Part shown: in pieces, positions 1 through 64,000 of the stretch
Numbering within the stretch: position 1 is the first letter of the stretch
Layout: every line of letters begins with the position of its first letter
Assembly: GCF_003315205.1 (NCBI RefSeq)
Contig: NZ_QNRR01000006.1
Coordinates: forward strand, 62,001-126,000
Length of the DNA stretch: 64,000 bases
Direction of reading: 5' to 3'
Origin: Roseimicrobium gellanilyticum
GTDB taxonomy: Bacteria > Verrucomicrobiota > Verrucomicrobiia > Verrucomicrobiales > Verrucomicrobiaceae
Notes under the pieces: model-generated
Told to the model about the DNA's origin: nothing
Database searches by the model: none
Seen by the model: only the letters and a program-made list of their open reading frames with translations
Program-made: the position numbers and the translations under genes

Positions 1-2
1 GC

Positions 3-155
3 ATCAATGCCACCTACCCGCAGCGCCCGGACAGCCCGCCCTCGTGTGTGTGGCTGGGTTCCTTCCCGAACACCGAGCTGCTGAAGCAGCACCCGGAGCA
101 TCAGCGCGGCTTCCGCGAACGTTATTATCCCAAGGAGATGAAGTGGGGCGACTGA
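3..155 (+). CDS. C-terminal 50 codons of an unidentified protein (5' end outside window)
   Basis: This frame is open from the window edge to a TGA at 153-155 and ends in the residues RERYYPKEMKWGD. It lies 36 bp upstream of thiH on the same strand, so the two may be co-transcribed. The fragment does not look like the C-terminus of ThiG or ThiS, the usual partners of ThiH, and I recognise no domain in it. The charged, aromatic tail and the spacing to the next start support a real gene end rather than a chance frame, but the product cannot be named from 50 residues. Confidence 0.5.
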   Translation: MNATYPQRPDSPPSCVWLGSFPNTELLKQHPEHQRGFRERYYPKEMKWGD

Positions 156-191
156 ACCCCATCCCACACGCTCCGCTCAAGTTAGTCATCC

Positions 192-1313
192 ATGTCCTTT
201 GTCGATACCTTCAATGCCCTGCCCGAGCAGAAATCACCCCTGCTTCGCAAGCTGATGGCATTGCTGGAGCCCAAGTCTCCGAAGCAGCTCGAAGCCATGG
301 CCGCGGAGGCGGCGGCACTCACCCGATTGCACTTCGGCAAGACGATGCGGCTCTTCGCCCCGCTGTATCTCTCCAACGAGTGCGTGAACAACTGCGCGTA
401 CTGCGGCTTCTCGCGGGACAATCCCATCTTCCGCGTCACGCTGAACGTGGATCAGGTCATCAAGGAAGCGAAGCACCTGGAATCCCAGGGCTTCCGCCAC
501 ATCCTGCTGGTCGCGGGTGAGCACCCGAAGTTCGTCTCGAATGGCTACCTGGAGGAGTGCATCCGCGCCATCAAGCCCTTCATCCCCACCGTGGGCATCG
601 AGGTCGGTCCCATGGAGCAGCCGGAGTATGAACGCATGGTGCACGCCGGCTCCGAGGGCCTCGTGGTGTATCAGGAAACATACGACCGCACTGCCTACAA
701 TGAATACCACACTGCCGGTCCGAAGAAGGATTTCGACTGGCGTCTGGAGTGCCCCGAGCGCGGCTATCATGGAGGCTTCCGCCGCATCGGCCTCGGTGCC
801 TTGCTGGGTCTCGCGGACTGGCGCACGGAAGCACTCGGGCTCGCCGCGCATCTGGAGTACATGCAGAACCATGGCTGGAAGGCCAGCTACACCATCGCTT
901 TCCCACGTCTGCGTCCTGCCGCTGGAAGCTTCGAACCGAAGTTCCCGGTGGATGACGCGAAGTTCATCCAACTCCTCTGCGCCTTCCGCCTCTGCTTCCC
1001 GCAGGTGGGCATCGTGCTGAGCACGCGTGAGTCCCCCGCCCTGCGTGATGCGCTGCTGCCCATCTGCATCACCACCATGAGCGCCGGCAGCCACACCGAA
1101 CCCGGCGGCTACACCGGCGAAGGCCGCGATGATCTGCACCTCACCGTGAAAGGTCGCCGTGTCGAGCTTCAGCAGAAATCTTCCTGCGATGAAGCCACAG
1201 GCCAGTTCGACATTTCGGACCATCGCACTCCGCAGGAGATTTCAGACCTCATCACCCGCCGGGGTTTTGACCCCGTGTGGAAGGATTGGGATAAGGCGAT
1301 TCTGCAGGCGTGA
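192..1313 (+). CDS. thiH: 2-iminoacetate synthase ThiH (radical SAM, thiamine thiazole synthesis)
   Basis: ThiH cleaves tyrosine with S-adenosylmethionine to give dehydroglycine and p-cresol. Dehydroglycine supplies the C2-N3 unit of the thiamine thiazole ring to ThiG. The 373-residue length is typical of the family. The radical-SAM cluster motif CVNNCAYCGF (CxxxCxxC) is near residue 60, followed by the NPIFRVTLN stretch and the beta/alpha barrel. The C-terminal part, with MSAGSHTEPGGY around residue 300, matches the ThiH/biotin-synthase-associated region. The start is an ATG. The partial gene just upstream is not thiG, and no other thi gene is visible, so the rest of the pathway must lie elsewhere or upstream of the window. 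The neighbour 3' is on the opposite strand, separated by a long inverted repeat. Confidence 0.92.
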   Translation: MSFVDTFNALPEQKSPLLRKLMALLEPKSPKQLEAMAAEAAALTRLHFGKTMRLFAPLYLSNECVNNCAYCGFSRDNPIFRVTLNVDQVIKEAKHLESQGFRHILLVAGEHPKFVSNGYLEECIRAIKPFIPTVGIEVGPMEQPEYERMVHAGSEGLVVYQETYDRTAYNEYHTAGPKKDFDWRLECPERGYHGGFRRIGLGALLGLADWRTEALGLAAHLEYMQNHGWKASYTIAFPRLRPAAGSFEPKFPVDDAKFIQLLCAFRLCFPQVGIVLSTRESPALRDALLPICITTMSAGSHTEPGGYTGEGRDDLHLTVKGRRVELQQKSSCDEATGQFDISDHRTPQEISDLITRRGFDPVWKDWDKAILQA

Positions 1314-1329
1314 TTCCAAGTACTGATTC

Positions 1330-1435
1330 TTAGCCGCAAAAAACGCAAAAGGCTCAAGAAGGCGAGCGGAGGGCGCGAGTAGTGCCCTCGTGATGCTCTT
1401 TCCTTTTTGAGCCTTTTGCGTTTTTTTGCGGCTAA
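1330..1435. repeat. Long imperfect inverted repeat (palindromic intergenic element)
   Basis: The arm at 1330-1357 (TTAGCCGCAAAAAACGC and onward through AAAAGGCTCAA) is the reverse complement of 1407-1435 except for one extra A:T pair. The space between holds a second small hairpin, GAGGGC(1369-)...GCCCTC(-1389). It lies between the convergent genes thiH (+) and the esterase (-), so it could act as a bidirectional transcription end. Its length and composition fit a dispersed palindromic element better than a simple terminator. Confidence 0.75.
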
Positions 1436-1467
1436 CCTTCAGTGATGTTGTCGCTTTCGCAGACCTA

Positions 1468-2691
1468 TCACTTCACCGTGATCTCCAGTGCGAGCTTGTT
1501 CGCGCCTTCCTTCACCTCGTAAGTGAGTTCTTCCGCAGCATCGGGCGTGAGCTTGCTCGTGCTCATCACGCCCGTGTTGTTCGCATCTGCGATATTCGTG
1601 AGGTTTGCGGTGCTGAATGTGACCTTGAGCTTGTTCTTTCCAATGACGGCGCCGTCACGCTCGGGAAGCTGGAACTTGCCATTCATGAGACGGGCTGAGG
1701 CGACAGGCGCCACTGGATCTTCCGAGGTAAAGATGACCGTGCCCCAATTGCCCGGCGTTCCGTTGATCTTCACGGTGCCTTCCACCGCCGCGCGCTTCGC
1801 GGGCTTCAGCCAGCCGTTGTTGCGCAGCCAGTCGGTGAGGTGCTGGCTCCAGGTAGTGAGCACCGGGTCACCCAGATGCAGGCCCACGCCGTGCGGCCCT
1901 CGCTGGTAGATGTGCATCTCCGCAGGCACCTTGTTCTTGCGCAGGGCGAGGTAGAACTGCACCGCGTTCTCCGCGGGCACGACCGAGTCTTCATCCGTCT
2001 GGAAGATGAAGGTCGGCGGCGTGTTGGCGGTCACATTGAGATAGTTGCTCAGTCCGCGTGCGACCTCGTCATTGTCCTTCTGATCCCCCAGCAGGTTGTT
2101 GCGGGAACCGCGATGCATGAAGTCATCCGACATGGAGATGACCGGATAGCCGAGCACGAGAAAATCCGGACGGCTGCTCACCTTGTCGATGGGATCCTTT
2201 GCATTGGCATCGCCACTGTCGAAGAGCGTGCCCACCGTGCTGGCGAGGTGTCCGCCCGCGCTGAAGCCGATGAGGCCGATGCGGTTTGCATCCAGCTTGT
2301 ACTTCTCCGCATTCGCTCGTGCGAAGCGCACCGCACGCTTCGCGTCATTCATCTCAATGGGATGATGATAGCCCTGCGAACCAAGCCGGTAGAAACACAC
2401 GAACGCCGTGACACCAAGCCGGTTGAAGTACTGTGCGATCTGCTTGCCCTCGTGATCCGCAGCGAGTCCGCCATAGCCTCCACCCGGCAGCACCACCACT
2501 CCAGCTCCACAGGATGGAGCCGTGGGCAGGTAGACATCCACTCGCGGTGTGTCCTCAGGACGGGTGCCCTTCGCGCCCGGCGCACCTTCCGGCCACAGGT
2601 TGATGGTTTCCGGTGCGGCATGCAGCGATCCCGCCGCGAAGGAGACGACACCGGCAGCAATGAGGAGACGATGGAGCAATGAGGGGAGCAT
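1468..2691 (-). CDS. Secreted alpha/beta-hydrolase (esterase/xylan-esterase-like) with C-terminal small domain
   Basis: This is a 407-residue protein beginning with a signal peptide (MLPSLLHRLLIAAGVVSFAAG, cleavage near HAA). The hydrolase fold is clear: oxyanion motif PGGGYGG at residues 69-75, nucleophile elbow GFSAGG with Ser144, a later TDEDSVVP carrying the likely acid Asp, and GPHGVGLH with the likely catalytic His. These fit the acetyl-xylan/feruloyl esterase-like branch of alpha/beta hydrolases that removes acyl groups from plant polysaccharides. About 100 residues after the catalytic His form a separate domain of beta-rich, carboxypeptidase-regulatory-like type. The upstream in-frame TTG at 2718 would add nine residues before the signal peptide, so the ATG at 2691 is preferred. 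The substrate is not determined. Confidence 0.75.
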   Translation of the reverse strand: MLPSLLHRLLIAAGVVSFAAGSLHAAPETINLWPEGAPGAKGTRPEDTPRVDVYLPTAPSCGAGVVVLPGGGYGGLAADHEGKQIAQYFNRLGVTAFVCFYRLGSQGYHHPIEMNDAKRAVRFARANAEKYKLDANRIGLIGFSAGGHLASTVGTLFDSGDANAKDPIDKVSSRPDFLVLGYPVISMSDDFMHRGSRNNLLGDQKDNDEVARGLSNYLNVTANTPPTFIFQTDEDSVVPAENAVQFYLALRKNKVPAEMHIYQRGPHGVGLHLGDPVLTTWSQHLTDWLRNNGWLKPAKRAAVEGTVKINGTPGNWGTVIFTSEDPVAPVASARLMNGKFQLPERDGAVIGKNKLKVTFSTANLTNIADANNTGVMSTSKLTPDAAEELTYEVKEGANKLALEITVK

Positions 2692-2726
2692 AAGGTTGAA
2701 TTGAATTGAGAAAGACAAGAGCCCAC

Positions 2727-3176
2727 TCAGTACGAGGAGACACGAAGAACACGTGCCGAGATCACCTCATCATACGGCGACTCTGCATAGGCTCCGCGCG
2801 ACGTCTCGCGCACGTATTTGAAGATCTCCCAGGCCGATGGCCCCTCACCCGCCGCCTTCTGCGCGCCCAGTCGTGTGGCTCCCGCAGCAATGCGGTACGG
2901 CGCCGCATACATGAACTTCACCTCAAGCTGATGGTACGGGTCGAGCCGGAACCGCTCCACCCCTGTGAGCGCAGAGTCATCCCCCGGTCCGTGCTCGGGC
3001 GTGATCCGGCGCATCTTGGGGAAGGCGCGATCAAGCTGGGCCCGGGTGGCGCCCTTCCCCAGCACACCCAGTGTCTGCTTGTACTGGGCCTCGCGTTGAT
3101 TCAGGTCCGCATGACGTTTCGTAGAGGAGCAGGCAGTGAGTACTGCGGCAAGAATCAGGAGGACGAAGGCTCGCAT
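2727..3176 (-). CDS. Small lipoprotein of unknown function
   Basis: This 149-residue protein starts with a lipoprotein signal: MRAFVLLILAAVLTACSS, with lipobox LTAC and Cys16 as the lipidated residue. The longer frame up to 3224 would put 16 polar residues in front of the signal, so the internal ATG at 3176 is the better start. The mature part (LGVLGKGATRAQLDRAFPK) resembles the SmpA/OmlA-like pattern of small envelope lipoproteins, in which a short helix-turn precedes a strand pair, but the match is weak. It sits 36 bp upstream of the esterase on the same strand and may share its transcript. No catalytic motif is visible. Confidence 0.6.
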   Translation of the reverse strand: MRAFVLLILAAVLTACSSTKRHADLNQREAQYKQTLGVLGKGATRAQLDRAFPKMRRITPEHGPGDDSALTGVERFRLDPYHQLEVKFMYAAPYRIAAGATRLGAQKAAGEGPSAWEIFKYVRETSRGAYAESPYDEVISARVLRVSSY

Positions 3177-3268
3177 GCCCGCATCTGACCAAAACGTCCC
3201 AGCACTGGCAAGCCCGCCGCGCAACTTCTTCGCTTGGCAGAAAGGCCCGGAGCGCTAGCGTCGCGCCC

Positions 3269-4807
3269 ATGAGCACCCTCCGCCTGTCCTCGGGAATCGG
3301 ACTTCTCACAGCCGCCTTGTTGTTCACCCTGACCCCGGTGCTGTACGCCGCGGATCCCACCCTCGCACTGGACCTCGGCAACGGCGTGAAGCTTGATCTC
3401 GTGCTCATCCCCTCGGGCGGCTTCATGCAAGGCTCGCCCACGAGTGAACCTGAACGCGGTGCGGACGAAGCCCAGCGCTTTGTGCACCTCTCCAAGGACT
3501 ACTACATCGGCAGGACCGCGGTGACTCGCGCCCAGTGGGAGCGATTCGCTACAGAGACCGGCTACCGTACCGAAGCCGAGAGCGGACCGAGCGGCGGCTT
3601 CGGCTGGGATGGGAAGGCACTCACTCAGCGGAAGGACTTCACCTGGCGCAATCCCGGCTTCGCCCAAGACGCCACCCATCCAGTAACCATCATCACCTAC
3701 CCAGATGCGGAAGCCTTCTGCAAATGGCTGTCCCAAAAGGTCGGGCGCAAAGTGACTCTGCCCACCGAAGCACAGTGGGAGTACGCGAGCCGTGCGGGCG
3801 CTACCACCGCGTGGCACAATGAAAGCGACGACCCCGCCTCTGCGGATCAAGTCGCGTGGCACAAGGGCAACGCCGGATTCACCACGCACCCCGTCACCTC
3901 CACCAAACCCAACGGCTGGGGATTGTATGTCGGCGGCAACGTGGCCGAGTGGTGCCAGGACTGGTACGCTCCCTATGAGAATGGACCCCTCAGCGATCCC
4001 ATCCAAACCAATCAAAACCTCTCTGACAAACCCCGCCGTGTGCTGCGTGGTGGATCGTGGAATCGCGATGGCAAGAACACACGCAGTGCGGCACGCTTTC
4101 GCTCGGATGCCCGCAGCCGCAATGCAGACATCGGCTTCCGCATTGTAGCCGCAACCGTCGTCACGCCTCCGCCCGCTCCAGCATCGGACGCGCCTCTGTT
4201 GCCGCGTTCTCAGCCCTCCCGTTCCTCCACGCCTTCCACCTCGAGTCCGGGCACGCAGCCGGACTTCACTCCCAGTGATTCCCACACTTCGGACTCTTCC
4301 TCGCGACCTGCCACCTGGGTGGATACCTTGCTCGGGTTCGTCTGCTGCCTGGGGCTTCCCCTCCTTCTTCTGGGTGGCCTCATCTTCTTCATCATGAAAA
4401 AGGTGAGCGGCAACGCAAGAGCGACGTCAACGGCCGGAACTGCGGGCACCACAGCCAGAGCCATGGCCGATGCACTGAGCCGGCCCGGCACGATGCAAGG
4501 TACGCCCAAGCTCCGTATCGTGGATGACGGCTTCTGGATGCTTCTTGATGTCGTCCCAAGTACCACGATCGACTACGTCTTCCGACCGAGAGGTGGCATG
4601 GAGGCTCGCGGCTCCGTGAACTACCAGCCTGGACCGGAGGGCCACTTCGTGTACACGGGTGTGCGTCCGGAAAGCGTGCGGGTCGTCAGCGCAGGTGGTG
4701 TGCCTATGAGCGATGTGTTCACGTCAGGTTCTTCACCGTCATCGCTGCACTCGAATGATCGCCGCGACGATGACCATCGTCCTCCGACCTATCCTTCGGC
4801 CTACTAA
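3269..4807 (+). CDS. SUMF1/FGE-fold secreted protein with C-terminal membrane anchor, lacking the catalytic cysteines
   Basis: This 512-residue protein has an N-terminal signal peptide (through LLFTLTPVLYAAD). Residues 25-290 follow the formylglycine-generating-enzyme fold: IPSGGFMQGSPTSEPER, ITYPDAEAFCKWLS, TLPTEAQWEYASRAG, GNVAEWCQDWY, VLRGGSW and the terminal DIGFRIVA. The active-site cysteine pair of true FGE lies between the RGGSW and GFR motifs. Here that stretch (NRDGKNTRSAARFRSD) has none, so sulfatase activation is unlikely and a binding or structural role is more likely. A Ser/Pro/Thr-rich linker (about 295-345), one hydrophobic helix (LLGFVCCLGLPLLLLGGLIF, about 352-371) and a 130-residue C-terminal domain follow. 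It is the first gene of a plus-strand run with a glycosyltransferase next. Confidence 0.7.
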   Translation: MSTLRLSSGIGLLTAALLFTLTPVLYAADPTLALDLGNGVKLDLVLIPSGGFMQGSPTSEPERGADEAQRFVHLSKDYYIGRTAVTRAQWERFATETGYRTEAESGPSGGFGWDGKALTQRKDFTWRNPGFAQDATHPVTIITYPDAEAFCKWLSQKVGRKVTLPTEAQWEYASRAGATTAWHNESDDPASADQVAWHKGNAGFTTHPVTSTKPNGWGLYVGGNVAEWCQDWYAPYENGPLSDPIQTNQNLSDKPRRVLRGGSWNRDGKNTRSAARFRSDARSRNADIGFRIVAATVVTPPPAPASDAPLLPRSQPSRSSTPSTSSPGTQPDFTPSDSHTSDSSSRPATWVDTLLGFVCCLGLPLLLLGGLIFFIMKKVSGNARATSTAGTAGTTARAMADALSRPGTMQGTPKLRIVDDGFWMLLDVVPSTTIDYVFRPRGGMEARGSVNYQPGPEGHFVYTGVRPESVRVVSAGGVPMSDVFTSGSSPSSLHSNDRRDDDHRPPTYPSAY

Positions 4808-4846
4808 CGCCTCCTCACTTCCCTGACTGCATCGCCACCTCTTGTG

Positions 4847-7609
4847 ATGCGTGCCCTGATCTTCGCCGTTGATCCCCGCAAGCCGTGGCTGCTGGAGCGC
4901 ACGCAGCGAAGTCTGCGGGCTGCGGGGATGGAAGACATCACCATCTGGGAAGGCGATGTGGAAACACCGCCTCATCCATCTGCGAAGGCGACCCTGCTGA
5001 TCCGGTCAGGTGCATGGTTGCGGAAGCCATTGAAATTTGCCGCACCACCTGCGAGTGGCACCGGCAAGCCTCTGGTGGCCTTTGGATTTCCTGTGTGCAG
5101 TGGAGCACCGCGCGAGGCATGGCAGGTCTTCTTCCAAAAACACGGGGGCGATTTTTCGCACTCGGCTCAACTGCCACCATGCATCTGCGAATGGTATGAT
5201 GAGCATGCCGCTCGAGCTGGTTTGCTCGCAGAACGACTCGCGGGCTTGGAAGGACTGGCACGTCCAGTTCCTTCACGCGCGAAACGATTGCTTCCCACAC
5301 GCTGGCGGCGACAGCCGCACCGCCTCATCCACTGGAGCGTTTTGGATTGCGGGCATGACGGGAATCTACGCGCCCTTGAGGTCGTGACCAGCCTGCAACA
5401 CGGCGGCGCGGAGCGCATCGCCTGGGAGTTGAATCGTCTTCTCCCGCACCATGGCGTCTCCTCACGCATGGTGGTGTTGGGTTCGCCCCTGCGGCAGGAG
5501 CTACCACGCCCGGCATCCATGGTGGATCTCGCAGGACTCAGTCGCGAACGCCGCGCTGCCGCCCTGGAGGAGACTACCCTGGACTACGGCGCAGATGTGC
5601 TGCACGGACATCTCATCGATGCGGAAGACACCCGTCTCTTCTCAAAGATTCTCCCGGTCGCACTGACCATCCACAACGCGCAACAGGCATGGCCTGAAGG
5701 CACGCAGGGCCTGCGCAAAAACGACTGTGCTCTTCTCATCGCCTGCGCTCAAATGGTCGAGCGCGAGTTGAAGGAGACACTGCCACACCTTCCTGTACGC
5801 ACGGTATGGAACGGCATCGACCCGCACCGATTCGCTGTTCGGGGTTCGAATGAACGAAGCGCGCAAGAGACACTCACCCTTGTGTGCGTCGCCAATCCCC
5901 GGCACCAGAAGCGGCTCCACCTCCTTCCAGGCATCCTGAAGGCCACGCAAGCTGAACTGCTCCAGCGCTGTCTCGCCATCAAAGCCCGACTCATCCTTGC
6001 TGGCGAAGCCTCACCACGCAGCCCGCAAGCTCTGGAGTGCATGGCACAGCTCCACGAGGAGTCAGAACGCCTTGGTGTATCCGATGATATCAACTTCACC
6101 CGTGGGGAGCGCCCTGTGGAAGAAGTGCTCACGGAAAGCGACGTGATGATTTCCTGTAGTGCCTACGAGGGCCTGAGCCTCGCGCATCTGGAGGGCCTCG
6201 CCGCAGGACTTCCGCTGGTCACCACAGATGCCGGCGGCACCGCTGAGCTCGCATGGCGCAATCCAGCGGTCACGCTGTTGCCGCTGGATGCCATGGCAAG
6301 GGACTACGCGAAGGCCATCGCAAATGCCTTCCTGCATCCCAAGAGCGGCCGCGTTGAGATGGAACGTGATTTCTCCGCGCATGCCATGGCCCGGCGCACG
6401 GCCGCTCTCCTGCAGCGAGTGGCATCTGGTCACAGACGCGGCGATACGGTGTGGTTCATCACAAACAACCTCTCCACCGGAGGAGCCCAGTCGTCGCTCA
6501 AACGCCTCACTGCAGCCTTCCACCGCCAGGGTATCCCCGTGCGCGTGGCGCTCCTGCAGGAATATCCCGGGCATCCCACCCCGGGCCGCCTTGAGCTCAT
6601 GCGCGAAGGCGTGCCTGTCCACGTGCCGTCTCCCGTGGGCACCATGGACACTGCCGAGGTGATTGCCGATATCCTTGCGGAGATGGACGCGGATCCTCCG
6701 CACAGCGTGTGTTTCTGGAATGCCATCCCGGCATGCAAACTGTTGCTGGCGGACGCGCTGTGGTACGTGTCCGTTTTCGACGTGAGCCCAGGCGAGATGT
6801 ACTACACCTCATTGGACCGTTGCTTTGAGCATCCACCGGCGGCTTTGCCCTACCGCAGTGCGGCCGAGTACGGAGCGAGGCTCACCAAGATCATCGTGAA
6901 GTATGCAGCGGAGTCTTCCCGTGCTTCCGCTGCGCTCGGCACTTCCGTGAAGTCGATTCCGAATGGGATCGCCCTCCCTCCGGTTCTCCACCGCGACCGG
7001 GAACCCGCTGCGCCCTTCCGCATCGGCACCGCTGCCCGGCTGAGTCCGCAGAAGCGCATCGAAGACCTCGTTGAAGCCTTCCGTGTCGCCTTGCCAGACC
7101 TCCCGCCCTGCGAGCTCCTCATCGCTGGAGAAGCCGAAACCGGCAGCGAGGCCTATGCCGAGGACCTGAAATCCTCGACCACAGGCCTGCCGGTCCGCTG
7201 GCTGGGCGAGCACCGTGACCTGCGCGACTTCCACGCCTCGCTGGACCTTTTTGCCATGATCTCCGAGCCCGCGGGCTGCCCCAATGCCTCCCTTGAGGCG
7301 ATGGCCTCCGGCCTGCCTGTGGTCGCCACGGACGTGGGTGGCGCTTCCGAGCAGGTCCTCAATGGAGCCACGGGCTTGCTCGTTCCGCCACGCAATGCCC
7401 GCGCCTTTGCCGCCGCCTTGGTGGACCTCGCCCGTTCCCCAGGCCTACGCGAATCCATGGGCCGCGCCGCACGTCTGCACGTGGAGGAGCACTTCTCCAT
7501 GGAGCGCATGGTGGCGGCTTACCGAGCCCTCCTTTGGGATGGGCCGCAAGTGGGTGAAAGCGCGCTTGCCGCAGGGGCGTTCCCTGTGTTCTCCTCGTTG
7601 CATCCATGA
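4847..7609 (+). CDS. Tandem GT4 glycosyltransferase fusion (two catalytic domains in one chain)
   Basis: This 920-residue cytoplasmic protein joins two GT4-type (GT-B fold) glycosyltransferases. After about 170 residues with no recognised domain, the first unit opens with VVTSLQHGGAERIAWEL, has an ANPRHQKRLHLLPGI sugar-nucleotide region and the EX7E-like motif EGLSLAHLEG followed by LPLVTTDAGGTAEL. The second unit begins near residue 535 (WFITNNLSTGGAQSSLKRL) and has TAARLSPQKRIEDL, EPAGCPNASLEAMASG and LPVVATDVGG. Such enzymes transfer sugars from nucleotide donors to glycans or lipid-linked acceptors, and two active sites suggest two successive additions. The preceding GTG at 4844 could also serve as start. 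The stop overlaps the next start by 4 bp (ATGA), a sign of translational coupling. Donor and acceptor are not predictable. Confidence 0.85.
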   Translation: MRALIFAVDPRKPWLLERTQRSLRAAGMEDITIWEGDVETPPHPSAKATLLIRSGAWLRKPLKFAAPPASGTGKPLVAFGFPVCSGAPREAWQVFFQKHGGDFSHSAQLPPCICEWYDEHAARAGLLAERLAGLEGLARPVPSRAKRLLPTRWRRQPHRLIHWSVLDCGHDGNLRALEVVTSLQHGGAERIAWELNRLLPHHGVSSRMVVLGSPLRQELPRPASMVDLAGLSRERRAAALEETTLDYGADVLHGHLIDAEDTRLFSKILPVALTIHNAQQAWPEGTQGLRKNDCALLIACAQMVERELKETLPHLPVRTVWNGIDPHRFAVRGSNERSAQETLTLVCVANPRHQKRLHLLPGILKATQAELLQRCLAIKARLILAGEASPRSPQALECMAQLHEESERLGVSDDINFTRGERPVEEVLTESDVMISCSAYEGLSLAHLEGLAAGLPLVTTDAGGTAELAWRNPAVTLLPLDAMARDYAKAIANAFLHPKSGRVEMERDFSAHAMARRTAALLQRVASGHRRGDTVWFITNNLSTGGAQSSLKRLTAAFHRQGIPVRVALLQEYPGHPTPGRLELMREGVPVHVPSPVGTMDTAEVIADILAEMDADPPHSVCFWNAIPACKLLLADALWYVSVFDVSPGEMYYTSLDRCFEHPPAALPYRSAAEYGARLTKIIVKYAAESSRASAALGTSVKSIPNGIALPPVLHRDREPAAPFRIGTAARLSPQKRIEDLVEAFRVALPDLPPCELLIAGEAETGSEAYAEDLKSSTTGLPVRWLGEHRDLRDFHASLDLFAMISEPAGCPNASLEAMASGLPVVATDVGGASEQVLNGATGLLVPPRNARAFAAALVDLARSPGLRESMGRAARLHVEEHFSMERMVAAYRALLWDGPQVGESALAAGAFPVFSSLHP

Positions 7610-8520
7610 ACCGCCGCCATTTCCTTTCCTCCGCTGCCGCCGCGCTCGGCGCATCCGCCCTGCCCGCCATTGAACCCATCAATCGCAAGGGGAAATCGCG
7701 CATGATGCTGGGCCTCGCCGCCTACTCCTTCCGCGACAACATGAAGTGGATGAAGGGCAAGGAGAACACCAAGCTCAAGGCAGGCGGCCCCGCCTGGGAC
7801 ATCCTCGACTTCATCGACTACTGCGCGGACCAAGGCTGCCCCGGGGCCGAGCTCACCAGCTACTTCTTCCCGCCAGACTGCGATGAGAAGTACCTCCTCG
7901 AGGTGAAACGCCGTGCCTACCTGCGCGGCGTGAACATCACCGGTACTGCGGTAGGCAACACCTTCACCCATCCCAAGGGCGAAGCCCGCGACAAGGAGAT
8001 AGCCTACGTGAAGGAGTGGATCGAGAAGTCCACCATCATGGGCGCTCCCCACATCCGCGTCTTCGCGGGCACCGTCCAGAAGGGCAGCACCCCGGAAGAG
8101 GCCGAGAAGAACTGCCAGGAATGCTACGATGAATGCCTCGCCTTCGCCGACAAGAAGGGTGTCTTCCTCGGCCTGGAAAATCACGGCGGCATCGTCGCCG
8201 AACCTGAGCCCCTCATCAAAATGGTGAGGGCGGCCAAGAGCCCCTGGGCTGGCATCAACTTCGACAGCGGCAACTTCCACACCGAAGACCCCTACGGCGA
8301 CATGGCCAAGATCGCGCCCTATGCGGTGAACGTGCAGCTCAAGATGAAGGTAAAGCCCAAGGACTCCAAAGAGGGCGAACCTGTCGATACCGCTCGCGTG
8401 CTGAAGATACTCAAGGACGCCAACTATCAGGGTTGGTTCACTTTGGAATACGAGGAAAAGGAAGACCCGTTTGTGGCCGTGCCACGTATCCTCGCTGACC
8501 TGAAGCCGCAGCTTGCCTGA
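7606..8520 (+). CDS. Sugar phosphate isomerase/epimerase-like TIM-barrel protein (xylose-isomerase superfamily)
   Basis: This 304-residue protein has an N-terminal NRRHFLSSAAAALGASALP stretch that looks like a Tat-type or Sec export signal. The remainder is the xylose-isomerase-like TIM barrel: LGLAAYSFRDN at the first strand, GAPHIRVFAGT, LGLENHGG with a likely metal-binding Glu and His, GINFDSGNFH and the last-strand Glu in WFTLEYEEKED. Family members isomerise or epimerise keto-sugars and hydroxypyruvate with a divalent metal. Its start overlaps the glycosyltransferase stop by 4 bp. A perfect 9-bp hairpin lies in the 98-bp gap to the MFS gene. An exported sugar-acting role fits the signal sequence, but the substrate is unknown. 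Confidence 0.75.
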   Translation: MNRRHFLSSAAAALGASALPAIEPINRKGKSRMMLGLAAYSFRDNMKWMKGKENTKLKAGGPAWDILDFIDYCADQGCPGAELTSYFFPPDCDEKYLLEVKRRAYLRGVNITGTAVGNTFTHPKGEARDKEIAYVKEWIEKSTIMGAPHIRVFAGTVQKGSTPEEAEKNCQECYDECLAFADKKGVFLGLENHGGIVAEPEPLIKMVRAAKSPWAGINFDSGNFHTEDPYGDMAKIAPYAVNVQLKMKVKPKDSKEGEPVDTARVLKILKDANYQGWFTLEYEEKEDPFVAVPRILADLKPQLA

Positions 8521-8543
8521 AGCTGACGAAGTTTTGTCCAATT

Positions 8544-8576
8544 CGCCGGGCAGATCACTGTATCTCTTGCCCGGCG
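8544..8576 (+). terminator. Hairpin between isomerase and MFS genes (possible terminator/attenuator)
   Basis: CGCCGGGCA at 8544-8552 pairs perfectly with TGCCCGGCG at 8568-8576 around a 15-nt loop. There is no U-run directly after it, so termination would be weak or need Rho. It may instead lower read-through into the transporter gene. Confidence 0.4.
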
Positions 8577-8618
8577 ACGCCTCGAACTCCCGCCCACCCA
8601 CGTCCCTAGACAGCATCC

Positions 8619-10091
8619 ATGGCCTCTCCCACCCCGACCATCCCGGAGCCACTCAAGTTCACCCGAACGCATTGGCTCATCTGCATCATCGCCAGCATTG
8701 GCTTTGCCTTCGACATTTATGAGCTGCTGATGCTGCCGCTCATCATCAAACCTGCGCTGGCTTCGCTGGGTGGGGTGAATGAGGCCGGAATACCGAATCT
8801 GCTGCCAGGCTCTCCGGAGTATGTGGAATGGGCACGCATGCTGTTCTTCGTTCCAGCGTTGGCGGGCGGCGTATTTGGCCTGCTCGGTGGTTACCTCACC
8901 GACCTTCTCGGACGTCGCCGCGTGCTGACATACAGCATCCTGCTGTACGCCATCTCGGCCTTTGCAGCGGGATACGCCACGAACCTGTACCAGCTTCTCT
9001 TCCTGCGCTGCCTTGTGTTCATTGGTGTGTGTGTGGAGTTTGTGGCGGCGGTGGCGTGGCTCGCAGAGCTTTTCCCAAATCCAAAGCAGCGTGAAAAGGT
9101 ACTGGGCTACACGCAGGCGTTCTCCTCACTGGGTGGCTTCCTGGTGGCCTTCATGAATGGCTACGCCGCCGAACACGCGGGCACTTTCCCTGCGATTCAT
9201 GGCGGTCATGAGGCTTGGCGCTACACGCTCATCTCCGGCGTGATTCCCGCGCTGCCACTGATTCTCATCCGCCCGTTCCTTCCCGAGTCCCCGGTGTGGC
9301 AGCGGAAACGCGAGGCTGGCCAGCTCAAGCGCCCCAGCATTCGTGCGCTGTTCAGTCCCGAGTTGCGGCGCACGACCATCGCCACGACCATCGTGTTTGC
9401 CGCGAGCTATGGTATCGCCTTTGGCGCCATCCAGCAGCTTCCCCAGATTCTCGGTGCTCCAGGCAAGGGACAGAAGGAAGTGCTGGCCATTGGCAAGGCT
9501 GCTCAGGACAAGGCCATCGCCGACGCGCAAGCCGCTGGAAAGCCTGCTCCTCCCGAAGGGAAATTGAAGCAGATCGGCGCCAACGCCATCGATGGCACCG
9601 TGGCTCACGTGACGAAGATCCAGGAAATGGGTGGTCTACTCGGTCGTTGCGCACTCGCGTTCCTTGCCGTGATCATTGTCGGTCGTCGCACCCTGCTGCG
9701 CATCTTCCAGATTCCCGCGCTCATCTTTGTGCCGCTGTACTTCTGGTGGGTCTCCAACAACCTCACTGGCGATACCCTGACCATGATTCAAGCAGGCATT
9801 TTCATCGCAGGCTTCCTCACGGTGGCGCAGTTCAGCTTCTGGGGGAACTACATCCCTCGCGTGTTCCCGGTGCATCTGCGCGGCACCGGTGAAAGCTTCG
9901 CGGCAAACATTGGTGGCCGTGTCATCGGTACGGCCGCGGCATGGATTACACTGACACTCGCCGAATCCAAGCCCCCGAATCCCGCCAAGATCGCGCTCAT
10001 GGGTGCCTTTGTGGCCGGTGGCTACGCCCTCGTAGGCGCTATCCTCACGCAGTGGCTGCCCGAGCCGAAGGCGGAGGAAGAGGAGCATTGA
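8619..10091 (+). CDS. MFS transporter, sugar/organic-acid porter-like, with a large internal loop
   Basis: This 490-residue polytopic inner-membrane protein has the major facilitator signature between the second and third helices (GGYLTDLLGRRRVLTYS) and the LPESPVWQRKR motif after helix 6 that is usual for sugar and organic-acid porters. About twelve hydrophobic helices can be followed. Between the helix ending QQLPQIL (near residue 278) and the next one (GRCALAFLAVIIVG) there is a roughly 60-residue Ala/Lys/Gln-rich insertion (KGQKEVLAIGKAAQDKAIAD and onward). It should form an extra soluble domain and is not usual in the family. Position after the isomerase suggests uptake of a sugar-like compound, which is inference. 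A strong intrinsic terminator follows directly. Confidence 0.8.
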   Translation: MASPTPTIPEPLKFTRTHWLICIIASIGFAFDIYELLMLPLIIKPALASLGGVNEAGIPNLLPGSPEYVEWARMLFFVPALAGGVFGLLGGYLTDLLGRRRVLTYSILLYAISAFAAGYATNLYQLLFLRCLVFIGVCVEFVAAVAWLAELFPNPKQREKVLGYTQAFSSLGGFLVAFMNGYAAEHAGTFPAIHGGHEAWRYTLISGVIPALPLILIRPFLPESPVWQRKREAGQLKRPSIRALFSPELRRTTIATTIVFAASYGIAFGAIQQLPQILGAPGKGQKEVLAIGKAAQDKAIADAQAAGKPAPPEGKLKQIGANAIDGTVAHVTKIQEMGGLLGRCALAFLAVIIVGRRTLLRIFQIPALIFVPLYFWWVSNNLTGDTLTMIQAGIFIAGFLTVAQFSFWGNYIPRVFPVHLRGTGESFAANIGGRVIGTAAAWITLTLAESKPPNPAKIALMGAFVAGGYALVGAILTQWLPEPKAEEEEH

Positions 10092-10120
10092 GAATGCCCG
10101 CACGCTGAGTTTTGAAAAAC

Positions 10121-10160
10121 AAACAGGGCCGCTGATTCACTTCAGCGGCCCTGTTCGTTT
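10121..10160 (+). terminator. Intrinsic terminator after the MFS gene
   Basis: AACAGGGCCGCTGA (10122-10135) and TCAGCGGCCCTGTT (10142-10155) form a perfect 14-bp stem with a 6-nt loop, followed by CGTTT. It ends the plus-strand run that begins at 3269. Confidence 0.8.
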
Positions 10161-10185
10161 CTGGCATAGAGAGCGCGAGGCATCA

Positions 10186-10321
10186 GGAAAGGAGCGCGGC
10201 CTTTCCAGGCCGCATCGTCCCATTCACGAGAAGGATCGCACATCGGCTACCGCCAGCTTCGACGTACCGCGGCACCACAGACAGGTTCACCCAGCGGCCT
10301 GGAAAGGCCGCGCTCCTTTCC
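10186..10321. repeat. Perfect 28-bp inverted repeat flanking an 80-bp core
   Basis: The 28 bases at 10186-10213 (GGAAAGGAGCGCGGCCTTTC and on to CAGGCCGC) are repeated exactly as reverse complement at 10294-10321. Each arm also contains its own small palindrome (GCGGCCTTTCCAGGCCGC). The 80-bp core has no coding sequence. This is a palindromic intergenic element between the MFS terminator and the end of the beta-helix gene. No transposase is nearby. Confidence 0.85.
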
Positions 10322-10324
10322 CAG

Positions 10325-12994
10325 CTACGGCACCACATTCTTGATCACCAGATTATCGAGATAGAACGCCGCCTTCTCCGTGGCATTGCTCACGAAAACC
10401 AGCCACTCCAGTGTATTCCACGTCTTGCTGCCATTCGGCAATTCCTCGAAGGCCTTCTCGCTTCCATCTGCCAGGACCACCTTCAGGACCCAGGTGCCCT
10501 TGGATGCTTCTCCCAGCGCCGCGCTGAGTTCGAAGTGCACCCACTGCTCCACCGGTAGCTTCATCAGCTCCTTCTTCCGGCTGAAGAGAGCGCCATCCTG
10601 CACATCGATGGACGGACCCACTTCATACTTGGCGAGTTTGTTCCGCCACTCGTGGTTGAACTTTGCTCCGGGTTCCATCCACAGGTCAAACGACACGCGG
10701 CTGGTGCCGGTCTTGTGATTGCAGTCGAAGTTGAAATGCGGTGTCCACGGATTGGGCAGACCCGGAGCGTCCTGCACCTTCACACTGCGCTTGCCGCCCT
10801 TTGCCTTTTCTTCCGTGACCGCGATGCTGTCTCCTTTGTTGTGCACGTCGAGGCGGGCATTCCAGAGTGGCTTGCCCACAGGAGTGCCCTCGAAGTCATC
10901 CTCGTAGCTGAACAGCGGCACCGGCTCCAAATCCACCTCGGGGTACGTGCGTGCCGCAGCAAGGGCACGCCAGCCATCCGAAGCACCCGTGTCATACACA
11001 CCGGCCTTCGTGTAGTCGAAGGGCTTGAACCCCATCGCGAGCGCGGGCGACTCCGACTTGAGTTGATAGTTCCCGCCCTTTGCATCCACGAACAATGGAT
11101 CCGCTACACGCGAGCCGCGATCAAAGCCCTGCTTCTGCCAGCCGGCAAAATCACTGCCCGCGAAGTCGATGGGTTCCTTCCGCAAGTCCCAGTAGAGATT
11201 GCTTTCCATGCGTACCTTCGGCTTGTTCCACTGGCCGTAGTAGAGCACCCCGCTGTCGAAGAGCACGATGTTGTTCGCGTACGTAAAGCTGAGATGCTCC
11301 TCACTGCGTGAACGCTGGATCTGTGCTTCACTCCCGAAGGCGAAAATGTTGTTCCGGATGACATTGTCCCTCCCGTAGTGCTGGTGGAAGGTCGCGTGCC
11401 GGGTGTTGTGCACCAGATTGTTTTCCATCAGCACGCCGCTGCTGCCTTCATCCGTGTAGAGGCCCCAGCCGCCGTAGCGATAGCCCTGCACATCGTGCAC
11501 ATGATTGTTCGAGACGGAGGTGCCGGACGCAGGACCGAGCCCATAGAAGCCTCCCATGTCACTCAGCACCCCATAGCCAAGATGGTGGATATGGTTGAAG
11601 TCGATCTTGTTGTGATGCGAAAGGCTCTCGCCATAGCCCCACACCCAGCCCACGGAGACGCCAGTGTAGAAGAAGTCGCCAATGTCATTGTGAGTCACCA
11701 CGTTGTCGCTGCTCTGCTGGATGAAGACACCTACACTGCCCATGAAGTAGCGGCCACCATTCTGGATGATGTTGTTGTCGACGGTGATGTGATGGGTGCG
11801 ACCTGCGGGATTCGGATCCACGCCACCTTCTCCGATGCGCACACCGCCGGCACCCATGTCATACAGGTGACTGTGCGTGATGCTGCTGTCCGTGCACCCA
11901 TTGCGGAACCAGATCGCATAAGTGCCGGTGTGGGCGATCTCACAACGGTCAAAGGTGATCTGCGCTGCGCCATCCAGCATCACCGCGGCCGGAATCTTCG
12001 AGTCTGCCTGGCTGTCGATGTGCCCCTCCTTGGGAATGTGATAGCCCGTGTGATGGAACCGAAGCCCCTTGAAGGAAACGTACTTCACGAGCCTTCCATT
12101 CGCAGGGTCACCTTTCACCACGAGCAAGTGCTGCACCACAGGCGCAATCGCCTCGGCCTTGCTCATCTCCTCATCGGGAAGCGGCTTGTACAGCAGCTTG
12201 CCATCCTCGCGCGAAAGAAACCACTCACCGGGCTCATCCAGCGCGCCACGGAAGTTCTCCAGGATGTAGCGCTGTCCCGCCTCATACACGAGGAAGGGCC
12301 AGCGCGAGGGTGCGGTGAACTGAATGTAGCCCGCCGGTGCTTCGAGATACGCCACGCGGTGGCGGGCGATCTGCCAGGTCTGAAACACGATGACCTCCAC
12401 GTCCTCGCGCTCTTTCGCAGACAGAGGCTCCAGTGCCTTCAGGTCTTCGCTCTTAGCGTAGAAGGCCGTGTTCTCCGGTGCCTTCATCTCAGGAGCGCCA
12501 GCACGCGATTCCAGCGCTGGCTTGGAAGCGTGCAGGTACCGCTTGTTGGGCGTGCGTGCCCGTGTGGCACGACGGCCATTGATCCAGAGTTCCTGGAAGT
12601 ACCATTGCCCGGATTTCACTTCAGGGATCTCGGCAGACCAGAGCCCATCTTTCTCCTGCTTCCATCCCGTGATACGGCGTCCGCCGCTGAGGATGGGCTT
12701 CGCTCCGGGTGCGGCTTCGTAGGTGATGGGCGAAGTGCTGGTGCCGGTGTCCTGTGGCTCAAGAGTAAAGGGTTCGGGGATGCTGTAGGTGCCATCGGCG
12801 ATGATGACGCGGATGGGTTCGGCCTTGTCTTTACCGTCACCGGCTCTCCAAACCCGAACGGCATCGCGCGCTTCAGTGAGGGACTTGATGGGGCCGCTGG
12901 ACGAGACATGGATCTCGTGAGCCCGCGAGAGGCTCGGAGAGAAGAGAAGTGTGGCAGTGAAGGCGAGAGCAAAAGCAGTGGTGATGCGATGCAT
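10325..12994 (-). CDS. Large secreted right-handed parallel beta-helix protein
   Basis: This 889-residue exported protein has an ATG start and a signal peptide (ITTAFALAFTATLLFSPSLS, cleavage near RAHE). Residues 30-120 contain the entry strand typical of the pectate-lyase-like fold (GPIKSLTEARDAVR and AAPGAKPILSGGRRITGW). From about 300 to 620 there are repeated short coils with Asn/His ladders (NNIIQNGG, HNDIGDFFYTG, NHVHDVQG, NNLVHNTRHATFHQHYGRD), the signature of a right-handed parallel beta-helix. The last 170 residues are beta-rich, include TGTSRVSFDLWMEPG, and look like a LamG/jelly-roll carbohydrate-binding domain. Such proteins are usually polysaccharide lyases, hydrolases or epimerases. 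No catalytic set can be assigned here, and substrate is unknown. It is transcribed alone. Confidence 0.8.
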   Translation of the reverse strand: MHRITTAFALAFTATLLFSPSLSRAHEIHVSSSGPIKSLTEARDAVRVWRAGDGKDKAEPIRVIIADGTYSIPEPFTLEPQDTGTSTSPITYEAAPGAKPILSGGRRITGWKQEKDGLWSAEIPEVKSGQWYFQELWINGRRATRARTPNKRYLHASKPALESRAGAPEMKAPENTAFYAKSEDLKALEPLSAKEREDVEVIVFQTWQIARHRVAYLEAPAGYIQFTAPSRWPFLVYEAGQRYILENFRGALDEPGEWFLSREDGKLLYKPLPDEEMSKAEAIAPVVQHLLVVKGDPANGRLVKYVSFKGLRFHHTGYHIPKEGHIDSQADSKIPAAVMLDGAAQITFDRCEIAHTGTYAIWFRNGCTDSSITHSHLYDMGAGGVRIGEGGVDPNPAGRTHHITVDNNIIQNGGRYFMGSVGVFIQQSSDNVVTHNDIGDFFYTGVSVGWVWGYGESLSHHNKIDFNHIHHLGYGVLSDMGGFYGLGPASGTSVSNNHVHDVQGYRYGGWGLYTDEGSSGVLMENNLVHNTRHATFHQHYGRDNVIRNNIFAFGSEAQIQRSRSEEHLSFTYANNIVLFDSGVLYYGQWNKPKVRMESNLYWDLRKEPIDFAGSDFAGWQKQGFDRGSRVADPLFVDAKGGNYQLKSESPALAMGFKPFDYTKAGVYDTGASDGWRALAAARTYPEVDLEPVPLFSYEDDFEGTPVGKPLWNARLDVHNKGDSIAVTEEKAKGGKRSVKVQDAPGLPNPWTPHFNFDCNHKTGTSRVSFDLWMEPGAKFNHEWRNKLAKYEVGPSIDVQDGALFSRKKELMKLPVEQWVHFELSAALGEASKGTWVLKVVLADGSEKAFEELPNGSKTWNTLEWLVFVSNATEKAAFYLDNLVIKNVVP

Positions 12995-13090
12995 GGGTCC
13001 AATTGGGCGTGCGATGATGCAGTGTCAATGCGGCGGCATTGCGGCGTACCCAGATGTTGCTCGATGGCGTGTTTCGAGCTCCACCAGCCC

Positions 13091-13179
13091 TGGGAGCGCT
13101 GGCCTCCGGCCGGCGTATTCGGGCTGTTGCGTCGCGAGAGATGGCAACCCAATACGCCGCCGAGACGGCAGCGCTCCCA
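13091..13179. repeat. Inverted repeat element (GGGAGCGCTG type)
   Basis: TGGGAGCGCTG (13091-13101) is mirrored by CAGCGCTCCCA (13169-13179). Further inside, CGGCGTATT (13121-13129) pairs with AATACGCCG (13151-13159). The spacer 12995-13569 holds this and a second element plus the rpoC terminator. Open frames crossing it contain the palindromes and show no protein-like features, so I regard the spacer as non-coding. Confidence 0.65.
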
Positions 13180-13373
13180 GGACCGCGTCCGTCATTTCAC
13201 ATGACATTTTGGAGAGGATGCTCATCCCGTTGTTCGTCCAGCTCAGATGAACAGGCTCTTTGCGATTGGATGACGACTCACGCAGGGGGCAGCGTGAGCC
13301 TCCTTGGCAAAGCCACAGAGGATGCCGCGCGCTGCGGGGACAGGAATGTCCCCAATCCGTGAAGGGGCGCTCT

Positions 13374-13447
13374 CAAAGTAGCTTCGGCTTCAGCCGAATT
13401 GGAAACGTCGCCCGCCTACTGATACGGCTAAAGCCGTAGCTACTTTG
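13374..13447. repeat. Inverted repeat element with two internal palindromes
   Basis: CAAAGTAGCT (13374-13383) matches AGCTACTTTG (13438-13447) in reverse complement. Inside are CGGCTTCAGCCG and ACGGCTAAAGCCGT, each a small hairpin. This makes a cruciform-capable 74-bp unit between the beta-helix gene start and the rpoC terminator. Confidence 0.65.
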
Positions 13448-13501
13448 CCTGAGCCATCGCACAACAGCGCCACTCCCCTTGGCTCACCCCAACCACCCAA
13501 A

Positions 13502-13530
13502 CAAAAAACCCGCCTGGTTCACAGGCGGGT
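13502..13530 (-). terminator. Intrinsic terminator of the secE-rpoC operon
   Basis: Read on the minus strand, ACCCGCCT (13530-13523) pairs with AGGCGGGT (13515-13508) around a 7-nt loop and is followed by a TTTTTTGT run. It lies about 40 bp after the rpoC stop, in the expected place and orientation. Confidence 0.85.
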
Positions 13531-13569
13531 CTTTCGGTAAGAGTTCTACTTGCTCGCGTACAGGCTGGC

Positions 13570-17709
<4,140 letters not shown>

Positions 17710-17745
17710 GGGTTCTTGGTATGGATGGTGGTTTCTCTTCGGAAA

Positions 17746-20700
17746 TTACATGCCGACAGCAGGAGCGAACCCGCCGAGCATTTCCTCTTCGTTGGTGTTC
17801 CGGTTCACGACTTTCACGTCGAGTCCCAAGCTCTGCATTTCTTTGATGAGCACGTTGAAGGATTCAGGCGTGCCGGCTTCGAGGGCGTTGTCACCCTTCA
17901 CGATGCTTTCATAGATGCGCGTGCGGCCTTGCACGTCATCCGACTTCACGGTGAGGAGTTCCTGCAGCGTGTAGGCTGCACCGTAGGCTTCGAGGGCCCA
18001 CACTTCCATTTCACCGAAACGCTGGCCACCGTACTGGGCCTTGCCACCCAGCGGCTGTTGGGTCACGAGGGAGTAAGGTCCAACCGCGCGGGCGTGAATC
18101 TTGTCCGCCACAAGGTGTCCGAGCTTCAGCATGTAGATGTAGCCCACAACGACTTCCTGGCCGAAGGGCTCGCCAGTGCGGCCATCATAGAGCTTGCTCT
18201 TGCCGTTCAGACCGATCCACTCGTAGCCGGACTTGGCCTTGGCTTCCTTGAGGTATTCAAGAATTCTCTCTTCCTTGATACCGTCGAACACCGGGGTGGC
18301 GACCGTGAACCCGAGGGCCTTGGCAGCGACGCCAAGGTGGGTCTCAAGCACCTGGCCCACGTTCATACGGGAAGGCACGCCGAGCGGGTTGAGGCAGATG
18401 TCCACGGGGGAACCGTCCTCAAGGAAGGGCATGTCTTCTTCAGGCACGATGGTGGCCACCACGCCCTTGTTGCCGTGACGACCGGCCATCTTGTCACCGA
18501 CGCTCAGCTTACGCTTGCTGGCGATGAACACACGGACCTGCTTGATCACGCCGCTCTCCATTTCGTCGCCCTGCTCGATGCGGTCGAGGGACTGTTCACG
18601 CTCGGTGTCGGCCTCGTCGAACTTCGCCTCGAAGGCGGCGACGATGTCCATGATCTTGTTACGGACCGGGGACTGGTCGATCTCAATCGTGCGCCAGTTT
18701 TCAGCCAGCGTGCGGAGGAGGGTCTTGGTGATCTTCTTGTTCGCGCCGATGATGACTTCACCGGTCTCGCCGTTCACCACGTCGAGCGGGATCTTCTCGT
18801 TGAGGAGGATTTCGGAAAGCTTCTCCGTCAGCTGCTCGGTGAGCTGCTCCGTCTTCTGCTTGTGGTCTTCCACGATCTGCTTCGTCTGCTTCTTCTGCTC
18901 GGCAGGCGAGAGGCGCTCCTTGTCAGCGCCGGTGCGGGAGGACACACGCACGTCCATGACGATACCGGTACAGCCGGAGGGCACACGCAGGGAGGTGTCC
19001 TTCACGTCCGCGGCCTTTTCACCGAAGATGGCGCGCAGGAGGCGCTCTTCAGGAGCCAGTTCGGTTTCGCTCTTCGGAGTGATCTTGCCGACGAGGATGT
19101 CGCCGGGCTTCACTTCCGCGCCGATGCGCACCACGCCGTCTGCACCGAGGTTCTTCAACGCTTCGTCACCCACGTTCGGGATGTCTCGCGTGATTTCCTC
19201 AGGGCCGAGCTTCGTGTCACGGGCTCCGATTTCGAAGTCCTCAATGTGGATGGAGGTGTAGATGTCCTCCTTCACCACCTTGCGGCTGATGACGATGGCG
19301 TCTTCGAAGTTGTAACCGTTCCACGGCATGAACGCGACGAGCATGTTGCGGCCCAGGGCGAGTTCACCGTTGTGCGTGCAGGGACCGTCGGCAAGGACGT
19401 CACCCTTCTTGATCTTCTGGCCGCGCTTCACCAGCGGACGCTGGTTGATGCAGGTGCCCGCGTTGGAGCGCATGAACTTGCGCAGCGGGTAGAAGTACAC
19501 GCCCTTCTCAGGGTCGGTCACCACCTTCGTGGGCTCGGTCGCGAAGACCTTCTCGCTCACGGGCAGCTGGCCATCCTTGGTCACGATGATGAAGTCCGCA
19601 GTAGCGCTGGCCACAACGCCAGCGGAGTCGGACACGATCACGGCCTGGGAGTCGCGAGCGGCCTTGCCTTCCATGCCGGTGCCGACGAACGGCGCTTCTG
19701 CTTCAAGAAGCGGCACGCCCTGGCGCTGCATGTTCGAGCCCATCAGAGCGCGGTTGGCGTCATCATGCTCGAGGAACGGAATCAGCGAGGCGGCCACGGA
19801 CACGAGCTGCTTCGGCGAGACGTCCATGTAGGTCGCCTGCGCGGGAAGCACTTCGAGGAACTCACCACGGTAACGCGCGGTGACTTTCTCTTCCTTGAAC
19901 TTGCCCTTGTCGTCCGTGACGTTGTTCGCCTGGGCGACCGTGTGATTCTCTTCCTGGTCGGCGGTGAGGTAGTCGATCTTCTCGGTCACCACGCCATTCT
20001 CCACACGACGGTACGGCGTCTCGATGAAGCCGAATTCGTTGATGCGGGCGTAGCTGCAGAGGGAGTTGATCAGACCGATGTTCGGACCTTCCGGGGTCTC
20101 AATCGGGCAGATGCGGCCGTAGTGCGAAGTGTGCACGTCGCGCACTTCGAATCCGGCGCGGTCACGGTTCAGACCGCCAGGTCCGAGAGCGGAGAGGCGG
20201 CGCTTGTGGGTCAACTCGGCCAGGGGATTGATCTGGTCCATGAACTGGCTCAGCTGGGAGCGCGCGAAGAAGTCGCGCACCACGGCGCTGAGCGCCTTCG
20301 GATTGATGAGCTTCTGGGGCGTCATCACATCCATGTTCACATCAAAGAGAGTCATGCGCTCCTTCACCAGACGCTCGGTGCGGGCGAGGCCGACGCGGCA
20401 CTGGTTGGCAAGGAGTTCACCCACGGCACGCACGCGGCGGCTGCCAAGGTGGTCAATGTCATCAAGCACGCCTTCACCAGCGCGCAGCTTGAAGAGATAG
20501 CGCAGGGCGGAGACGACGTCCTCGGAGATGAGGATGCGCTCATCAGAGTCGACCTTGATGCTGAGCTTCTGGTTGATCTTGTAGCGGCCGACGCGGGTCA
20601 GGTCATAGCGCTTTGGATCGAAGAACAGGCGCTTCACAAGGGCGCGGGCGTTCGGGATCGTGGGCGGGTCTCCAGGGCGGAGGCGGCGGTAGATTTCCTT

Positions 20701-21585
20701 GAGGGCCTCGTCTTCATCGTGGGCCACGTCCTTGCGGAGGGAGGCGATGATGAGGTCGTCCTGGGAAGCGGTGACGCAGCGGAGGCTCTTGTGGCCCAGC
20801 TGGATGAGCTGGCGCACGATGCCCTGCGTGAGGGGCTCGTAGGCACGGGCCACGATGAGCTCGCCATCGAGCACGTCCTTGAAGATGACCTTCGCGGCCA
20901 GTTCTTCTTCGGACATGGTTTCCTTCAGCTTCAGGTCCTCGATGGGATAGAAGAGCTTGAGGATGTCTTCGTCGCCAGGATAGCCGATCACGCGAAGCAG
21001 CGTGGTCGCAAGGAACTTGCGGCGGCGGCGGCGGCGGTCGAGGTAGACGTAGAGGAGGTCGTTCGTGTCGAACTGCACTTCCAGCCAGGTGCCGCGGTCA
21101 GGAATGATGCGGAAGCCGAACAACCAGCGGCCGTTCAGGTGCTGCTGGGTTTCAAAGCAGATGCCAGGGGAGCGGTGCAGCTGGCTCACCACGACGCGCT
21201 CGGCGCCGTTGATGACGAAGGTGCCGCGGGTGGTCATCATGGGCAGTTCGCCCATGTACACGCGCTCCTGCTTCGCACCGGCTTCGTCACGCAGTTCGTA
21301 GGTGACGTACAGCGGGGCGCTGTAGGTTTCCGCATCGCGGATGGCCTGGAGGGGGGAAAGCTTGGGTTCGCCGATTTCGTAGTGGGTGAAATCGAGCGTC
21401 ATCTTCTCGTCGTAACTGGCGATCGGGAAGACTTCACGGAAGACGGCCTGAAGGCCCATGTCCTTGCGCTTGCTCGGAGTGACGTCCTTTTGCAAGAACT
21501 CCTCGTAGGACCGTAGCTGAATCTCAATCAGATTCGGCGGGTCAACAGGTTCCTTCAGTTTGCCAAAGTTAATGCGCTGGGACAT
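17746..21585 (-). CDS. rpoB: RNA polymerase beta subunit
   Basis: This 1279-residue core subunit has the conserved blocks in order: [41 protein letters not shown] and [16 protein letters not shown], and the C-terminal [17 protein letters not shown]. The rifampicin-binding stretch ([20 protein letters not shown], within the rif cluster) has the sensitive-type residues D, H, R and S, so no resistance substitution is apparent at the commonest sites. Start is ATG. The gap to rplL is 331 bp and contains a terminator-like hairpin, which suggests partial uncoupling of polymerase from ribosomal-protein expression, as is known in enterobacteria. The 1283-codon frame on the other strand is a shadow. 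Confidence 0.98.
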
Positions 21586-21720
21586 ACGACGGGGTGGCTG
21601 TGAGTTGGCAAGGGTTGGAGCAAATCCGGAAGGACGTTCCGGTGAAATGGGGGGCGGCAGGGCGGCGACGCTGACCGGGACTCGGCAGCGGGCCTATGTT
21701 TAGGCACTGAATTTGAAGAC

Positions 21721-21750
21721 AAAAACGCCACCGGATGCGAACGCATCCGG
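21721..21750 (-). terminator. Terminator-like hairpin between rplL and rpoB (probable attenuator)
   Basis: On the minus strand CCGGATGCG TT CGCATCCGG (21750-21731) forms a perfect 9-bp stem. A GTGGCG spacer and a TTTTT run at 21725-21721 follow. It lies in the 331-bp rplL-rpoB gap, about 135 bp before the rpoB start. The T-run is six bases away from the stem, which fits a leaky terminator. The rest of the gap shows no coding signal. Confidence 0.6.
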
Positions 21751-21916
21751 GGCGCAAAACAGAGAGGCAGACCGCGACCCATTCTGCAGGCACGGCACAC
21801 CGGAACCGGTGCGGGGTGACTGGCAGAAAGGGGAAAAAATCGGCATTGCGGGTGTCTGTTTTCGGGGAGGTGTGCTTCGCGGCCACAGGGACCGCGGAGC
21901 ACGGTTGTAAAAGCAC

Positions 21917-22297
21917 TTACTTGATCTCGACTTTGGCGCCGGCAGCTTCGAGCTTCTTCTTGGCTTCTTCGGCTTCCTCTTTCTTGACGCCTTCCTTGAC
22001 CTTGGCTCCGCCTTTTTCGACGAGGGCCTTGGCTTCGGCGAGGCCGAGGCCTGCCACGAGGCCGCGCACTTCCTTAATGACCGCAATCTTGTTGCCGCCA
22101 CCATCAACGAGGATGACGTCAAATTCGGTCTTCTCAACGGCGGCTGCAGGAGCAGCACCACCGGCTGCAGGAGCTGCAGCGGCGACAGGAGCGGCGGCGC
22201 TCACGCCCCACTTGTCTTCAAGGGTCTTCACAAGTTCAGCGACTTCCAGGACGGTAAGGCCGCTGAGTTCATCAACGATTTTATTCAGGTCTGCCAT
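21917..22297 (-). CDS. rplL: Ribosomal protein bL12 (L7/L12)
   Basis: This 126-residue stalk protein has the N-terminal dimerisation helices ([20 protein letters not shown]), an Ala/Pro-rich hinge ([20 protein letters not shown]) and the C-terminal globular domain that binds translation factors ([20 protein letters not shown], then [20 protein letters not shown]). The hinge is rather long. It sits after rplJ with a 140-bp gap that can form three hairpins, an unusually wide space for this gene pair. Confidence 0.97.
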
Positions 22298-22320
22298 AGT
22301 AGTATTTCGGTATCGCCGTC

Positions 22321-22411
22321 ACCCGGAGCTCCGGGTATTTTGAGACTGGATGCTTCCAGCCCGGCAAGGGACCATTGGATGTTTGGACGTTCAGGCGGGG
22401 TTGCCCCCGCC
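22321..22411 (-). promoter_or_regulatory. Three hairpins in the rplJ-rplL spacer
   Basis: Read toward rplL, the spacer contains GGCGGGG/CCCCGCC (7-bp stem, 4-nt loop, 22411-22394), CTGGA/TCCAG with a 4-nt loop (22359-22346) and the perfect palindrome ACCCGGAGCTCCGGGT (22336-22321). No U-run follows. They could protect or process the mRNA, or control the rplL:rplJ ratio, since L12 is needed in several copies per ribosome. Confidence 0.45.
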
Positions 22412-22437
22412 ATCTAATCAAAGGGGTGAAATAAGGA

Positions 22438-22953
22438 TTACGCTGCTTGTTCGCCTTTGGCCTTGAGGACGCGAGCGAGGGAGGCGGCGGGTTCGTTGAG
22501 GAGGCGCACCAGCGTGGAGGCGGGGGCCTGGAGAACACCAAGGAGCTGGGCGAGGAGCACTTCGCGGGAAGGCAGGTCGGCCAGGCTGTTGATGTTGTCG
22601 ACGCCGAGGTACTTGCCATCGAGCACGCCAGCCTTGAGCTGGGGCTTCTGGAACTCGGTCGAGAAGGTCTTCATCACCTTCGCGGCGGCGCAGACGTCCT
22701 TCTCACCGGTCACAATGGCGGTCTGTCCGGTAAGGGACTCGCCCAGCTCGGCGGGAAGACCAGCCTTGGTGGTGGCCTGCTTCACGAGGGTGTTCTTGTA
22801 CACATGCATCTCGGCGCCGGAGGCGCGGAGGCGCTTGCGCAGCTCTTCGAACTTGTCGACGGTGAGACCAGCGTAGTCCACGACGAACAGGAACGGGGAG
22901 GCGTTCACCTTCTGAAGAAGGTGGTCAATCAAAACAGTCTTTTCAGCTTTCAT
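22438..22953 (-). CDS. rplJ: Ribosomal protein uL10
   Basis: This 171-residue protein anchors the L7/L12 dimers to the 50S stalk base. The N-terminal rRNA-binding domain begins MKAEKTVLIDHLLQKVNASP and contains DYAGLTVDKFEELRKRLR. The C-terminal helix that carries L12 dimers is LLNEPAASLARVLKAKGEQA. The 18-bp gap to rplA leaves no room for the usual L10-binding leader in front of rplJ. Autoregulation must act elsewhere, for example at the operon start or in the rplJ-rplL spacer. Confidence 0.97.
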   Translation of the reverse strand: MKAEKTVLIDHLLQKVNASPFLFVVDYAGLTVDKFEELRKRLRASGAEMHVYKNTLVKQATTKAGLPAELGESLTGQTAIVTGEKDVCAAAKVMKTFSTEFQKPQLKAGVLDGKYLGVDNINSLADLPSREVLLAQLLGVLQAPASTLVRLLNEPAASLARVLKAKGEQAA

Positions 22954-22971
22954 GGTCTGGGGTCCTTCCCG

Positions 22972-23676
22972 TTAGGCGGCGATCTTGAGGTACTTGGTGA
23001 CGTCCACCTTCACGCCGGGGGACATGGTGGAAGCGAGCGTGATGCTCGCCACGTAGCGGCCCTTCGCGCTGGCGGGGCGGGCACGCATGACGGCTTCAAT
23101 GAGAGCATTGCCGTTCTCGACAAGGGCCTTCGCGTCGAAGCTTACCTTGCCAATGCCGGCGGCGATGTTGCCGTTCTTGTCGAGCTTGAAGTCGGCGCGG
23201 CCGGCCTTCACAGCCTTCACTGCACCTGCGGTGTCATCCGTCACGGTGCCTGTCTTCGGGTTGGGCATCAAACCGCGAGGTCCAAGTTGCTTACCGAGTT
23301 TACGCACTTCGGTCATCGCAGCGGGAGTGGCGATGGCGACATCGAAATCCGTGAATCCATCCTTCACCTTGGCGATGAGGTCTTCATAACCGACGATTTC
23401 CGCACCAGCGGCCTTCGCGGCGGCAGCGGCGTCGCCCTGGGCGAACACGGCCACTTTCACGCTCTTACCGGAACCGTTGGGCAGCGGGCAGGTGCCGCGA
23501 ACCATCTGGTCGGACTTCTTGGGGTCGACGGTAAGTTTGAAGGACAAGCTCACCGTTTCGGAGAACTTGGCGGTCGGGAGCTTCTTGATCAGCTCGGCAG
23601 CTTCTTCGAGGGAGAAGAGCTTGTCGGCAGGCACCATTTCGGCGGCCTTGTTGTAGCGCTTGCTTCTTTGTTTCAT
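22972..23676 (-). CDS. rplA: Ribosomal protein uL1
   Basis: This 234-residue protein forms the mobile L1 stalk at the E site and, in many bacteria, represses its own operon by binding the rplK-rplA mRNA. Conserved blocks include KQRSKRYNKAAEM at the start, DQMVRGTCPLPNGSGKSVKV, KLGKQLGPRGLMPNPKTGTV and ASITLASTMSPGVKVD at the end. The length is standard. It follows rplK by 69 bp. Confidence 0.98.
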   Translation of the reverse strand: MKQRSKRYNKAAEMVPADKLFSLEEAAELIKKLPTAKFSETVSLSFKLTVDPKKSDQMVRGTCPLPNGSGKSVKVAVFAQGDAAAAAKAAGAEIVGYEDLIAKVKDGFTDFDVAIATPAAMTEVRKLGKQLGPRGLMPNPKTGTVTDDTAGAVKAVKAGRADFKLDKNGNIAAGIGKVSFDAKALVENGNALIEAVMRARPASAKGRYVASITLASTMSPGVKVDVTKYLKIAA

Positions 23677-23745
23677 GGATGGGGTGCAGTGGTAGCGAGC
23701 TGTGAGGCTCTCCTGCGGATTTGGATGTTATGACGACTGAAAAAC

Positions 23746-24171
23746 TTAGCCTGCGATCTCAATGCCCATCTGGCGGGCGGTACCAGCCATGATGCGGCAG
23801 GCGGCGTCCAGATCGGTGGTGTTGAGGTCGGCAATCTTGGCCTTGGCCACGTCTTCAAGCTGCTTGCGGGTCAGCTTGGCCACCTTGGTCTTGTTGGGCT
23901 CCTTGGATCCGGAAGCCAGGTTGGCCGCCTTCTTGAGCAGGATGGAGGCCGGGGGCTGCTTCGTGATGAAGGTAAAGCTCTTGTCCTTGTAGACGGAGAT
24001 GACGGTTGGCAGGATGTCACCGGCCACCTTTTGCGTGGCGGCGTTGAACTCCTTGCAGAACGCCATGATGTTCACGCCCGCCTGGCCCAGCGCAGGTCCG
24101 ATCGGGGGGGCAGGATTGGCGGCTCCAGCCTTGATCTGAAGCTTGATGACTTTGACGACTTCTTTGGCCAT
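23746..24171 (-). CDS. rplK: Ribosomal protein uL11
   Basis: This 141-residue protein binds the GTPase-centre rRNA. The diagnostic proline-rich N-terminal block [20 protein letters not shown] and the C-terminal [12 protein letters not shown] are both complete, as is the [18 protein letters not shown] stretch. It lies 69 bp after nusG, the conserved order. Confidence 0.98.
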
Positions 24172-24240
24172 TGCTGATTACTCCGTGTTGTGCGTTAGGT
24201 GTTTAGAAATTGGATAGCGCGGGGCGAATTGAACGGGCCA

Positions 24241-24810
24241 CTAGGCCTTCTCGACCTGCCAGTACTCGAGGTCCACCGGCGTGGCGCGACCGAAGATGTT
24301 GACCGAGACACGAAGCAGGCCCTTGTCGGGATCCACTTCTTCGATGATGCCGGTCTGACTTTCGAAGGGACCATCCGCCACGCGGACGCTGTCACCGACG
24401 GAGAAGGAGAACTTGGGCTTGGCGCCTTCTTCGCGCTCTTTGATCTGGCCAAGGAGAGTTTCCACTTCCTTCGGACGAAGCGGAATGGGATGATCCTTGG
24501 TACCGGCGAAATTGAGGAAGCCGTCCGTTTCCTTCACAAAGTGCCAGGTCTGGACGACAGGCTTGTTGTTTTCATCCAAGAGCCACATGTTGGCCAGGAT
24601 GTAACCAGGGAACACCTTGCGGGTGGATTCGCTCTTCTTGCCCTTCTTGACCTCGGCCACACGTTCGGTGGGCACGATGACCTTGTAGATGTAGTCGCCC
24701 ATCTCCTCGGTCTGGATGCGGCGCTCCATGTTCTCACGCACCCGCTGCTCAAGTCCGGCGCGGACGTGGATCACGTACCACTGATCACGAGGTGAGGGGA
24801 TGATAGGCAT
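24241..24810 (-). CDS. nusG: Transcription termination/antitermination factor NusG
   Basis: NusG binds RNA polymerase and couples it to Rho or to ribosomal protein S10. The 189-residue form starting at the ATG at 24810 has the NGN domain (DQWYVIHVRAGLEQRVREN, then VFPGYILANMWLLDEN) and the C-terminal KOW domain (FSVGDSVRVADGPFESQTG). The longer in-frame TTG start at 24861 would add 17 hydrophobic residues with no counterpart in the family. Gene order secE-nusG-rplK is conserved. Confidence 0.97.
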   Translation of the reverse strand: MPIIPSPRDQWYVIHVRAGLEQRVRENMERRIQTEEMGDYIYKVIVPTERVAEVKKGKKSESTRKVFPGYILANMWLLDENNKPVVQTWHFVKETDGFLNFAGTKDHPIPLRPKEVETLLGQIKEREEGAKPKFSFSVGDSVRVADGPFESQTGIIEEVDPDKGLLRVSVNIFGRATPVDLEYWQVEKA

Positions 24811-24868
24811 GAGGGAAACGAAAAAAATGAAAATCTGGAGGCGGCAGGACCGGCGGCGCAAGCACGGG

Positions 24869-25078
24869 CTAGGCCGTAAACATGCGGAAGAACATGCGCA
24901 GCGCGAAGTCGAAGAAGCCCACGAATCCGGAAAGCAGAATCATGGCAACGAACACCACGATGGTGGCATCGGTGAGCTCCTTGTATTTGGCGAAACCCTT
25001 TTCCTTGGGGTCCCAGGGCCAGGTGGCCTTCTTGAGCTCAGCCATCACTTCGGTAAGATAGCGCGTCAGGCGGGTCAT
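24869..25078 (-). CDS. secE: Preprotein translocase subunit SecE
   Basis: This is a 69-residue, single-span SecE of the short bacterial type: a cytoplasmic amphipathic helix containing YLTEVMAELKKATWPWDPKE, then one membrane helix (ATIVVFVAMILLSGFVGFFD). It clamps SecY in the translocon. The frame stays open to 25147 but that would run into tRNA-Trp, so the ATG at 25078 is the start. Confidence 0.95.
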   Translation of the reverse strand: MTRLTRYLTEVMAELKKATWPWDPKEKGFAKYKELTDATIVVFVAMILLSGFVGFFDFALRMFFRMFTA

Positions 25079-25116
25079 GTGAACGTCAAGCAGGCTTGGA
25101 CTTTCCGGAAAATTGG

Positions 25117-25189
25117 CACGCCAGGAGGGACTCGAACCCCCAACCAATGGTTTTGGAGACCACTACTCTACCAATTGAGCTACTGGCGT
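25117..25189 (-). tRNA. tRNA-Trp (CCA anticodon)
   Basis: Read on the minus strand, a complete 73-nt cloverleaf is present. The acceptor ACGCCAG pairs with CTGGCGT, the D arm is GCTC/GAGT, the anticodon loop is CTCCAAA with anticodon CCA, and the T arm is GGGGG-TTCGAGT-CCCTC with one mismatch. The discriminator base is G, as expected for tRNA-Trp. CCA is not encoded. It lies directly upstream of secE, the usual place in many bacteria. Confidence 0.95.
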
Positions 25190-25213
25190 GTATGACTTGA
25201 CGGACTGTCGTTA

Positions 25214-25241
25214 TTTCTAATGCGGTTTGAAGAGATTTCAA
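25214..25241 (-). promoter_or_regulatory. Predicted sigma70-type promoter for tRNA-Trp-secE-nusG operon
   Basis: On the minus strand TTGAAA (25241-25236) and TAGAAA (25219-25214) are separated by 16 bp. They end about 25 bp before the first tRNA-Trp base. They match the -35 consensus at five of six positions and the -10 at four of six. The tuf terminator just upstream makes a fresh promoter here necessary. Confidence 0.55.
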
Positions 25242-25261
25242 GCAAGTGCCTTGAGGCGACA

Positions 25262-25293
25262 AGACCGCCGCGAGACTTCGAGCCTCGCGGCGG
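25262..25293 (-). terminator. Terminator after tuf
   Basis: On the minus strand CCGCCGCGAG (25293-25284) pairs perfectly with CTCGCGGCGG (25274-25265), loop 9 nt, followed by TCTTGTC. It begins 24 bp after the tuf stop and separates the tRNA-Thr-tuf unit from the tRNA-Trp-secE unit. Confidence 0.75.
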
Positions 25294-25316
25294 CTGTTCC
25301 AAACGGCACTAAATGA

Positions 25317-26501
<1,185 letters not shown>

Positions 26502-26566
26502 TGTCTTGGGTTAGTAGTGCTCGTTTGGTGTTTGGGGGAAAGTTGCGAAATCCGAGAGACGAATGG

Positions 26567-26638
26567 AGCTTGTGGTGGGAATTGAACCCACGACCTCGTC
26601 CTTACCAAGGACGTGCTCTACCCCTGAGCTACACAAGC
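26567..26638 (-). tRNA. tRNA-Thr (GGT anticodon)
   Basis: A 72-nt cloverleaf on the minus strand: acceptor GCTTGTG pairs with CACAAGC, the D arm is GCTC/GAGC, the anticodon loop is TTGGTAA with anticodon GGT, the stem CGTCC/GGACG is perfect, and the T arm is GTGGG-TTCAATT-CCCAC. Discriminator is T (U), the base common in threonine tRNAs. It leads the tuf transcript. Confidence 0.95.
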
Positions 26639-26746
26639 GCACCAACGTCTGTGGAGACGCGCCCTTATCCCGCAAAGACAAAAAGACCCTTCCACGCGCT
26701 AGCGTAGAGAAGAGATCTCCCGGTCCTTGCCGAAAAAGAGGTCCGC

Positions 26747-26774
26747 AAGGTACTGGCCTGGCAATTTCTGTCAA
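26747..26774 (-). promoter_or_regulatory. Predicted promoter of the tRNA-Thr-tuf unit
   Basis: Minus-strand TTGACA (26774-26769) is a perfect -35, preceded by a T-rich stretch resembling an UP element. A TACCTT -10 (26752-26747) follows after 16 bp, then a GC-rich GCGGACC. GC-rich discriminators are typical of growth-rate and stringently controlled promoters. The rest of the 336-bp spacer, 26775-26974, shows only weak palindromes (GCAGGAGT at 26868-26875 against ACTCCTGC at 26961-26968). Confidence 0.55.
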
Positions 26775-26974
26775 AAAAAGTTTGATGTTTTTTTGAGCAT
26801 TTTCCCTAACGGATCTTAACGGGTGCGGGCCTTGTTGAGTCAAACAGACTCAGTCCCGATGGCTGAAGCAGGAGTCGACGCCGCTTGGAAGGCGGTGATT
26901 CCGGATCATTTCGGACCTTGAAACCACACAAACAATTCAAAGCCAAGGTGTAGCAGGCCTACTCCTGCACCAAC

Positions 26975-27331
26975 TCAACCAATGAGTCGCGGCAAAAACA
27001 CCAGCCCGCCGACCACGACTGCAAATAGAGCCGCCAGCAACACCGCCGCTGCTGCCAGGTCTTTCGCCCGGCCAATCAAGGGGTGCCGCTCCCGCGTCAC
27101 GGCGTCACAAGTCAGCTCAATCGCCGTGTTCACGGCCTCGGCCACCCACACCAGAGCCATGGCCGGTATCAACGCCAGCCACTCGGTCCGCGTCAGTCCG
27201 AGCCCCAGTCCCAGCCCCACCACCCCCACGGACGCCAGCAGGTGCCATCGGGCATGCGGCTGGGTCTTCAGCAGGTCCACCAGCCCGGCAAAAGCGCACC
27301 GGAAGGAGGACCACTTGAGGGTGAGTTTCAT
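26975..27331 (-). CDS. dgkA: Diacylglycerol kinase / undecaprenol kinase (DgkA family)
   Basis: This 118-residue small integral-membrane kinase recycles diacylglycerol or undecaprenol by ATP-dependent phosphorylation at the inner membrane. The family signature WVAEAVNTAIELTCDAVT is present around residues 61-78 and three hydrophobic helices can be seen. The usual amphipathic start (SSFRCAFAGLVDLLKTQPHA) matches the family. The reading frame is open much further upstream, but that part is a shadow of the permease. The ATG at 27331 overlaps the permease stop by 4 bp (ATGA), so dgkA is probably translated by coupling. Confidence 0.9.
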   Translation of the reverse strand: MKLTLKWSSFRCAFAGLVDLLKTQPHARWHLLASVGVVGLGLGLGLTRTEWLALIPAMALVWVAEAVNTAIELTCDAVTRERHPLIGRAKDLAAAAVLLAALFAVVVGGLVFLPRLIG

Positions 27332-28635
27332 GACGCAGATGCCTTTCCCCGGGTGGCATAATACAACACCACCCCAATGATCAAGGTCGTAGCCCCCCAG
27401 GCGGTTTCCACGGGTTTGTCGATGGCGAGGGCGACGAGCATCCAGATGCTCACCAGGGAATAAAGAATCACCGGCAGCGGGTAGAACGGCACCTTGAAAG
27501 GACGCTCCACCTTCGGCATGCGCCGCCGCAGCCACGGCACGGCCAGCACGCAGAGGAAGGAGGACACTTGCAGCAGCCCCATGATGTAAAGAAGGAGCTG
27601 CTCCACCCGGCCGGTGAACATCAGCACCAGGACAAAGGCGGTGATGAGCACCACCGCGAGCCACGGCGCACCGAGGCGGTTGGGACGGTCCAGCGCACGC
27701 AGCGCGTGCGCATCCTGCCCGATGACCCGCAGCACCCGTGTACCCGAGAAGAGCATGGCGCTCACGTGGGCAATAAGACCAAATGCAATCAGCGCGCCGG
27801 CAGCATCTCCCCCACTCTGGCCAAAAATGGCACGCCCTGAGATGAGCCCCACCTGCTCCTGATTTTCCATCGCCTCCCACGGCGTGGTGATGAGGAACAC
27901 CGCATTCAACATCACATAAAGCACCAGCACGGAAGCCGTGCCCCACACCAGGGCGCGCGGCACATTGCGATGCGGGTCGCGAATCTCCCCGGCGACATAG
28001 GCGGCGGCATTCCACCCTGCATACGCATACATCACATACACCAACGAGACCGCATACGACTCGCTGACATACAACCTGCCGTCCCCTGTCTTGGGGGCCA
28101 GCAGCGACCAGTCCTTCCCCGCCATGAAAAATGCCCCGGCGATGAATGCCAGGATCAGGCCAAATTTCAGCACGGTGAAGCCCAACTGAAAGCGCTCGAT
28201 GAGCTGCAGATGGCAGAGCTGTACCAGCATGATGCCCAGCACCAGGCCCACGCCCAGCGCCTGCGGATGCAACTGGGGCCAGATGCCATGCATGTAGCTT
28301 CCGAACACCAGGGCCGCCGCCGCTATGGGTGCCGCGAATCCCGCCGTCATGCTCACCCACCCTGCCAGAAAGCCGAGCAGCGGATGGTATGCCTTTGTCA
28401 GCAGGTGGTACTCCCCGCCTGACCGCGGCAGCATGGCGCCCAGCTCGGCGTAGCAGAGTGCTCCGCACAAGGAGAGAATGCCACCCACCCCCCAGAGCAC
28501 CAGGATGGGGAAGCCCGAAGGGATGCCCGGAAGCTGAAACCCCAGACTCGTAAATACCCCCGTGCCCACCATGCTGGCCACGACAATCGAAGTGGCGGCA
28601 GACAGGGAAAGGCTCGGGGGGCGGGCGTCGGACAC
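27328..28635 (-). CDS. APC-superfamily amino acid permease
   Basis: This 435-residue inner-membrane transporter has about twelve hydrophobic helices. The broken first helix characteristic of the LeuT-fold APC family is present (SMVGTGVFTSLGFQ, around residue 20), as is the helix 3 region LPRSGGEYHLLTKAYHP, with a GGEY motif common in amino acid permeases. The most likely role is uptake or exchange of an amino acid; the substrate is not predictable. The start is a GTG (28635). It is coupled to dgkA by a 4-bp stop/start overlap. Divergent to a lipoprotein gene. Confidence 0.85.
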   Translation of the reverse strand: MSDARPPSLSLSAATSIVVASMVGTGVFTSLGFQLPGIPSGFPILVLWGVGGILSLCGALCYAELGAMLPRSGGEYHLLTKAYHPLLGFLAGWVSMTAGFAAPIAAAALVFGSYMHGIWPQLHPQALGVGLVLGIMLVQLCHLQLIERFQLGFTVLKFGLILAFIAGAFFMAGKDWSLLAPKTGDGRLYVSESYAVSLVYVMYAYAGWNAAAYVAGEIRDPHRNVPRALVWGTASVLVLYVMLNAVFLITTPWEAMENQEQVGLISGRAIFGQSGGDAAGALIAFGLIAHVSAMLFSGTRVLRVIGQDAHALRALDRPNRLGAPWLAVVLITAFVLVLMFTGRVEQLLLYIMGLLQVSSFLCVLAVPWLRRRMPKVERPFKVPFYPLPVILYSLVSIWMLVALAIDKPVETAWGATTLIIGVVLYYATRGKASAS

Positions 28636-28735
28636 CGCTCATGAATCCACAGAATCCGCCGATGGCATGTGGAATTTTCTCCTTCCGCTTGAGTCTTGCT
28701 TTATGCGCACAGGAATCCTGCTAGCCTGCCGTCGC

Positions 28736-29926
28736 ATGTCACGCCATCGCTCCCCCCTGCGGTCCGTTTCCCTCCTCAGTGCACTCAGCGCGACGCTTTT
28801 GCTGACCCAGTGCAGCACCCCGCCCGGACCCACGGAGGTACGCCGCGCGGAGGCGGTGGATGGCACGGAGCTCTTCCCCGCTCCGGTGGAGCTCAATGTT
28901 CCCAAGAGCAACATCGCCCTGAATGACGCGGCGCGTTTTCTGGCGGGCATGCCCCCGCTCGGCGGACAGGATGCCTTTCGTGACCTGCGCGCCTCGCCGC
29001 AGTGGCAAAGCCATGCCACTCGCATGAATGGCCTGTGGCATGACTTCACGATTCGCCACGGCCAGCCTGTCAGCAACTGGGCCAGCGCGGAGATGGGCGA
29101 CCTGCGCCGTGCCAATGCCGTCTTCTATCCGTTCAGCGGTCCGGATTTCCTCTTTGCGCATCTCTTCTACCCGCATGCGGAGACCTACCTGCTCTGCGGC
29201 CTGGAACCTTGCGACCCTCTCCCCGACTGGGGCTGGCTCACACCGGATGACATCGCCTCCGGTTGCGATGGCCTCTATAACTCACTCGATAACATCCTGC
29301 AGTTCTCCTATTTCATCACGAAGGAGATGAAGTCAGACCTGCAGTCCACGCGCTTCCGCGGGGTACTGCCCGTCTTCCTCGTATTCCTCGCGCGCACCGG
29401 TCACGTGGTGGAGAGCATCGATGCCGTGCGGCTCGACGGAAACGGCAACCCCGAGGTGATTTCGAAATCCAACGGCACCCCCCCCGGTCTCCTCATCCGC
29501 TACAGTGGCGTGGGTGGCTCGAAGCGCATCTTCTACTTCTCCCAGGACCTCGGTGACGGCGCGTGCAAACCCGGTGGCCCCTTCCTGCGCTTCGCCTCTT
29601 CCCTGGGCAAACCCGCCGCCCTCGCCAAGAGCGCGAGCTACCTCATGCACGAGCCCTACTTCAGCCATGTGCGCAACCACGTGCTCACCCACTGCCGCGG
29701 CATTGTCCAGGACCCGAGTGGCATCCCCTACCGTTCCTTTGCCGAGCGTGGATGGAACGTGCGCCTCTATGGCAACTACCAGCGCACGCTCGACATCTTC
29801 CAGAAGTACGAGCAGCCTGACCTCTCCTCCGCCTACCAGACCGGCGGAGGGGAGCCCATTGGCTTTGGCATCGGCTACCTCACCAATCCTGCCACGACCT
29901 CACTGATGCTGGCGCGCCCCAATTGA
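28736..29926 (+). CDS. Conserved lipoprotein of unknown function
   Basis: This 396-residue protein starts at an ATG with a basic segment (MSRHRSPLRS), a hydrophobic core (SLLSALSATLLLTQ) and a lipobox Cys (LTQC), so it is an envelope lipoprotein. An ATG 33 bp upstream is possible but would add a second hydrophobic stretch. The mature part is rich in aromatic residues and contains FYPFSGPDFLFAHLFYPHAE, FYFSQDLGDG and SYLMHEPYFSHVRNHVL; I recognise no named enzyme family. The spaced Ser/Tyr/Asp/His motifs could suggest a hydrolase, but no catalytic set can be proved. The last 27 bp overlap the end of the convergent gene 29900-30460. Confidence 0.6.
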   Translation: MSRHRSPLRSVSLLSALSATLLLTQCSTPPGPTEVRRAEAVDGTELFPAPVELNVPKSNIALNDAARFLAGMPPLGGQDAFRDLRASPQWQSHATRMNGLWHDFTIRHGQPVSNWASAEMGDLRRANAVFYPFSGPDFLFAHLFYPHAETYLLCGLEPCDPLPDWGWLTPDDIASGCDGLYNSLDNILQFSYFITKEMKSDLQSTRFRGVLPVFLVFLARTGHVVESIDAVRLDGNGNPEVISKSNGTPPGLLIRYSGVGGSKRIFYFSQDLGDGACKPGGPFLRFASSLGKPAALAKSASYLMHEPYFSHVRNHVLTHCRGIVQDPSGIPYRSFAERGWNVRLYGNYQRTLDIFQKYEQPDLSSAYQTGGGEPIGFGIGYLTNPATTSLMLARPN

Positions 29927-30460
29927 CGACACCGCCGCCGGTACGGCCCCGAGGGGAGAATTCTCCTTGGGCTTGGTCGCATCCACCGGCACCATGAACT
30001 GCTTCCGGAACTGCTGGCCGAAGAAGCAGAGCAACGGACCTTTGGGCGTCGCGATGGCAAAATCATAGACCGCATCTCCCCGCGGTTTCAATTCACTCAG
30101 GGGGATGCGCCAGCAGCGCTTCCCGATGCCGAGGGGTAGTGGCTCGTGGCAGAGGATCATCATTTGTCCATCCTGATAGCAGGACAGCTTGCGCCGCATG
30201 GTCAGCTCATTGACCTTGCAGTGCTCCTTGATGACTCTGAGCTTCCCAAAGTCGCAGGTCTGAATTTGAAATCGTTTCAGGCCATCAAACACCTTGGAGG
30301 TGCTGAGCAGAAACCAGCAGAAGACGAAACACACGACAGAAGCGCCTGCAAGCAGGACACCCAGGGACACATAAGTCTCGGCAGCGAGAGCAAGGAAGCC
30401 AACGCTCAATGATTCGTAAGGGAAACTCATAAGACTTCGATTCATCCCGTCGAGGCACAT
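29900..30460 (-). CDS. Hypothetical membrane-anchored protein
   Basis: This 186-residue protein has one or two hydrophobic helices near the N-terminus (LGVLLAGASVVCFVFCWFLL) and a soluble C-terminal domain of about 125 residues with a beta-rich, Cys-containing sequence (QIQTCDFGKLRVIKEHCKVN, then CYQDGQMMILCHEPLPLG). Several ATG codons near 30460, 30445 and 30430 could serve as start. Its final nine codons overlap the C-terminal codons of the convergent lipoprotein gene. Codon use is less GC-biased than in its neighbours. No domain recognised. Confidence 0.45.
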   Translation of the reverse strand: MCLDGMNRSLMSFPYESLSVGFLALAAETYVSLGVLLAGASVVCFVFCWFLLSTSKVFDGLKRFQIQTCDFGKLRVIKEHCKVNELTMRRKLSCYQDGQMMILCHEPLPLGIGKRCWRIPLSELKPRGDAVYDFAIATPKGPLLCFFGQQFRKQFMVPVDATKPKENSPLGAVPAAVSSIGARQHQ

Positions 30461-30538
30461 CACGGGATGGACGAAAATTTAAATCCCTGCACGCTGATTG
30501 GAAACCGTATGGTAAAAATCTGAGGCATTATTTAGCAA

Positions 30539-30570
30539 CCCGGCATTGCAATCATACGTGCAACGCCGGG
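30539..30570 (-). terminator. Hairpin after the DUF3500-like gene
   Basis: CCCGGC(A)TTGCA at 30539-30549 pairs with TGCAA(C)GCCGGG at 30559-30570, leaving a short loop. It lies 23 bp beyond the stop codon of the minus-strand gene at 30593. There is no clear U-run. Confidence 0.4.
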
Positions 30571-30592
30571 CATGGAACCGGTCCGTGCTGAC

Positions 30593-31588
30593 TTACGCCG
30601 AGTCCTTGATGTGCGCCCAGCAATGCACGTGGGGCGCTCCACGGAAATACCAAATCATCGCCGGTCCCTCAATCTGCCACACATCCCACACCCCATCGTT
30701 TCCGATGTCGTGGTTTTTGCTGAAGGCCATGTGCAGCGTGTCGAAGCCATTCTTCTCGATGAGCTTCATGGACTCCGCCGCGTCCTCCTTGCGGAAAGGC
30801 AGCAGCAGGTCCGCGAGCACCTTGCGCACGAGGTCCTTTTGATCCGCGGACAGCGAACCGACAGGAATGCCATCCAGCCCACTGGTCTTGCCGGAGAGCT
30901 TCACGGTATTATTCCCCTGCTCACCGCGCAGGTGATCCACCAGGGCGACCTCGCGCTGTTTGCCATCGAGCGCTGCAAAGACCTCATTCGCCCGCTTCGC
31001 CTGGTACCAGTATACATTGCCCGCGTGGTCCGCCTCTTCGTTGAAGGACTTCGCCGCGTGTCCGTAGAAAATCGGACCTCCGAACGCCGTGCCCGCAAGG
31101 CTGTCGCCATCCGCACGCCGCGTGCAGTGCCTGCCGGTCAGCACAAACTGGAACTTGCCCGTGCCCGGCTCGCCGAAGAGCGCAATGCTCGCACTGCCGA
31201 ACCCGCCGTCACCCTTGTTGTCCGCATCGAACTGCTCCCAGACCTTCGCCTTGTACTCGTCGCTGTGGAGTTTGTCGAAGGCTTCACGAACCATCGCCTG
31301 CTGGTCCTTGCCCAGCACCTGGTCGATGCGCTTGGGCGTGATGTGCCAGTTGTTGTCCACCTTCCCCCGCAGCTTGTGCTCATACGGGAAGCACAGCTCC
31401 TTGCGCTGCGCTTCATCGAGTGACTTGTACAGCGTGGTCACGAGCGTCTCGGAAGCAGGCAGCTTGGGCGCAGCAGCAGCAGTGGCGGCACTGGCCTCAG
31501 AAAAGGCGCGGCTTCCCATGAGGGCACCGCCAGCGGCGGTGAGGCCCTGAAGAATGAAATCGCGGCGGGTCGGCGTGGGCGTGTTCAT
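30593..31588 (-). CDS. Exported Tat-signal protein, DUF3500-like
   Basis: This 331-residue protein opens with TPTRRDFILQGLTAAGGALM, a twin-arginine export signal (RRDF), so it is probably exported folded. The body contains CFPYEHKLRGKVDNNWHITP, IALFGEPGTGKFQFVLTGRH and WYFRGAPHVHCWAHI, with several His, Cys and Trp residues that could bind a metal or cofactor. This arrangement resembles the DUF3500 family, whose function is not established. FGEPGTGK looks like a Walker A but sits in a beta-strand context of this family, so I do not call it an ATP-binding site. Apparently monocistronic; a possible hairpin follows. Confidence 0.6.
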   Translation of the reverse strand: MNTPTPTRRDFILQGLTAAGGALMGSRAFSEASAATAAAAPKLPASETLVTTLYKSLDEAQRKELCFPYEHKLRGKVDNNWHITPKRIDQVLGKDQQAMVREAFDKLHSDEYKAKVWEQFDADNKGDGGFGSASIALFGEPGTGKFQFVLTGRHCTRRADGDSLAGTAFGGPIFYGHAAKSFNEEADHAGNVYWYQAKRANEVFAALDGKQREVALVDHLRGEQGNNTVKLSGKTSGLDGIPVGSLSADQKDLVRKVLADLLLPFRKEDAAESMKLIEKNGFDTLHMAFSKNHDIGNDGVWDVWQIEGPAMIWYFRGAPHVHCWAHIKDSA

Positions 31589-31822
31589 GGCAGGAGTTAC
31601 GAGGCGGCGGCTGCCATGTTACAAGAATTTCGTGCGCCGGGGCAAGCTGCGCTTCCGATGCGACGCCGGGAAAAAGCCCTGGCCTTGAGTTCACCCTAGA
31701 TGAGAGGATTGCAGGCGGCGGACTGATGGGGAAGCAAGACCTCAGCCTGCTCCATTCATCTTTCCACGGCAGCTAAAGCAGCCGCTCCTTGGGGTGGCAT
31801 TGGCTACGCTGCTCCTCCCCCC

Positions 31823-32698
31823 TCACTCCACATTCTGCACCTGCTCGCGAATCTTCTCCAACTCCGTCTTCGCGCGCACCACCAACTGCGCAAGCTGGGC
31901 GTGGTTCGCCTTGCTGCCCATGGTGTTGAACTCACGGAACAGCTCCTGCGAGAGAAAATCCAGTGACCGACCCACGGGCTCGCCGCTGTCCATATAGGTT
32001 CTGAACTGCGCGATGTGGCTCTCCGCGCGCGTCTGCTCCTCTGTCGTATCAATGCGGTCCGCGAAGAGCGCGATTTCCTTCACGAGACGCTCGTCATCCA
32101 AAGGCAGCGGCAGGCCTGCGTCTTCCAGGCGCTGGCGGAGCAGTTCCCGCTGGCGCTGCACGATCTGCGGTGAAATTTCACGTGCCTCCTTCAGCATCAC
32201 CTGCAGCGCATCCAGTCGGGAAGTGATGTCCTGCTTGAGGTTCAGGCCCTCCGTCTTCCGCATCGCGATCATCTGCGTCACGGCGGCATCCACCGCCTTC
32301 TCCAGATGCGGCAGGGCCTCCTCGGGGGTCCATGAGCTCTGCTCAATTGTGAAGACACCTGGCCACCGCGTCATCTCCGTGAGGGAGAGGTTTTGAGTGA
32401 TGTGCATCTTCTGGGCGAGGTTGGTCAGGGCATTGGCATACTGCTGGGCGAGTGCCTCATCCACGCGCAGCGTGCTCCCTGTCCCCGAGCCCTGGTCCAT
32501 GGAAATGCTCACCTGCACACGGCCACGCGAGAGTCGTGAGGCACAGCGATTGCGCAGGGGAATCTCAAGCTCCGACAGTTCGCGCGGCAGGCTGATCACC
32601 AGCTCCAGCTGCTTACGATTGATGGAGGAGGCTTCCGCGCGCCATACAATGCCATCGGCGATTGATTCGCCGCGGCCAAATCCTGTCATGCTGTGCAT
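31823..32698 (-). CDS. yicC: YicC family endoribonuclease
   Basis: This 291-residue protein starts HSMTGFGRGES, the hallmark N-terminus of the YicC family, and has the conserved RAEASSINRKQLELVISLPR stretch, the IALFADRIDTTEEQTRAESH segment and the C-terminal LDFLSQELFREFNTMGSKAN. YicC proteins are metal-dependent endoribonucleases linked in Escherichia coli to decay of the small RNA RyhB and to stationary-phase survival. The ORF remains open to 32830 but the ATG at 32698 gives the family start. It is usually next to gmk and rpoZ in other genomes; here it is divergent to an outer-membrane-like gene. The 234-bp spacer 31589-31822 shows nothing clear. Confidence 0.9.
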   Translation of the reverse strand: MHSMTGFGRGESIADGIVWRAEASSINRKQLELVISLPRELSELEIPLRNRCASRLSRGRVQVSISMDQGSGTGSTLRVDEALAQQYANALTNLAQKMHITQNLSLTEMTRWPGVFTIEQSSWTPEEALPHLEKAVDAAVTQMIAMRKTEGLNLKQDITSRLDALQVMLKEAREISPQIVQRQRELLRQRLEDAGLPLPLDDERLVKEIALFADRIDTTEEQTRAESHIAQFRTYMDSGEPVGRSLDFLSQELFREFNTMGSKANHAQLAQLVVRAKTELEKIREQVQNVE

Positions 32699-32828
32699 TC
32701 CCAATGCTTGTGGCGAAACGTTCAAAATTGCAATAGTGGAATGAGGCGATGCCAGACCTGCAAAATGGGAGCAGTCATATTCAGTGGTGCGGCAGCCGTC
32801 CGGTGGGGCAACAGCGTAGGGTTGACGC

Positions 32829-33716
32829 ATGCGACTCCTTTTTCACTCCTGCCTAAGTGTTTTCTTCACGGCTCTGACCACGGCTCTGGTGCCGGCAGCG
32901 GAATTGATTGATCCTGCGGCCCGCGGTTTCGGCAAGCCCTCCTATGCGTTGGATTTCACCTGGCAGGATGAGCTTTCCCTCGACGACGGTCCCGGAGGGC
33001 TGGAGATGTGGGAGGCACGAGCGCTGGTGCCCCTGGCAAAGTTTGGAGATGAAAACCTGATGTTCGGTCTTTCACTAGGCTATGAGGCGCGCGGCTTTGA
33101 TTTGGGGGGAGAGATTCCCATCGATACCGATCTGCATGTCCTGGAAACCCAGGTTGCTGTGCGCTGGCAACCGAAGGATTCCCGCTGGTGGGGCCTCGGA
33201 TTCGTCACTCCGGGACTCGCCACTGATTTCGAGGATGTGGATGGTGACGCTTTCAACCTTACGGCGCTCGCCATCGCCGGGTACCAGTGGAGTGACACGC
33301 TGGATTTTGCCGGTGGCGTGGTGATGACATATGACCTTGGCGATGTGAAGGTCTACCCAGCGCTGGGCTTTATTTGGGAGCCCTCGAAAGAGTTCATCGT
33401 TCAGGCTACACCCCCCATTGTTGCCGTAGGATGGCGCCCTGTAGATTCCTGGACGCTGGCCCTGGTAACCTACCCTGCAGGTGGTGGCTGGAGCGTTGGT
33501 TCAGGTGAAGAAGAGGTTCGTCAAATCGACCTCACCCTCTGGCGTGCTGCGCTCAGCTTGGAGAAGAGTGTGGGCGACCATTGGAGCTTCTCGTTGCGCG
33601 CGGGGGTGAGCTTTGGTGGTGAGTTGGAGCTCCGCAGTGAGAGCGAACGCGTGCTACGCGATACTGACCTGGATCCTGCCATCTTTGCTGCTGCCGCCGT
33701 GAAGTGGAGTTTCTAG
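32829..33716 (+). CDS. Secreted outer-membrane beta-barrel-like protein
   Basis: This 295-residue protein has a signal peptide (MRLLFHSCLSVFFTALTTAL, cleavage near PAAE). The rest is a series of alternating amphipathic beta strands rich in Trp, Tyr and Gly (LMFGLSLGYEARGFDL, LETQVAVRWQP, WGLGFVTPGLATDFED, WSFSLRAGVSFGG). It ends in VKWSF: a C-terminal aromatic residue is the usual recognition signal for outer-membrane barrel assembly. The pattern is that of DUF6268-type putative outer-membrane proteins, but this is a family guess. No enzymatic residues seen. Confidence 0.6.
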   Translation: MRLLFHSCLSVFFTALTTALVPAAELIDPAARGFGKPSYALDFTWQDELSLDDGPGGLEMWEARALVPLAKFGDENLMFGLSLGYEARGFDLGGEIPIDTDLHVLETQVAVRWQPKDSRWWGLGFVTPGLATDFEDVDGDAFNLTALAIAGYQWSDTLDFAGGVVMTYDLGDVKVYPALGFIWEPSKEFIVQATPPIVAVGWRPVDSWTLALVTYPAGGGWSVGSGEEEVRQIDLTLWRAALSLEKSVGDHWSFSLRAGVSFGGELELRSESERVLRDTDLDPAIFAAAAVKWSF

Positions 33717-33763
33717 CTCCTGAGTAGCAAGGAGAGCGGGGACCGTGCGCCTTCTCAAGGTGG

Positions 33764-36313
33764 CTAGGGAATGCCCACCGGTTGCAGAATCTTCTCGGCC
33801 TCCGGATTCAGCCTCGGCCATGTGGCCTTGGTCATGTCAGGAATGGTCACCTGCTGCTGGGCATTCACGCTCACTGGAACGAAGCCGAGCACTTCAATCA
33901 TTTCCACATCGTGACCCAGATGTGCCTTCGGGTCGATGTTACGCACCCCGATCACGAGCACTGGCTCGCCCCGGGGAATGTCCGCGGGCACGGCACGCAG
34001 TTGCAGCGTGGCACGCCCGGTGCCTGCATGCTCAAGCTGCTGGACAAACGCCACCGTGCGCTCATACGGACGGGTTTCGAAGCTCCGGGCCCAGTGGTTT
34101 TGGTTTTCCGAAGGACCGAGCTCGCACACATACTCGCCGAATTTGCACACGGAAATCAGGAGTCGTGGGTCATCTGTCCTCGCATCTCCGAGCACAGGGT
34201 ACTCCTTTCGCGCGGCATCGAGCATTTGTTGCCGCGTCTCTGGTGACACGGAGAGCACGGCCTTCGGCTTGTCTTTGTTGAGCAGGTAGAAGGCGGTCGC
34301 TGCCACGCTGGCCACACTGGCATGCGCGATGAGCAGGACCCCCACCAGAGAGGCGAAGGAGGTGACTCCGCGTGCGGGGTAGCCCGTGCTGCGGCGCTTC
34401 TGTTTGGAATTGCGCTTGTCCTGCACCACAGGGGCGACCGTCGGGACAAAGGTGGGGCCGTGACTCTGGCGCCGCGCGCCACGCAGCAGCAGCGTCGCCA
34501 GCACCCGCATGAAGCCCGCGCCACCGGCCACCAGCATGAGAGGCATGCCCCACTCACAGCAGGTCCACATGCGGCGCCCGAGGCTGCCACCTGTCATACC
34601 TGTGAGCAGAGCCACAAAGGGGATGCCCACTGCGACCAGTGCCCATAGCGGGCGTCGCTCCGGAGGGCTCACATAGAGCACGAGAATGGTTGCCAGCGGC
34701 CACATCCATACTGCAGACAGGCCGTGGAGAGCGAGCGTGGCCAGCAGCACGAGCACGGCAGACACTGCCGCTGCCCATGCTTCCACTTGCCGGAAGAGAA
34801 ACGCCGCTGCCCCAAGCAGTCCAATGAGCACCACACCGAAGTGATCCGGTCCGTGAAACTCCCACCACTGGAAGAAGGTCGTGATGCCACGCCAGATGGT
34901 CTGGAGATAGCGACCGGGGTGGTCTTTCACCGCAGCCCTGTATTTTTCCATGTAGTAGCGGTAGCGCTCGCCGTGTGTATTGGCCACGCCATCCTGCTGC
35001 CACTCCGCTGCCACCTCCGTGCTCCAGCGACCGTCTTCCGTCGCCGTGGCGTACATGAGATTCGCGCTGCTCGTGGAGAGGTTGTTCACCCCATGTACGA
35101 TATGCTGCCGCGCAATCCAGGGAGCCCAGGTGAGAGCGACCATGAACGCGAGAAAGATCGTGCGCCCCAAGGCGCTGAAAAGTCCATTGCGAATCTTCCA
35201 CGTGACAAACGCCACGAGACCATAGCCGATGAGGGCAAAGAATCCGAAGCCCGAGGCGAGGTTCGCGCAAGCCAGCAGCACAGCGGCAAGAGCGATGCGC
35301 CACACCTCTGGTTTTGCCAGGGCCACGCCCAGCGCGAGCACCGCTGCCGTGCCGAAGAGCACACCGAGCGTCTCTGTCAGCATGAGCTGGGAGAAGGAGA
35401 TGTAGTCTTCTCCAAAGGCAATCTCCATCGCACCCGCGAGACCCGCGAGGCGCGACCCCGCCTTCACCCCGATGGCACACACCACGGCCGCAGCCAGTGC
35501 CAGCCAGAAGGCGTTCAGCATTTTCGCCACCAGCAGCGAGGGTCCGGTGAGCATGTAGATCAAACTCACCATCGCCGGATACAGTGGCCGTTGAGCAGCA
35601 AAGCCACCCTCAAATCCTCGTCCCGCCGCCATGTTGATGGCCAGTTCATCCCAGCCTGCGGCATCTGAGTAGGGCACCCCTTTCACTGAGAAGCAGCCCT
35701 CGGAGTATTCCAACGCAGCAGGCAGGCGCCACAGCGTGGTGACCAGCGCCACGGCGAATACGGCGCCCACAACGGTCAGGGCGGACACAGCGTTCAGCTT
35801 GTCCGCCGCGTCTGCCGCCATCTTTCTCGCCTCAGGGTGCCTCGCGGCAGCCGTACCGCCAGCGACGAGCAGGAGAACGGAGATGACCCACCAACCTTCG
35901 CTCACGGGACGGGGCAGCAGCAGGGCCAGGCTCCGCACATAGGGCTCCGGGTTCTCATTTCCCGGCAGGGAAAAGTAGATGTAGTCCTTTTGAATCTTGT
36001 ACGTGCCTTGTCCCTTCTCCACGATGGTGGAGGCATGCGGTACCCGGATGCCGGTGGGCACGCCATCTTTCAGGAACTGCACCTCATGCGCCGCCACGGA
36101 GCCGCGGCCCCACTCGGGCAGCTTGGTCTTCCAGGCAAAGCCGTCCTGCTTCAGCTTCTCTGCTGCCGGCATGGGCCAGATGCGCTGGGACAGGGTGCCG
36201 AATTGATCCTGCACCACGGCGGCCAGCAGGAGCAGCAGACCCAGAGCAGCAGTCGCGAGCGCGGTGAGCGCAGCCGGACGCGTCTCCCACCAAGTGGTTA
36301 GCGCGTGGGGCAT
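33764..36313 (-). CDS. Large polytopic glycosyltransferase-like membrane protein (ArnT/PMT type)
   Basis: This 849-residue protein has a hydrophobic N-terminal helix, then a periplasmic-type domain, then about ten membrane helices, and a soluble C-terminal tail of about 180 residues. LAINMAAGRGFEGGFAAQRP followed by LYPAMVSLIYMLTGPS is the first external loop of GT-C fold enzymes such as ArnT, PMT and Mannosyltransferase families, where an acidic residue is catalytic; a candidate is within WDELAINMAAG. GT-C enzymes transfer sugars from lipid-linked donors on the outer face of the inner membrane. The ATG at 36313 is favoured over the GTG at 36331. It is divergent from tsaD, 102 bp apart. Confidence 0.65.
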   Translation of the reverse strand: MPHALTTWWETRPAALTALATAALGLLLLLAAVVQDQFGTLSQRIWPMPAAEKLKQDGFAWKTKLPEWGRGSVAAHEVQFLKDGVPTGIRVPHASTIVEKGQGTYKIQKDYIYFSLPGNENPEPYVRSLALLLPRPVSEGWWVISVLLLVAGGTAAARHPEARKMAADAADKLNAVSALTVVGAVFAVALVTTLWRLPAALEYSEGCFSVKGVPYSDAAGWDELAINMAAGRGFEGGFAAQRPLYPAMVSLIYMLTGPSLLVAKMLNAFWLALAAAVVCAIGVKAGSRLAGLAGAMEIAFGEDYISFSQLMLTETLGVLFGTAAVLALGVALAKPEVWRIALAAVLLACANLASGFGFFALIGYGLVAFVTWKIRNGLFSALGRTIFLAFMVALTWAPWIARQHIVHGVNNLSTSSANLMYATATEDGRWSTEVAAEWQQDGVANTHGERYRYYMEKYRAAVKDHPGRYLQTIWRGITTFFQWWEFHGPDHFGVVLIGLLGAAAFLFRQVEAWAAAVSAVLVLLATLALHGLSAVWMWPLATILVLYVSPPERRPLWALVAVGIPFVALLTGMTGGSLGRRMWTCCEWGMPLMLVAGGAGFMRVLATLLLRGARRQSHGPTFVPTVAPVVQDKRNSKQKRRSTGYPARGVTSFASLVGVLLIAHASVASVAATAFYLLNKDKPKAVLSVSPETRQQMLDAARKEYPVLGDARTDDPRLLISVCKFGEYVCELGPSENQNHWARSFETRPYERTVAFVQQLEHAGTGRATLQLRAVPADIPRGEPVLVIGVRNIDPKAHLGHDVEMIEVLGFVPVSVNAQQQVTIPDMTKATWPRLNPEAEKILQPVGIP

Positions 36314-36414
36314 GGGAGGAAGGACAAACACTTTTCCTTCATAGAGGGGCTAAGTTTGAGGTGCAAGATCGCTTTGTTTCAGAAGCATGGTATGCTCCCG
36401 GCCCCTTTCCCCTC

Positions 36415-37449
36415 ATGCTTTCTGCCCGACTCCTTGCCCTCGAAACCTCTTGCGATGAGACTGCTGCGTCGGTGCTCACCGCGGAGGGTGCCGTGCTGAG
36501 CAGTGTGGTAGCCTCGCAAATCGAGGCACATCGCATTTATGGCGGTGTGGTGCCGGAGGTGGCCTCGCGCAATCATATCCTGCACATGCGCGCGCTGGTG
36601 GAGCAGGCGGTGGAGGAGGCTGGGGTCACGTTGAAGGACATCGGGGCTTTCGCCGCCACGAGTGGTCCCGGGTTGGTGAGTTCACTGCTCATCGGCAGCA
36701 CCACTGCCAAGGCGCTCGCACTGGCGGAGGGGCGTCCCTTCCTCGCCATCAATCACCTGGAGGGACATCTTCTTTCGCCCTTCATGCCCACGGGTGAAAG
36801 TGCTCCGGAGACGCTGCCGGAGATTCCCCCACACGTGGCACTCATCGTAAGCGGAGGTCACACCATGTTGCTGCACGTGCGTGGCGTGGGGGATTACAAG
36901 CTACTGGGCCGCACCCGCGATGATGCAGCTGGCGAAGCCTTCGATAAAGTGGCGAAGATGCTCGGCCTGCCCTATCCCGGTGGACCGGAAATCGATCGCC
37001 GCGCGAAAGCAGGGCGTCGCGATGCCTATGATTTCCCGCGCAGCATGATGGAACGCGGCAGCAACGAATTCTCCTTCAGCGGGCTGAAGACCTCCGTGCT
37101 CTATCTCCTGCCGAAGGTGGACCTCACCTCGGAGCGGGTCATGGCGGATGTGTGCGCCTCCTTCCAGGAAGCCGTGGTGGAAGTGCTGGTGGAAAAGACC
37201 GTGCGCGCTGCGCGTGCCTGTGGGGAGAAGCTTGTCGCCGTAAGTGGCGGCGTGAGCTGCAACAGCCGTGTGCGCGAACTCTTCGCAAAACGCGCGAAGG
37301 ACTTCGGCCTCACCCTCCAGCTCGCGGAACCAAGCTACAGCACGGACAACGCCGCCATGATTGGTTTCGCCGCCGTGCAGCGGTGGAAGGCGGGGTACTC
37401 TTCGCCGCTGGAGGTGGATGTGAATCCGAACTTGCCGCTGGTGGGTTAG
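36415..37449 (+). CDS. tsaD: tRNA N6-adenosine threonylcarbamoyltransferase TsaD
   Basis: TsaD transfers threonylcarbamoyl to A37 of ANN-decoding tRNAs, together with TsaB and TsaE. The 344-residue protein starts LALETSCDETAASV, the ASKHA-fold N-terminus. The metal-binding HLEGH (His114, His118) is complete. Nucleotide motifs include PHVALIVSGGHTMLLHV and FSFSGLKTSVLY, and the end TDNAAMIGFAAVQRW is as in the family. The frame extends upstream to 36361 but family alignment places the start at 36415. Confidence 0.96.
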   Translation: MLSARLLALETSCDETAASVLTAEGAVLSSVVASQIEAHRIYGGVVPEVASRNHILHMRALVEQAVEEAGVTLKDIGAFAATSGPGLVSSLLIGSTTAKALALAEGRPFLAINHLEGHLLSPFMPTGESAPETLPEIPPHVALIVSGGHTMLLHVRGVGDYKLLGRTRDDAAGEAFDKVAKMLGLPYPGGPEIDRRAKAGRRDAYDFPRSMMERGSNEFSFSGLKTSVLYLLPKVDLTSERVMADVCASFQEAVVEVLVEKTVRAARACGEKLVAVSGGVSCNSRVRELFAKRAKDFGLTLQLAEPSYSTDNAAMIGFAAVQRWKAGYSSPLEVDVNPNLPLVG

Positions 37450-37563
37450 TCATCCCAAAGCGGTCCCTTCCAAGGAGGGGCTTGTTTTGGCCGCCGTTGA
37501 TGGTGGAGGTGCCGCACCGTTTTCTCATTGAGCTCGTGGTGCGCGTGTGCCTACCATGCGCCC

Positions 37564-38214
37564 ATGAAATCCGGCAGCGCGCCCAAGGATGCAGCCTCCC
37601 TCATGGAGTGGCTCATGGACAAGTCCGTGAATGGCGCTGCGCCACTTTCCACTGCGGAGAATCTGGCGCAGGAGTACCTCATCGATGAATCCTACGCGGA
37701 TGATGGCGCGCGCATCGATGCCCTCATCCAGTGGGAGACCACGAAAAACTTCACTGCGGGTTTCATCACCGGGCTGGGCGGCATTCTCACCATGCCCGTG
37801 AGTGTGCCGGCAGACATGCTGGCCTCCTGGCTTATTCAGGCACGCATGTCCGCGGCTATTGCGCGCATCTGTGGGTTCGACTTGGGTTCGGATCGCGTGC
37901 AGACCTTCATCCTTGCCAGTCTCGCCGGTGACGCTGTGAAGGACGTGGGCAAGGCTGCCGGTCTCGACCTCACGCAGGGTGTCACCAAGGCCATGATGAA
38001 CAAACTCTCCGCCGAGGTGGTGGCGGAAGTGCAGGCACAGGTGGGGAAGCGACTGATGGCTGCCGCCGCGAAGAAAGGGGCTGCCAGCCTCGCCCGCGGC
38101 ATTCCCCTGCTGGGAGGTGTGGTGGGTGGTGTCTTCGACGCCACAGCCTGCAATGTCGTGGGACGCACGGCGAAGGCGCTGTTCTATCCACGACGGAAGA
38201 GGCGCACGGCCTGA
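37564..38214 (+). CDS. EcsC-family protein
   Basis: This 216-residue protein is Ala/Gly-rich, with helical hydrophobic segments and a two-part pattern: FITGLGGILTMPVSVPADMLASW and LIQARMSAAIARICGFD, followed by a second amphipathic block (GAASLARGIPLLGGVVGGVF, then DATACNVVGRTAKALF). This is the EcsC domain arrangement (PF12787 type), whose function is poorly known; the original EcsC lies with an ABC exporter in Bacillus. Here no ABC genes are adjacent. The basic C-terminus (YPRRKRRTA) may contact membrane lipids. An internal ATG at 37564 matches the family start better than 37528. Confidence 0.7.
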   Translation: MKSGSAPKDAASLMEWLMDKSVNGAAPLSTAENLAQEYLIDESYADDGARIDALIQWETTKNFTAGFITGLGGILTMPVSVPADMLASWLIQARMSAAIARICGFDLGSDRVQTFILASLAGDAVKDVGKAAGLDLTQGVTKAMMNKLSAEVVAEVQAQVGKRLMAAAAKKGAASLARGIPLLGGVVGGVFDATACNVVGRTAKALFYPRRKRRTA

Positions 38215-38217
38215 CCC

Positions 38218-38286
38218 ACGTAGGTCCGTGTCCCTTCGCGAGAATTGCCTTGGAAATACACTCGCGAAGGGACTCGCGAGCTACGT
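38218..38286. repeat. Palindromic intergenic element
   Basis: A perfect 12-bp arm TCCCTTCGCGAG (38231-38242) pairs with CTCGCGAAGGGA (38261-38272) around 18 bases, and an outer ACGTAG (38218-38223) pairs with CTACGT (38281-38286). The element lies just 3' of the EcsC-like gene, in front of the serine hydrolase gene. Confidence 0.7.
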
Positions 38287-38333
38287 TATGGTGTCCTTGA
38301 CACTTCCGCTTGTCTCATCGCAACATCCCCGCC

Positions 38334-39569
38334 ATGACGCGTTTCCATTTCTCCACCACCCTGTGTGCTGCGGCCTTCGCGGCCATGTTCTGCACCTGCA
38401 CCACCTCGTGGGCCAAGGACGATCGCAAGCCCGCCGTGCTCGCTCCGGCACTGCAGAAGTTTGTGGATGACAGCACCATTTCCGGCGCCGTGCTTATGGT
38501 CACCTCTCCGGACAAGGTACTCGCCCTGGAAACCGTGGGCTCCGCGAATCTGGAGAGCAAGGAGACCATGAAGCAGGACGCCATGTTCTGGATTGCCTCC
38601 ATGACCAAGCCCATGACGGCAATGGGACTCATGATGCTGGTCGAAGAGGGTAAGCTGAGTATCGATGACCCGGTGGAAAAACACCTGCCCGAGTTCAAGG
38701 GGCAGATGATCATCGAGGAGAAGACTCCGGAGCGCGTCGTGCTGAAGAAACCGCAGCGTCCCATCACGGTGAAGGACCTGCTCACCCACACCAGTGGCCT
38801 CACCGGTAATCTCCCCGGTGAAGGCAGCGTACTGGACGCGCTTACCCTGCACGGCGCAGTGGTCGGCTATGCCATTTCACCCCTGCAATTCGAGCCCGGC
38901 AGCAAGTGGCAGTACTGCAACCCTGGCATCAATACACTCGGTCGCCTCATCGAGGTGAAGAGCGGCCTGCCCTTTGCCCAGTTCATGCAGGAGCGCTTCT
39001 TTGAGCCGCTCGGCATGAAGGACACCACCTTCTGGCCCACCGAGGCGCAACTCAAGCGCATCGCCACTTCCTACAAGCCCGGCCCTGACAACAAAGGTCT
39101 CGAAGCCACCACCGTGAAGTATCTGAGCCCAAATCTGAAGGACAAGCAGCGCATGCCCCTCGCTGCCGGCGGTCTTTTCTCCACTGCCTCAGACCTCGCG
39201 AAGATGTACCAGATGGTGCTCAACGGCGGCAAGCTGGGCAAGAAGCGCTATCTCAAGGAGGAGACGCTCAAGCTCATGACCACCAACCAGACCGGTGACC
39301 TCAAGGTGAGCTTCTCCGACGGCATGCACATGGGCTTGGGCTTCCATATCGTGAATACTCCCGTGGGGGTCACGGAGGCGCTGAGCCCCGGCAGCTTCGG
39401 CCACGGAGGTGCCTACGGAACGCAGGCTTGGATCGATCCCACCAGGAAGCTCGCCATCGTCCTCCTCATCCAGCGCGCCGGTCTGCCCAACTCGGACAAG
39501 AGCGACATGCGCGCGGCCCTCCAGCGGGCCGCGGTGGATGCGTTTGGCAAAGAGGCGGCGGCGCAGTGA
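38334..39569 (+). CDS. Secreted serine hydrolase, beta-lactamase/class C esterase family
   Basis: This 411-residue protein has a signal peptide through about residue 28 (FHFSTTLCAAAFAAMFCTC). It has the penicillin-recognising serine-hydrolase motifs: SMTK with nucleophile Ser89 and Lys92, YCN at Tyr194, and GHGG near residue 356, close to the third motif of the EstB-like class C group. These enzymes hydrolyse short-chain esters or D-amino-acid peptides; true beta-lactamase activity is less likely. Another family member is encoded at 51665-52930. The start at 38334 puts the hydrophobic core right after the first basic residues. Confidence 0.85.
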   Translation: MTRFHFSTTLCAAAFAAMFCTCTTSWAKDDRKPAVLAPALQKFVDDSTISGAVLMVTSPDKVLALETVGSANLESKETMKQDAMFWIASMTKPMTAMGLMMLVEEGKLSIDDPVEKHLPEFKGQMIIEEKTPERVVLKKPQRPITVKDLLTHTSGLTGNLPGEGSVLDALTLHGAVVGYAISPLQFEPGSKWQYCNPGINTLGRLIEVKSGLPFAQFMQERFFEPLGMKDTTFWPTEAQLKRIATSYKPGPDNKGLEATTVKYLSPNLKDKQRMPLAAGGLFSTASDLAKMYQMVLNGGKLGKKRYLKEETLKLMTTNQTGDLKVSFSDGMHMGLGFHIVNTPVGVTEALSPGSFGHGGAYGTQAWIDPTRKLAIVLLIQRAGLPNSDKSDMRAALQRAAVDAFGKEAAAQ

Positions 39570-39587
39570 GTGGGTCGCCTGGTTCGC

Positions 39588-40175
39588 TCATTTGAACTCA
39601 GTGTCGAACAACGAACCGGTCGCAAGAGCCAGGAACTTGCTGCGACCGTCCGGGTTTGACGCCGTGTGCTTCTGCAAGGGAACGCAATTGGTTTCGAAGT
39701 GCAGCAGCTGTTTGGTCTCCGCATCGCGCAGACCAAAGACATACCATTTGTAGACAGCGCCACCCACGTTCGAAGTGTCGCGGTAGGAGTCAAATTGAGT
39801 CTTGGACGGCCTGAATTCCAGCTCCCGCTTGATCGCCTTGTCCACGGCGGCGATTTGAATGGTTTCGGCCGCGTGCACCTTGTAAATTTCACGGCGCTCA
39901 CGGTATTTCGCCCCGGTGTCCATGGCGATGATGAGCATCGTAGCCTCCATGGCGCCCTGGGGTTGGGTGGCTGCCCCTTCCACAATCACCGAGGGTGTGA
40001 TGGTCATCTTCTGCATGTAGAAGGAGCCCTGGACAGGGTCGCGCTTGGTCGCCACCTTGGGCTGGACCCTCAGGCTGGGAAACTTCTTCTGGAGGGCTGC
40101 CGGTACATTCGTTTGTGCGGAGGCCGCGCCGGTCAGTAGCAAGGCTGCCATCAAGAAAAGGGAGACACGTTTCAT
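39588..40175 (-). CDS. Secreted protein of unknown function
   Basis: This 195-residue protein has a signal peptide with clear AxA cleavage (MKRVSLFLMAALLLTGAASA). The mature part is mixed alpha/beta, with VEGAATQPQGAMEATMLIIA, then MDTGAKYRERREIYKVHAAE and NVGGAVYKWYVFGLRDAETK. I recognise no family. The longer frame from 40226 begins before a poor leader, so the start is set at 40175. It ends convergently with the serine hydrolase 18 bp away. Confidence 0.6.
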   Translation of the reverse strand: MKRVSLFLMAALLLTGAASAQTNVPAALQKKFPSLRVQPKVATKRDPVQGSFYMQKMTITPSVIVEGAATQPQGAMEATMLIIAMDTGAKYRERREIYKVHAAETIQIAAVDKAIKRELEFRPSKTQFDSYRDTSNVGGAVYKWYVFGLRDAETKQLLHFETNCVPLQKHTASNPDGRSKFLALATGSLFDTEFK

Positions 40176-40367
40176 AGGGAGAAAGTGATGAAGGTAGGTT
40201 CTTTCACGTAAGCCAAGACCTGTCACAGAGCCAACGCCTATATAGGGAAAATATTGTCAATTGTCTGTAAAAAATCTCATGACAACTCGGACAGGTTCCC
40301 ATCGTGGTTGCCAAGACTCCGTGCATCCCCGCTTGTGCGTCCGCCAACTCCGTGACAGCATGCGGCC

Positions 40368-40745
40368 ATGAGTCCTGCTTTCTACCATATTGCTCACCTG
40401 GTTGGATTGATTCTCCTCTTCGTCGGATTCGGCGCGCTCGCCTCCGGCAATCGGAAGGGAATGATGTATCACGGCATTGGCCTGCTCATCCTGCTCATCG
40501 CGGGATTTGGGATGATTGCGAAGATCAAACAGGGAATGCCGTCCATGTCCTACACGGAGCCTTGGTTGATTGCGAAATACGCGATTTTCCTCATTTTGGG
40601 TCTTGTTCTCCCAGTGTTGGCAAAACGGAAAATGCTGCCGGCGAACGCAGTACTTTGGATTGCAATTCTGCTGGGTGGCTGTGCGGCGTATCTGGGCAAG
40701 ATGCAGGGTGCCGCGTTCTTGTTTTTGAAGGCAGCTGGTTCCTGA
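40368..40745 (+). CDS. Small four-helix integral membrane protein
   Basis: This 125-residue protein is almost entirely hydrophobic, with four predicted helices: YHIAHLVGLILLFVGFGAL, GIGLLILLIAGFGMIA, WLIAKYAIFLILGLVLPVL and AVLWIAILLGGCAAYLG. Helix spacing, short basic loops (SGNRKG, LAKRK) and a conserved WLIAK resemble the SirB/invasion-regulator-like membrane family, but the match is weak. Followed by the composite inverted repeat. Function unknown. Confidence 0.6.
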   Translation: MSPAFYHIAHLVGLILLFVGFGALASGNRKGMMYHGIGLLILLIAGFGMIAKIKQGMPSMSYTEPWLIAKYAIFLILGLVLPVLAKRKMLPANAVLWIAILLGGCAAYLGKMQGAAFLFLKAAGS

Positions 40746-40803
40746 GTTTCTTCCCAACGAGGGTGGTGATGGGTAAATTCGTGATAAATGTCGTTGGGTC
40801 TTC

Positions 40804-41058
40804 TTACGCCGAAGGCGTTGAACATGCAAAGCCCAGGGTCAGCTCGCAAAGCGGGCGCCACCCTGGGGGAGGTAGTTTTTCATGAACGCCGAAGGTGTTC
40901 GATAAAGGCAGCTCATGCGGCGTGCCGTACTTCTTACCACGACGCCGCATATGTGGAACACCTACGGCGTTCAGCAAGTTTCGGGAGCATTCCCGAGGTG
41001 GCGCCCGCTTCGCGGGCTGACCTCGGGCTATTCAATGTACAACGCCTTCGGCGTAGGA
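40804..41058. repeat. Composite inverted repeat: two related palindromic units head to head
   Basis: The unit beginning ACGCCGAAGGCGTTG at 40806 runs through GCGGGCGCCACCCTGGG (40851-40867) to GAACGCCGAAGGTGTTC (40884-40900). Read in reverse complement from 41058, the same order recurs: ACGCCGAAGGCGTTG, GCGGGCGCCACCTCGGG, GAACGCCGTAGGTGTTC. The two units are imperfect copies in opposite orientation, and further matches (ATGCGGCGT) extend to the centre. It fills the 380-bp spacer between a membrane protein and the prolyl oligopeptidase. No coding frame is convincing there. Confidence 0.75.
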
Positions 41059-41126
41059 GCTACCAAGAGCCGCAACGTAGTTCGTTGGATTGATATGTGA
41101 ATGAATCACTTACCACACTAGTACGA

Positions 41127-43340
41127 ATGAGCTGCCTGTTGCCATTGACGATCATCTTCAAGAAATGCCGCCGACGCAGAACCGACAATCCCGTGTGCTC
41201 GCCATTGCCTTCTGTTCCAGCACGCCTGGTGCGCGCGCTGGTCGTATTCATTCTCATGCAAAGCATCGCGGTGGCCCAGAGCCTCACCTACCCGGAAACG
41301 AAGAAACAATCCGTCGAGGATGATTACTTCGGCACCAAGGTGCAGGACCCGTACCGCTGGCTGGAGGATGACAACAGCGCGGAGACCAAGGCCTGGGTGG
41401 AAGCGCAGAACAAGGTCACCTTTGGCTGGCTGGAGCAGATTCCTCAGCGGGAGAAGATTCGCAACCGCATCCAGGAGCTGTTCAACTTTGAGCGCTTCGG
41501 TGTGCCCTTCAAGAAGGGCGGACAGTACTTCTACACACGCAATACCGGCCTGCAGAATCAAAGCGTGTTGTACGTGACTCCTTCGCTGGACCAGGAAGGG
41601 CGCGAACTGCTGGATCCCAACAAGCTTTCGGAAGACGGCACCGTTTCGCTCACGGAGACGTCGGTGAGTGAAGATGGGAAGCTCATGGTGGTGGGTACCT
41701 CCAGTGCGGGAAGCGACTGGCAGGAGTTCCGCATCAAGGACATCGCAACGGGCAAGGATTTGCCGGAGGTGCTGCAGTGGATCAAGTTCAGCGGTGCGAG
41801 CTGGAAGCGCGATGGCAGCGGTTTCTTTTACTGCCGCTATCCCAAACCGGAAGGCGGCGCAGCCCTGACGGAGCGCAATGAGAACCAAAGCGTGTGGTTC
41901 CATGTCCCTGGGAAGAAACAGGATGAGGACCAGCTCATTTACGCTCGTACGGACAAACCTGGCTGGAGCTACAGCCCGTACGTCACTGAGGATGGTCGCT
42001 ACCTCATCCTCAGTGTCAACAAGGATACCAGCCCGAAGTCCCAGGTATTCTACAAGGACCTCACACAGGAGCGCTCCGGTTTTGTGGAACTGCTCAAGGG
42101 CTTTGATGCGGCCTACAACTTTCTGGAGAACAAGGGAACGGTCTTCTACTTCCACACGGATCTCGATGCGCCGCGCTACCGTGTCATCGCCATCGATGTC
42201 ACCAAGCCGGAGAAGAAACAGTGGCGTGAAATCATCCCGCAATCTGAACACAAGCTGGAGGGCGTGGCCATGTTCGGTGGGCAGCTCATTGGTGAGTACC
42301 TGCAGGATGCAAAGTCAGCGATGCGCACCTTTGACCTTGAGGGCAAACTCATCCGTGAGGTGGCGCTGCCCGGCATCGGCAGCATCGGAGGATTCAGTGG
42401 GGAGAATGCAGACTCGGAGAGTTTCTATGCCTTCTCCAGCTTCACCGCACCCACCACCATCTTCCGCTATGATGTGCCTACCGGCGTGAGCACCATCTGG
42501 CGTCAGCCAAAGCTGAACTATGATGGCACCCAGCTCGAGGCGAAGCAGGTCTTCTACCAGAGCAAGGATGGCACCCGTGTGCCCATGTTCATCATCCACA
42601 AGAAGGGATTGAAGCTCGATGGTTCCAATCCCTGCCTGCTTTATGGCTATGGTGGATTCGACATCAGTCTCACACCGGGCTTCTCCGTGAGCCGCGCCGT
42701 GTGGATGGAAATGGGCGGTGTCTTCGCCATGGCCAACCTACGTGGTGGAGGCGAGTACGGCTCTGAGTGGCACGAGGCAGGCATCAAGCTGCGCAAACAG
42801 AATGTCTTTGATGACTTCATTGCCGCCGCCGAATGGCTCATCAAGGAGGGCTACACTCAACCGTCCAAGCTTGCCATTCAGGGAGGCAGCAATGGCGGCC
42901 TGCTGGTGGGCGCGTGCATGATCCAGCGCCCTGAGTTGTTCGGCGCAGCGCTGCCCGGTGTGGGTGTGATGGACATGCTGCGCTTCCACAAGTTCACCAT
43001 CGGCTGGGCGTGGAAGAGCGACTACGGCAGCAGCGAGAAGCCGGATGAATTCAAGGCGCTGCTCAAGTATTCGCCACTGCACAATCTGAAGGAGGGCACG
43101 CGCTATCCCGCCACACTCATCACCACCGCCGATCACGATGACCGCGTGGTGCCCGCGCACAGCTTCAAGTTTGCCGCCCGCCTCCAGGAGTGCCAGGCGA
43201 AAGACGGTCCTCCGGTCATGATTCGCATCGAAACCAGTGCCGGCCACGGCGGTGGCACCGCGCTCAGCAAGGTCATTGAGGAGACGGCGGATGAATGGGC
43301 GTTTCTGGTGAAGGTGCTGGGGGTGGAGCGAGCGAGATGA
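41127..43340 (+). CDS. Prolyl oligopeptidase family serine peptidase (S9A), secreted
   Basis: This 737-residue enzyme cleaves short proline-containing peptides. The N-terminal DPYRWLEDDNSAETKAWVEA is typical of S9A, followed by the seven-blade propeller and the C-terminal hydrolase. The nucleophile is in GGSNGG (Ser588), the acid in DHDDRVVP, and the base in AGHGGGT. A hydrophobic stretch, ALVVFILMQSIAVAQS, just before the mature start acts as signal sequence, but about 30 residues with a basic RRRR precede it. The true start is therefore uncertain: ATG 41127, GTG 41097, or an internal GTG nearer the hydrophobic part. The last 68 bp overlap the convergent GNAT gene. Confidence 0.9.
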   Translation: MSCLLPLTIIFKKCRRRRTDNPVCSPLPSVPARLVRALVVFILMQSIAVAQSLTYPETKKQSVEDDYFGTKVQDPYRWLEDDNSAETKAWVEAQNKVTFGWLEQIPQREKIRNRIQELFNFERFGVPFKKGGQYFYTRNTGLQNQSVLYVTPSLDQEGRELLDPNKLSEDGTVSLTETSVSEDGKLMVVGTSSAGSDWQEFRIKDIATGKDLPEVLQWIKFSGASWKRDGSGFFYCRYPKPEGGAALTERNENQSVWFHVPGKKQDEDQLIYARTDKPGWSYSPYVTEDGRYLILSVNKDTSPKSQVFYKDLTQERSGFVELLKGFDAAYNFLENKGTVFYFHTDLDAPRYRVIAIDVTKPEKKQWREIIPQSEHKLEGVAMFGGQLIGEYLQDAKSAMRTFDLEGKLIREVALPGIGSIGGFSGENADSESFYAFSSFTAPTTIFRYDVPTGVSTIWRQPKLNYDGTQLEAKQVFYQSKDGTRVPMFIIHKKGLKLDGSNPCLLYGYGGFDISLTPGFSVSRAVWMEMGGVFAMANLRGGGEYGSEWHEAGIKLRKQNVFDDFIAAAEWLIKEGYTQPSKLAIQGGSNGGLLVGACMIQRPELFGAALPGVGVMDMLRFHKFTIGWAWKSDYGSSEKPDEFKALLKYSPLHNLKEGTRYPATLITTADHDDRVVPAHSFKFAARLQECQAKDGPPVMIRIETSAGHGGGTALSKVIEETADEWAFLVKVLGVERAR

Positions 43341-43932
43341 TGGGAATGCCATAGCCAGGCTCGGGAAGTCTGGTCCCCGCAGCGAAGAGCCAGGCACGAA
43401 TCTTCTTCGCCGCTCGAGGCCAGAGATACAACGTGGCTACCTGGGAACGTTCTCCTTCAGGTAAATCCACTTCACCCACCTGCAGGAACCCCAATCGTTT
43501 GTAAAATCCCGCGGTGCCGTGAAGATTGCAGATGCAAACACTGACGTCAGGGTGGTTTTGGGGCAGCAAGGCGATGGATGCAAAGAACAGTGTGGTGCCT
43601 ATGCACTTTCGATGGTGCTTTGGTGAGATGAACAGATAGCAGAGCCAGTAGCTCTTCTTCTGCTCCAGATACTGCACGCCAAAGGTGCCGACGACTTCGT
43701 TCGCATCTTCGGCAATGAGGGTGAGCAGCCTGCCACTCCGCAGGGAGGATTGGTATTCATCGCGGTGATTCGCCGGAATCCCATGGGCGGTGTTCTCGTC
43801 GAACAAGCGTTCACACTCTGCGAACCTGGATTCGGGGCACACTGAGATTCGCAGGGGACGGATGCCCTCCACGATGGAGCGTGGCCATGGGTAGACTGCC
43901 CTCCAGCAGAGATTCTTGAGAAAGGAAATCAT
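43273..43932 (-). CDS. GNAT-family N-acetyltransferase-like protein
   Basis: This 219-residue protein has the core GNAT layout: LLTLIAEDANEVVGTFGVQY (strands 2-4), then LCYLFISPKHHRKCIGTTLF with an acetyl-CoA-binding signature in place of the more usual RxxGxG/A (here HHRKCIGT), then VCICNLHGTAGFYKRLGFLQ at motif B. The substrate is unknown. The last 35 or so residues are Pro/Ser-rich (SLAPPPAPSPETPIHPPSPQ). They lie partly on the antisense of the prolyl oligopeptidase 3' end (68-bp overlap), which suggests recent extension of the reading frame past a lost stop codon. Confidence 0.75.
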   Translation of the reverse strand: MISFLKNLCWRAVYPWPRSIVEGIRPLRISVCPESRFAECERLFDENTAHGIPANHRDEYQSSLRSGRLLTLIAEDANEVVGTFGVQYLEQKKSYWLCYLFISPKHHRKCIGTTLFFASIALLPQNHPDVSVCICNLHGTAGFYKRLGFLQVGEVDLPEGERSQVATLYLWPRAAKKIRAWLFAAGTRLPEPGYGIPIISLAPPPAPSPETPIHPPSPQ

Positions 43933-43984
43933 GAACCCTGCTGCTTGTCTGAGGGCGCTCCTGAGTTTTCACCCTCCCCGAGCA

Positions 43985-45118
43985 CTATTTCACCTCGAAC
44001 GGCTGGTTGTCGATCAACTTGCCATTGAGCAAAAGGTCCACGCGGTACTTTCCTACCGGCGGAGCGCCATTCAGCTTCAGACTGCTGCGCAGGCGGCGGT
44101 AGATGCCCTCTGTGAGGTCGGCCTTGGCAATCGCTACGTTCTTCTCGCCGCCCGCGTCCACGAGGGTCCACACAAACTGCACGCCCGCGCCATTGGCAGG
44201 CACCTTGAGGCTCCACTCGGCGAAGAGGACGGTATCACTCGTGCTGAAGGCACTCACCTCCGTGATGTTCTCGCCCTTCTCATCGCCTCGATAAAGTTTG
44301 AAGGACACCGGCTGGATCTGTCCCACCTGGGTGGACATCCGGGTTGCAAGAGTGCTTTTCACGGTGAAGGCCTGCCGTGCTGCTTCTTTTCCATTGATGA
44401 CGAGCACCGCTTCATGCTTGCCCGCCGGCCAGCCTTCATCGGGGCGGAAGGAAAAAAAGAATCCACAATCGGCCTTGTTCTCCTCCATGGTCAGGCTGCG
44501 GGTGCCCTTGGCATCGACCTTGCCATTCACCAGCCAGTTGATGCGCAGCCAGGTGCTCACGCCGAGATCCGCCACACCTTTGAAGATCACGCTGTCCTCC
44601 GGAGCCAGTGAGGCGTCCGGTTCGAGGGACTGCCGCTCGCCCGCCACTTCCTTTTCAAAGATGCCTGACTTGAATTTGCTCGGAAGCGAATCCTTCGGGG
44701 GCGAGATGCGGAAAGGGTAGGTCCCCAGAGCCTTGCCATCCAGGCTCAACTCCACGCGGTACATGTCGCCCACTGGCAACGGATTCGCGTGGGTGAGGTT
44801 GAAGCCGGCGAAAGTGCTCTGGCCCACGGAGAAAAGCACCCCTTTGTTCACGCCCGCCACATCGATCTTGGCCTCGGCGATGAGCGTTTCCTCGATGAGA
44901 AACCGGCACCCCACCACACCGCTCTTGGGCCGTCCCTTCAATTCCACGGAAAGGTAGACTGTATCTTCCGGCATGAAGGACTCCACCTTCTCGCCCGGAG
45001 TCTGGTTCTCCGCAAGACTACGGCAAAAGGTCACCTGCTTCAGGATGCTATCCTGACCGTGCCCTTGCAGCGGAACCATGGACGCAAGCGCAAGCAGGCA
45101 GTAAAAAGCGAGTCTCAT
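43985..45118 (-). CDS. Secreted protein with three tandem about 110-residue beta-domain repeats
   Basis: This 377-residue protein has a signal peptide (MRLAFYCLLALASMVPLQGH) and then three successive units at roughly residues 25-138, 148-257 and 266-377. Each has an aromatic start, a PEDTVYLSVEL / PEDSVIFKGVA / TSDTVLFAEWS strand, a central F/W-V strand with GGR-like turn, and a closing PVGDMYRVELSLDGK / PAGKHEAVLVINGK / PVGKYRVDLLLNGK strand pair. The pattern fits immunoglobulin-like or fibronectin-like beta domains. No enzyme motif is present, so a binding or surface role is inferred. It is monocistronic and divergent from the ndh-like gene. Confidence 0.7.
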   Translation of the reverse strand: MRLAFYCLLALASMVPLQGHGQDSILKQVTFCRSLAENQTPGEKVESFMPEDTVYLSVELKGRPKSGVVGCRFLIEETLIAEAKIDVAGVNKGVLFSVGQSTFAGFNLTHANPLPVGDMYRVELSLDGKALGTYPFRISPPKDSLPSKFKSGIFEKEVAGERQSLEPDASLAPEDSVIFKGVADLGVSTWLRINWLVNGKVDAKGTRSLTMEENKADCGFFFSFRPDEGWPAGKHEAVLVINGKEAARQAFTVKSTLATRMSTQVGQIQPVSFKLYRGDEKGENITEVSAFSTSDTVLFAEWSLKVPANGAGVQFVWTLVDAGGEKNVAIAKADLTEGIYRRLRSSLKLNGAPPVGKYRVDLLLNGKLIDNQPFEVK

Positions 45119-45247
45119 GACTCATAGCAAAGCAGATGCCGGGCGACACGCAAATGCCCGTTCACCTGCGTTTGCATGAGCGTTGCCCGTTGTCGAATTC
45201 CGCTCGCCCGGGGATGCGAATGGCTCCACATATGCTCGCAATCAGGT

Positions 45248-46534
45248 ATGAACACGAACGCAGCGAACTCAGAAACGCAGGGCGTGCCTCGCGTGGTGAT
45301 TGTGGGAGCGGGCTTTGGTGGGCTCTCCGCCGCGAAAGCCCTGGGGAACAAGGAGGTGCAAGTCACCGTGCTCGACCGGGAGAATCACCATCTCTTCCAG
45401 CCGCTGCTCTATCAGGTGGCGACCGCAGGCCTCTCTCCGGCGAATATCGCCCAACCCGTGCGCGCCATCCTGCGGAGTAAGGAGAACATCGAAATCCTCA
45501 TGGCGGACGTGACGGGTTTTGATGTGGAGAAGAAGCTGGTTCTGGCCGGTGAGCGCAGCTTTCCCTATGACCACCTCATTGTCGCCACCGGAGCCCGACA
45601 CTCCTACTTCGGTCATCCAGAGTGGGAACAGTACGCGCCGGGATTGAAGACGCTGGACGATGCGCTGGGCATCCGCCGCAGGCTGCTCATGGCTTTCGAG
45701 AAGGCTGAGGCGGAGAAGGATCCCGTGGAGCGTGAGCGCTTGATGACTTTTGTCATTGTTGGTGCAGGTCCCACCGGTGTGGAGATGGCCGGAGCCATTT
45801 CCGAAATTGCCCGCGAAACGATGCTGCGTGACTTCCATCACATTGATCCCTCAGAGGCGAGAGTGATCCTCCTGGATGCGGCAGATCGTGTGCTGCAGGC
45901 CTTTGACCCGAAGCTGTCTGAGCAGGCGCAAGGCCAGCTTCGCAATCTGAAGGTGGATGTGCGCTTGAAAGTTTCGGTACAGGACGTGAACGAGTCCGGC
46001 GTGGCCACGGCCAACGGGTTCATCCATGCGCGCACAGTCATCTGGGCTGCGGGGAATGCGGCCTCACCACTGATGAAAAGCCTTCCGGGTACGCTGGATC
46101 GCGCAGGCCGCATCCAGATCACGTCAGAACTGAATCTGCCAGATCATCCGGAGATCTATGTGATCGGTGATACGGCGAATTGTGCGGGGAAGGACGGCAA
46201 GCCGCTCCCCGGCGTTTCGCCCGTGGCCATGCAGCAGGGCAAGTGGGTGGCGAAGAACATCCTCGCACGCATCAAGGGTGAGGCGGCCAAGCCGTTCTCC
46301 TACTGGGACCGTGGCAGCATGGCCACCATCGGCCGCAACCGCGCGGTGGCAGATTTGCATTTCGTGAAGTTCAGCGGGTTGCCCGCCTGGCTCACGTGGG
46401 TGTTCGTGCACCTCATTTTCCTCATGAACATGAGCAGCCGCGTATCCGTGTTCCTCATCTGGGTGTGGTCCTACTTCACCCGCGCGCAGGGCGCGAGGCT
46501 GATCACCAGTGTGGGCCAGGCGAAGAAAGGTTGA
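45248..46534 (+). CDS. ndh: Type II NADH dehydrogenase (NDH-2)
   Basis: This 428-residue flavoprotein oxidises NADH and reduces quinone without proton pumping. Two Rossmann sites are clear: PRVVIVGAGFGGLSAAKAL (FAD, residues 14-32) and FVIVGAGPTGVEMAGAI (NADH, around 167). HLFQPLLYQVATAGLSPANI and VIGDTANCAGKDGKPLPGVS are family blocks. The C-terminus has an amphipathic membrane anchor (LTWVFVHLIFLMNMSSRVSV). The start at 45248 gives the usual Rossmann position; the frame extends to 45176. It lacks a signal sequence and faces the cytoplasm. The next gene follows by 50 bp on the same strand. Confidence 0.92.
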   Translation: MNTNAANSETQGVPRVVIVGAGFGGLSAAKALGNKEVQVTVLDRENHHLFQPLLYQVATAGLSPANIAQPVRAILRSKENIEILMADVTGFDVEKKLVLAGERSFPYDHLIVATGARHSYFGHPEWEQYAPGLKTLDDALGIRRRLLMAFEKAEAEKDPVERERLMTFVIVGAGPTGVEMAGAISEIARETMLRDFHHIDPSEARVILLDAADRVLQAFDPKLSEQAQGQLRNLKVDVRLKVSVQDVNESGVATANGFIHARTVIWAAGNAASPLMKSLPGTLDRAGRIQITSELNLPDHPEIYVIGDTANCAGKDGKPLPGVSPVAMQQGKWVAKNILARIKGEAAKPFSYWDRGSMATIGRNRAVADLHFVKFSGLPAWLTWVFVHLIFLMNMSSRVSVFLIWVWSYFTRAQGARLITSVGQAKKG

Positions 46535-46584
46535 GACGCCGGAATTCTGGTGCAACGGCATGGCTCCGGGGTAAGATCCCGGCC

Positions 46585-47454
46585 ATGTTGAGAAACGCCA
46601 TCTCCATGGCAGCCGCTCTCCTCGCAGTGATGGGAGGAGGTTCTTCGATGGCGCAGGACGCCTCGCTGGTGAAGGCAGAGGAGCATGCCTGCATCTCTCC
46701 ATCGGAACGCTTCCGCATCGATCAGTATCACACCACCGGTGGAGATATCTGGGACTGGGAGTTTTGGGTTTCACGCAAAGGGGGCGCACCTCCAGTGAAG
46801 CTGTCTACGGGCGCTCGCGACCCAGCCATGTACGGCGCGGGGTTCTCTTTCCATCCCTCTGAGAAGTGGCTGCTGCGTACTCAGAAGACGGGCAGTGGGG
46901 ACAATGTTGTTGTGCTGTACCGGATCACCAAGCAGGAAACTTTCGTGCGAACAGATGCAGGAAGCACGCTTGATGAGCTGGCTTGGGCAGAGTTTGACAG
47001 GGTCTACTCGCTCGCGGGTGATGCCACCCAACGCTACCATGCGGGGTGCGGATTTCTCGGGTGGGAGCCGGATGGTGAAACGCTGCGTCTCAGGCTCACG
47101 GCCGCCCATTGCGGTGAGGCCTATCGCGCGGACTGGACCGTGCACTATCATCTGAAGACGAAGAAATTTTTCTTTGCGAGCGACGACCGCGCTCACAATA
47201 AGCGGCATGGACTGATCTGGAAGCCGCGAGGCAAGCTTGCAGTCAGCGCGCATGACGATCTCCGACTGCTCCGGGCAGGTGATGTGGTTTCGGTCCAATT
47301 CACCTCGGTGGGCCCGGAAAAGCACATGCTGACCGTGGGGCAGGACGGCTTTGTGAAAGTGCCTTACATCGGAAAAGTCAGGGCCGCAGGCCGTACCTGT
47401 CGGCAACTCGCCAACTTGATCAGAGTCGAAATTGAAAAGCAGTACTTTGGTTGA
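46585..47454 (+). CDS. Secreted protein ending in a Poly_export-like domain
   Basis: This 289-residue protein starts with a signal peptide (MLRNAISMAAALLAVMGGGS, cleavage near MAQD). Residues 30-215 are a beta-rich region of unknown function (FRIDQYHTTGGDIWDWEFWV, LRTQKTGSGDNVVVLYRITK). The last 64 residues (LRLLRAGDVVSVQFTSVGPE, then MLTVGQDGFVKVPYIGKVRA, then AGRTCRQLANLIRVEIEKQY) resemble the N-terminal Poly_export domain of Wza-like outer-membrane export proteins. In those proteins the domain is at the N-terminus and is followed by SLBB domains; here it is at the end and stops immediately after. It may be a fusion, a truncated exporter, or an independently used recognition domain. Confidence 0.6.
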   Translation: MLRNAISMAAALLAVMGGGSSMAQDASLVKAEEHACISPSERFRIDQYHTTGGDIWDWEFWVSRKGGAPPVKLSTGARDPAMYGAGFSFHPSEKWLLRTQKTGSGDNVVVLYRITKQETFVRTDAGSTLDELAWAEFDRVYSLAGDATQRYHAGCGFLGWEPDGETLRLRLTAAHCGEAYRADWTVHYHLKTKKFFFASDDRAHNKRHGLIWKPRGKLAVSAHDDLRLLRAGDVVSVQFTSVGPEKHMLTVGQDGFVKVPYIGKVRAAGRTCRQLANLIRVEIEKQYFG

Positions 47455-47455
47455 A

Positions 47456-47488
47456 GCTGCCGGGCAATCCTTGAAATCACCCGGCAGC
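47456..47488. terminator. Shared hairpin between convergent genes
   Basis: GCTGCCGGG (47456-47464) pairs perfectly with CCCGGCAGC (47480-47488). It lies between the stop of the plus-strand gene (47454) and the stop of the minus-strand EF-G gene (47521) and can end either transcript. No T-run on either side. Confidence 0.5.
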
Positions 47489-47520
47489 AAGCATCTATCG
47501 GACATGGAGTCGGCGCGTTG

Positions 47521-49629
47521 TTATGCCGCCATGGGAGCCCGCTCATACCGGGCAGGCTTCATGGTGTAGCTCGCACGGCCCTTGCTCAGGCTGCGAATGG
47601 CATCCGCATACCCGAAGAGTTCCGCGAGCGGCACTTCAGCACGCACGATGGTGGTGCCATTCTGGGCGGGCATCCCCAGCCCCAGCACCTGGCCGCGACG
47701 TCGGCTGAGGTCACCGAGGATGTCACCTTGATGAGACTCCGGCACGGTGCACTCCACGGCCATGAGAGGTTCAAGCAGCACTGGACGCGCCGCGCGCAGT
47801 GCCTCACGCGTGGCCTCGATGGCAGCCTGGCGGAAGGCCAGGTCGTTCGAGTCTTTTGCATGCGCGTGACCATCGAGGATGGTGACCAGCACATCCACCA
47901 CAGGACTGTCGCGCAGCACACCGGCAGTGAGTGCGGACTCGATACCCGCATGCACCGAGCGCATGAACTGCGAAGGAATGGCGCCGCCTTGCACGCGGTT
48001 CTCCACACGGTTGCCACTGCCCGCAGGCAGGGGATCCACACGGAGTGACACGCGGGCATAGCTGCCCGATCCACCGTTCTGCTTCTTCAGAAGGTGGTCG
48101 GCTTCGGCACTGCGTTCGATGGTCTCACGCCACGCAACCTGCGGAGCGCCGGAGTTCAGCGCCACGCGATGGTCGCGCGCGAGCTTGGTGAGCAGCACTT
48201 CGAGATGCAGCTCGCCCATGCCGGCCATGATGGTCTGTCCGGTTTCAGCGTCGGTGTAGGTGCGGAAGGTCGGGTCCTCCTCGGCGAGTCGTTGCAGGGC
48301 CACGCTCATGCGCTCGCGGTCCGCGCTGGTGCGTGGTTCCACGGCGAAGGAGACGACCGGTTGCGGGAACTGCGGAGGCTCCAGCGACACCACGGCATCA
48401 AGGTCTGACAACGTATCTCCCGTGAGGAAACCACGCAGTCCGACGACGGCGCAGATGTCACCTGCCTCAGCACGTGACAACTCCTCACGGCGATCCGCCA
48501 CGACACGCACCATGCGACCGATGCGCTCGCGCTGACCTGTGCGGGGATTCGCTACCGTCATGCCGCGCTCCAACACGCCACGATAGACACGCACATAGAC
48601 GAGGCGTCCGGCCTGCGAGTCATGCACCAGTTTGAAGGCAAGCGCTGCCAGCGGCGCGTCCACGCCGTTGTCCACGGAGATGGATTCACCTTCGTCATTG
48701 TGCGCTTCCGTCGTGCCGCGATCGAGCGGGGAGGGAAGGAAGTCCACCACCGCGTCCAACAGGGGCTCAATGCCGACATAGCGGTACGCGCTGCCACCAA
48801 TCACCGGCACGAATTTGCCGGCAAGGGTCTGGCGGCGCACCGCAGCTCGAAGCACCTCGTCGGGCACGGGCTGGTCATTCAGCCATAGCTCCGCCACCAC
48901 ATCGTCGAGCTCCGCGATGCGATTCACGAGTTCAGAGCGCAGTTCGGCAGCAGGGCCATCATCATCAGAGGGTCCTTCCTCTACCGTGCAGCTCTGCTGG
49001 GATTCTCTGGAGAAGATGTAGCGACGCTGGCTGATGACATCGACCTGGCCACGCAGGTTGTCCTCCGCGCCGAGGGGCGCGAGCACAGGCCAAGCGTTGG
49101 CGCCGAGCTGGGTTCGCAGTTGCTGCACCACACGCATGAAGTCCGCGCCGGTACGGTCCATCTTGTTCACGAACGCAAGTCGAGGCACGCCATAGCGGTC
49201 CGCCTGGCGCCACACGGTTTCAGATTGAGGCTGCACGCCATCCACACCGCTGAACACGGCAATCGCGCCATCCAGCACGCGCATGGATCTCTCCACCTCG
49301 GCCGTGAAGTCCACGTGGCCGGGTGTGTCGATGACATTCAGGGCATGACGCTGTCCCGCGAAGAGCTTGCTGATGCCAGTCTCCTCCCGTGGTGTCCAGG
49401 CACAGGGAATCGCCGCTGCGGAAATGGTAATGCCTTTGGCACGTTCCAGCGGATCGAAGTCAGTGGTGGTGTTGCCTTCATGCACGTCACCTGCGTGGTG
49501 GATCGCGCCGGCAGCGAGCAGGATGCGCTCCGTCAGCGTGGTCTTGCCTGCATCAATATGGGCCGCGATGCCGATGTTACGGATGCGTTCGCGTTGGGTG
49601 GCGGTTGCGGTAGTGTTGGTCGTTTTCAT
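47521..49629 (-). CDS. Elongation factor G paralogue
   Basis: This 702-residue GTPase has the EF-G motifs AHIDAGKTT (G1, residues 23-31), DTPGHVDFTAEVERSMRVLD (G3), NKMDRTGADF (G4) and the domain IV/V blocks GGAIPSQFMRSVHAGIESAL, DGHAHAKDSNDLAF and LSRRRGQVLGLG. EF-G catalyses translocation and, with RRF, ribosome recycling. The switch-I region reads ERAKGITISAAAIPCAW, slightly different from the canonical TITSAAT. It is not in an rpsL-rpsG-fusA cluster, so it may be a second, specialised EF-G. The ATG at 49629 is preferred; the in-frame codon at 49677 lies inside the leader. The 422-bp upstream region is unusual (see leader entries). Confidence 0.88.
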   Translation of the reverse strand: MKTTNTTATATQRERIRNIGIAAHIDAGKTTLTERILLAAGAIHHAGDVHEGNTTTDFDPLERAKGITISAAAIPCAWTPREETGISKLFAGQRHALNVIDTPGHVDFTAEVERSMRVLDGAIAVFSGVDGVQPQSETVWRQADRYGVPRLAFVNKMDRTGADFMRVVQQLRTQLGANAWPVLAPLGAEDNLRGQVDVISQRRYIFSRESQQSCTVEEGPSDDDGPAAELRSELVNRIAELDDVVAELWLNDQPVPDEVLRAAVRRQTLAGKFVPVIGGSAYRYVGIEPLLDAVVDFLPSPLDRGTTEAHNDEGESISVDNGVDAPLAALAFKLVHDSQAGRLVYVRVYRGVLERGMTVANPRTGQRERIGRMVRVVADRREELSRAEAGDICAVVGLRGFLTGDTLSDLDAVVSLEPPQFPQPVVSFAVEPRTSADRERMSVALQRLAEEDPTFRTYTDAETGQTIMAGMGELHLEVLLTKLARDHRVALNSGAPQVAWRETIERSAEADHLLKKQNGGSGSYARVSLRVDPLPAGSGNRVENRVQGGAIPSQFMRSVHAGIESALTAGVLRDSPVVDVLVTILDGHAHAKDSNDLAFRQAAIEATREALRAARPVLLEPLMAVECTVPESHQGDILGDLSRRRGQVLGLGMPAQNGTTIVRAEVPLAELFGYADAIRSLSKGRASYTMKPARYERAPMAA

Positions 49630-49710
49630 AACGAGGTACGGTTTCTTGTTTGGGTCCTGCCACGTGTGCGTCCTCACATAGCGGTGGTTTGCGGCACATC
49701 CCCGGAACGC

Positions 49711-49741
49711 AAAAAAAGCCCTGGAGAAGGTCTCCAGGGCT
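49711..49741 (-). terminator. Strong intrinsic terminator inside the EF-G leader (probable attenuator)
   Basis: On the minus strand AGCCCTGGAGA (49741-49731) pairs perfectly with TCTCCAGGGCT (49727-49717), loop of three bases, followed by six more T residues (49716-49711). The plus strand lacks a T-run after this hairpin, so it acts in the EF-G direction. No minus-strand gene is present upstream, so it lies between the EF-G promoter and the EF-G start 82 bp further on. That is the layout of a transcription attenuator. Confidence 0.75.
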
Positions 49742-49765
49742 CTCAGGGAAAGTCGTTGCTGCGAA

Positions 49766-49789
49766 TCAGGCGGCCGGGCTGCGGCGCAT
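49766..49789 (-). CDS. Candidate 7-codon leader peptide upstream of the EF-G paralogue
   Basis: On the minus strand, ATG CGC CGC AGC CCG GCC GCC TGA encodes MRRSPAA. A purine-rich AAAGGA lies 9-10 bases before the ATG, and a very short ATGACTTGA frame overlaps it. The stop is 25 bases before the terminator stem at 49741. Short leader frames in front of terminators control several ribosome-acting genes (tet(M)- and erm-type) by ribosome stalling. This example rests on position and RBS only, so chance cannot be excluded. Confidence 0.35.
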   Translation of the reverse strand: MRRSPAA

Positions 49790-49817
49790 CAAGTCATGTC
49801 CTTTCACGAGACACGAC

Positions 49818-49906
49818 GAAGGCCCCATCAGTGGGCCTCGGCCTGACTGCACGCAAAAGCATCCCTGCCCTGGCGACAGCCAGGGTGCTGAATGCAGTTG
49901 CGTGCA
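49818..49906 (-). promoter_or_regulatory. Structured 5' leader of the EF-G paralogue
   Basis: A nested hairpin is present: outer arms TGCACGCAA (49848-49856) and TTGCGTGCA (49898-49906), inner arms CCCTGGC (49868-49874) and GCCAGGG (49879-49885). Nearer to the gene, AGGCCC and GGGCCT (49819-49838 region) form another stem. With the terminator this makes a leader of about 300 nt with at least three stems. A weak TTGACT/CATCTT promoter (about 49955-49928) lies upstream. Confidence 0.55.
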
Positions 49907-50051
49907 ACGGGGAACATATGGTGAAAAGAAGATGCGGGTATTCCTGCAAAAGTCAATTACGCCGACACTCACACAGCGGGCGCAATTCCACCTCCCTCCC
50001 AATTGGGTTCTTTTCTTGTGAGTGGAGTTTTGCTTGGTACGATGTGCACTG

Positions 50052-50651
50052 ATGCAGCTTCCCCTCGATTTGGACGTCAGCAGAAAGTCGTATCTGGAGC
50101 TGCTCTGTGAACACGCCAAGAAAGGGTTGTATCAGCTCAAGCCCGGACCGAGTGCAGAAGACTGGGCGAGGTGTGAGGAGGATCTCGGTGTCCGATTGCC
50201 GGATAGTTTCAAGGTAATTGCCACAACGTTTGGGCCTGGTGTATTCGGAGACTACATCAGCCTGTACGGGCCAAATCGCCGGGATGAGTGGCGACGCCTA
50301 ACTAATCATTGCCAGAGTGTGGCGGGTGACAGACTGGCCCAATTGTACCCGGGGCATGAGTTCTATCCTCATGCAGGGGGCATTCTGTTGTTTGCCTCAT
50401 TTTCTTACCGATTACTTGCAGGATTTCAGGGATTGGAAAGTAAAGTAGGAACGGTGTCCAGAGGCTCAAAACCCAAGATTGTTCTCATAGAGGACTCTGG
50501 AGTGGAGGTTCTAACAGTGGATTTTGCCGAGTTCCTCTATAGAATAGTATTCAATAAGCCGCGCATGAGAGGACCCATCTCAAGGTCCCTTCACACGAGA
50601 CTCTACTTCCACAAGCAGGGGCCGTGGTTCAGGCCTGAAGAGTGCCAGTGA
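50052..50651 (+). CDS. SMI1/KNR4 (SUKH) family protein
   Basis: This 199-residue protein has the SUKH pattern: an acidic, aromatic N-terminal segment (EDWARCEEDLGVRLPDSFKV, residues about 37-56), then ATTFGPGVFGDYISLYGP with the glycine-rich turn, and later GHEFYPHAGGILLFASFSY. SUKH proteins are often immunity partners of polymorphic or contact-dependent toxins, although many are orphans. No toxin or secretion gene is adjacent. Its AT-richer codon use and position next to a structured spacer fit an acquired gene. The start is ATG 50052; the frame begins earlier at 50022. Confidence 0.65.
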   Translation: MQLPLDLDVSRKSYLELLCEHAKKGLYQLKPGPSAEDWARCEEDLGVRLPDSFKVIATTFGPGVFGDYISLYGPNRRDEWRRLTNHCQSVAGDRLAQLYPGHEFYPHAGGILLFASFSYRLLAGFQGLESKVGTVSRGSKPKIVLIEDSGVEVLTVDFAEFLYRIVFNKPRMRGPISRSLHTRLYFHKQGPWFRPEECQ

Positions 50652-50737
50652 GCTTCGTCAGCAAACACCATGGGATGGTCTTCCAGAGAAAATGAAGGGT
50701 ACGCTTCATCACAAATCACCGCCATGAAACGATGATG

Positions 50738-50774
50738 GCGGGAGACAGGCACATGATAGCGCCTTGTCTCCCGC
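50738..50774. terminator. Hairpin between two convergent genes
   Basis: GCGGGAGACA (50738-50747) pairs perfectly with TGTCTCCCGC (50765-50774), enclosing GGC/GCC. It is 87 bp after the SUKH stop and 46 bp after the stop of the opposite gene, so it can end both transcripts. Confidence 0.5.
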
Positions 50775-50819
50775 ATGCAATGGCTCACCTCCTTTCCGAA
50801 ATTCAATCCTCCCTTCCGC

Positions 50820-51497
50820 TCACGCTCCCAGGTGCAGGTACTCGCGCAATGTGTAGTTCATGGCACGGCGCACGGGTGGAAATGCTTCAGAGAGCTTCAT
50901 GAGCACGTCATGCAGCGCGAACTCCGAAGCCAGGATGTGTTTGGCTGCGGCGGAAAGGTGATTCATCACCACGCCGTCGTAGAACTTCACATCTGGAGCG
51001 CCCTTCCTCTCTGCACGGTGATGCAGGAAGGAGGGATACAAACACGTGAGTACCAGGAACTGGTTGGCGCACTGCACATGGATGAAAAATCGCTCGTGGT
51101 TTCCCGCGCTCTCCAGGGCCTGGAGATAGTCCACGCTGTACAGGCTGGCCTTTTCCTGCTCGCGGTCCGCGGAGGGGTTGGTGGGCACGCCGAAGTCGGC
51201 ACAGACCACGGCCACGTAGTCCGCCACCTCGAGGTCCTCAACGCCGATGCGTTTCAGTGTCTGTCGCACCACCACGAAGAAGAAGAGCTCCGGAGAGACC
51301 AGCGCCGCTCGCTGGTTCATGAGCAGCGCCTCGAACAATCGCGGTTCGTCCGCGATGGATCGCACGGCGTCCGGGTCGTCGCCGAGCTTGGCGAGGCTTG
51401 TACGATTGCGCTCGGAGAGCGCGAGAATATCGCCGATAAACTGCCAGTCGGCAGGGGTGAAGCGATACCAGCAGCCGGGTTGGGGGACTCGCATCAT
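50820..51497 (-). CDS. Conserved hypothetical protein, mostly helical
   Basis: This 225-residue protein starts MMRVPQPGCWYRFTPADW (two adjacent ATGs at 51497 and 51494; 51497 chosen). No signal peptide or membrane helix. The sequence is helical with IGDILALSERNRTSLAKLGD, VSPELFFFVVVRQTLKRIGV, FGVPTNPSADREQEKASLYS, VQCANQFLVLTCLYPSFLHH and the end PPVRRAMNYTLREYLHLGA. Such a profile, with several His and Cys, could be a small regulatory or ligand-binding protein, but no family is recognised. The frame upstream to 51740 has low-complexity arginine-rich codons and overlaps the divergent hydrolase, so it is not used. Confidence 0.55.
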   Translation of the reverse strand: MMRVPQPGCWYRFTPADWQFIGDILALSERNRTSLAKLGDDPDAVRSIADEPRLFEALLMNQRAALVSPELFFFVVVRQTLKRIGVEDLEVADYVAVVCADFGVPTNPSADREQEKASLYSVDYLQALESAGNHERFFIHVQCANQFLVLTCLYPSFLHHRAERKGAPDVKFYDGVVMNHLSAAAKHILASEFALHDVLMKLSEAFPPVRRAMNYTLREYLHLGA

Positions 51498-51664
51498 AGG
51501 GATGAAACGATGTCTAGCATTGGGTATGCCAGATGGTTTTACAGGATTCGACGAAGGATGGGAAGTCTTTGTTCGAAGCCACCTTGAGAAAATAATTCCT
51601 GTCCAGAAATCCATGGACGTGGCAGTCCTGTGCCGCCTGATTGCAGACCCGCCGCCTTCCCGCC

Positions 51665-52930
51665 ATGTCCTCCTCACTTTGCATTTCGCTTCGTCCTTTC
51701 CTTGCCGTCCTCTCTTCCGTCTCCTTGTGGATCGCCCCAACCAAGGCGGTGGCAGATAATTATTTTCCGCCGCCGGATAACGAGGGCGGATGGCGCACGC
51801 CGGAGGACGAGAAAGAGGCGCGAGACCAGGCGGGTATCGATCTCTCCAAGCTGGAGCCCGCCTATGAAGTGACCCAGCGCTCCACTGCGCACGGTGGCCT
51901 GCTGGTGGTGAGGCGCGGTTATCTTTGCTTTGAGCGCTACTTCGGACGCGCCAGCCGTAATGCGAATCCCGACATGGCGTCCACCGGCAAGGCCTTTACC
52001 AGCATCGCCTGCGGCATCATGCTGGATGAGTTCAAGGACAAGCTTCCTGATGGACTGGACACAAAGGTCTTCACCGAAAAGCACCTGCCCGAGGCCTTTC
52101 CTCTCAATGATCCGCGCAAGGCGGACATCACCCTTGGCCAGCTCCTCTGCATGACCGGTGGCTATTGGGGCGAAGGTCAGGCTCCCTCAGGCTACAAGAA
52201 GGGTGTGGCCAAGCCCGAGCCCCTGAAGCCGGTGAAGGGGCAGGACATCCGCGACCTCGACAAGTCCTCCCTCAATGTTCCCCTGTGGTGCGACCCGGGC
52301 GCGGGCTATTCCTATTCCTCCCCCTCACCACACATTGCCAGCATCGTGCTCCGCCACGTGACAGGTATGGAACTGCAGGACTATCTGCAGGCGAAGCTTG
52401 GCAAGCCCCAGGGCTGGGGTGCATGGGGCTACTGCCTGCACCGTGGTGACTTCCTCATGCCGCATGCCAATGGCGCTGGCAGCACCGCGTTGCATGCCAC
52501 GGATGCCGTGCGCTTCGGCTACTGCCTCGCCCAAGGGGGCAAGTGGAAGGATCAGCAGCTCGTGCCCGCGGACTACATCAAGAAATGCCAGACCTGGAGT
52601 CCTTACAATCCACACACGCCCTTCAGCCTGCAGTGGGAGCACAATGCGGACGGCCACGTAGCTGGCGCGCCGAAGGACGCCTTCTGGAAATCCGGTGCCG
52701 GTGGCTTCTGCCTCTATGTCGTGCCTTCGCTCGACCTAGTCATCTACAAGCTGGGCGGCAAGGACGGTCAGTATGACCCGGCCCTCACCGGTCTGCCCCA
52801 GCCGCCACTCAATCTCGACCGCGACAACTGGCAACCCATTCCGGCCACCGGTTTCCATGAGGGAACGCTCGGTGGGCAGGCGCTGTGGCGCGTGCTGGAG
52901 ATGGTGTGCGCGGCAGTGCGGGTGGACTAG
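51665..52930 (+). CDS. Second secreted serine hydrolase (class C beta-lactamase-like fold)
   Basis: This 421-residue protein has a signal peptide ending near KAVAD. The nucleophile motif is STGK (Ser106, Lys109 within ASTGKAFTSIACGIMLDEFK), and the second motif is YSS (Tyr217) in GYSYSSPSPHIASIVLRHVT. The later PFSLQWEHNADGHVAGAPKD and AFWKSGAGGFCLYVVPSLDL correspond to the third motif region. YSS in place of YxN is characteristic of EstB-like esterases rather than beta-lactamases. Substrate unknown. Its stop (TAG) overlaps the HD-Pnk stop by 4 bp over a shared CTAG. Confidence 0.8.
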   Translation: MSSSLCISLRPFLAVLSSVSLWIAPTKAVADNYFPPPDNEGGWRTPEDEKEARDQAGIDLSKLEPAYEVTQRSTAHGGLLVVRRGYLCFERYFGRASRNANPDMASTGKAFTSIACGIMLDEFKDKLPDGLDTKVFTEKHLPEAFPLNDPRKADITLGQLLCMTGGYWGEGQAPSGYKKGVAKPEPLKPVKGQDIRDLDKSSLNVPLWCDPGAGYSYSSPSPHIASIVLRHVTGMELQDYLQAKLGKPQGWGAWGYCLHRGDFLMPHANGAGSTALHATDAVRFGYCLAQGGKWKDQQLVPADYIKKCQTWSPYNPHTPFSLQWEHNADGHVAGAPKDAFWKSGAGGFCLYVVPSLDLVIYKLGGKDGQYDPALTGLPQPPLNLDRDNWQPIPATGFHEGTLGGQALWRVLEMVCAAVRVD

Positions 52931-54045
52931 CTGCCTTCCACAAAGGTGATGCCATGACACTCCGTGATGTCCGGCACTTCCATCTTCGCAGCCAGCTTGT
53001 GAATCACACTTGAGGGTACCGGGTCAGGTCGTTTTGCGTTCTGGCGCAGCACGGTGGTGAGCGTTGGCTCGATGTGGACGATCTCGATGCGCGCACCGTA
53101 GTCGGCAAAGAGATCGATCCACTTCTTCCGCACACTCGTGGTGACGTTCGTCGCGTTGAAGGCGAAGTCCGCCCCGGCACGCAGGTGCTGACGGCAGCGC
53201 TCACGCGCCTCCTGGATCACGTGCCCCTGGTTGTCCGTGGCATCCACATCAAGATCTTCACGGATGGCATCGAGAGCGACCACGGGGAGGGTGGGGCGGT
53301 ACTTCGCCAGCCAGGTGTCTTTGCCAGCACCGGGCAGACCACACATCATGGTGACTGCGCAGCGGTAGTCTTCATGTGGGATGTAGTGGAGATTGCCACC
53401 TGCCTGCCGCAGGAAAAGGAATCGCGCCTGACCATTGGCGAAATCATAGGGCGCATCCAGACAGTGGAGTTCCGTGGCCAGGTCCTGCCAGAGGTGGAGT
53501 GCTTCCTCCGGACGGCTCATCTCACGGGTATCGCGCCCCCGCGTGTCCGCCAGCGCGAAGAGATACAGCAGGCGATTCCGTAGCAGGCAGGAAAGTCGAA
53601 TCACCTCATGCTCGGGAGCGCTTTTCTCAAGAAGGTAGGGCGGCCTGCCATGGTAGCGGACCAGATGCGCAATCTCCTCCCGCAACTCCAGTGGACAACC
53701 CACCTCACGCAACACCTGCCTCGCTAGCGAGGCTCCGACGATGGAATGTTTTGGGGAACGCAGTCGTCCGCTTTCGGGGTCCCGCGCTGTGGTGGCAGGC
53801 TTTCCCGCATCATGCAGCAGGGCGGTGAAGAGCAGCTTGAGTTGCGACAGGCGGTCCAGGTCTGCATACTCATCCAGCATCTCCACCTGATGCCACACCA
53901 TGGTGGTGTGCGTCCACACATCCCCCTCGGCATGCCACTCCGAGTCCTGCTGGCACGAGCGCATGTCATGAGCCCACGAGGTCTGCCCGGCCCAGGCCAG
54001 CAGCTCGGCATTGGTTGATTTCAAGATGTCCTGCCAGTTTCTCAT
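52927..54045 (-). CDS. HD-Pnk type bifunctional RNA/DNA end-healing enzyme
   Basis: This 372-residue protein joins an N-terminal HD phosphohydrolase to a C-terminal P-loop kinase. The HD pair is His78-Asp79 (LLFTALLHDAGKPATT), with supporting His46 and His52, and further metal-binding residues in HLVRYHG. The kinase part has GLPGAGKDTW (236-245, Walker A) and VVALDAIREDLD, then a lid-type FNATNVTTSVRKKW (296-309) as in polynucleotide kinases. The same order is known from Runella slithyformis HD-Pnk, where the HD part removes 2',3'-phosphates and the kinase part phosphorylates 5'-OH ends. The RNA ligase gene is 14 bp upstream, so both probably form one repair operon. Confidence 0.85.
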   Translation of the reverse strand: MRNWQDILKSTNAELLAWAGQTSWAHDMRSCQQDSEWHAEGDVWTHTTMVWHQVEMLDEYADLDRLSQLKLLFTALLHDAGKPATTARDPESGRLRSPKHSIVGASLARQVLREVGCPLELREEIAHLVRYHGRPPYLLEKSAPEHEVIRLSCLLRNRLLYLFALADTRGRDTREMSRPEEALHLWQDLATELHCLDAPYDFANGQARFLFLRQAGGNLHYIPHEDYRCAVTMMCGLPGAGKDTWLAKYRPTLPVVALDAIREDLDVDATDNQGHVIQEARERCRQHLRAGADFAFNATNVTTSVRKKWIDLFADYGARIEIVHIEPTLTTVLRQNAKRPDPVPSSVIHKLAAKMEVPDITECHGITFVEGS

Positions 54046-54059
54046 GGTGTGATGGTGTA

Positions 54060-54800
54060 TCAGCTCCAGATATCCGCACCGGGTGCGAGTTCATTGGGCA
54101 CCATCTGCTGGTGCTGCCAGTGGGTGCTCTCCTTGATCTTCTCCACAAACTCCGGGCGCACCACCTTGGCGCGCCCCGTGACGGCGCCATCCGACTCCGT
54201 GCGCAGGTAGAGGCCTTCCATGCGGTTGTCCGTGCCGTCATCGCCCGGATGCACGAATTCGGCATCGTACGCCGAGGGGCCGGTCAAGGCCTGCAGTTGC
54301 TTCTCCGTCGCCGGGCCCTGATGCACTACTGGTACCGTGTGAATGCCCGTGCCCTCCAGCATGATGAGCCGCTGCTCCAGTGAGAGAAAGACCTCTCCCT
54401 CCTTGTCATAGATGTCGAACTCGAAGAAGTAGTGCGGCAGCGCGTGGTAGTGCACGCTATGCCTGGCATAGAGCCACTCGCCGAAGAGGATGTAGCGATC
54501 CCGCAGCATCTCCTCCAGCACCGGTTGCTTCACGGCGGTCCACTGCTTGAAGAGATCATACTGTGGATGCATGCCCTCCGTGATCTCATGGCCGCGGCAT
54601 TGCAGGAAGAGGCGGCCGTTGCTCAGGAAGTGGATGCCCACATTCGTGCCATCGAGCTTCTCCTCCACGATGAGCGAGGCATCCTTCACAAACGCAGCGG
54701 ATTCCCTGGGACCCAGATGACGATCATCATCCGTGCCCTTCGAGCCGAAGAGATGCGGGGTGCGCGGGTACTTGGTGAAATGGTCACGGGAAGCGCCCAT
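54060..54800 (-). CDS. RNA ligase (ATP-dependent nucleotidyltransferase)
   Basis: This 246-residue protein has the covalent nucleotidyltransferase motifs in order: motif [11 protein letters not shown] with adenylated Lys48, motif [13 protein letters not shown] (106-115), motif IIIa [10 protein letters not shown] (126-135), motif [10 protein letters not shown] (195-202) and motif [10 protein letters not shown] (210-218). These identify a ligase of the Rnl type, joining 3'-OH and 5'-PO4 ends of RNA. The preceding in-frame TTG (54809) is possible; the ATG at 54800 is used. It forms an operon with the HD-Pnk gene, which would supply ligatable ends. No RtcA/RtcB or RtcR is visible. Confidence 0.85.
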
Positions 54801-55040
54801 GGCGTGCAAAAGGTATTGGGTGGATGTGCAATCCAGCCAGAATGTGAAACAGGTGATGCCCGCTTGAATATTTTTGCAGGCGGTGAGGGCGGCTTTCTCT
54901 GAAGCTCGCGACTGGTGCAGTTACCTGTTCATGACAGCGGTGAGTATTCCACAGAAGTTTTGTCACGCAAGTGCATCGTCAGCGATGCAGCTTGATGGCG
55001 GAATCCTGCTCCGGCAGAATTGCTCCATCCCGTACCCACT

Positions 55041-55703
55041 ATGCGTATGAAATTTCTCCCTCATCTCTTACTGACCCTGCTCGCTTGTGCATTGCCTGCT
55101 CAAGCTGCGGAACCTTCCCGCAAACTTCTCCCTGTGGATGAAGCAGCGAAGAATCCCTCCTTCTTCCTCTTCCGTGCCAAGCTTCAGGAAGCCGTAGCTA
55201 AAAAAGATGCAGCCTTTGTGCTGAGCATCATCGCGCCGGACATCCAGACCGGATTCGATGGCGAGAATGGCAGCGCCGCCTTCAAGAAGAAGTGGGACCT
55301 GGCGAAGCCTGAGGATTCCGGACTCTGGCATGTACTGGCAGGCGTGCTCGCGCTGGGGGGCAAGTTCAACGAGGATGGCTCCTTCCTCGCACCATATACC
55401 AGTGCCGCATGGCCCGAGGATCTGGACCCCTTCGAGTACGTCGCCATCATGGGGGAGAATGTGCGGGTGCGTGAGAAGCCGGATGCTGGCAGCGCAATCG
55501 TGGCAACGCTCTCCTACGAGATACTCACGCTCGTGCCCACCGACGGAGAAAATGGCAAGGAGGCGTGGATGAAAGTAAAACTCGCCAACGGCCGCGAAGG
55601 CTTCGTACGTGAGGAGTTCCTGAGTCTGGTCATCGGGTTCCGCGCCTACTTCGAGAAGAAGAACGGCGCGTGGGTGATGACCGCGCTGGTAGCTGGGGAT
55701 TGA
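55041..55703 (+). CDS. Secreted SH3-domain protein
   Basis: This 220-residue protein has a signal peptide (MKFLPHLLLTLLACALPAQA). Residues about 135-200 form an SH3b-like domain (VAIMGENVRVREKPDAGSA, then LSYEILTLVPTDGENGKEAW, then KLANGREGFVREEFLSLVIG). The first part, with FFLFRAKLQEAVAKKDAAF and IIAPDIQTGFDGENGSAAFK, is helical and ligand-like. SH3b domains of this kind bind cell-wall material or protein partners in the envelope. Start at the ATG 55041 (second ATG at 55047); a TTG at 55020 is less likely. The spacer 54801-55040 contains no obvious regulatory hairpin. Confidence 0.65.
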   Translation: MRMKFLPHLLLTLLACALPAQAAEPSRKLLPVDEAAKNPSFFLFRAKLQEAVAKKDAAFVLSIIAPDIQTGFDGENGSAAFKKKWDLAKPEDSGLWHVLAGVLALGGKFNEDGSFLAPYTSAAWPEDLDPFEYVAIMGENVRVREKPDAGSAIVATLSYEILTLVPTDGENGKEAWMKVKLANGREGFVREEFLSLVIGFRAYFEKKNGAWVMTALVAGD

Positions 55704-55716
55704 TGGTGGTGTCTCC

Positions 55717-55855
55717 ATGGTGGTCCGCACACTCCGTGTGCGGCACGTGGCACAGCTCCTGAGCCGTTTCCTGCACAGAGCATGGCGTATCCATGTGGGT
55801 CACCTGCACTCGCGTGGCAGCACCCTGACCGCACACGGAGTGTGCGGACCACCAT
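55717..55855. repeat. Perfect 27-bp inverted repeat around an 85-bp core
   Basis: The 27 bases at 55717-55743 (ATGGTGGTCCGCACACTCCG and on to TGTGCGG) recur in exact reverse complement at 55829-55855. Each arm also contains CCGCACACTCCGTGTGCGG, itself a hairpin. It lies in the gap between convergent genes (SH3 protein and recQ), close to both stop codons. Confidence 0.85.
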
Positions 55856-55860
55856 GAAAA

Positions 55861-57813
55861 TCAAAACATCGTCTCCGCCTGCGTCAGTACATCGGCAAAC
55901 GGCACCTTCTCCAGCATGCCAAACGCATCGTGCTTCGTGAGCTTTTCCCGCGTCGTGGCCGGGCTGGTGATGCCACAGAGGAAACGCGTGAGCTGCCTCG
56001 GCGTGCGCAGGGACACGGGCCTGCCATCCAGCAGCTCACGAATGGTGGCCACATGCTCCGTAGTGATGGCAAGCCTCGTGGAAACCGGAATCTCACGCGC
56101 GGCGCTCGTGTCCAAGCCCTCCGCCTTCTCCTTGCAGCTCGTGCACGTGCCACAGTCCGCTTCCAACTCCTCACCAAAGTAGCGCAACAACCAGCGCACG
56201 AGGCATCCACGATGCCCGGCGAGTTCCAGCACCTGCCGCAGACGGGCGATGTCGCGTACCTCACGATTGGCAAAAAGCTCCTGCATCTGCTGCGCGATGA
56301 CATTGGGATCGCGCTGCGTGGCATCGGCACACAAACGATAGCGCTGCCGGGAGCCGCTTGGCTTGAGCGTGATATCGCCGGATTCCTGCAGCCAGGTGAG
56401 TGCCTTCAGGATGCGCTCGCGTGGCTCGCCCATCTCTGCAGCGGCTTCATCAGGATTCACCGTGGTCCACGTACGGCCGCGCTTGCCACTGGAAAAGAAT
56501 CTCCTCAGGAACGCCTGCCGCTCCGGCTTGTGTCCCGCCAGAATACGCGACTCCGGCTGCACGAATTGATACTGGTAGGTGGAGTAGAAGGAACCCAGCG
56601 GGCGCACGATGCCACGCAGTTCCAGATTCGTGAGCACGGTCTCAATCACCAGCGGGCGGATGTCCGTGGCACCGGAGAGTTCGTACAGAGAGAAGTCGAA
56701 CTCCTCGCCCTGACGCAGCAGGTGGTCGATGAGCTGTCGCAGTGCCTGCGATGTAGGCGTGTCGCCAAAGGTGAAATTCTCCAGCACGATGCAGTCATCC
56801 CCACACGCCAGTAGCTCGCACACGGAAACCTTGCCATCGCGACCCGCACGACCGGTCTCCTGCATGTAGTTCTCCAGCGTCTTCGGCAGGTTGTAGTGAT
56901 ACACCGCGCGGATGTCCGCCTTGTCGATGCCCATGCCGAACGCGATCGTGGCCACGATCACGTCCACCTCACCGGACATGAATCTGTCCTGCGCTTCATG
57001 CCGTTGCTCATCCGGCAGGCCGGCGTGATACGCCAGCGCATTCACGCCACTCTTCTGCAAATGCGTCGCCACTTCCTCCGCCGTGTTCTGCAGCGTCACG
57101 TAGACGATCGAGGGCACCTTCCGTTTCAGCAGCACCCTGGTGAGGTATGCCTTCCTCTTGTCCGCAGCGCAGGGGGTGATGCGGTAGTGCAGGTTCGGCC
57201 GATGAAACGATGTCTGCACATGATCACCTTGCTCGATGCCGAACGCGTTGCGGATGTCCTTGGCCACCGATGGAGTCGCCGTGGCGGTCAGTGCCAGCAC
57301 CGGGTGGATGTTCAGTTCCTTCGCCACATGCGCCAGCCGCAGGTATTCAGGCCGGAAGTTGTGTCCCCACTCGGAAATGCAGTGGGCCTCATCCACGGCC
57401 ATCATCGCGATGCGTAACCTCTTCAACCGCTCCACGAAGGCCTCGTTCATCAGCCGCTCCGGCGCGATGTACAGCAGCTTCAGCGTGCCCGTGCGCAGAT
57501 CCTCATACACCTCCCGTGCCTCGTCAGCGCTGAGGGAGGAATCCAGTCGCGCGGCGGCGATGCCACGCGCTTGCAGTGCCTGCACCTGGTCCTTCATGAG
57601 CGCGATGAGCGGAGAGATGACCAGCGTCACCCCCTCCATGAGCACCGCCGGGAGCTGGTAGCACAGCGACTTCCCTGCACTCGTGGGGAAGAGTGCCAGT
57701 GCACTCCGCCCCTCCAGCAGCGTCTCCATCACCTGTGCCTGCCCGGGTCGGAACGCCGCATGACCGAACTGGGTACGGAGCGTTTCGTGCAGGGATTCCG
57801 TCGTGGCTGGCAT
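55861..57813 (-). CDS. recQ: ATP-dependent DNA helicase RecQ
   Basis: This 650-residue 3'-5' helicase acts in recombination repair. Motif 0 is FRPGQAQVMETLL, Walker A is FPTSAGKSLCYQLP (residues 42-55), Walker B is DEAHCISEWGHNFRPEY, and motif VI is QETGRAGRDGKVSVCELL. The zinc module is present in the RecQ-C-terminal region (CLVRWLLRYFGEELEADCGT, then CTSC). The end is a divergent winged-helix or helical tail rather than a clear HRDC domain. The ATG at 57813 is preferred. The opposite promoter region is shared with the 57968 gene. Confidence 0.93.
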   Translation of the reverse strand: MPATTESLHETLRTQFGHAAFRPGQAQVMETLLEGRSALALFPTSAGKSLCYQLPAVLMEGVTLVISPLIALMKDQVQALQARGIAAARLDSSLSADEAREVYEDLRTGTLKLLYIAPERLMNEAFVERLKRLRIAMMAVDEAHCISEWGHNFRPEYLRLAHVAKELNIHPVLALTATATPSVAKDIRNAFGIEQGDHVQTSFHRPNLHYRITPCAADKRKAYLTRVLLKRKVPSIVYVTLQNTAEEVATHLQKSGVNALAYHAGLPDEQRHEAQDRFMSGEVDVIVATIAFGMGIDKADIRAVYHYNLPKTLENYMQETGRAGRDGKVSVCELLACGDDCIVLENFTFGDTPTSQALRQLIDHLLRQGEEFDFSLYELSGATDIRPLVIETVLTNLELRGIVRPLGSFYSTYQYQFVQPESRILAGHKPERQAFLRRFFSSGKRGRTWTTVNPDEAAAEMGEPRERILKALTWLQESGDITLKPSGSRQRYRLCADATQRDPNVIAQQMQELFANREVRDIARLRQVLELAGHRGCLVRWLLRYFGEELEADCGTCTSCKEKAEGLDTSAAREIPVSTRLAITTEHVATIRELLDGRPVSLRTPRQLTRFLCGITSPATTREKLTKHDAFGMLEKVPFADVLTQAETMF

Positions 57814-57900
57814 GGTGGGCGAAGTGACGTCGGTAAGTCGCCCCGCTGCAAGTATTTTGTGTTCATGCGAACATTTAATCTGGAAGGTTGTGATGACAAT

Positions 57901-57947
57901 ATGTCAGGTTTTCTTGACACGATTCCCGAGTAAGGTTAACCTGACAT
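57901..57947 (+). promoter_or_regulatory. Promoter with overlapping operator-like inverted repeat upstream of the membrane protein/XRE pair
   Basis: A perfect 10-bp inverted repeat, ATGTCAGGTT (57901-57910) and AACCTGACAT (57938-57947), flanks 27 bp. Inside it is a promoter-like pair: TTGACA (57914-57919) and TAACCT (57937-57942), 17 bp apart. GGTTAACC (57934-57941) is another palindrome. The right arm covers the -10 and the left arm abuts the -35. This layout suits control by the XRE protein encoded two genes downstream. Confidence 0.55.
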
Positions 57948-57967
57948 TGTTAACTAAATGCATTGCC

Positions 57968-58369
57968 ATGACTGCGACCCACCCTTCTCCCGAGCTCGTC
58001 CAGCGCCAGTACATCATCCGCACCCTCCTGTTCATGGGAGGTTATGTGGCCGTGAATCTCGCCGCCATCTTCGGCGCGTTCGATGATGTCCGGGGAAGTG
58101 GGGCTGCGGGGCTGGCACTCACTGTCACGGCTCCCTTGATCGGGCATACATGGGCAACTTTGGCCTACTGGCGCGACTCCGACGAGTTCGTGCGGGGCCT
58201 CATGGCCAAGCGGTTCATCCTGGCCGCCGGCATCGCCTTCTGCTTTGCCTCCGCTTGGGGATTCATGGAGACCTACGCGGGCGCATGGCATGCCCCGGGC
58301 TTCCTCATCTTCCCGCTCTTCTGGTTCACGTATGGTGTCATCAGCCCCTTCGTCCGCACCTCGCACTGA
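57968..58369 (+). CDS. Small membrane protein, partner of an XRE regulator
   Basis: This 133-residue protein has about four hydrophobic helices (TLLFMGGYVAVNLAAIFGAF, GAAGLALTVTAPLIGHTWAT, RFILAAGIAFCFASAWGFM, FLIFPLFWFTYGVISPFV). Position one in a two-gene unit with a YgzD/YozG-like HTH regulator 16 bp downstream. Membrane protein plus XRE regulator modules are known in many bacteria but their role is mostly unclear. The ATG at 57968 follows the operator-like promoter by 20 bp. The earlier frame start at 57803 overlaps recQ and is rejected. Confidence 0.65.
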   Translation: MTATHPSPELVQRQYIIRTLLFMGGYVAVNLAAIFGAFDDVRGSGAAGLALTVTAPLIGHTWATLAYWRDSDEFVRGLMAKRFILAAGIAFCFASAWGFMETYAGAWHAPGFLIFPLFWFTYGVISPFVRTSH

Positions 58370-58385
58370 CTGCCTGCCAACGAAG

Positions 58386-58634
58386 ATGAAAAACCGCCTC
58401 AAAGTACTCCGCGCCGAGCGTGGCTGGACCCAGGAAGACCTCAGCAAGCAACTCGGCGTCTCCCGCCAGGCCGTGAATGCCCTGGAGACGGAGAAGCATT
58501 CCCCCTCGCTGGATCTCGCCTACCGCATCTCCGCCCTGTTCGGTCTGGGCACGGAGGAGATTTTCGAGAATCCCTACGAAGTCTCCGCGCCCAAGAATGT
58601 CATCGGCCCGCCTTCAAATGCGCCCGCAGGATGA
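58386..58634 (+). CDS. XRE-family HTH transcriptional regulator
   Basis: This 82-residue DNA-binding protein starts MKNRLKVLRAERGWTQEDLS with the helix-turn-helix continuing KQLGVSRQAVNALETEKHSP and SLDLAYRISALFGLGTEEIF. This is the small YgzD/YozG-like type, usually encoded next to a membrane protein, as here. It probably binds the inverted repeat at 57901-57947 as autoregulator, which is inference. Its last 35 bp overlap antisense the 3' end of the gene 58600-61113. Confidence 0.88.
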   Translation: MKNRLKVLRAERGWTQEDLSKQLGVSRQAVNALETEKHSPSLDLAYRISALFGLGTEEIFENPYEVSAPKNVIGPPSNAPAG

Positions 58635-61113
58635 AGTGCGAGCGAGGTTCCGCACTCATCACGGGCTTGAGCATGTTCTCCAGACTCCTCCACTGCTCAG
58701 CATTGGAAATCATGTCAGGAGCACAGGAGCCTCCGGAACTGGGCACCTGCGTACCATCCAGCTCACCCGAGTGCGCATAGCTCCATGACTCCTTCCTGGG
58801 ATAGGTGCCAGGAAGGTATGTCACGTCCAGCGTCACTCCCGTGAGATCGGAGTTCCGTACCAGCTCGATTTCAATACCGCGCACCCCGGGCACTTCCTCC
58901 TTCGCAAATTGCAGCAGGATTCGCGGTAGCAATTCCGTCGTGAGCTCGCTGCCTTCCAGACTCTTGAGGAGTTTCTCAAAGTCGCCTGCCGTAGTGACAC
59001 CCCTGGCATCCACTCTCACGAGAGTGAGGCGCATGGCATCTTTGGGTTCGAGTATGGCGGTGGGATAGTCGGGGGCTTTCAGTTCGGGCAGACCATTAGC
59101 GAGCCGCGAGATATTGATGGCGCTGAAGCGCTCCTCATCACGCCGCTTCCGGTCCGCCTTGGGGCTGAATTTGTAGGTGTCCGGTTCGAGCTTGTGCAGC
59201 GCCCAGAGCGCAACATCGCAGACACGGGGATTCACATACGAGTAGTCAGAGAAGCCTCCGCCGACATTGGCGGTCTCCGTGTTGGTCTCGATGGCTTTCT
59301 CAAGTGTGCGCACGATCTCACTCCGGGCGGCTGGCTCCAGCGTGGCGCCTTTCAGCGATGAACTCGGGTGGGGTGAGTTGCCGTTGCGCCACGCCTCCCA
59401 AACACTGCTGCAGAAGGCAAACTTGTTGTCGGATGAAAGCTCATCCCAGCTCTGCGTCACCAGTTTCACGGCATCGGATTGGCCGGTCTCCACGAGGAAC
59501 TTCGTGATGTAGTGCGCATCGTCAGCATGGTATCCGACCGCGTCCTTCCGCGTCGCCTGCCACATGGCTTTGGCTACCTTGAGCACATCGGGATGATTGC
59601 GATTCCAGAGCTGGCGCAGGCACGCGAGCCTGAGCGGCAGGGCTTGTTCTGTCTCTGCCCACTTCAGCAGGATCGCCGTGGCGTCCGCGGTTGGTATCTC
59701 GCCGAGCAGTTCCACGTATGCCGGCTTCAGATTCGCTTCCTGCACGCGCTCCGCACCAGCGAGGACGGCGGCAGTGAGGGCATCCGGATACCTCTCCTTG
59801 AGCGTGGTGGCCATCGTTCCCGGGTATTCCTTTCCTGAGGAGATGCCGTCCACCAGAGTCGCCTTCTCCCCCTTGGCCTGGAATTCCTCCCACCATGCGC
59901 GCACGACCGCCTGCACGACGGCGGGCTTTTCTCCCTCCCCTTTTGCGTAGGCCTCGCGCGTGGGTACGAAATATTTTCCCGCGATGCGGTTCAGCACTGC
60001 CCATGCGCAGTCGCCCACCGTGAGGGCACGGTGTGAGAAGTAAAAATCCCGGCCATACTGCACCGAACGGCAGAGGCGATCATCCGTCATGGCCTCAATC
60101 AACTGGGGCACGGCAGGGTAGCCAATCCTCACGAGTTGGTGTGCAGGGCTGTCGCCTTTTTGGGTGCCCCAGTCATTGAAGATGTCACATCTCCCTGGCT
60201 GGCTCCATTGCCGCCCGTGCTGGTTCCTGAGGAGGAAAATGTACTCGCGCACCTGATCATCCACGGGGAGCGCGGCAATCTGTTCCGCAGTGCGCTTGGG
60301 ATGCTTTACGTCCTCGATCACCATGCGCGCGAGGATGCGCACGGTACCTTGCGCCTGGTCGATATGTTCAAACCTCGGATAGAGACGAACGATTTTCTGG
60401 AACTCGGCGAGCAACTGGGCACGAGGCATCAGTGAGTCGTCGTCGTCATGACCCATGGGGCCTCCGCCGATGAGCTCGATGGCGCGCCAGTAGGCCGTCA
60501 GACCCAGCTCGCGCTCCAGCGAGAGTTTCATGTCCTCATGCATGGGAGAATCGGGTTCCCTCATGGGACGTTTCCGGAGTTTTTTCGCTTCGTCAAAGAG
60601 CGCCTGTGCCGTCGCAGCATCCCCCCTGCGCCACGCGATGTACGCGAGATAGAACACCTGGGTGACCGGACCCACCCGTGAGTCGTAGGACCTGTGGGGC
60701 CACGCCTTGGGCTCGGGGCTTCGCAAGGCCTCCAGGGTCTTCTGTGCATGTTCGCTGAAGGACCGCTCCTCGAATCCTTTGCGACTCACCGGGCGCTCCT
60801 CACTGCGATCAAACTCCAGCGTCTCCGGCATGAGGTAGCGGCCCACGAAGGTGAAGTCCATCTCGCCATGGGAGAGCACGAGTGTCTGCTGGGTGATGGC
60901 ATAGGGCTTTGCATTGGAGACTTGCATCCAGTTGCCATTCCACACCTCCGCCCACATGCCCTCGCTTACATCCGGGTAGCCAAGCGTGCCGAACCACTCA
61001 AAACACTCCCGCGCCTCTGCCGAGAGCGCCGTCGAGTCAGGCGGTGTCTGCGTCTGGGCCGCGAGCGGCGTCGCGAGCATCAGCAGGGAGAGGAGGGAGG
61101 CGTGCACTTTCAT
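58600..61113 (-). CDS. Large secreted helical-repeat-like protein
   Basis: This 837-residue protein has a signal peptide (MKVHASLLSLLMLATPLAAQ). The main body (about 140-650) is rich in alpha helices with repeats resembling HEAT-type (VRIGYPAVPQLIEAMTDDRL, LTAAVLAGAERVQEANLKPA, LRLACLRQLWNRNHPDVLKV), suggesting a scaffold or binding surface. A poorly conserved C-terminal region follows (about 680-837). No active site was found. It ends convergently into the XRE gene (35-bp overlap). Similar large solenoid proteins are common in Planctomycetes and Verrucomicrobia. Confidence 0.6.
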   Translation of the reverse strand: MKVHASLLSLLMLATPLAAQTQTPPDSTALSAEARECFEWFGTLGYPDVSEGMWAEVWNGNWMQVSNAKPYAITQQTLVLSHGEMDFTFVGRYLMPETLEFDRSEERPVSRKGFEERSFSEHAQKTLEALRSPEPKAWPHRSYDSRVGPVTQVFYLAYIAWRRGDAATAQALFDEAKKLRKRPMREPDSPMHEDMKLSLERELGLTAYWRAIELIGGGPMGHDDDDSLMPRAQLLAEFQKIVRLYPRFEHIDQAQGTVRILARMVIEDVKHPKRTAEQIAALPVDDQVREYIFLLRNQHGRQWSQPGRCDIFNDWGTQKGDSPAHQLVRIGYPAVPQLIEAMTDDRLCRSVQYGRDFYFSHRALTVGDCAWAVLNRIAGKYFVPTREAYAKGEGEKPAVVQAVVRAWWEEFQAKGEKATLVDGISSGKEYPGTMATTLKERYPDALTAAVLAGAERVQEANLKPAYVELLGEIPTADATAILLKWAETEQALPLRLACLRQLWNRNHPDVLKVAKAMWQATRKDAVGYHADDAHYITKFLVETGQSDAVKLVTQSWDELSSDNKFAFCSSVWEAWRNGNSPHPSSSLKGATLEPAARSEIVRTLEKAIETNTETANVGGGFSDYSYVNPRVCDVALWALHKLEPDTYKFSPKADRKRRDEERFSAINISRLANGLPELKAPDYPTAILEPKDAMRLTLVRVDARGVTTAGDFEKLLKSLEGSELTTELLPRILLQFAKEEVPGVRGIEIELVRNSDLTGVTLDVTYLPGTYPRKESWSYAHSGELDGTQVPSSGGSCAPDMISNAEQWRSLENMLKPVMSAEPRSHFILRAHLKAGR

Positions 61114-61327
61114 GGACGAAGCGGGGTGCGGTCCGCACAGCCACCATGGGCCATACGTGCCAGCAGCAGAAACCTTGGGAATCGTAGAGGTCCAAAAGGG
61201 AACTGTCTACGACATTGGTCACCGCCACCCACCCGCCCTCATCCAGCAAGGGCACTGCGCAGAGAGGCGGATGCGACATAACCCGGCGTACACCATCTCC
61301 CAAGCACCTCGAAGCACCCCCGTCCAA

Positions 61328-61457
61328 GGGAGCGGCACTAGCCTAGTGCCGTCATGCAGGCAGAGTAGCCGACATCGCCTTGACCCATCGACACCGCCCG
61401 CCTCTACGCTCCGCACCCCAAGCTCCCAACCGCCGGCACCTGGCAAGTGCCGCTCCC
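61328..61457. repeat. Inverted repeat in the 397-bp spacer before the ClC region
   Basis: GGGAGCGGCAC (61328-61338) is mirrored by GTGCCGCTCCC (61447-61457). The left arm continues into a small hairpin GGCACTAGCCTAGTGCC. The rest of the spacer 61114-61510 shows no convincing coding or RNA feature; the first 200 bp are only the upstream region of the solenoid gene. Confidence 0.6.
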
Positions 61458-61510
61458 CTGCGAGATGAGCTGCCACGCGTCTCTTCCATCCAGCCTGTCG
61501 ACCCAGCGCC

Positions 61511-61954
61511 TCAAGCCGCCTGCCGCAGCTCGCTGACGGTATTGTACCGCGGCTTCCAAGCTGGTGCCGACGTATCCTCAGCCCGTTCAATGGCGCGGCT
61601 CTCAGAAACACTATCAAACGGCACTCCCGGTTCAAACACCATCACCGGCGCATCGCGATACACTTCCTTCGCTGTCCTCGCCAGGTCCTGGTCCCGCGCT
61701 ACCAGCACGCCGGACACCTCGCCAAAGCACGGCAGGCGGTCTGTATGCAGCGGCATGAAGCGCAGATTGTCCCGGTCCTCCATCGTCTTCACATGCGCAC
61801 TGGCCAGGTACACATACCCCTCCTCCGCCAGCTTGCTCGCAGCCTGCACGACTTCATGCTGCTCATCCAGCGTGATCGCCTCGGAGAGGATGAAGAGGTA
61901 GTGCTTGGGGAGAGAGGAGAAGGAGGAGGCGGAGGTGGAGGTATTCGTGTTCAT
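61511..61954 (-). CDS. Small hypothetical protein
   Basis: This 147-residue protein starts at the ATG 61954 after a low-complexity Thr/Ser run (NTNTSTSASSFSSLPKHYLF). A central alpha/beta core (FILSEAITLDEQHEVVQAAS, then KLAEEGYVYLASAHVKTMED) is followed by FGEVSGVLVARDQDLARTAK and a C-terminal tail of charged residues. It could be a nucleotide-binding or NUDIX-unrelated small domain; I recognise no family. No signal peptide. The frame to 62077 upstream contains no better start. Confidence 0.45.
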   Translation of the reverse strand: MNTNTSTSASSFSSLPKHYLFILSEAITLDEQHEVVQAASKLAEEGYVYLASAHVKTMEDRDNLRFMPLHTDRLPCFGEVSGVLVARDQDLARTAKEVYRDAPVMVFEPGVPFDSVSESRAIERAEDTSAPAWKPRYNTVSELRQAA

Positions 61955-62157
61955 GACGCTGGATGGAGGATGGGGTTGGCACCCTTGTGCAGACGTTGTG
62001 CCAGCGTTGCGGAAAGCGCCTTTCACTAGGGGAACGTATCCATCAGCCAGTTCCAAAGCCTCGGCGGTGCTTTGCAAAATGCCGACGAGACGTCAGGCTT
62101 CTGGGCAACTTGCATGGACCCGCTGACCCTCGTGCGCACATCTGTCAGTGGCGCCGC

Positions 62158-63870
62158 CTAGGCTGCGAGGGTCGTACCAAATGCCACTTGTGCCCTCATC
62201 AGGTCATGCGGAGTGATCAAGCCCAGTAGTGCCCTCCGGTCGTCGCACACCAGGATAAGCGGGATGCTGGAATGAAGGAACTGCGCTTGAATGGAGCCGA
62301 TGGTCTCGTGAGGTTGAACGGTGACAGCGGGAACCATCGGTGGCGGTATATCATGGTGTAGGGCATCTTCCATCGCCTGGCGCGTCACTATTCCGGTGAT
62401 GTTTCCATCCAGCACCACAGGAAACAGTGAGTAGGGATGAGCAGCGAGTGTGTCTCGCAACGTCGCAGGCGCGAGATCCGGCAATGACACAGGCTGGAAG
62501 CTGGCCACGGTGGACGCCGGAAGCTGATGCCAGCTTTCCAGATCACGCGGAGGAATGATGCGGTGCAACACATGTCCATCCTGCTCCAGCACCGCCTCGT
62601 AGAAGCTGGTCTTCACCATGCGCCGGCTGATCGATTGACTCACCAGCGCGCCCAGCATCAGCGGCAGCACCAGGGAAAACTGATGGGTCATTTCGAAGAT
62701 GATCAGGATGCCCGTCACCGGTGCGCGAACTACTGCTCCCAGGCAGGAACACATTCCCACGACGGCCAGCACTACGATGTCGGCACTGCTCAACGGAAGC
62801 GCCAGACCTGCGAGTCCTGCAGCTGCCAGTCCCGCCATGCCACCGAAGAAGAGTGTCGGCGCAAAGACACCGCCGCAGCCACTCATGCCGTAGCAGGTCA
62901 CCGTGGCCAGCAGCTTCGCGCCGAGCAGCACCAGCGCCAACTGCCATCCGAGGTCTCCCGCCAGCGCATCGGACAGGTCCTCGTATCCGAGCGAGAAGAC
63001 CCCCAGCCGCCCCGTGTGCGTCCACACGAGCGCCCCAATGCCCCAGGTGAGCAGCGCCGCCGGCAGTGGCAGGAGCCAGACGGGCAGGCGTCTTTGCATG
63101 ATGCTCCAGCCCCGCAGCCTCAGGCAGGACCATTGGAAGAGCACCCCAGCCAGCGTCGCACACACCGCCACCCAAGGAGTCAGCGCATAGACCTTCCACC
63201 CTGGCTGGTCCATCACGCTCATCTGAAAGGCGGGCTGCGCGCCCAGCAGGCCATGCGCCACCAGCGCGCCCAACACCGAGGCGACGAGCACATTTCCCAG
63301 GAAGCGGCTGTTGAGGTCCCCGATGATCTCCTCCAACACGAACGTCACCGCCGCGAGTGGGGTGTTGAACGCTGCCGCCAATCCTGCGGCTGCCCCTGCC
63401 GCTGCAGGCATGCGATGCCTCGACTTCGCCACACCCAGTCTCGTCGCGACGGCTGAGCCCAGTGTGCCCGCCAGTTGCACCGAAGGCCCCTCACGACCGA
63501 GACTCATCCCACCACCGATGCTCAGCACGCCCGCCACGAACTTCGTCAGCACAATCCTGGGTGACGACCATCCAAACTCCTTCCAGTAAGCCAGCTTGAG
63601 CTGCGGAATGCCACTGCCTCCCGCCTGCGGACACCAGTTGCCCACCAGAAGCCCAACCGCGAGTGCCACCCCCACCATCAGCGCCAGCGTGCGCCAGAGG
63701 AACGTCTCCGGAGATTCCTTCGCCCACGTTTCGAACGTGTGGCCATACACCAGATGGATGCACTGGTGAAACGCCACCGCCACGCCACCACCAGCCAGCC
63801 CATACACGCAGGTAGCCAGATACAGCCGCGTCCGCGGTGCCAGCCTGCCCAGTGCCTCACGTAAATTCAT
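62158..63870 (-). CDS. ClC-family chloride channel/antiporter with CBS domains
   Basis: This 570-residue membrane protein has the ClC filter motifs GGSGIPQLK (GSGIP at residues 85-89), GREGPSVQ (Glu127 is the gating glutamate) and the later GCGGVFAPTLFFGG with a GxFxP-type pore segment. Around 445-570 it has two CBS domains (PVVLDGNITGIVTRQAMEDA and LILVCDDRRALLGLITPHDL) that usually bind adenine nucleotides and gate the channel. The gating glutamate suggests H+/Cl- exchange, used for acid resistance or volume control. Start ATG at 63870. The last 130 bp of the window hold no gene. Confidence 0.92.
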   Translation of the reverse strand: MNLREALGRLAPRTRLYLATCVYGLAGGGVAVAFHQCIHLVYGHTFETWAKESPETFLWRTLALMVGVALAVGLLVGNWCPQAGGSGIPQLKLAYWKEFGWSSPRIVLTKFVAGVLSIGGGMSLGREGPSVQLAGTLGSAVATRLGVAKSRHRMPAAAGAAAGLAAAFNTPLAAVTFVLEEIIGDLNSRFLGNVLVASVLGALVAHGLLGAQPAFQMSVMDQPGWKVYALTPWVAVCATLAGVLFQWSCLRLRGWSIMQRRLPVWLLPLPAALLTWGIGALVWTHTGRLGVFSLGYEDLSDALAGDLGWQLALVLLGAKLLATVTCYGMSGCGGVFAPTLFFGGMAGLAAAGLAGLALPLSSADIVVLAVVGMCSCLGAVVRAPVTGILIIFEMTHQFSLVLPLMLGALVSQSISRRMVKTSFYEAVLEQDGHVLHRIIPPRDLESWHQLPASTVASFQPVSLPDLAPATLRDTLAAHPYSLFPVVLDGNITGIVTRQAMEDALHHDIPPPMVPAVTVQPHETIGSIQAQFLHSSIPLILVCDDRRALLGLITPHDLMRAQVAFGTTLAA

Positions 63871-64000
63871 GAGCGCAATTCAAAGCAAGGATCGAGCCTC
63901 GCTCTTTGGCAACACGCCCCGCAGACAAGAATAAAGTGTCCTACCGGTATTGGGGTAGTTCAGGGTCCTACGAAGGACGCTTCACAGAGTATTGAGCAAA

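Follow-up and report, generated by a model that had tools for sequence, protein, structure and literature searches.

The window analysed here, a stretch of 64,000 nucleotides from Roseimicrobium gellanilyticum (contig NZ_QNRR01000006.1), carries on its minus strand a gene for a paralogue of elongation factor EF-G, and shortly before the start of that gene stands an intrinsic transcription terminator. What is a terminator doing in the leader of an EF-G gene? The reading that we favour, and consider probable, is that the leader is a ribosome-mediated transcription attenuator, in which ribosomes slowed near codons 7-10 of a short upstream ORF would cause antitermination and so switch EF-G on. The gene (47521..49629, minus strand) encodes 702 aa; its start codon, ATG 49629-49627, was chosen by comparison with orthologues, and the match to profile TIGR00484 was read from 49677. 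The protein scores 827.4 bits against TIGR00484, above the curated cut-off of 659.4. The same assembly holds a second EF-G, about 50% identical to the paralogue, which lies behind rpsL and rpsG as recognised by eye. The two best named matches came from Opitutia and Opitutales MAGs, at 48-49%, in a comparison from which nearer records may be missing; they point to a verrucomicrobial genome.

Read along the minus strand toward EF-G, the leader consists of TTGACT (49951..49956), a candidate –35 box, then a leader ORF of 29 codons, MFPVARNCIQHPGCRQGRDAFACSQAEAH (49828..49917), that contains a hairpin, then two stems, and finally the terminator, a perfect 11-bp stem (49741-49717) with a loop of 3 and a run of seven T (49717-49711). 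The initial annotation had recognised this terminator and placed it 82 bp before the EF-G start; from the end of the T-run to the ATG we measured 81 nt. When both strands of the 64 kb window were scanned for perfect stems of 10-16 bp with at least 5 G/C and a loop of 3-8, before a run of at least six T, this was the only site returned. A looser scan of 47000-53000 scored it with 14 pairs, and terminator-like sites in that interval were no commoner than in shuffled sequence (3 found vs 4.4 expected). The two additional stems that had been reported upstream of the terminator are also present, between the leader end and the terminator: AGGCCC/GGGCCT (49838-49833 with 49825-49820) and GTCGTGTC/GACATGAC (49817-49810 with 49800-49793). 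The second of these occurs with changed letters in G061, the other member of the window's genus, as GTCATGTC/GACATGAC. In folding against 200 shuffles, the region 49960-49704 was more stable than every one of them (z -5.55, 0/200), and neither the window leader nor loci L081, L097, L098 and L139 gave a match at the Rfam gathering score. The annotation had further argued that no minus-strand gene lies upstream to need the terminator; this holds for ORFs of at least 150 aa, the nearest of which ends at 50820, more than 1 kb away, and shorter mechanically called ORFs do occur there, for example one of 117 aa at 49766-50119.

The neighbouring genes were considered as a functional clue and set aside. 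A few kb from EF-G on the minus strand, an RNA ligase (PF09414, 54060-54809) adjoins a protein with HD and AAA_33 domains (52927-54045), which from their domains may form an RNA-repair-like pair. Both have homologues close to the paralogue in G019, G032 and G038, and in G061 a homologue of the HD/AAA gene is found there; with the RNA ligase in 4 of 18 neighbourhoods and HD/AAA_33 in 5 of 18, the occurrences are too few to guide interpretation. Divergent from the EF-G leader, on the plus strand, lies a gene for an SMI1/KNR4 (SUKH-like) protein (50022-50651), at 24.6 bits just under the cut-off of 25.4.

Relatives show whether the arrangement is peculiar to the window. Among 68 genomes of the family, complete orthologues of the paralogue at 60% identity or more numbered 13, window included, and partial ones were found in G038, G048 and G005; a broken copy in G032 and a copy in G070, from another family of the order, were recovered through the RNA model described below. 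In a 288-genome sample of the order, the paralogue was found at E 1e-236 or better in 14 genomes. EF-G matches of 51-54% in G158, G159 and G172, at the same E level, were rejected as canonical fusA behind ribosomal protein genes, as judged by eye. Upstream DNA is available for 17 of these 18 paralogue genes, that of G005 ending at a contig edge. The window's genus contributes two of the 17 leaders, genus g9 eleven, genus g11 three, and G070 the last; many of them are near-copies of one another, and together they represent three genera of the window's family and one genus of another family. All 17 have the TTGAC box, a leader ORF, the hairpin and a terminator with an alternative pairing to that hairpin. 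In an EF-G tree, 13 paralogues form one group (support 100/100). The window's genus branches first within it under a midpoint root, so the arrangement probably dates back to the ancestor of the paralogue group, with the provisos that this root serves for drawing only and that the program warns of meeting long branches. The G070 paralogue (L167) nests among g9 rows (support 90/66), and could have been acquired by gene transfer along with its leader. The EF-G frame is broken in G032 (L135) and has one in-frame TAA in G034 (L095), as either decay or assembly error would produce.

A covariance model, R1, was built from 12 leaders and run on the 288 genomes of the order, with 10 first-look candidates scored per genome. 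It gave 16 matches, one per genome: 15 ahead of the EF-G paralogue, namely the 12 training leaders and three new ones (G032, G048, G070), and a single chance terminator. That the hairpin derives from a repeated, REP-like element is not favoured, given a single match per genome in the 16 under that scoring. In the window's genus R1 recovers the terminator alone (E 0.13), and among 387 sampled genomes of the wider phylum, the window's own included without a match, it matched one, a training genome. A DNA search with the window leader found 2 of 68 genomes, the window's own and its sister.

Conservation also bears on which ORF could act as the sensor. The initial annotation had assigned this role to a mini-ORF, MRRSPAA, and both the frame (49766..49789, minus strand) and an AAAGGA shortly upstream of it exist in the window. 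The frame was seen in two genomes; G061 reads MCRNPAA, with two of the seven codons changed and AAAGGA altered to AAAAGA, and the 12 other leaders of alignment A1 have a gap where its start and first codons would be. MRRSPAA is probably not functional, and we give next to no credence to its being the sensing peptide. The proposal of a leader-ORF attenuator upstream of EF-G survives, in that such an ORF is conserved in relatives; it is a different one, beginning 128 nt upstream of the MRRSPAA start. This ORF (49917-49828), its internal hairpin, and the complementarity of the hairpin 3' arm to the terminator 5' arm had not been part of the earlier account.

Outside the window's genus the leader ORF has 23-25 codons (for example MTPRVLKIVSSARLRPGLGMTMS, MKPRVLKIIQSALLRQGLGMTWSFS and MQYRVIKTIHSALLRQRHGMTLS) and is intact in 15 of 15 relatives, with TAA, TAG or TGA as the stop, a GTG start in place of ATG in G032, and one extra codon from a 3-nt insertion in three genomes. 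The window and G061 each have 29 intact codons and an equal stop position, and differ by one synonymous and three amino-acid changes, a pattern that does not prove coding; their peptide has diverged, without a confident alignment to those of the other genera. An alternative frame in the window, FSTLAVARAGM..., was rejected for lack of a good start, two genomes being too few to decide between frames. Across 12 distinct rows, the share of synonymous changes was 0.37 vs 0.22 in column shuffles (44/2000 as high), and when split the signal was weaker (198/2000 for codons 2-11, 112/2000 for codons 12-23). The N-terminal half of the peptide is variable (RVLKI or RPLIIIF) and the conserved half overlaps the RNA structure, and the coding signal is modest. 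The TTGAC box starts 39-42 nt before the leader-ORF start in all 17 leaders, and TTGAC, TATAAT and TAAAAT are absent between the terminator and the EF-G start in all 17. A sigma-70 scan called no promoter at the window leader, where the –10 hexamer is poor. From the spacing, transcription would start a few nt before the leader ATG; since the distance from TTGAC to ATG leaves little untranslated sequence ahead of it, the ORF may be nearly leaderless, with the same reservation about the –10 hexamer.

These observations bear on the alternative that the attenuator is switched without translation of the leader, by EF-G itself, another protein or a small molecule, the ORF being incidental. The strong, conserved RNA structure would suit such a switch, as would the modest coding signal. 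It would not explain why 15 of 15 ORFs stay intact despite the insertion in three of them, the change from ATG to GTG in one, and the use of three different stops, nor why the distance from TTGAC to the start is nearly constant, and the Rfam comparison offered no known element; we judge it unlikely.

The pairing potential of the leader is what the ribosome-mediated attenuator would act through. In the window, the hairpin within the leader ORF (1:2; 49867..49885, minus strand, predicted fold) joins segment 1, CCCTGGC (49885-49879), to segment 2, GCCAGGGC (49874-49867). Segment 3, GCCCTGG (49734..49740), is the 5' arm of the terminator (3:4) and the alternative partner of segment 2. An equivalent of hairpin 1:2, with 0-2 mismatches, is present in 15 of 15 leaders of alignment A3, and the terminator has a counterpart in 17 of 17, with a T-run of T4-T7. 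For the alternative 2:3, 96.4% of cells are paired over 15 relatives, and two pairs are changed on both sides (G:C to A:U and U:A to A:U), both in G070. Two double changes were reached in 9 of 500 shuffles, and slid versions of the pairing were 21-66% paired with zero double changes. Of these pairings, 2:3 alone accounts for the U:A to A:U change, because the drawn terminator stem does not extend to it and in 1:2 it disrupts the end pair. Comparison of relatives, which the initial annotation had suggested as a check, bore out the terminator and the 2:3 pairing, with covariation from one genome, and failed to bear out MRRSPAA. The leader combines the features of its class: a terminator before the gene, downstream of a putative promoter; a predicted antiterminator that uses the 5' arm of that terminator; and a conserved short ORF over the switch.

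To follow the switch we used masked folding, in which the 5' part of each of the 17 leaders is hidden as if under a ribosome. With masking to the best point in nt 36-45, the probability of 2:3 before segment 4 is made was at least 0.97 in 17/17; with masking to nt 57 or beyond it was zero in 17/17. Unmasked, it was at most 0.01 in 11 of 17 leaders and 0.24-0.98 in the other 6. Once segment 4 was included, masking to nt 36-45 brought the terminator under 50% in 12 of 17 leaders. In the window and G061 its probability stayed at 1.0 whatever the masking point, and in G035, G032 and G070 it remained above 0.5 throughout; in G027 it reached only 0.40 unmasked. In five of 17 leaders, the window's included, equilibrium folding thus favours termination however far the leader is masked, so antitermination in these five would need kinetics. 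Dinucleotide-shuffled leaders passed a similar masking test in 9 of 150 cases (window), 13 of 150 (G060) and 10 of 100 (G034), and the window leader itself narrowly misses the strict cut (0.12 vs 0.10); the case therefore rests on conservation and not on the window alone. The preference for termination in those five leaders is what one would expect of a partial terminator that works constitutively and does no more than hold down the level of the second EF-G, or of an unregulated leader, and so is a T-run of just four in 11 of 17. Such an element would give no role to the conserved 2:3 pairing with its two double changes, and we consider it very unlikely.

For a ribosome-mediated attenuator, ribosome position is predicted by the folding model to set read-through, as follows. 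RNA polymerase would start just upstream of the leader ORF, at the putative start. With no ribosome, or with a ribosome front past about nt 57, either hairpin 1:2 or the covering of segment 2 would leave segment 3 free; terminator 3:4 would then form, and the transcript would stop at about 49711. A ribosome lingering early, with its front at nt 36-45 and its P site at about codons 7-10, the footprint of the ribosome converting front edge into codon number, would cover segment 1, so that 2:3 could pair before segment 4 is synthesised and polymerase would continue into EF-G. Slow elongation would in this way yield more of the second EF-G, whose domain-IV tip is unlike that of the housekeeping copy. 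The comparison shows the parts and their conservation, the alternative pairings, and how masking alters predicted folding; from these we infer the promoter and where transcription starts, that the ORF is translated, that stalling is the signal, and that EF-G is induced. Going by the sequence, EF-G is plausibly induced by translation stress.

Loops I and II of EF-G domain IV meet the decoding centre. In loop I, most paralogues read KQNGGSGMYARV (GSGSYARV in the window, GQGSYARV in G061) against KQSGGRGQYGHV in the 14 canonical rows shown, and in loop II they read HAKDS, HSKDS or HVKDS vs H(D/E)VDS. In all, 13 paralogues are told apart from 34 other EF-G sequences at 19 positions (at least 90% one residue per set), and the G-domain motif DTPGH is retained. 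As the altered loops are those that contact the decoding centre, a changed translocase is likely. These conserved changes would also fit a drug-specific attenuator, in which the leader peptide is stalled by a particular antibiotic that targets the ribosome, and the paralogue confers protection, as tet(M) does against tetracycline; tetM is a ribosomal protection gene placed under a transcription attenuator in the table of PMC5418344. The paralogue scores 355.1 bits against the tetracycline ribosomal protection profile NF012153 (tet_protect), well below its cut-off of 775, and the residues of leader codons 7-10 are not conserved. A drug-specific device is, in our estimate, improbable.

A further conserved feature would act after read-through. 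In 12 of 17 leaders (all but the window, G061 and the three g11 leaders), the sequence that follows the leader stop is joined by 20 further pairs to the sequence immediately preceding the EF-G start. Of these pairs 97.5% are kept, a value matched by 48 of 500 shuffles, with two double changes (10/500 shuffles), again in G070; one slid version reaches one. The three g11 leaders have a comparable long helix of different sequence in predicted folds, and in the window's genus only a short flanking helix, CCCCG/CGGGG or CCCUG/CGGGG, was recognised by eye. The long helix is predicted to bring an AGGA-like site 3' of the leader stop near the EF-G ATG; that this serves as a ribosome site is speculation, and several predicted folds pair it with leader codons. 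The leader may be a homeostatic sensor of early elongation rate that needs no special peptide; as a second layer after read-through, the long helix would place the leader stop beside the EF-G start codon and couple the two translation events. We put this forward tentatively, as a possibility that we rate on the doubtful side. If true, the sensor would correct slow elongation by supplying an EF-G whose decoding-centre tip is different. More generally, a conserved switch tying the second EF-G to ribosome slowing would show when that factor is needed and make its role testable. The analysis also yields a covariance model of the RNA element, which matched no Rfam family in the loci scanned and lies ahead of a clade of EF-G paralogues with altered domain-IV loops.

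In trp-type attenuators, pairings 1:2, 2:3 and 3:4 are combined with a leader ORF that runs through segment 1. The EF-G leader shares this layout; unlike the trp type, its 17 peptides share no run of codons for one amino acid by eye (three have three Ile codons), and the ORF spans segments 1 and 2 and ends beyond them. The leaderless trpL of Sinorhizobium, as described in part of PMC7298713, provides an attenuator RNA that begins at the leader ATG, a start that we infer here, and serves amino-acid biosynthesis, unlike the EF-G leader. PMC3150367, which treats EF-G paralogues subfamily by subfamily, lacks the word Verrucomicrob in its main text, and the Bacteroides fusA2 paper PMC6989115 lacks the words leader, terminator and attenuat. 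Among the matches listed by a literature search with most subscription journals outside its range, titles and abstract openings named no attenuator of an EF-G paralogue. The initial annotation had known of no described attenuator for EF-G. That is too broad, as a terminator-based candidate between rpsG and fusA of the streptococcal str operon was predicted in 2010 (PMC2965389), likewise with a predicted terminator and antiterminator ahead of an EF-G gene; the passages on this fusA/rpsL-leader candidate mention no leader peptide, and the paralogue here lies outside the str operon. Attenuators that sense stalling are listed in passages of PMC5418344 for tetM, bmrCD, lmo0919 and ribosome methylase genes. 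For bmrCD and lmo0919, ribosome-targeting antibiotics are reported there to permit read-through into the resistance gene; unlike the EF-G leader, these control transporter genes in other organisms, and we liken them by that description. With tet(M) (Su et al., 1992, via the table of PMC5418344) the likeness is one of layout: it likewise places an attenuator ahead of an EF-G-related translational GTPase, whereas the target here passes the EF-G cut-off and not that of the tet profile.
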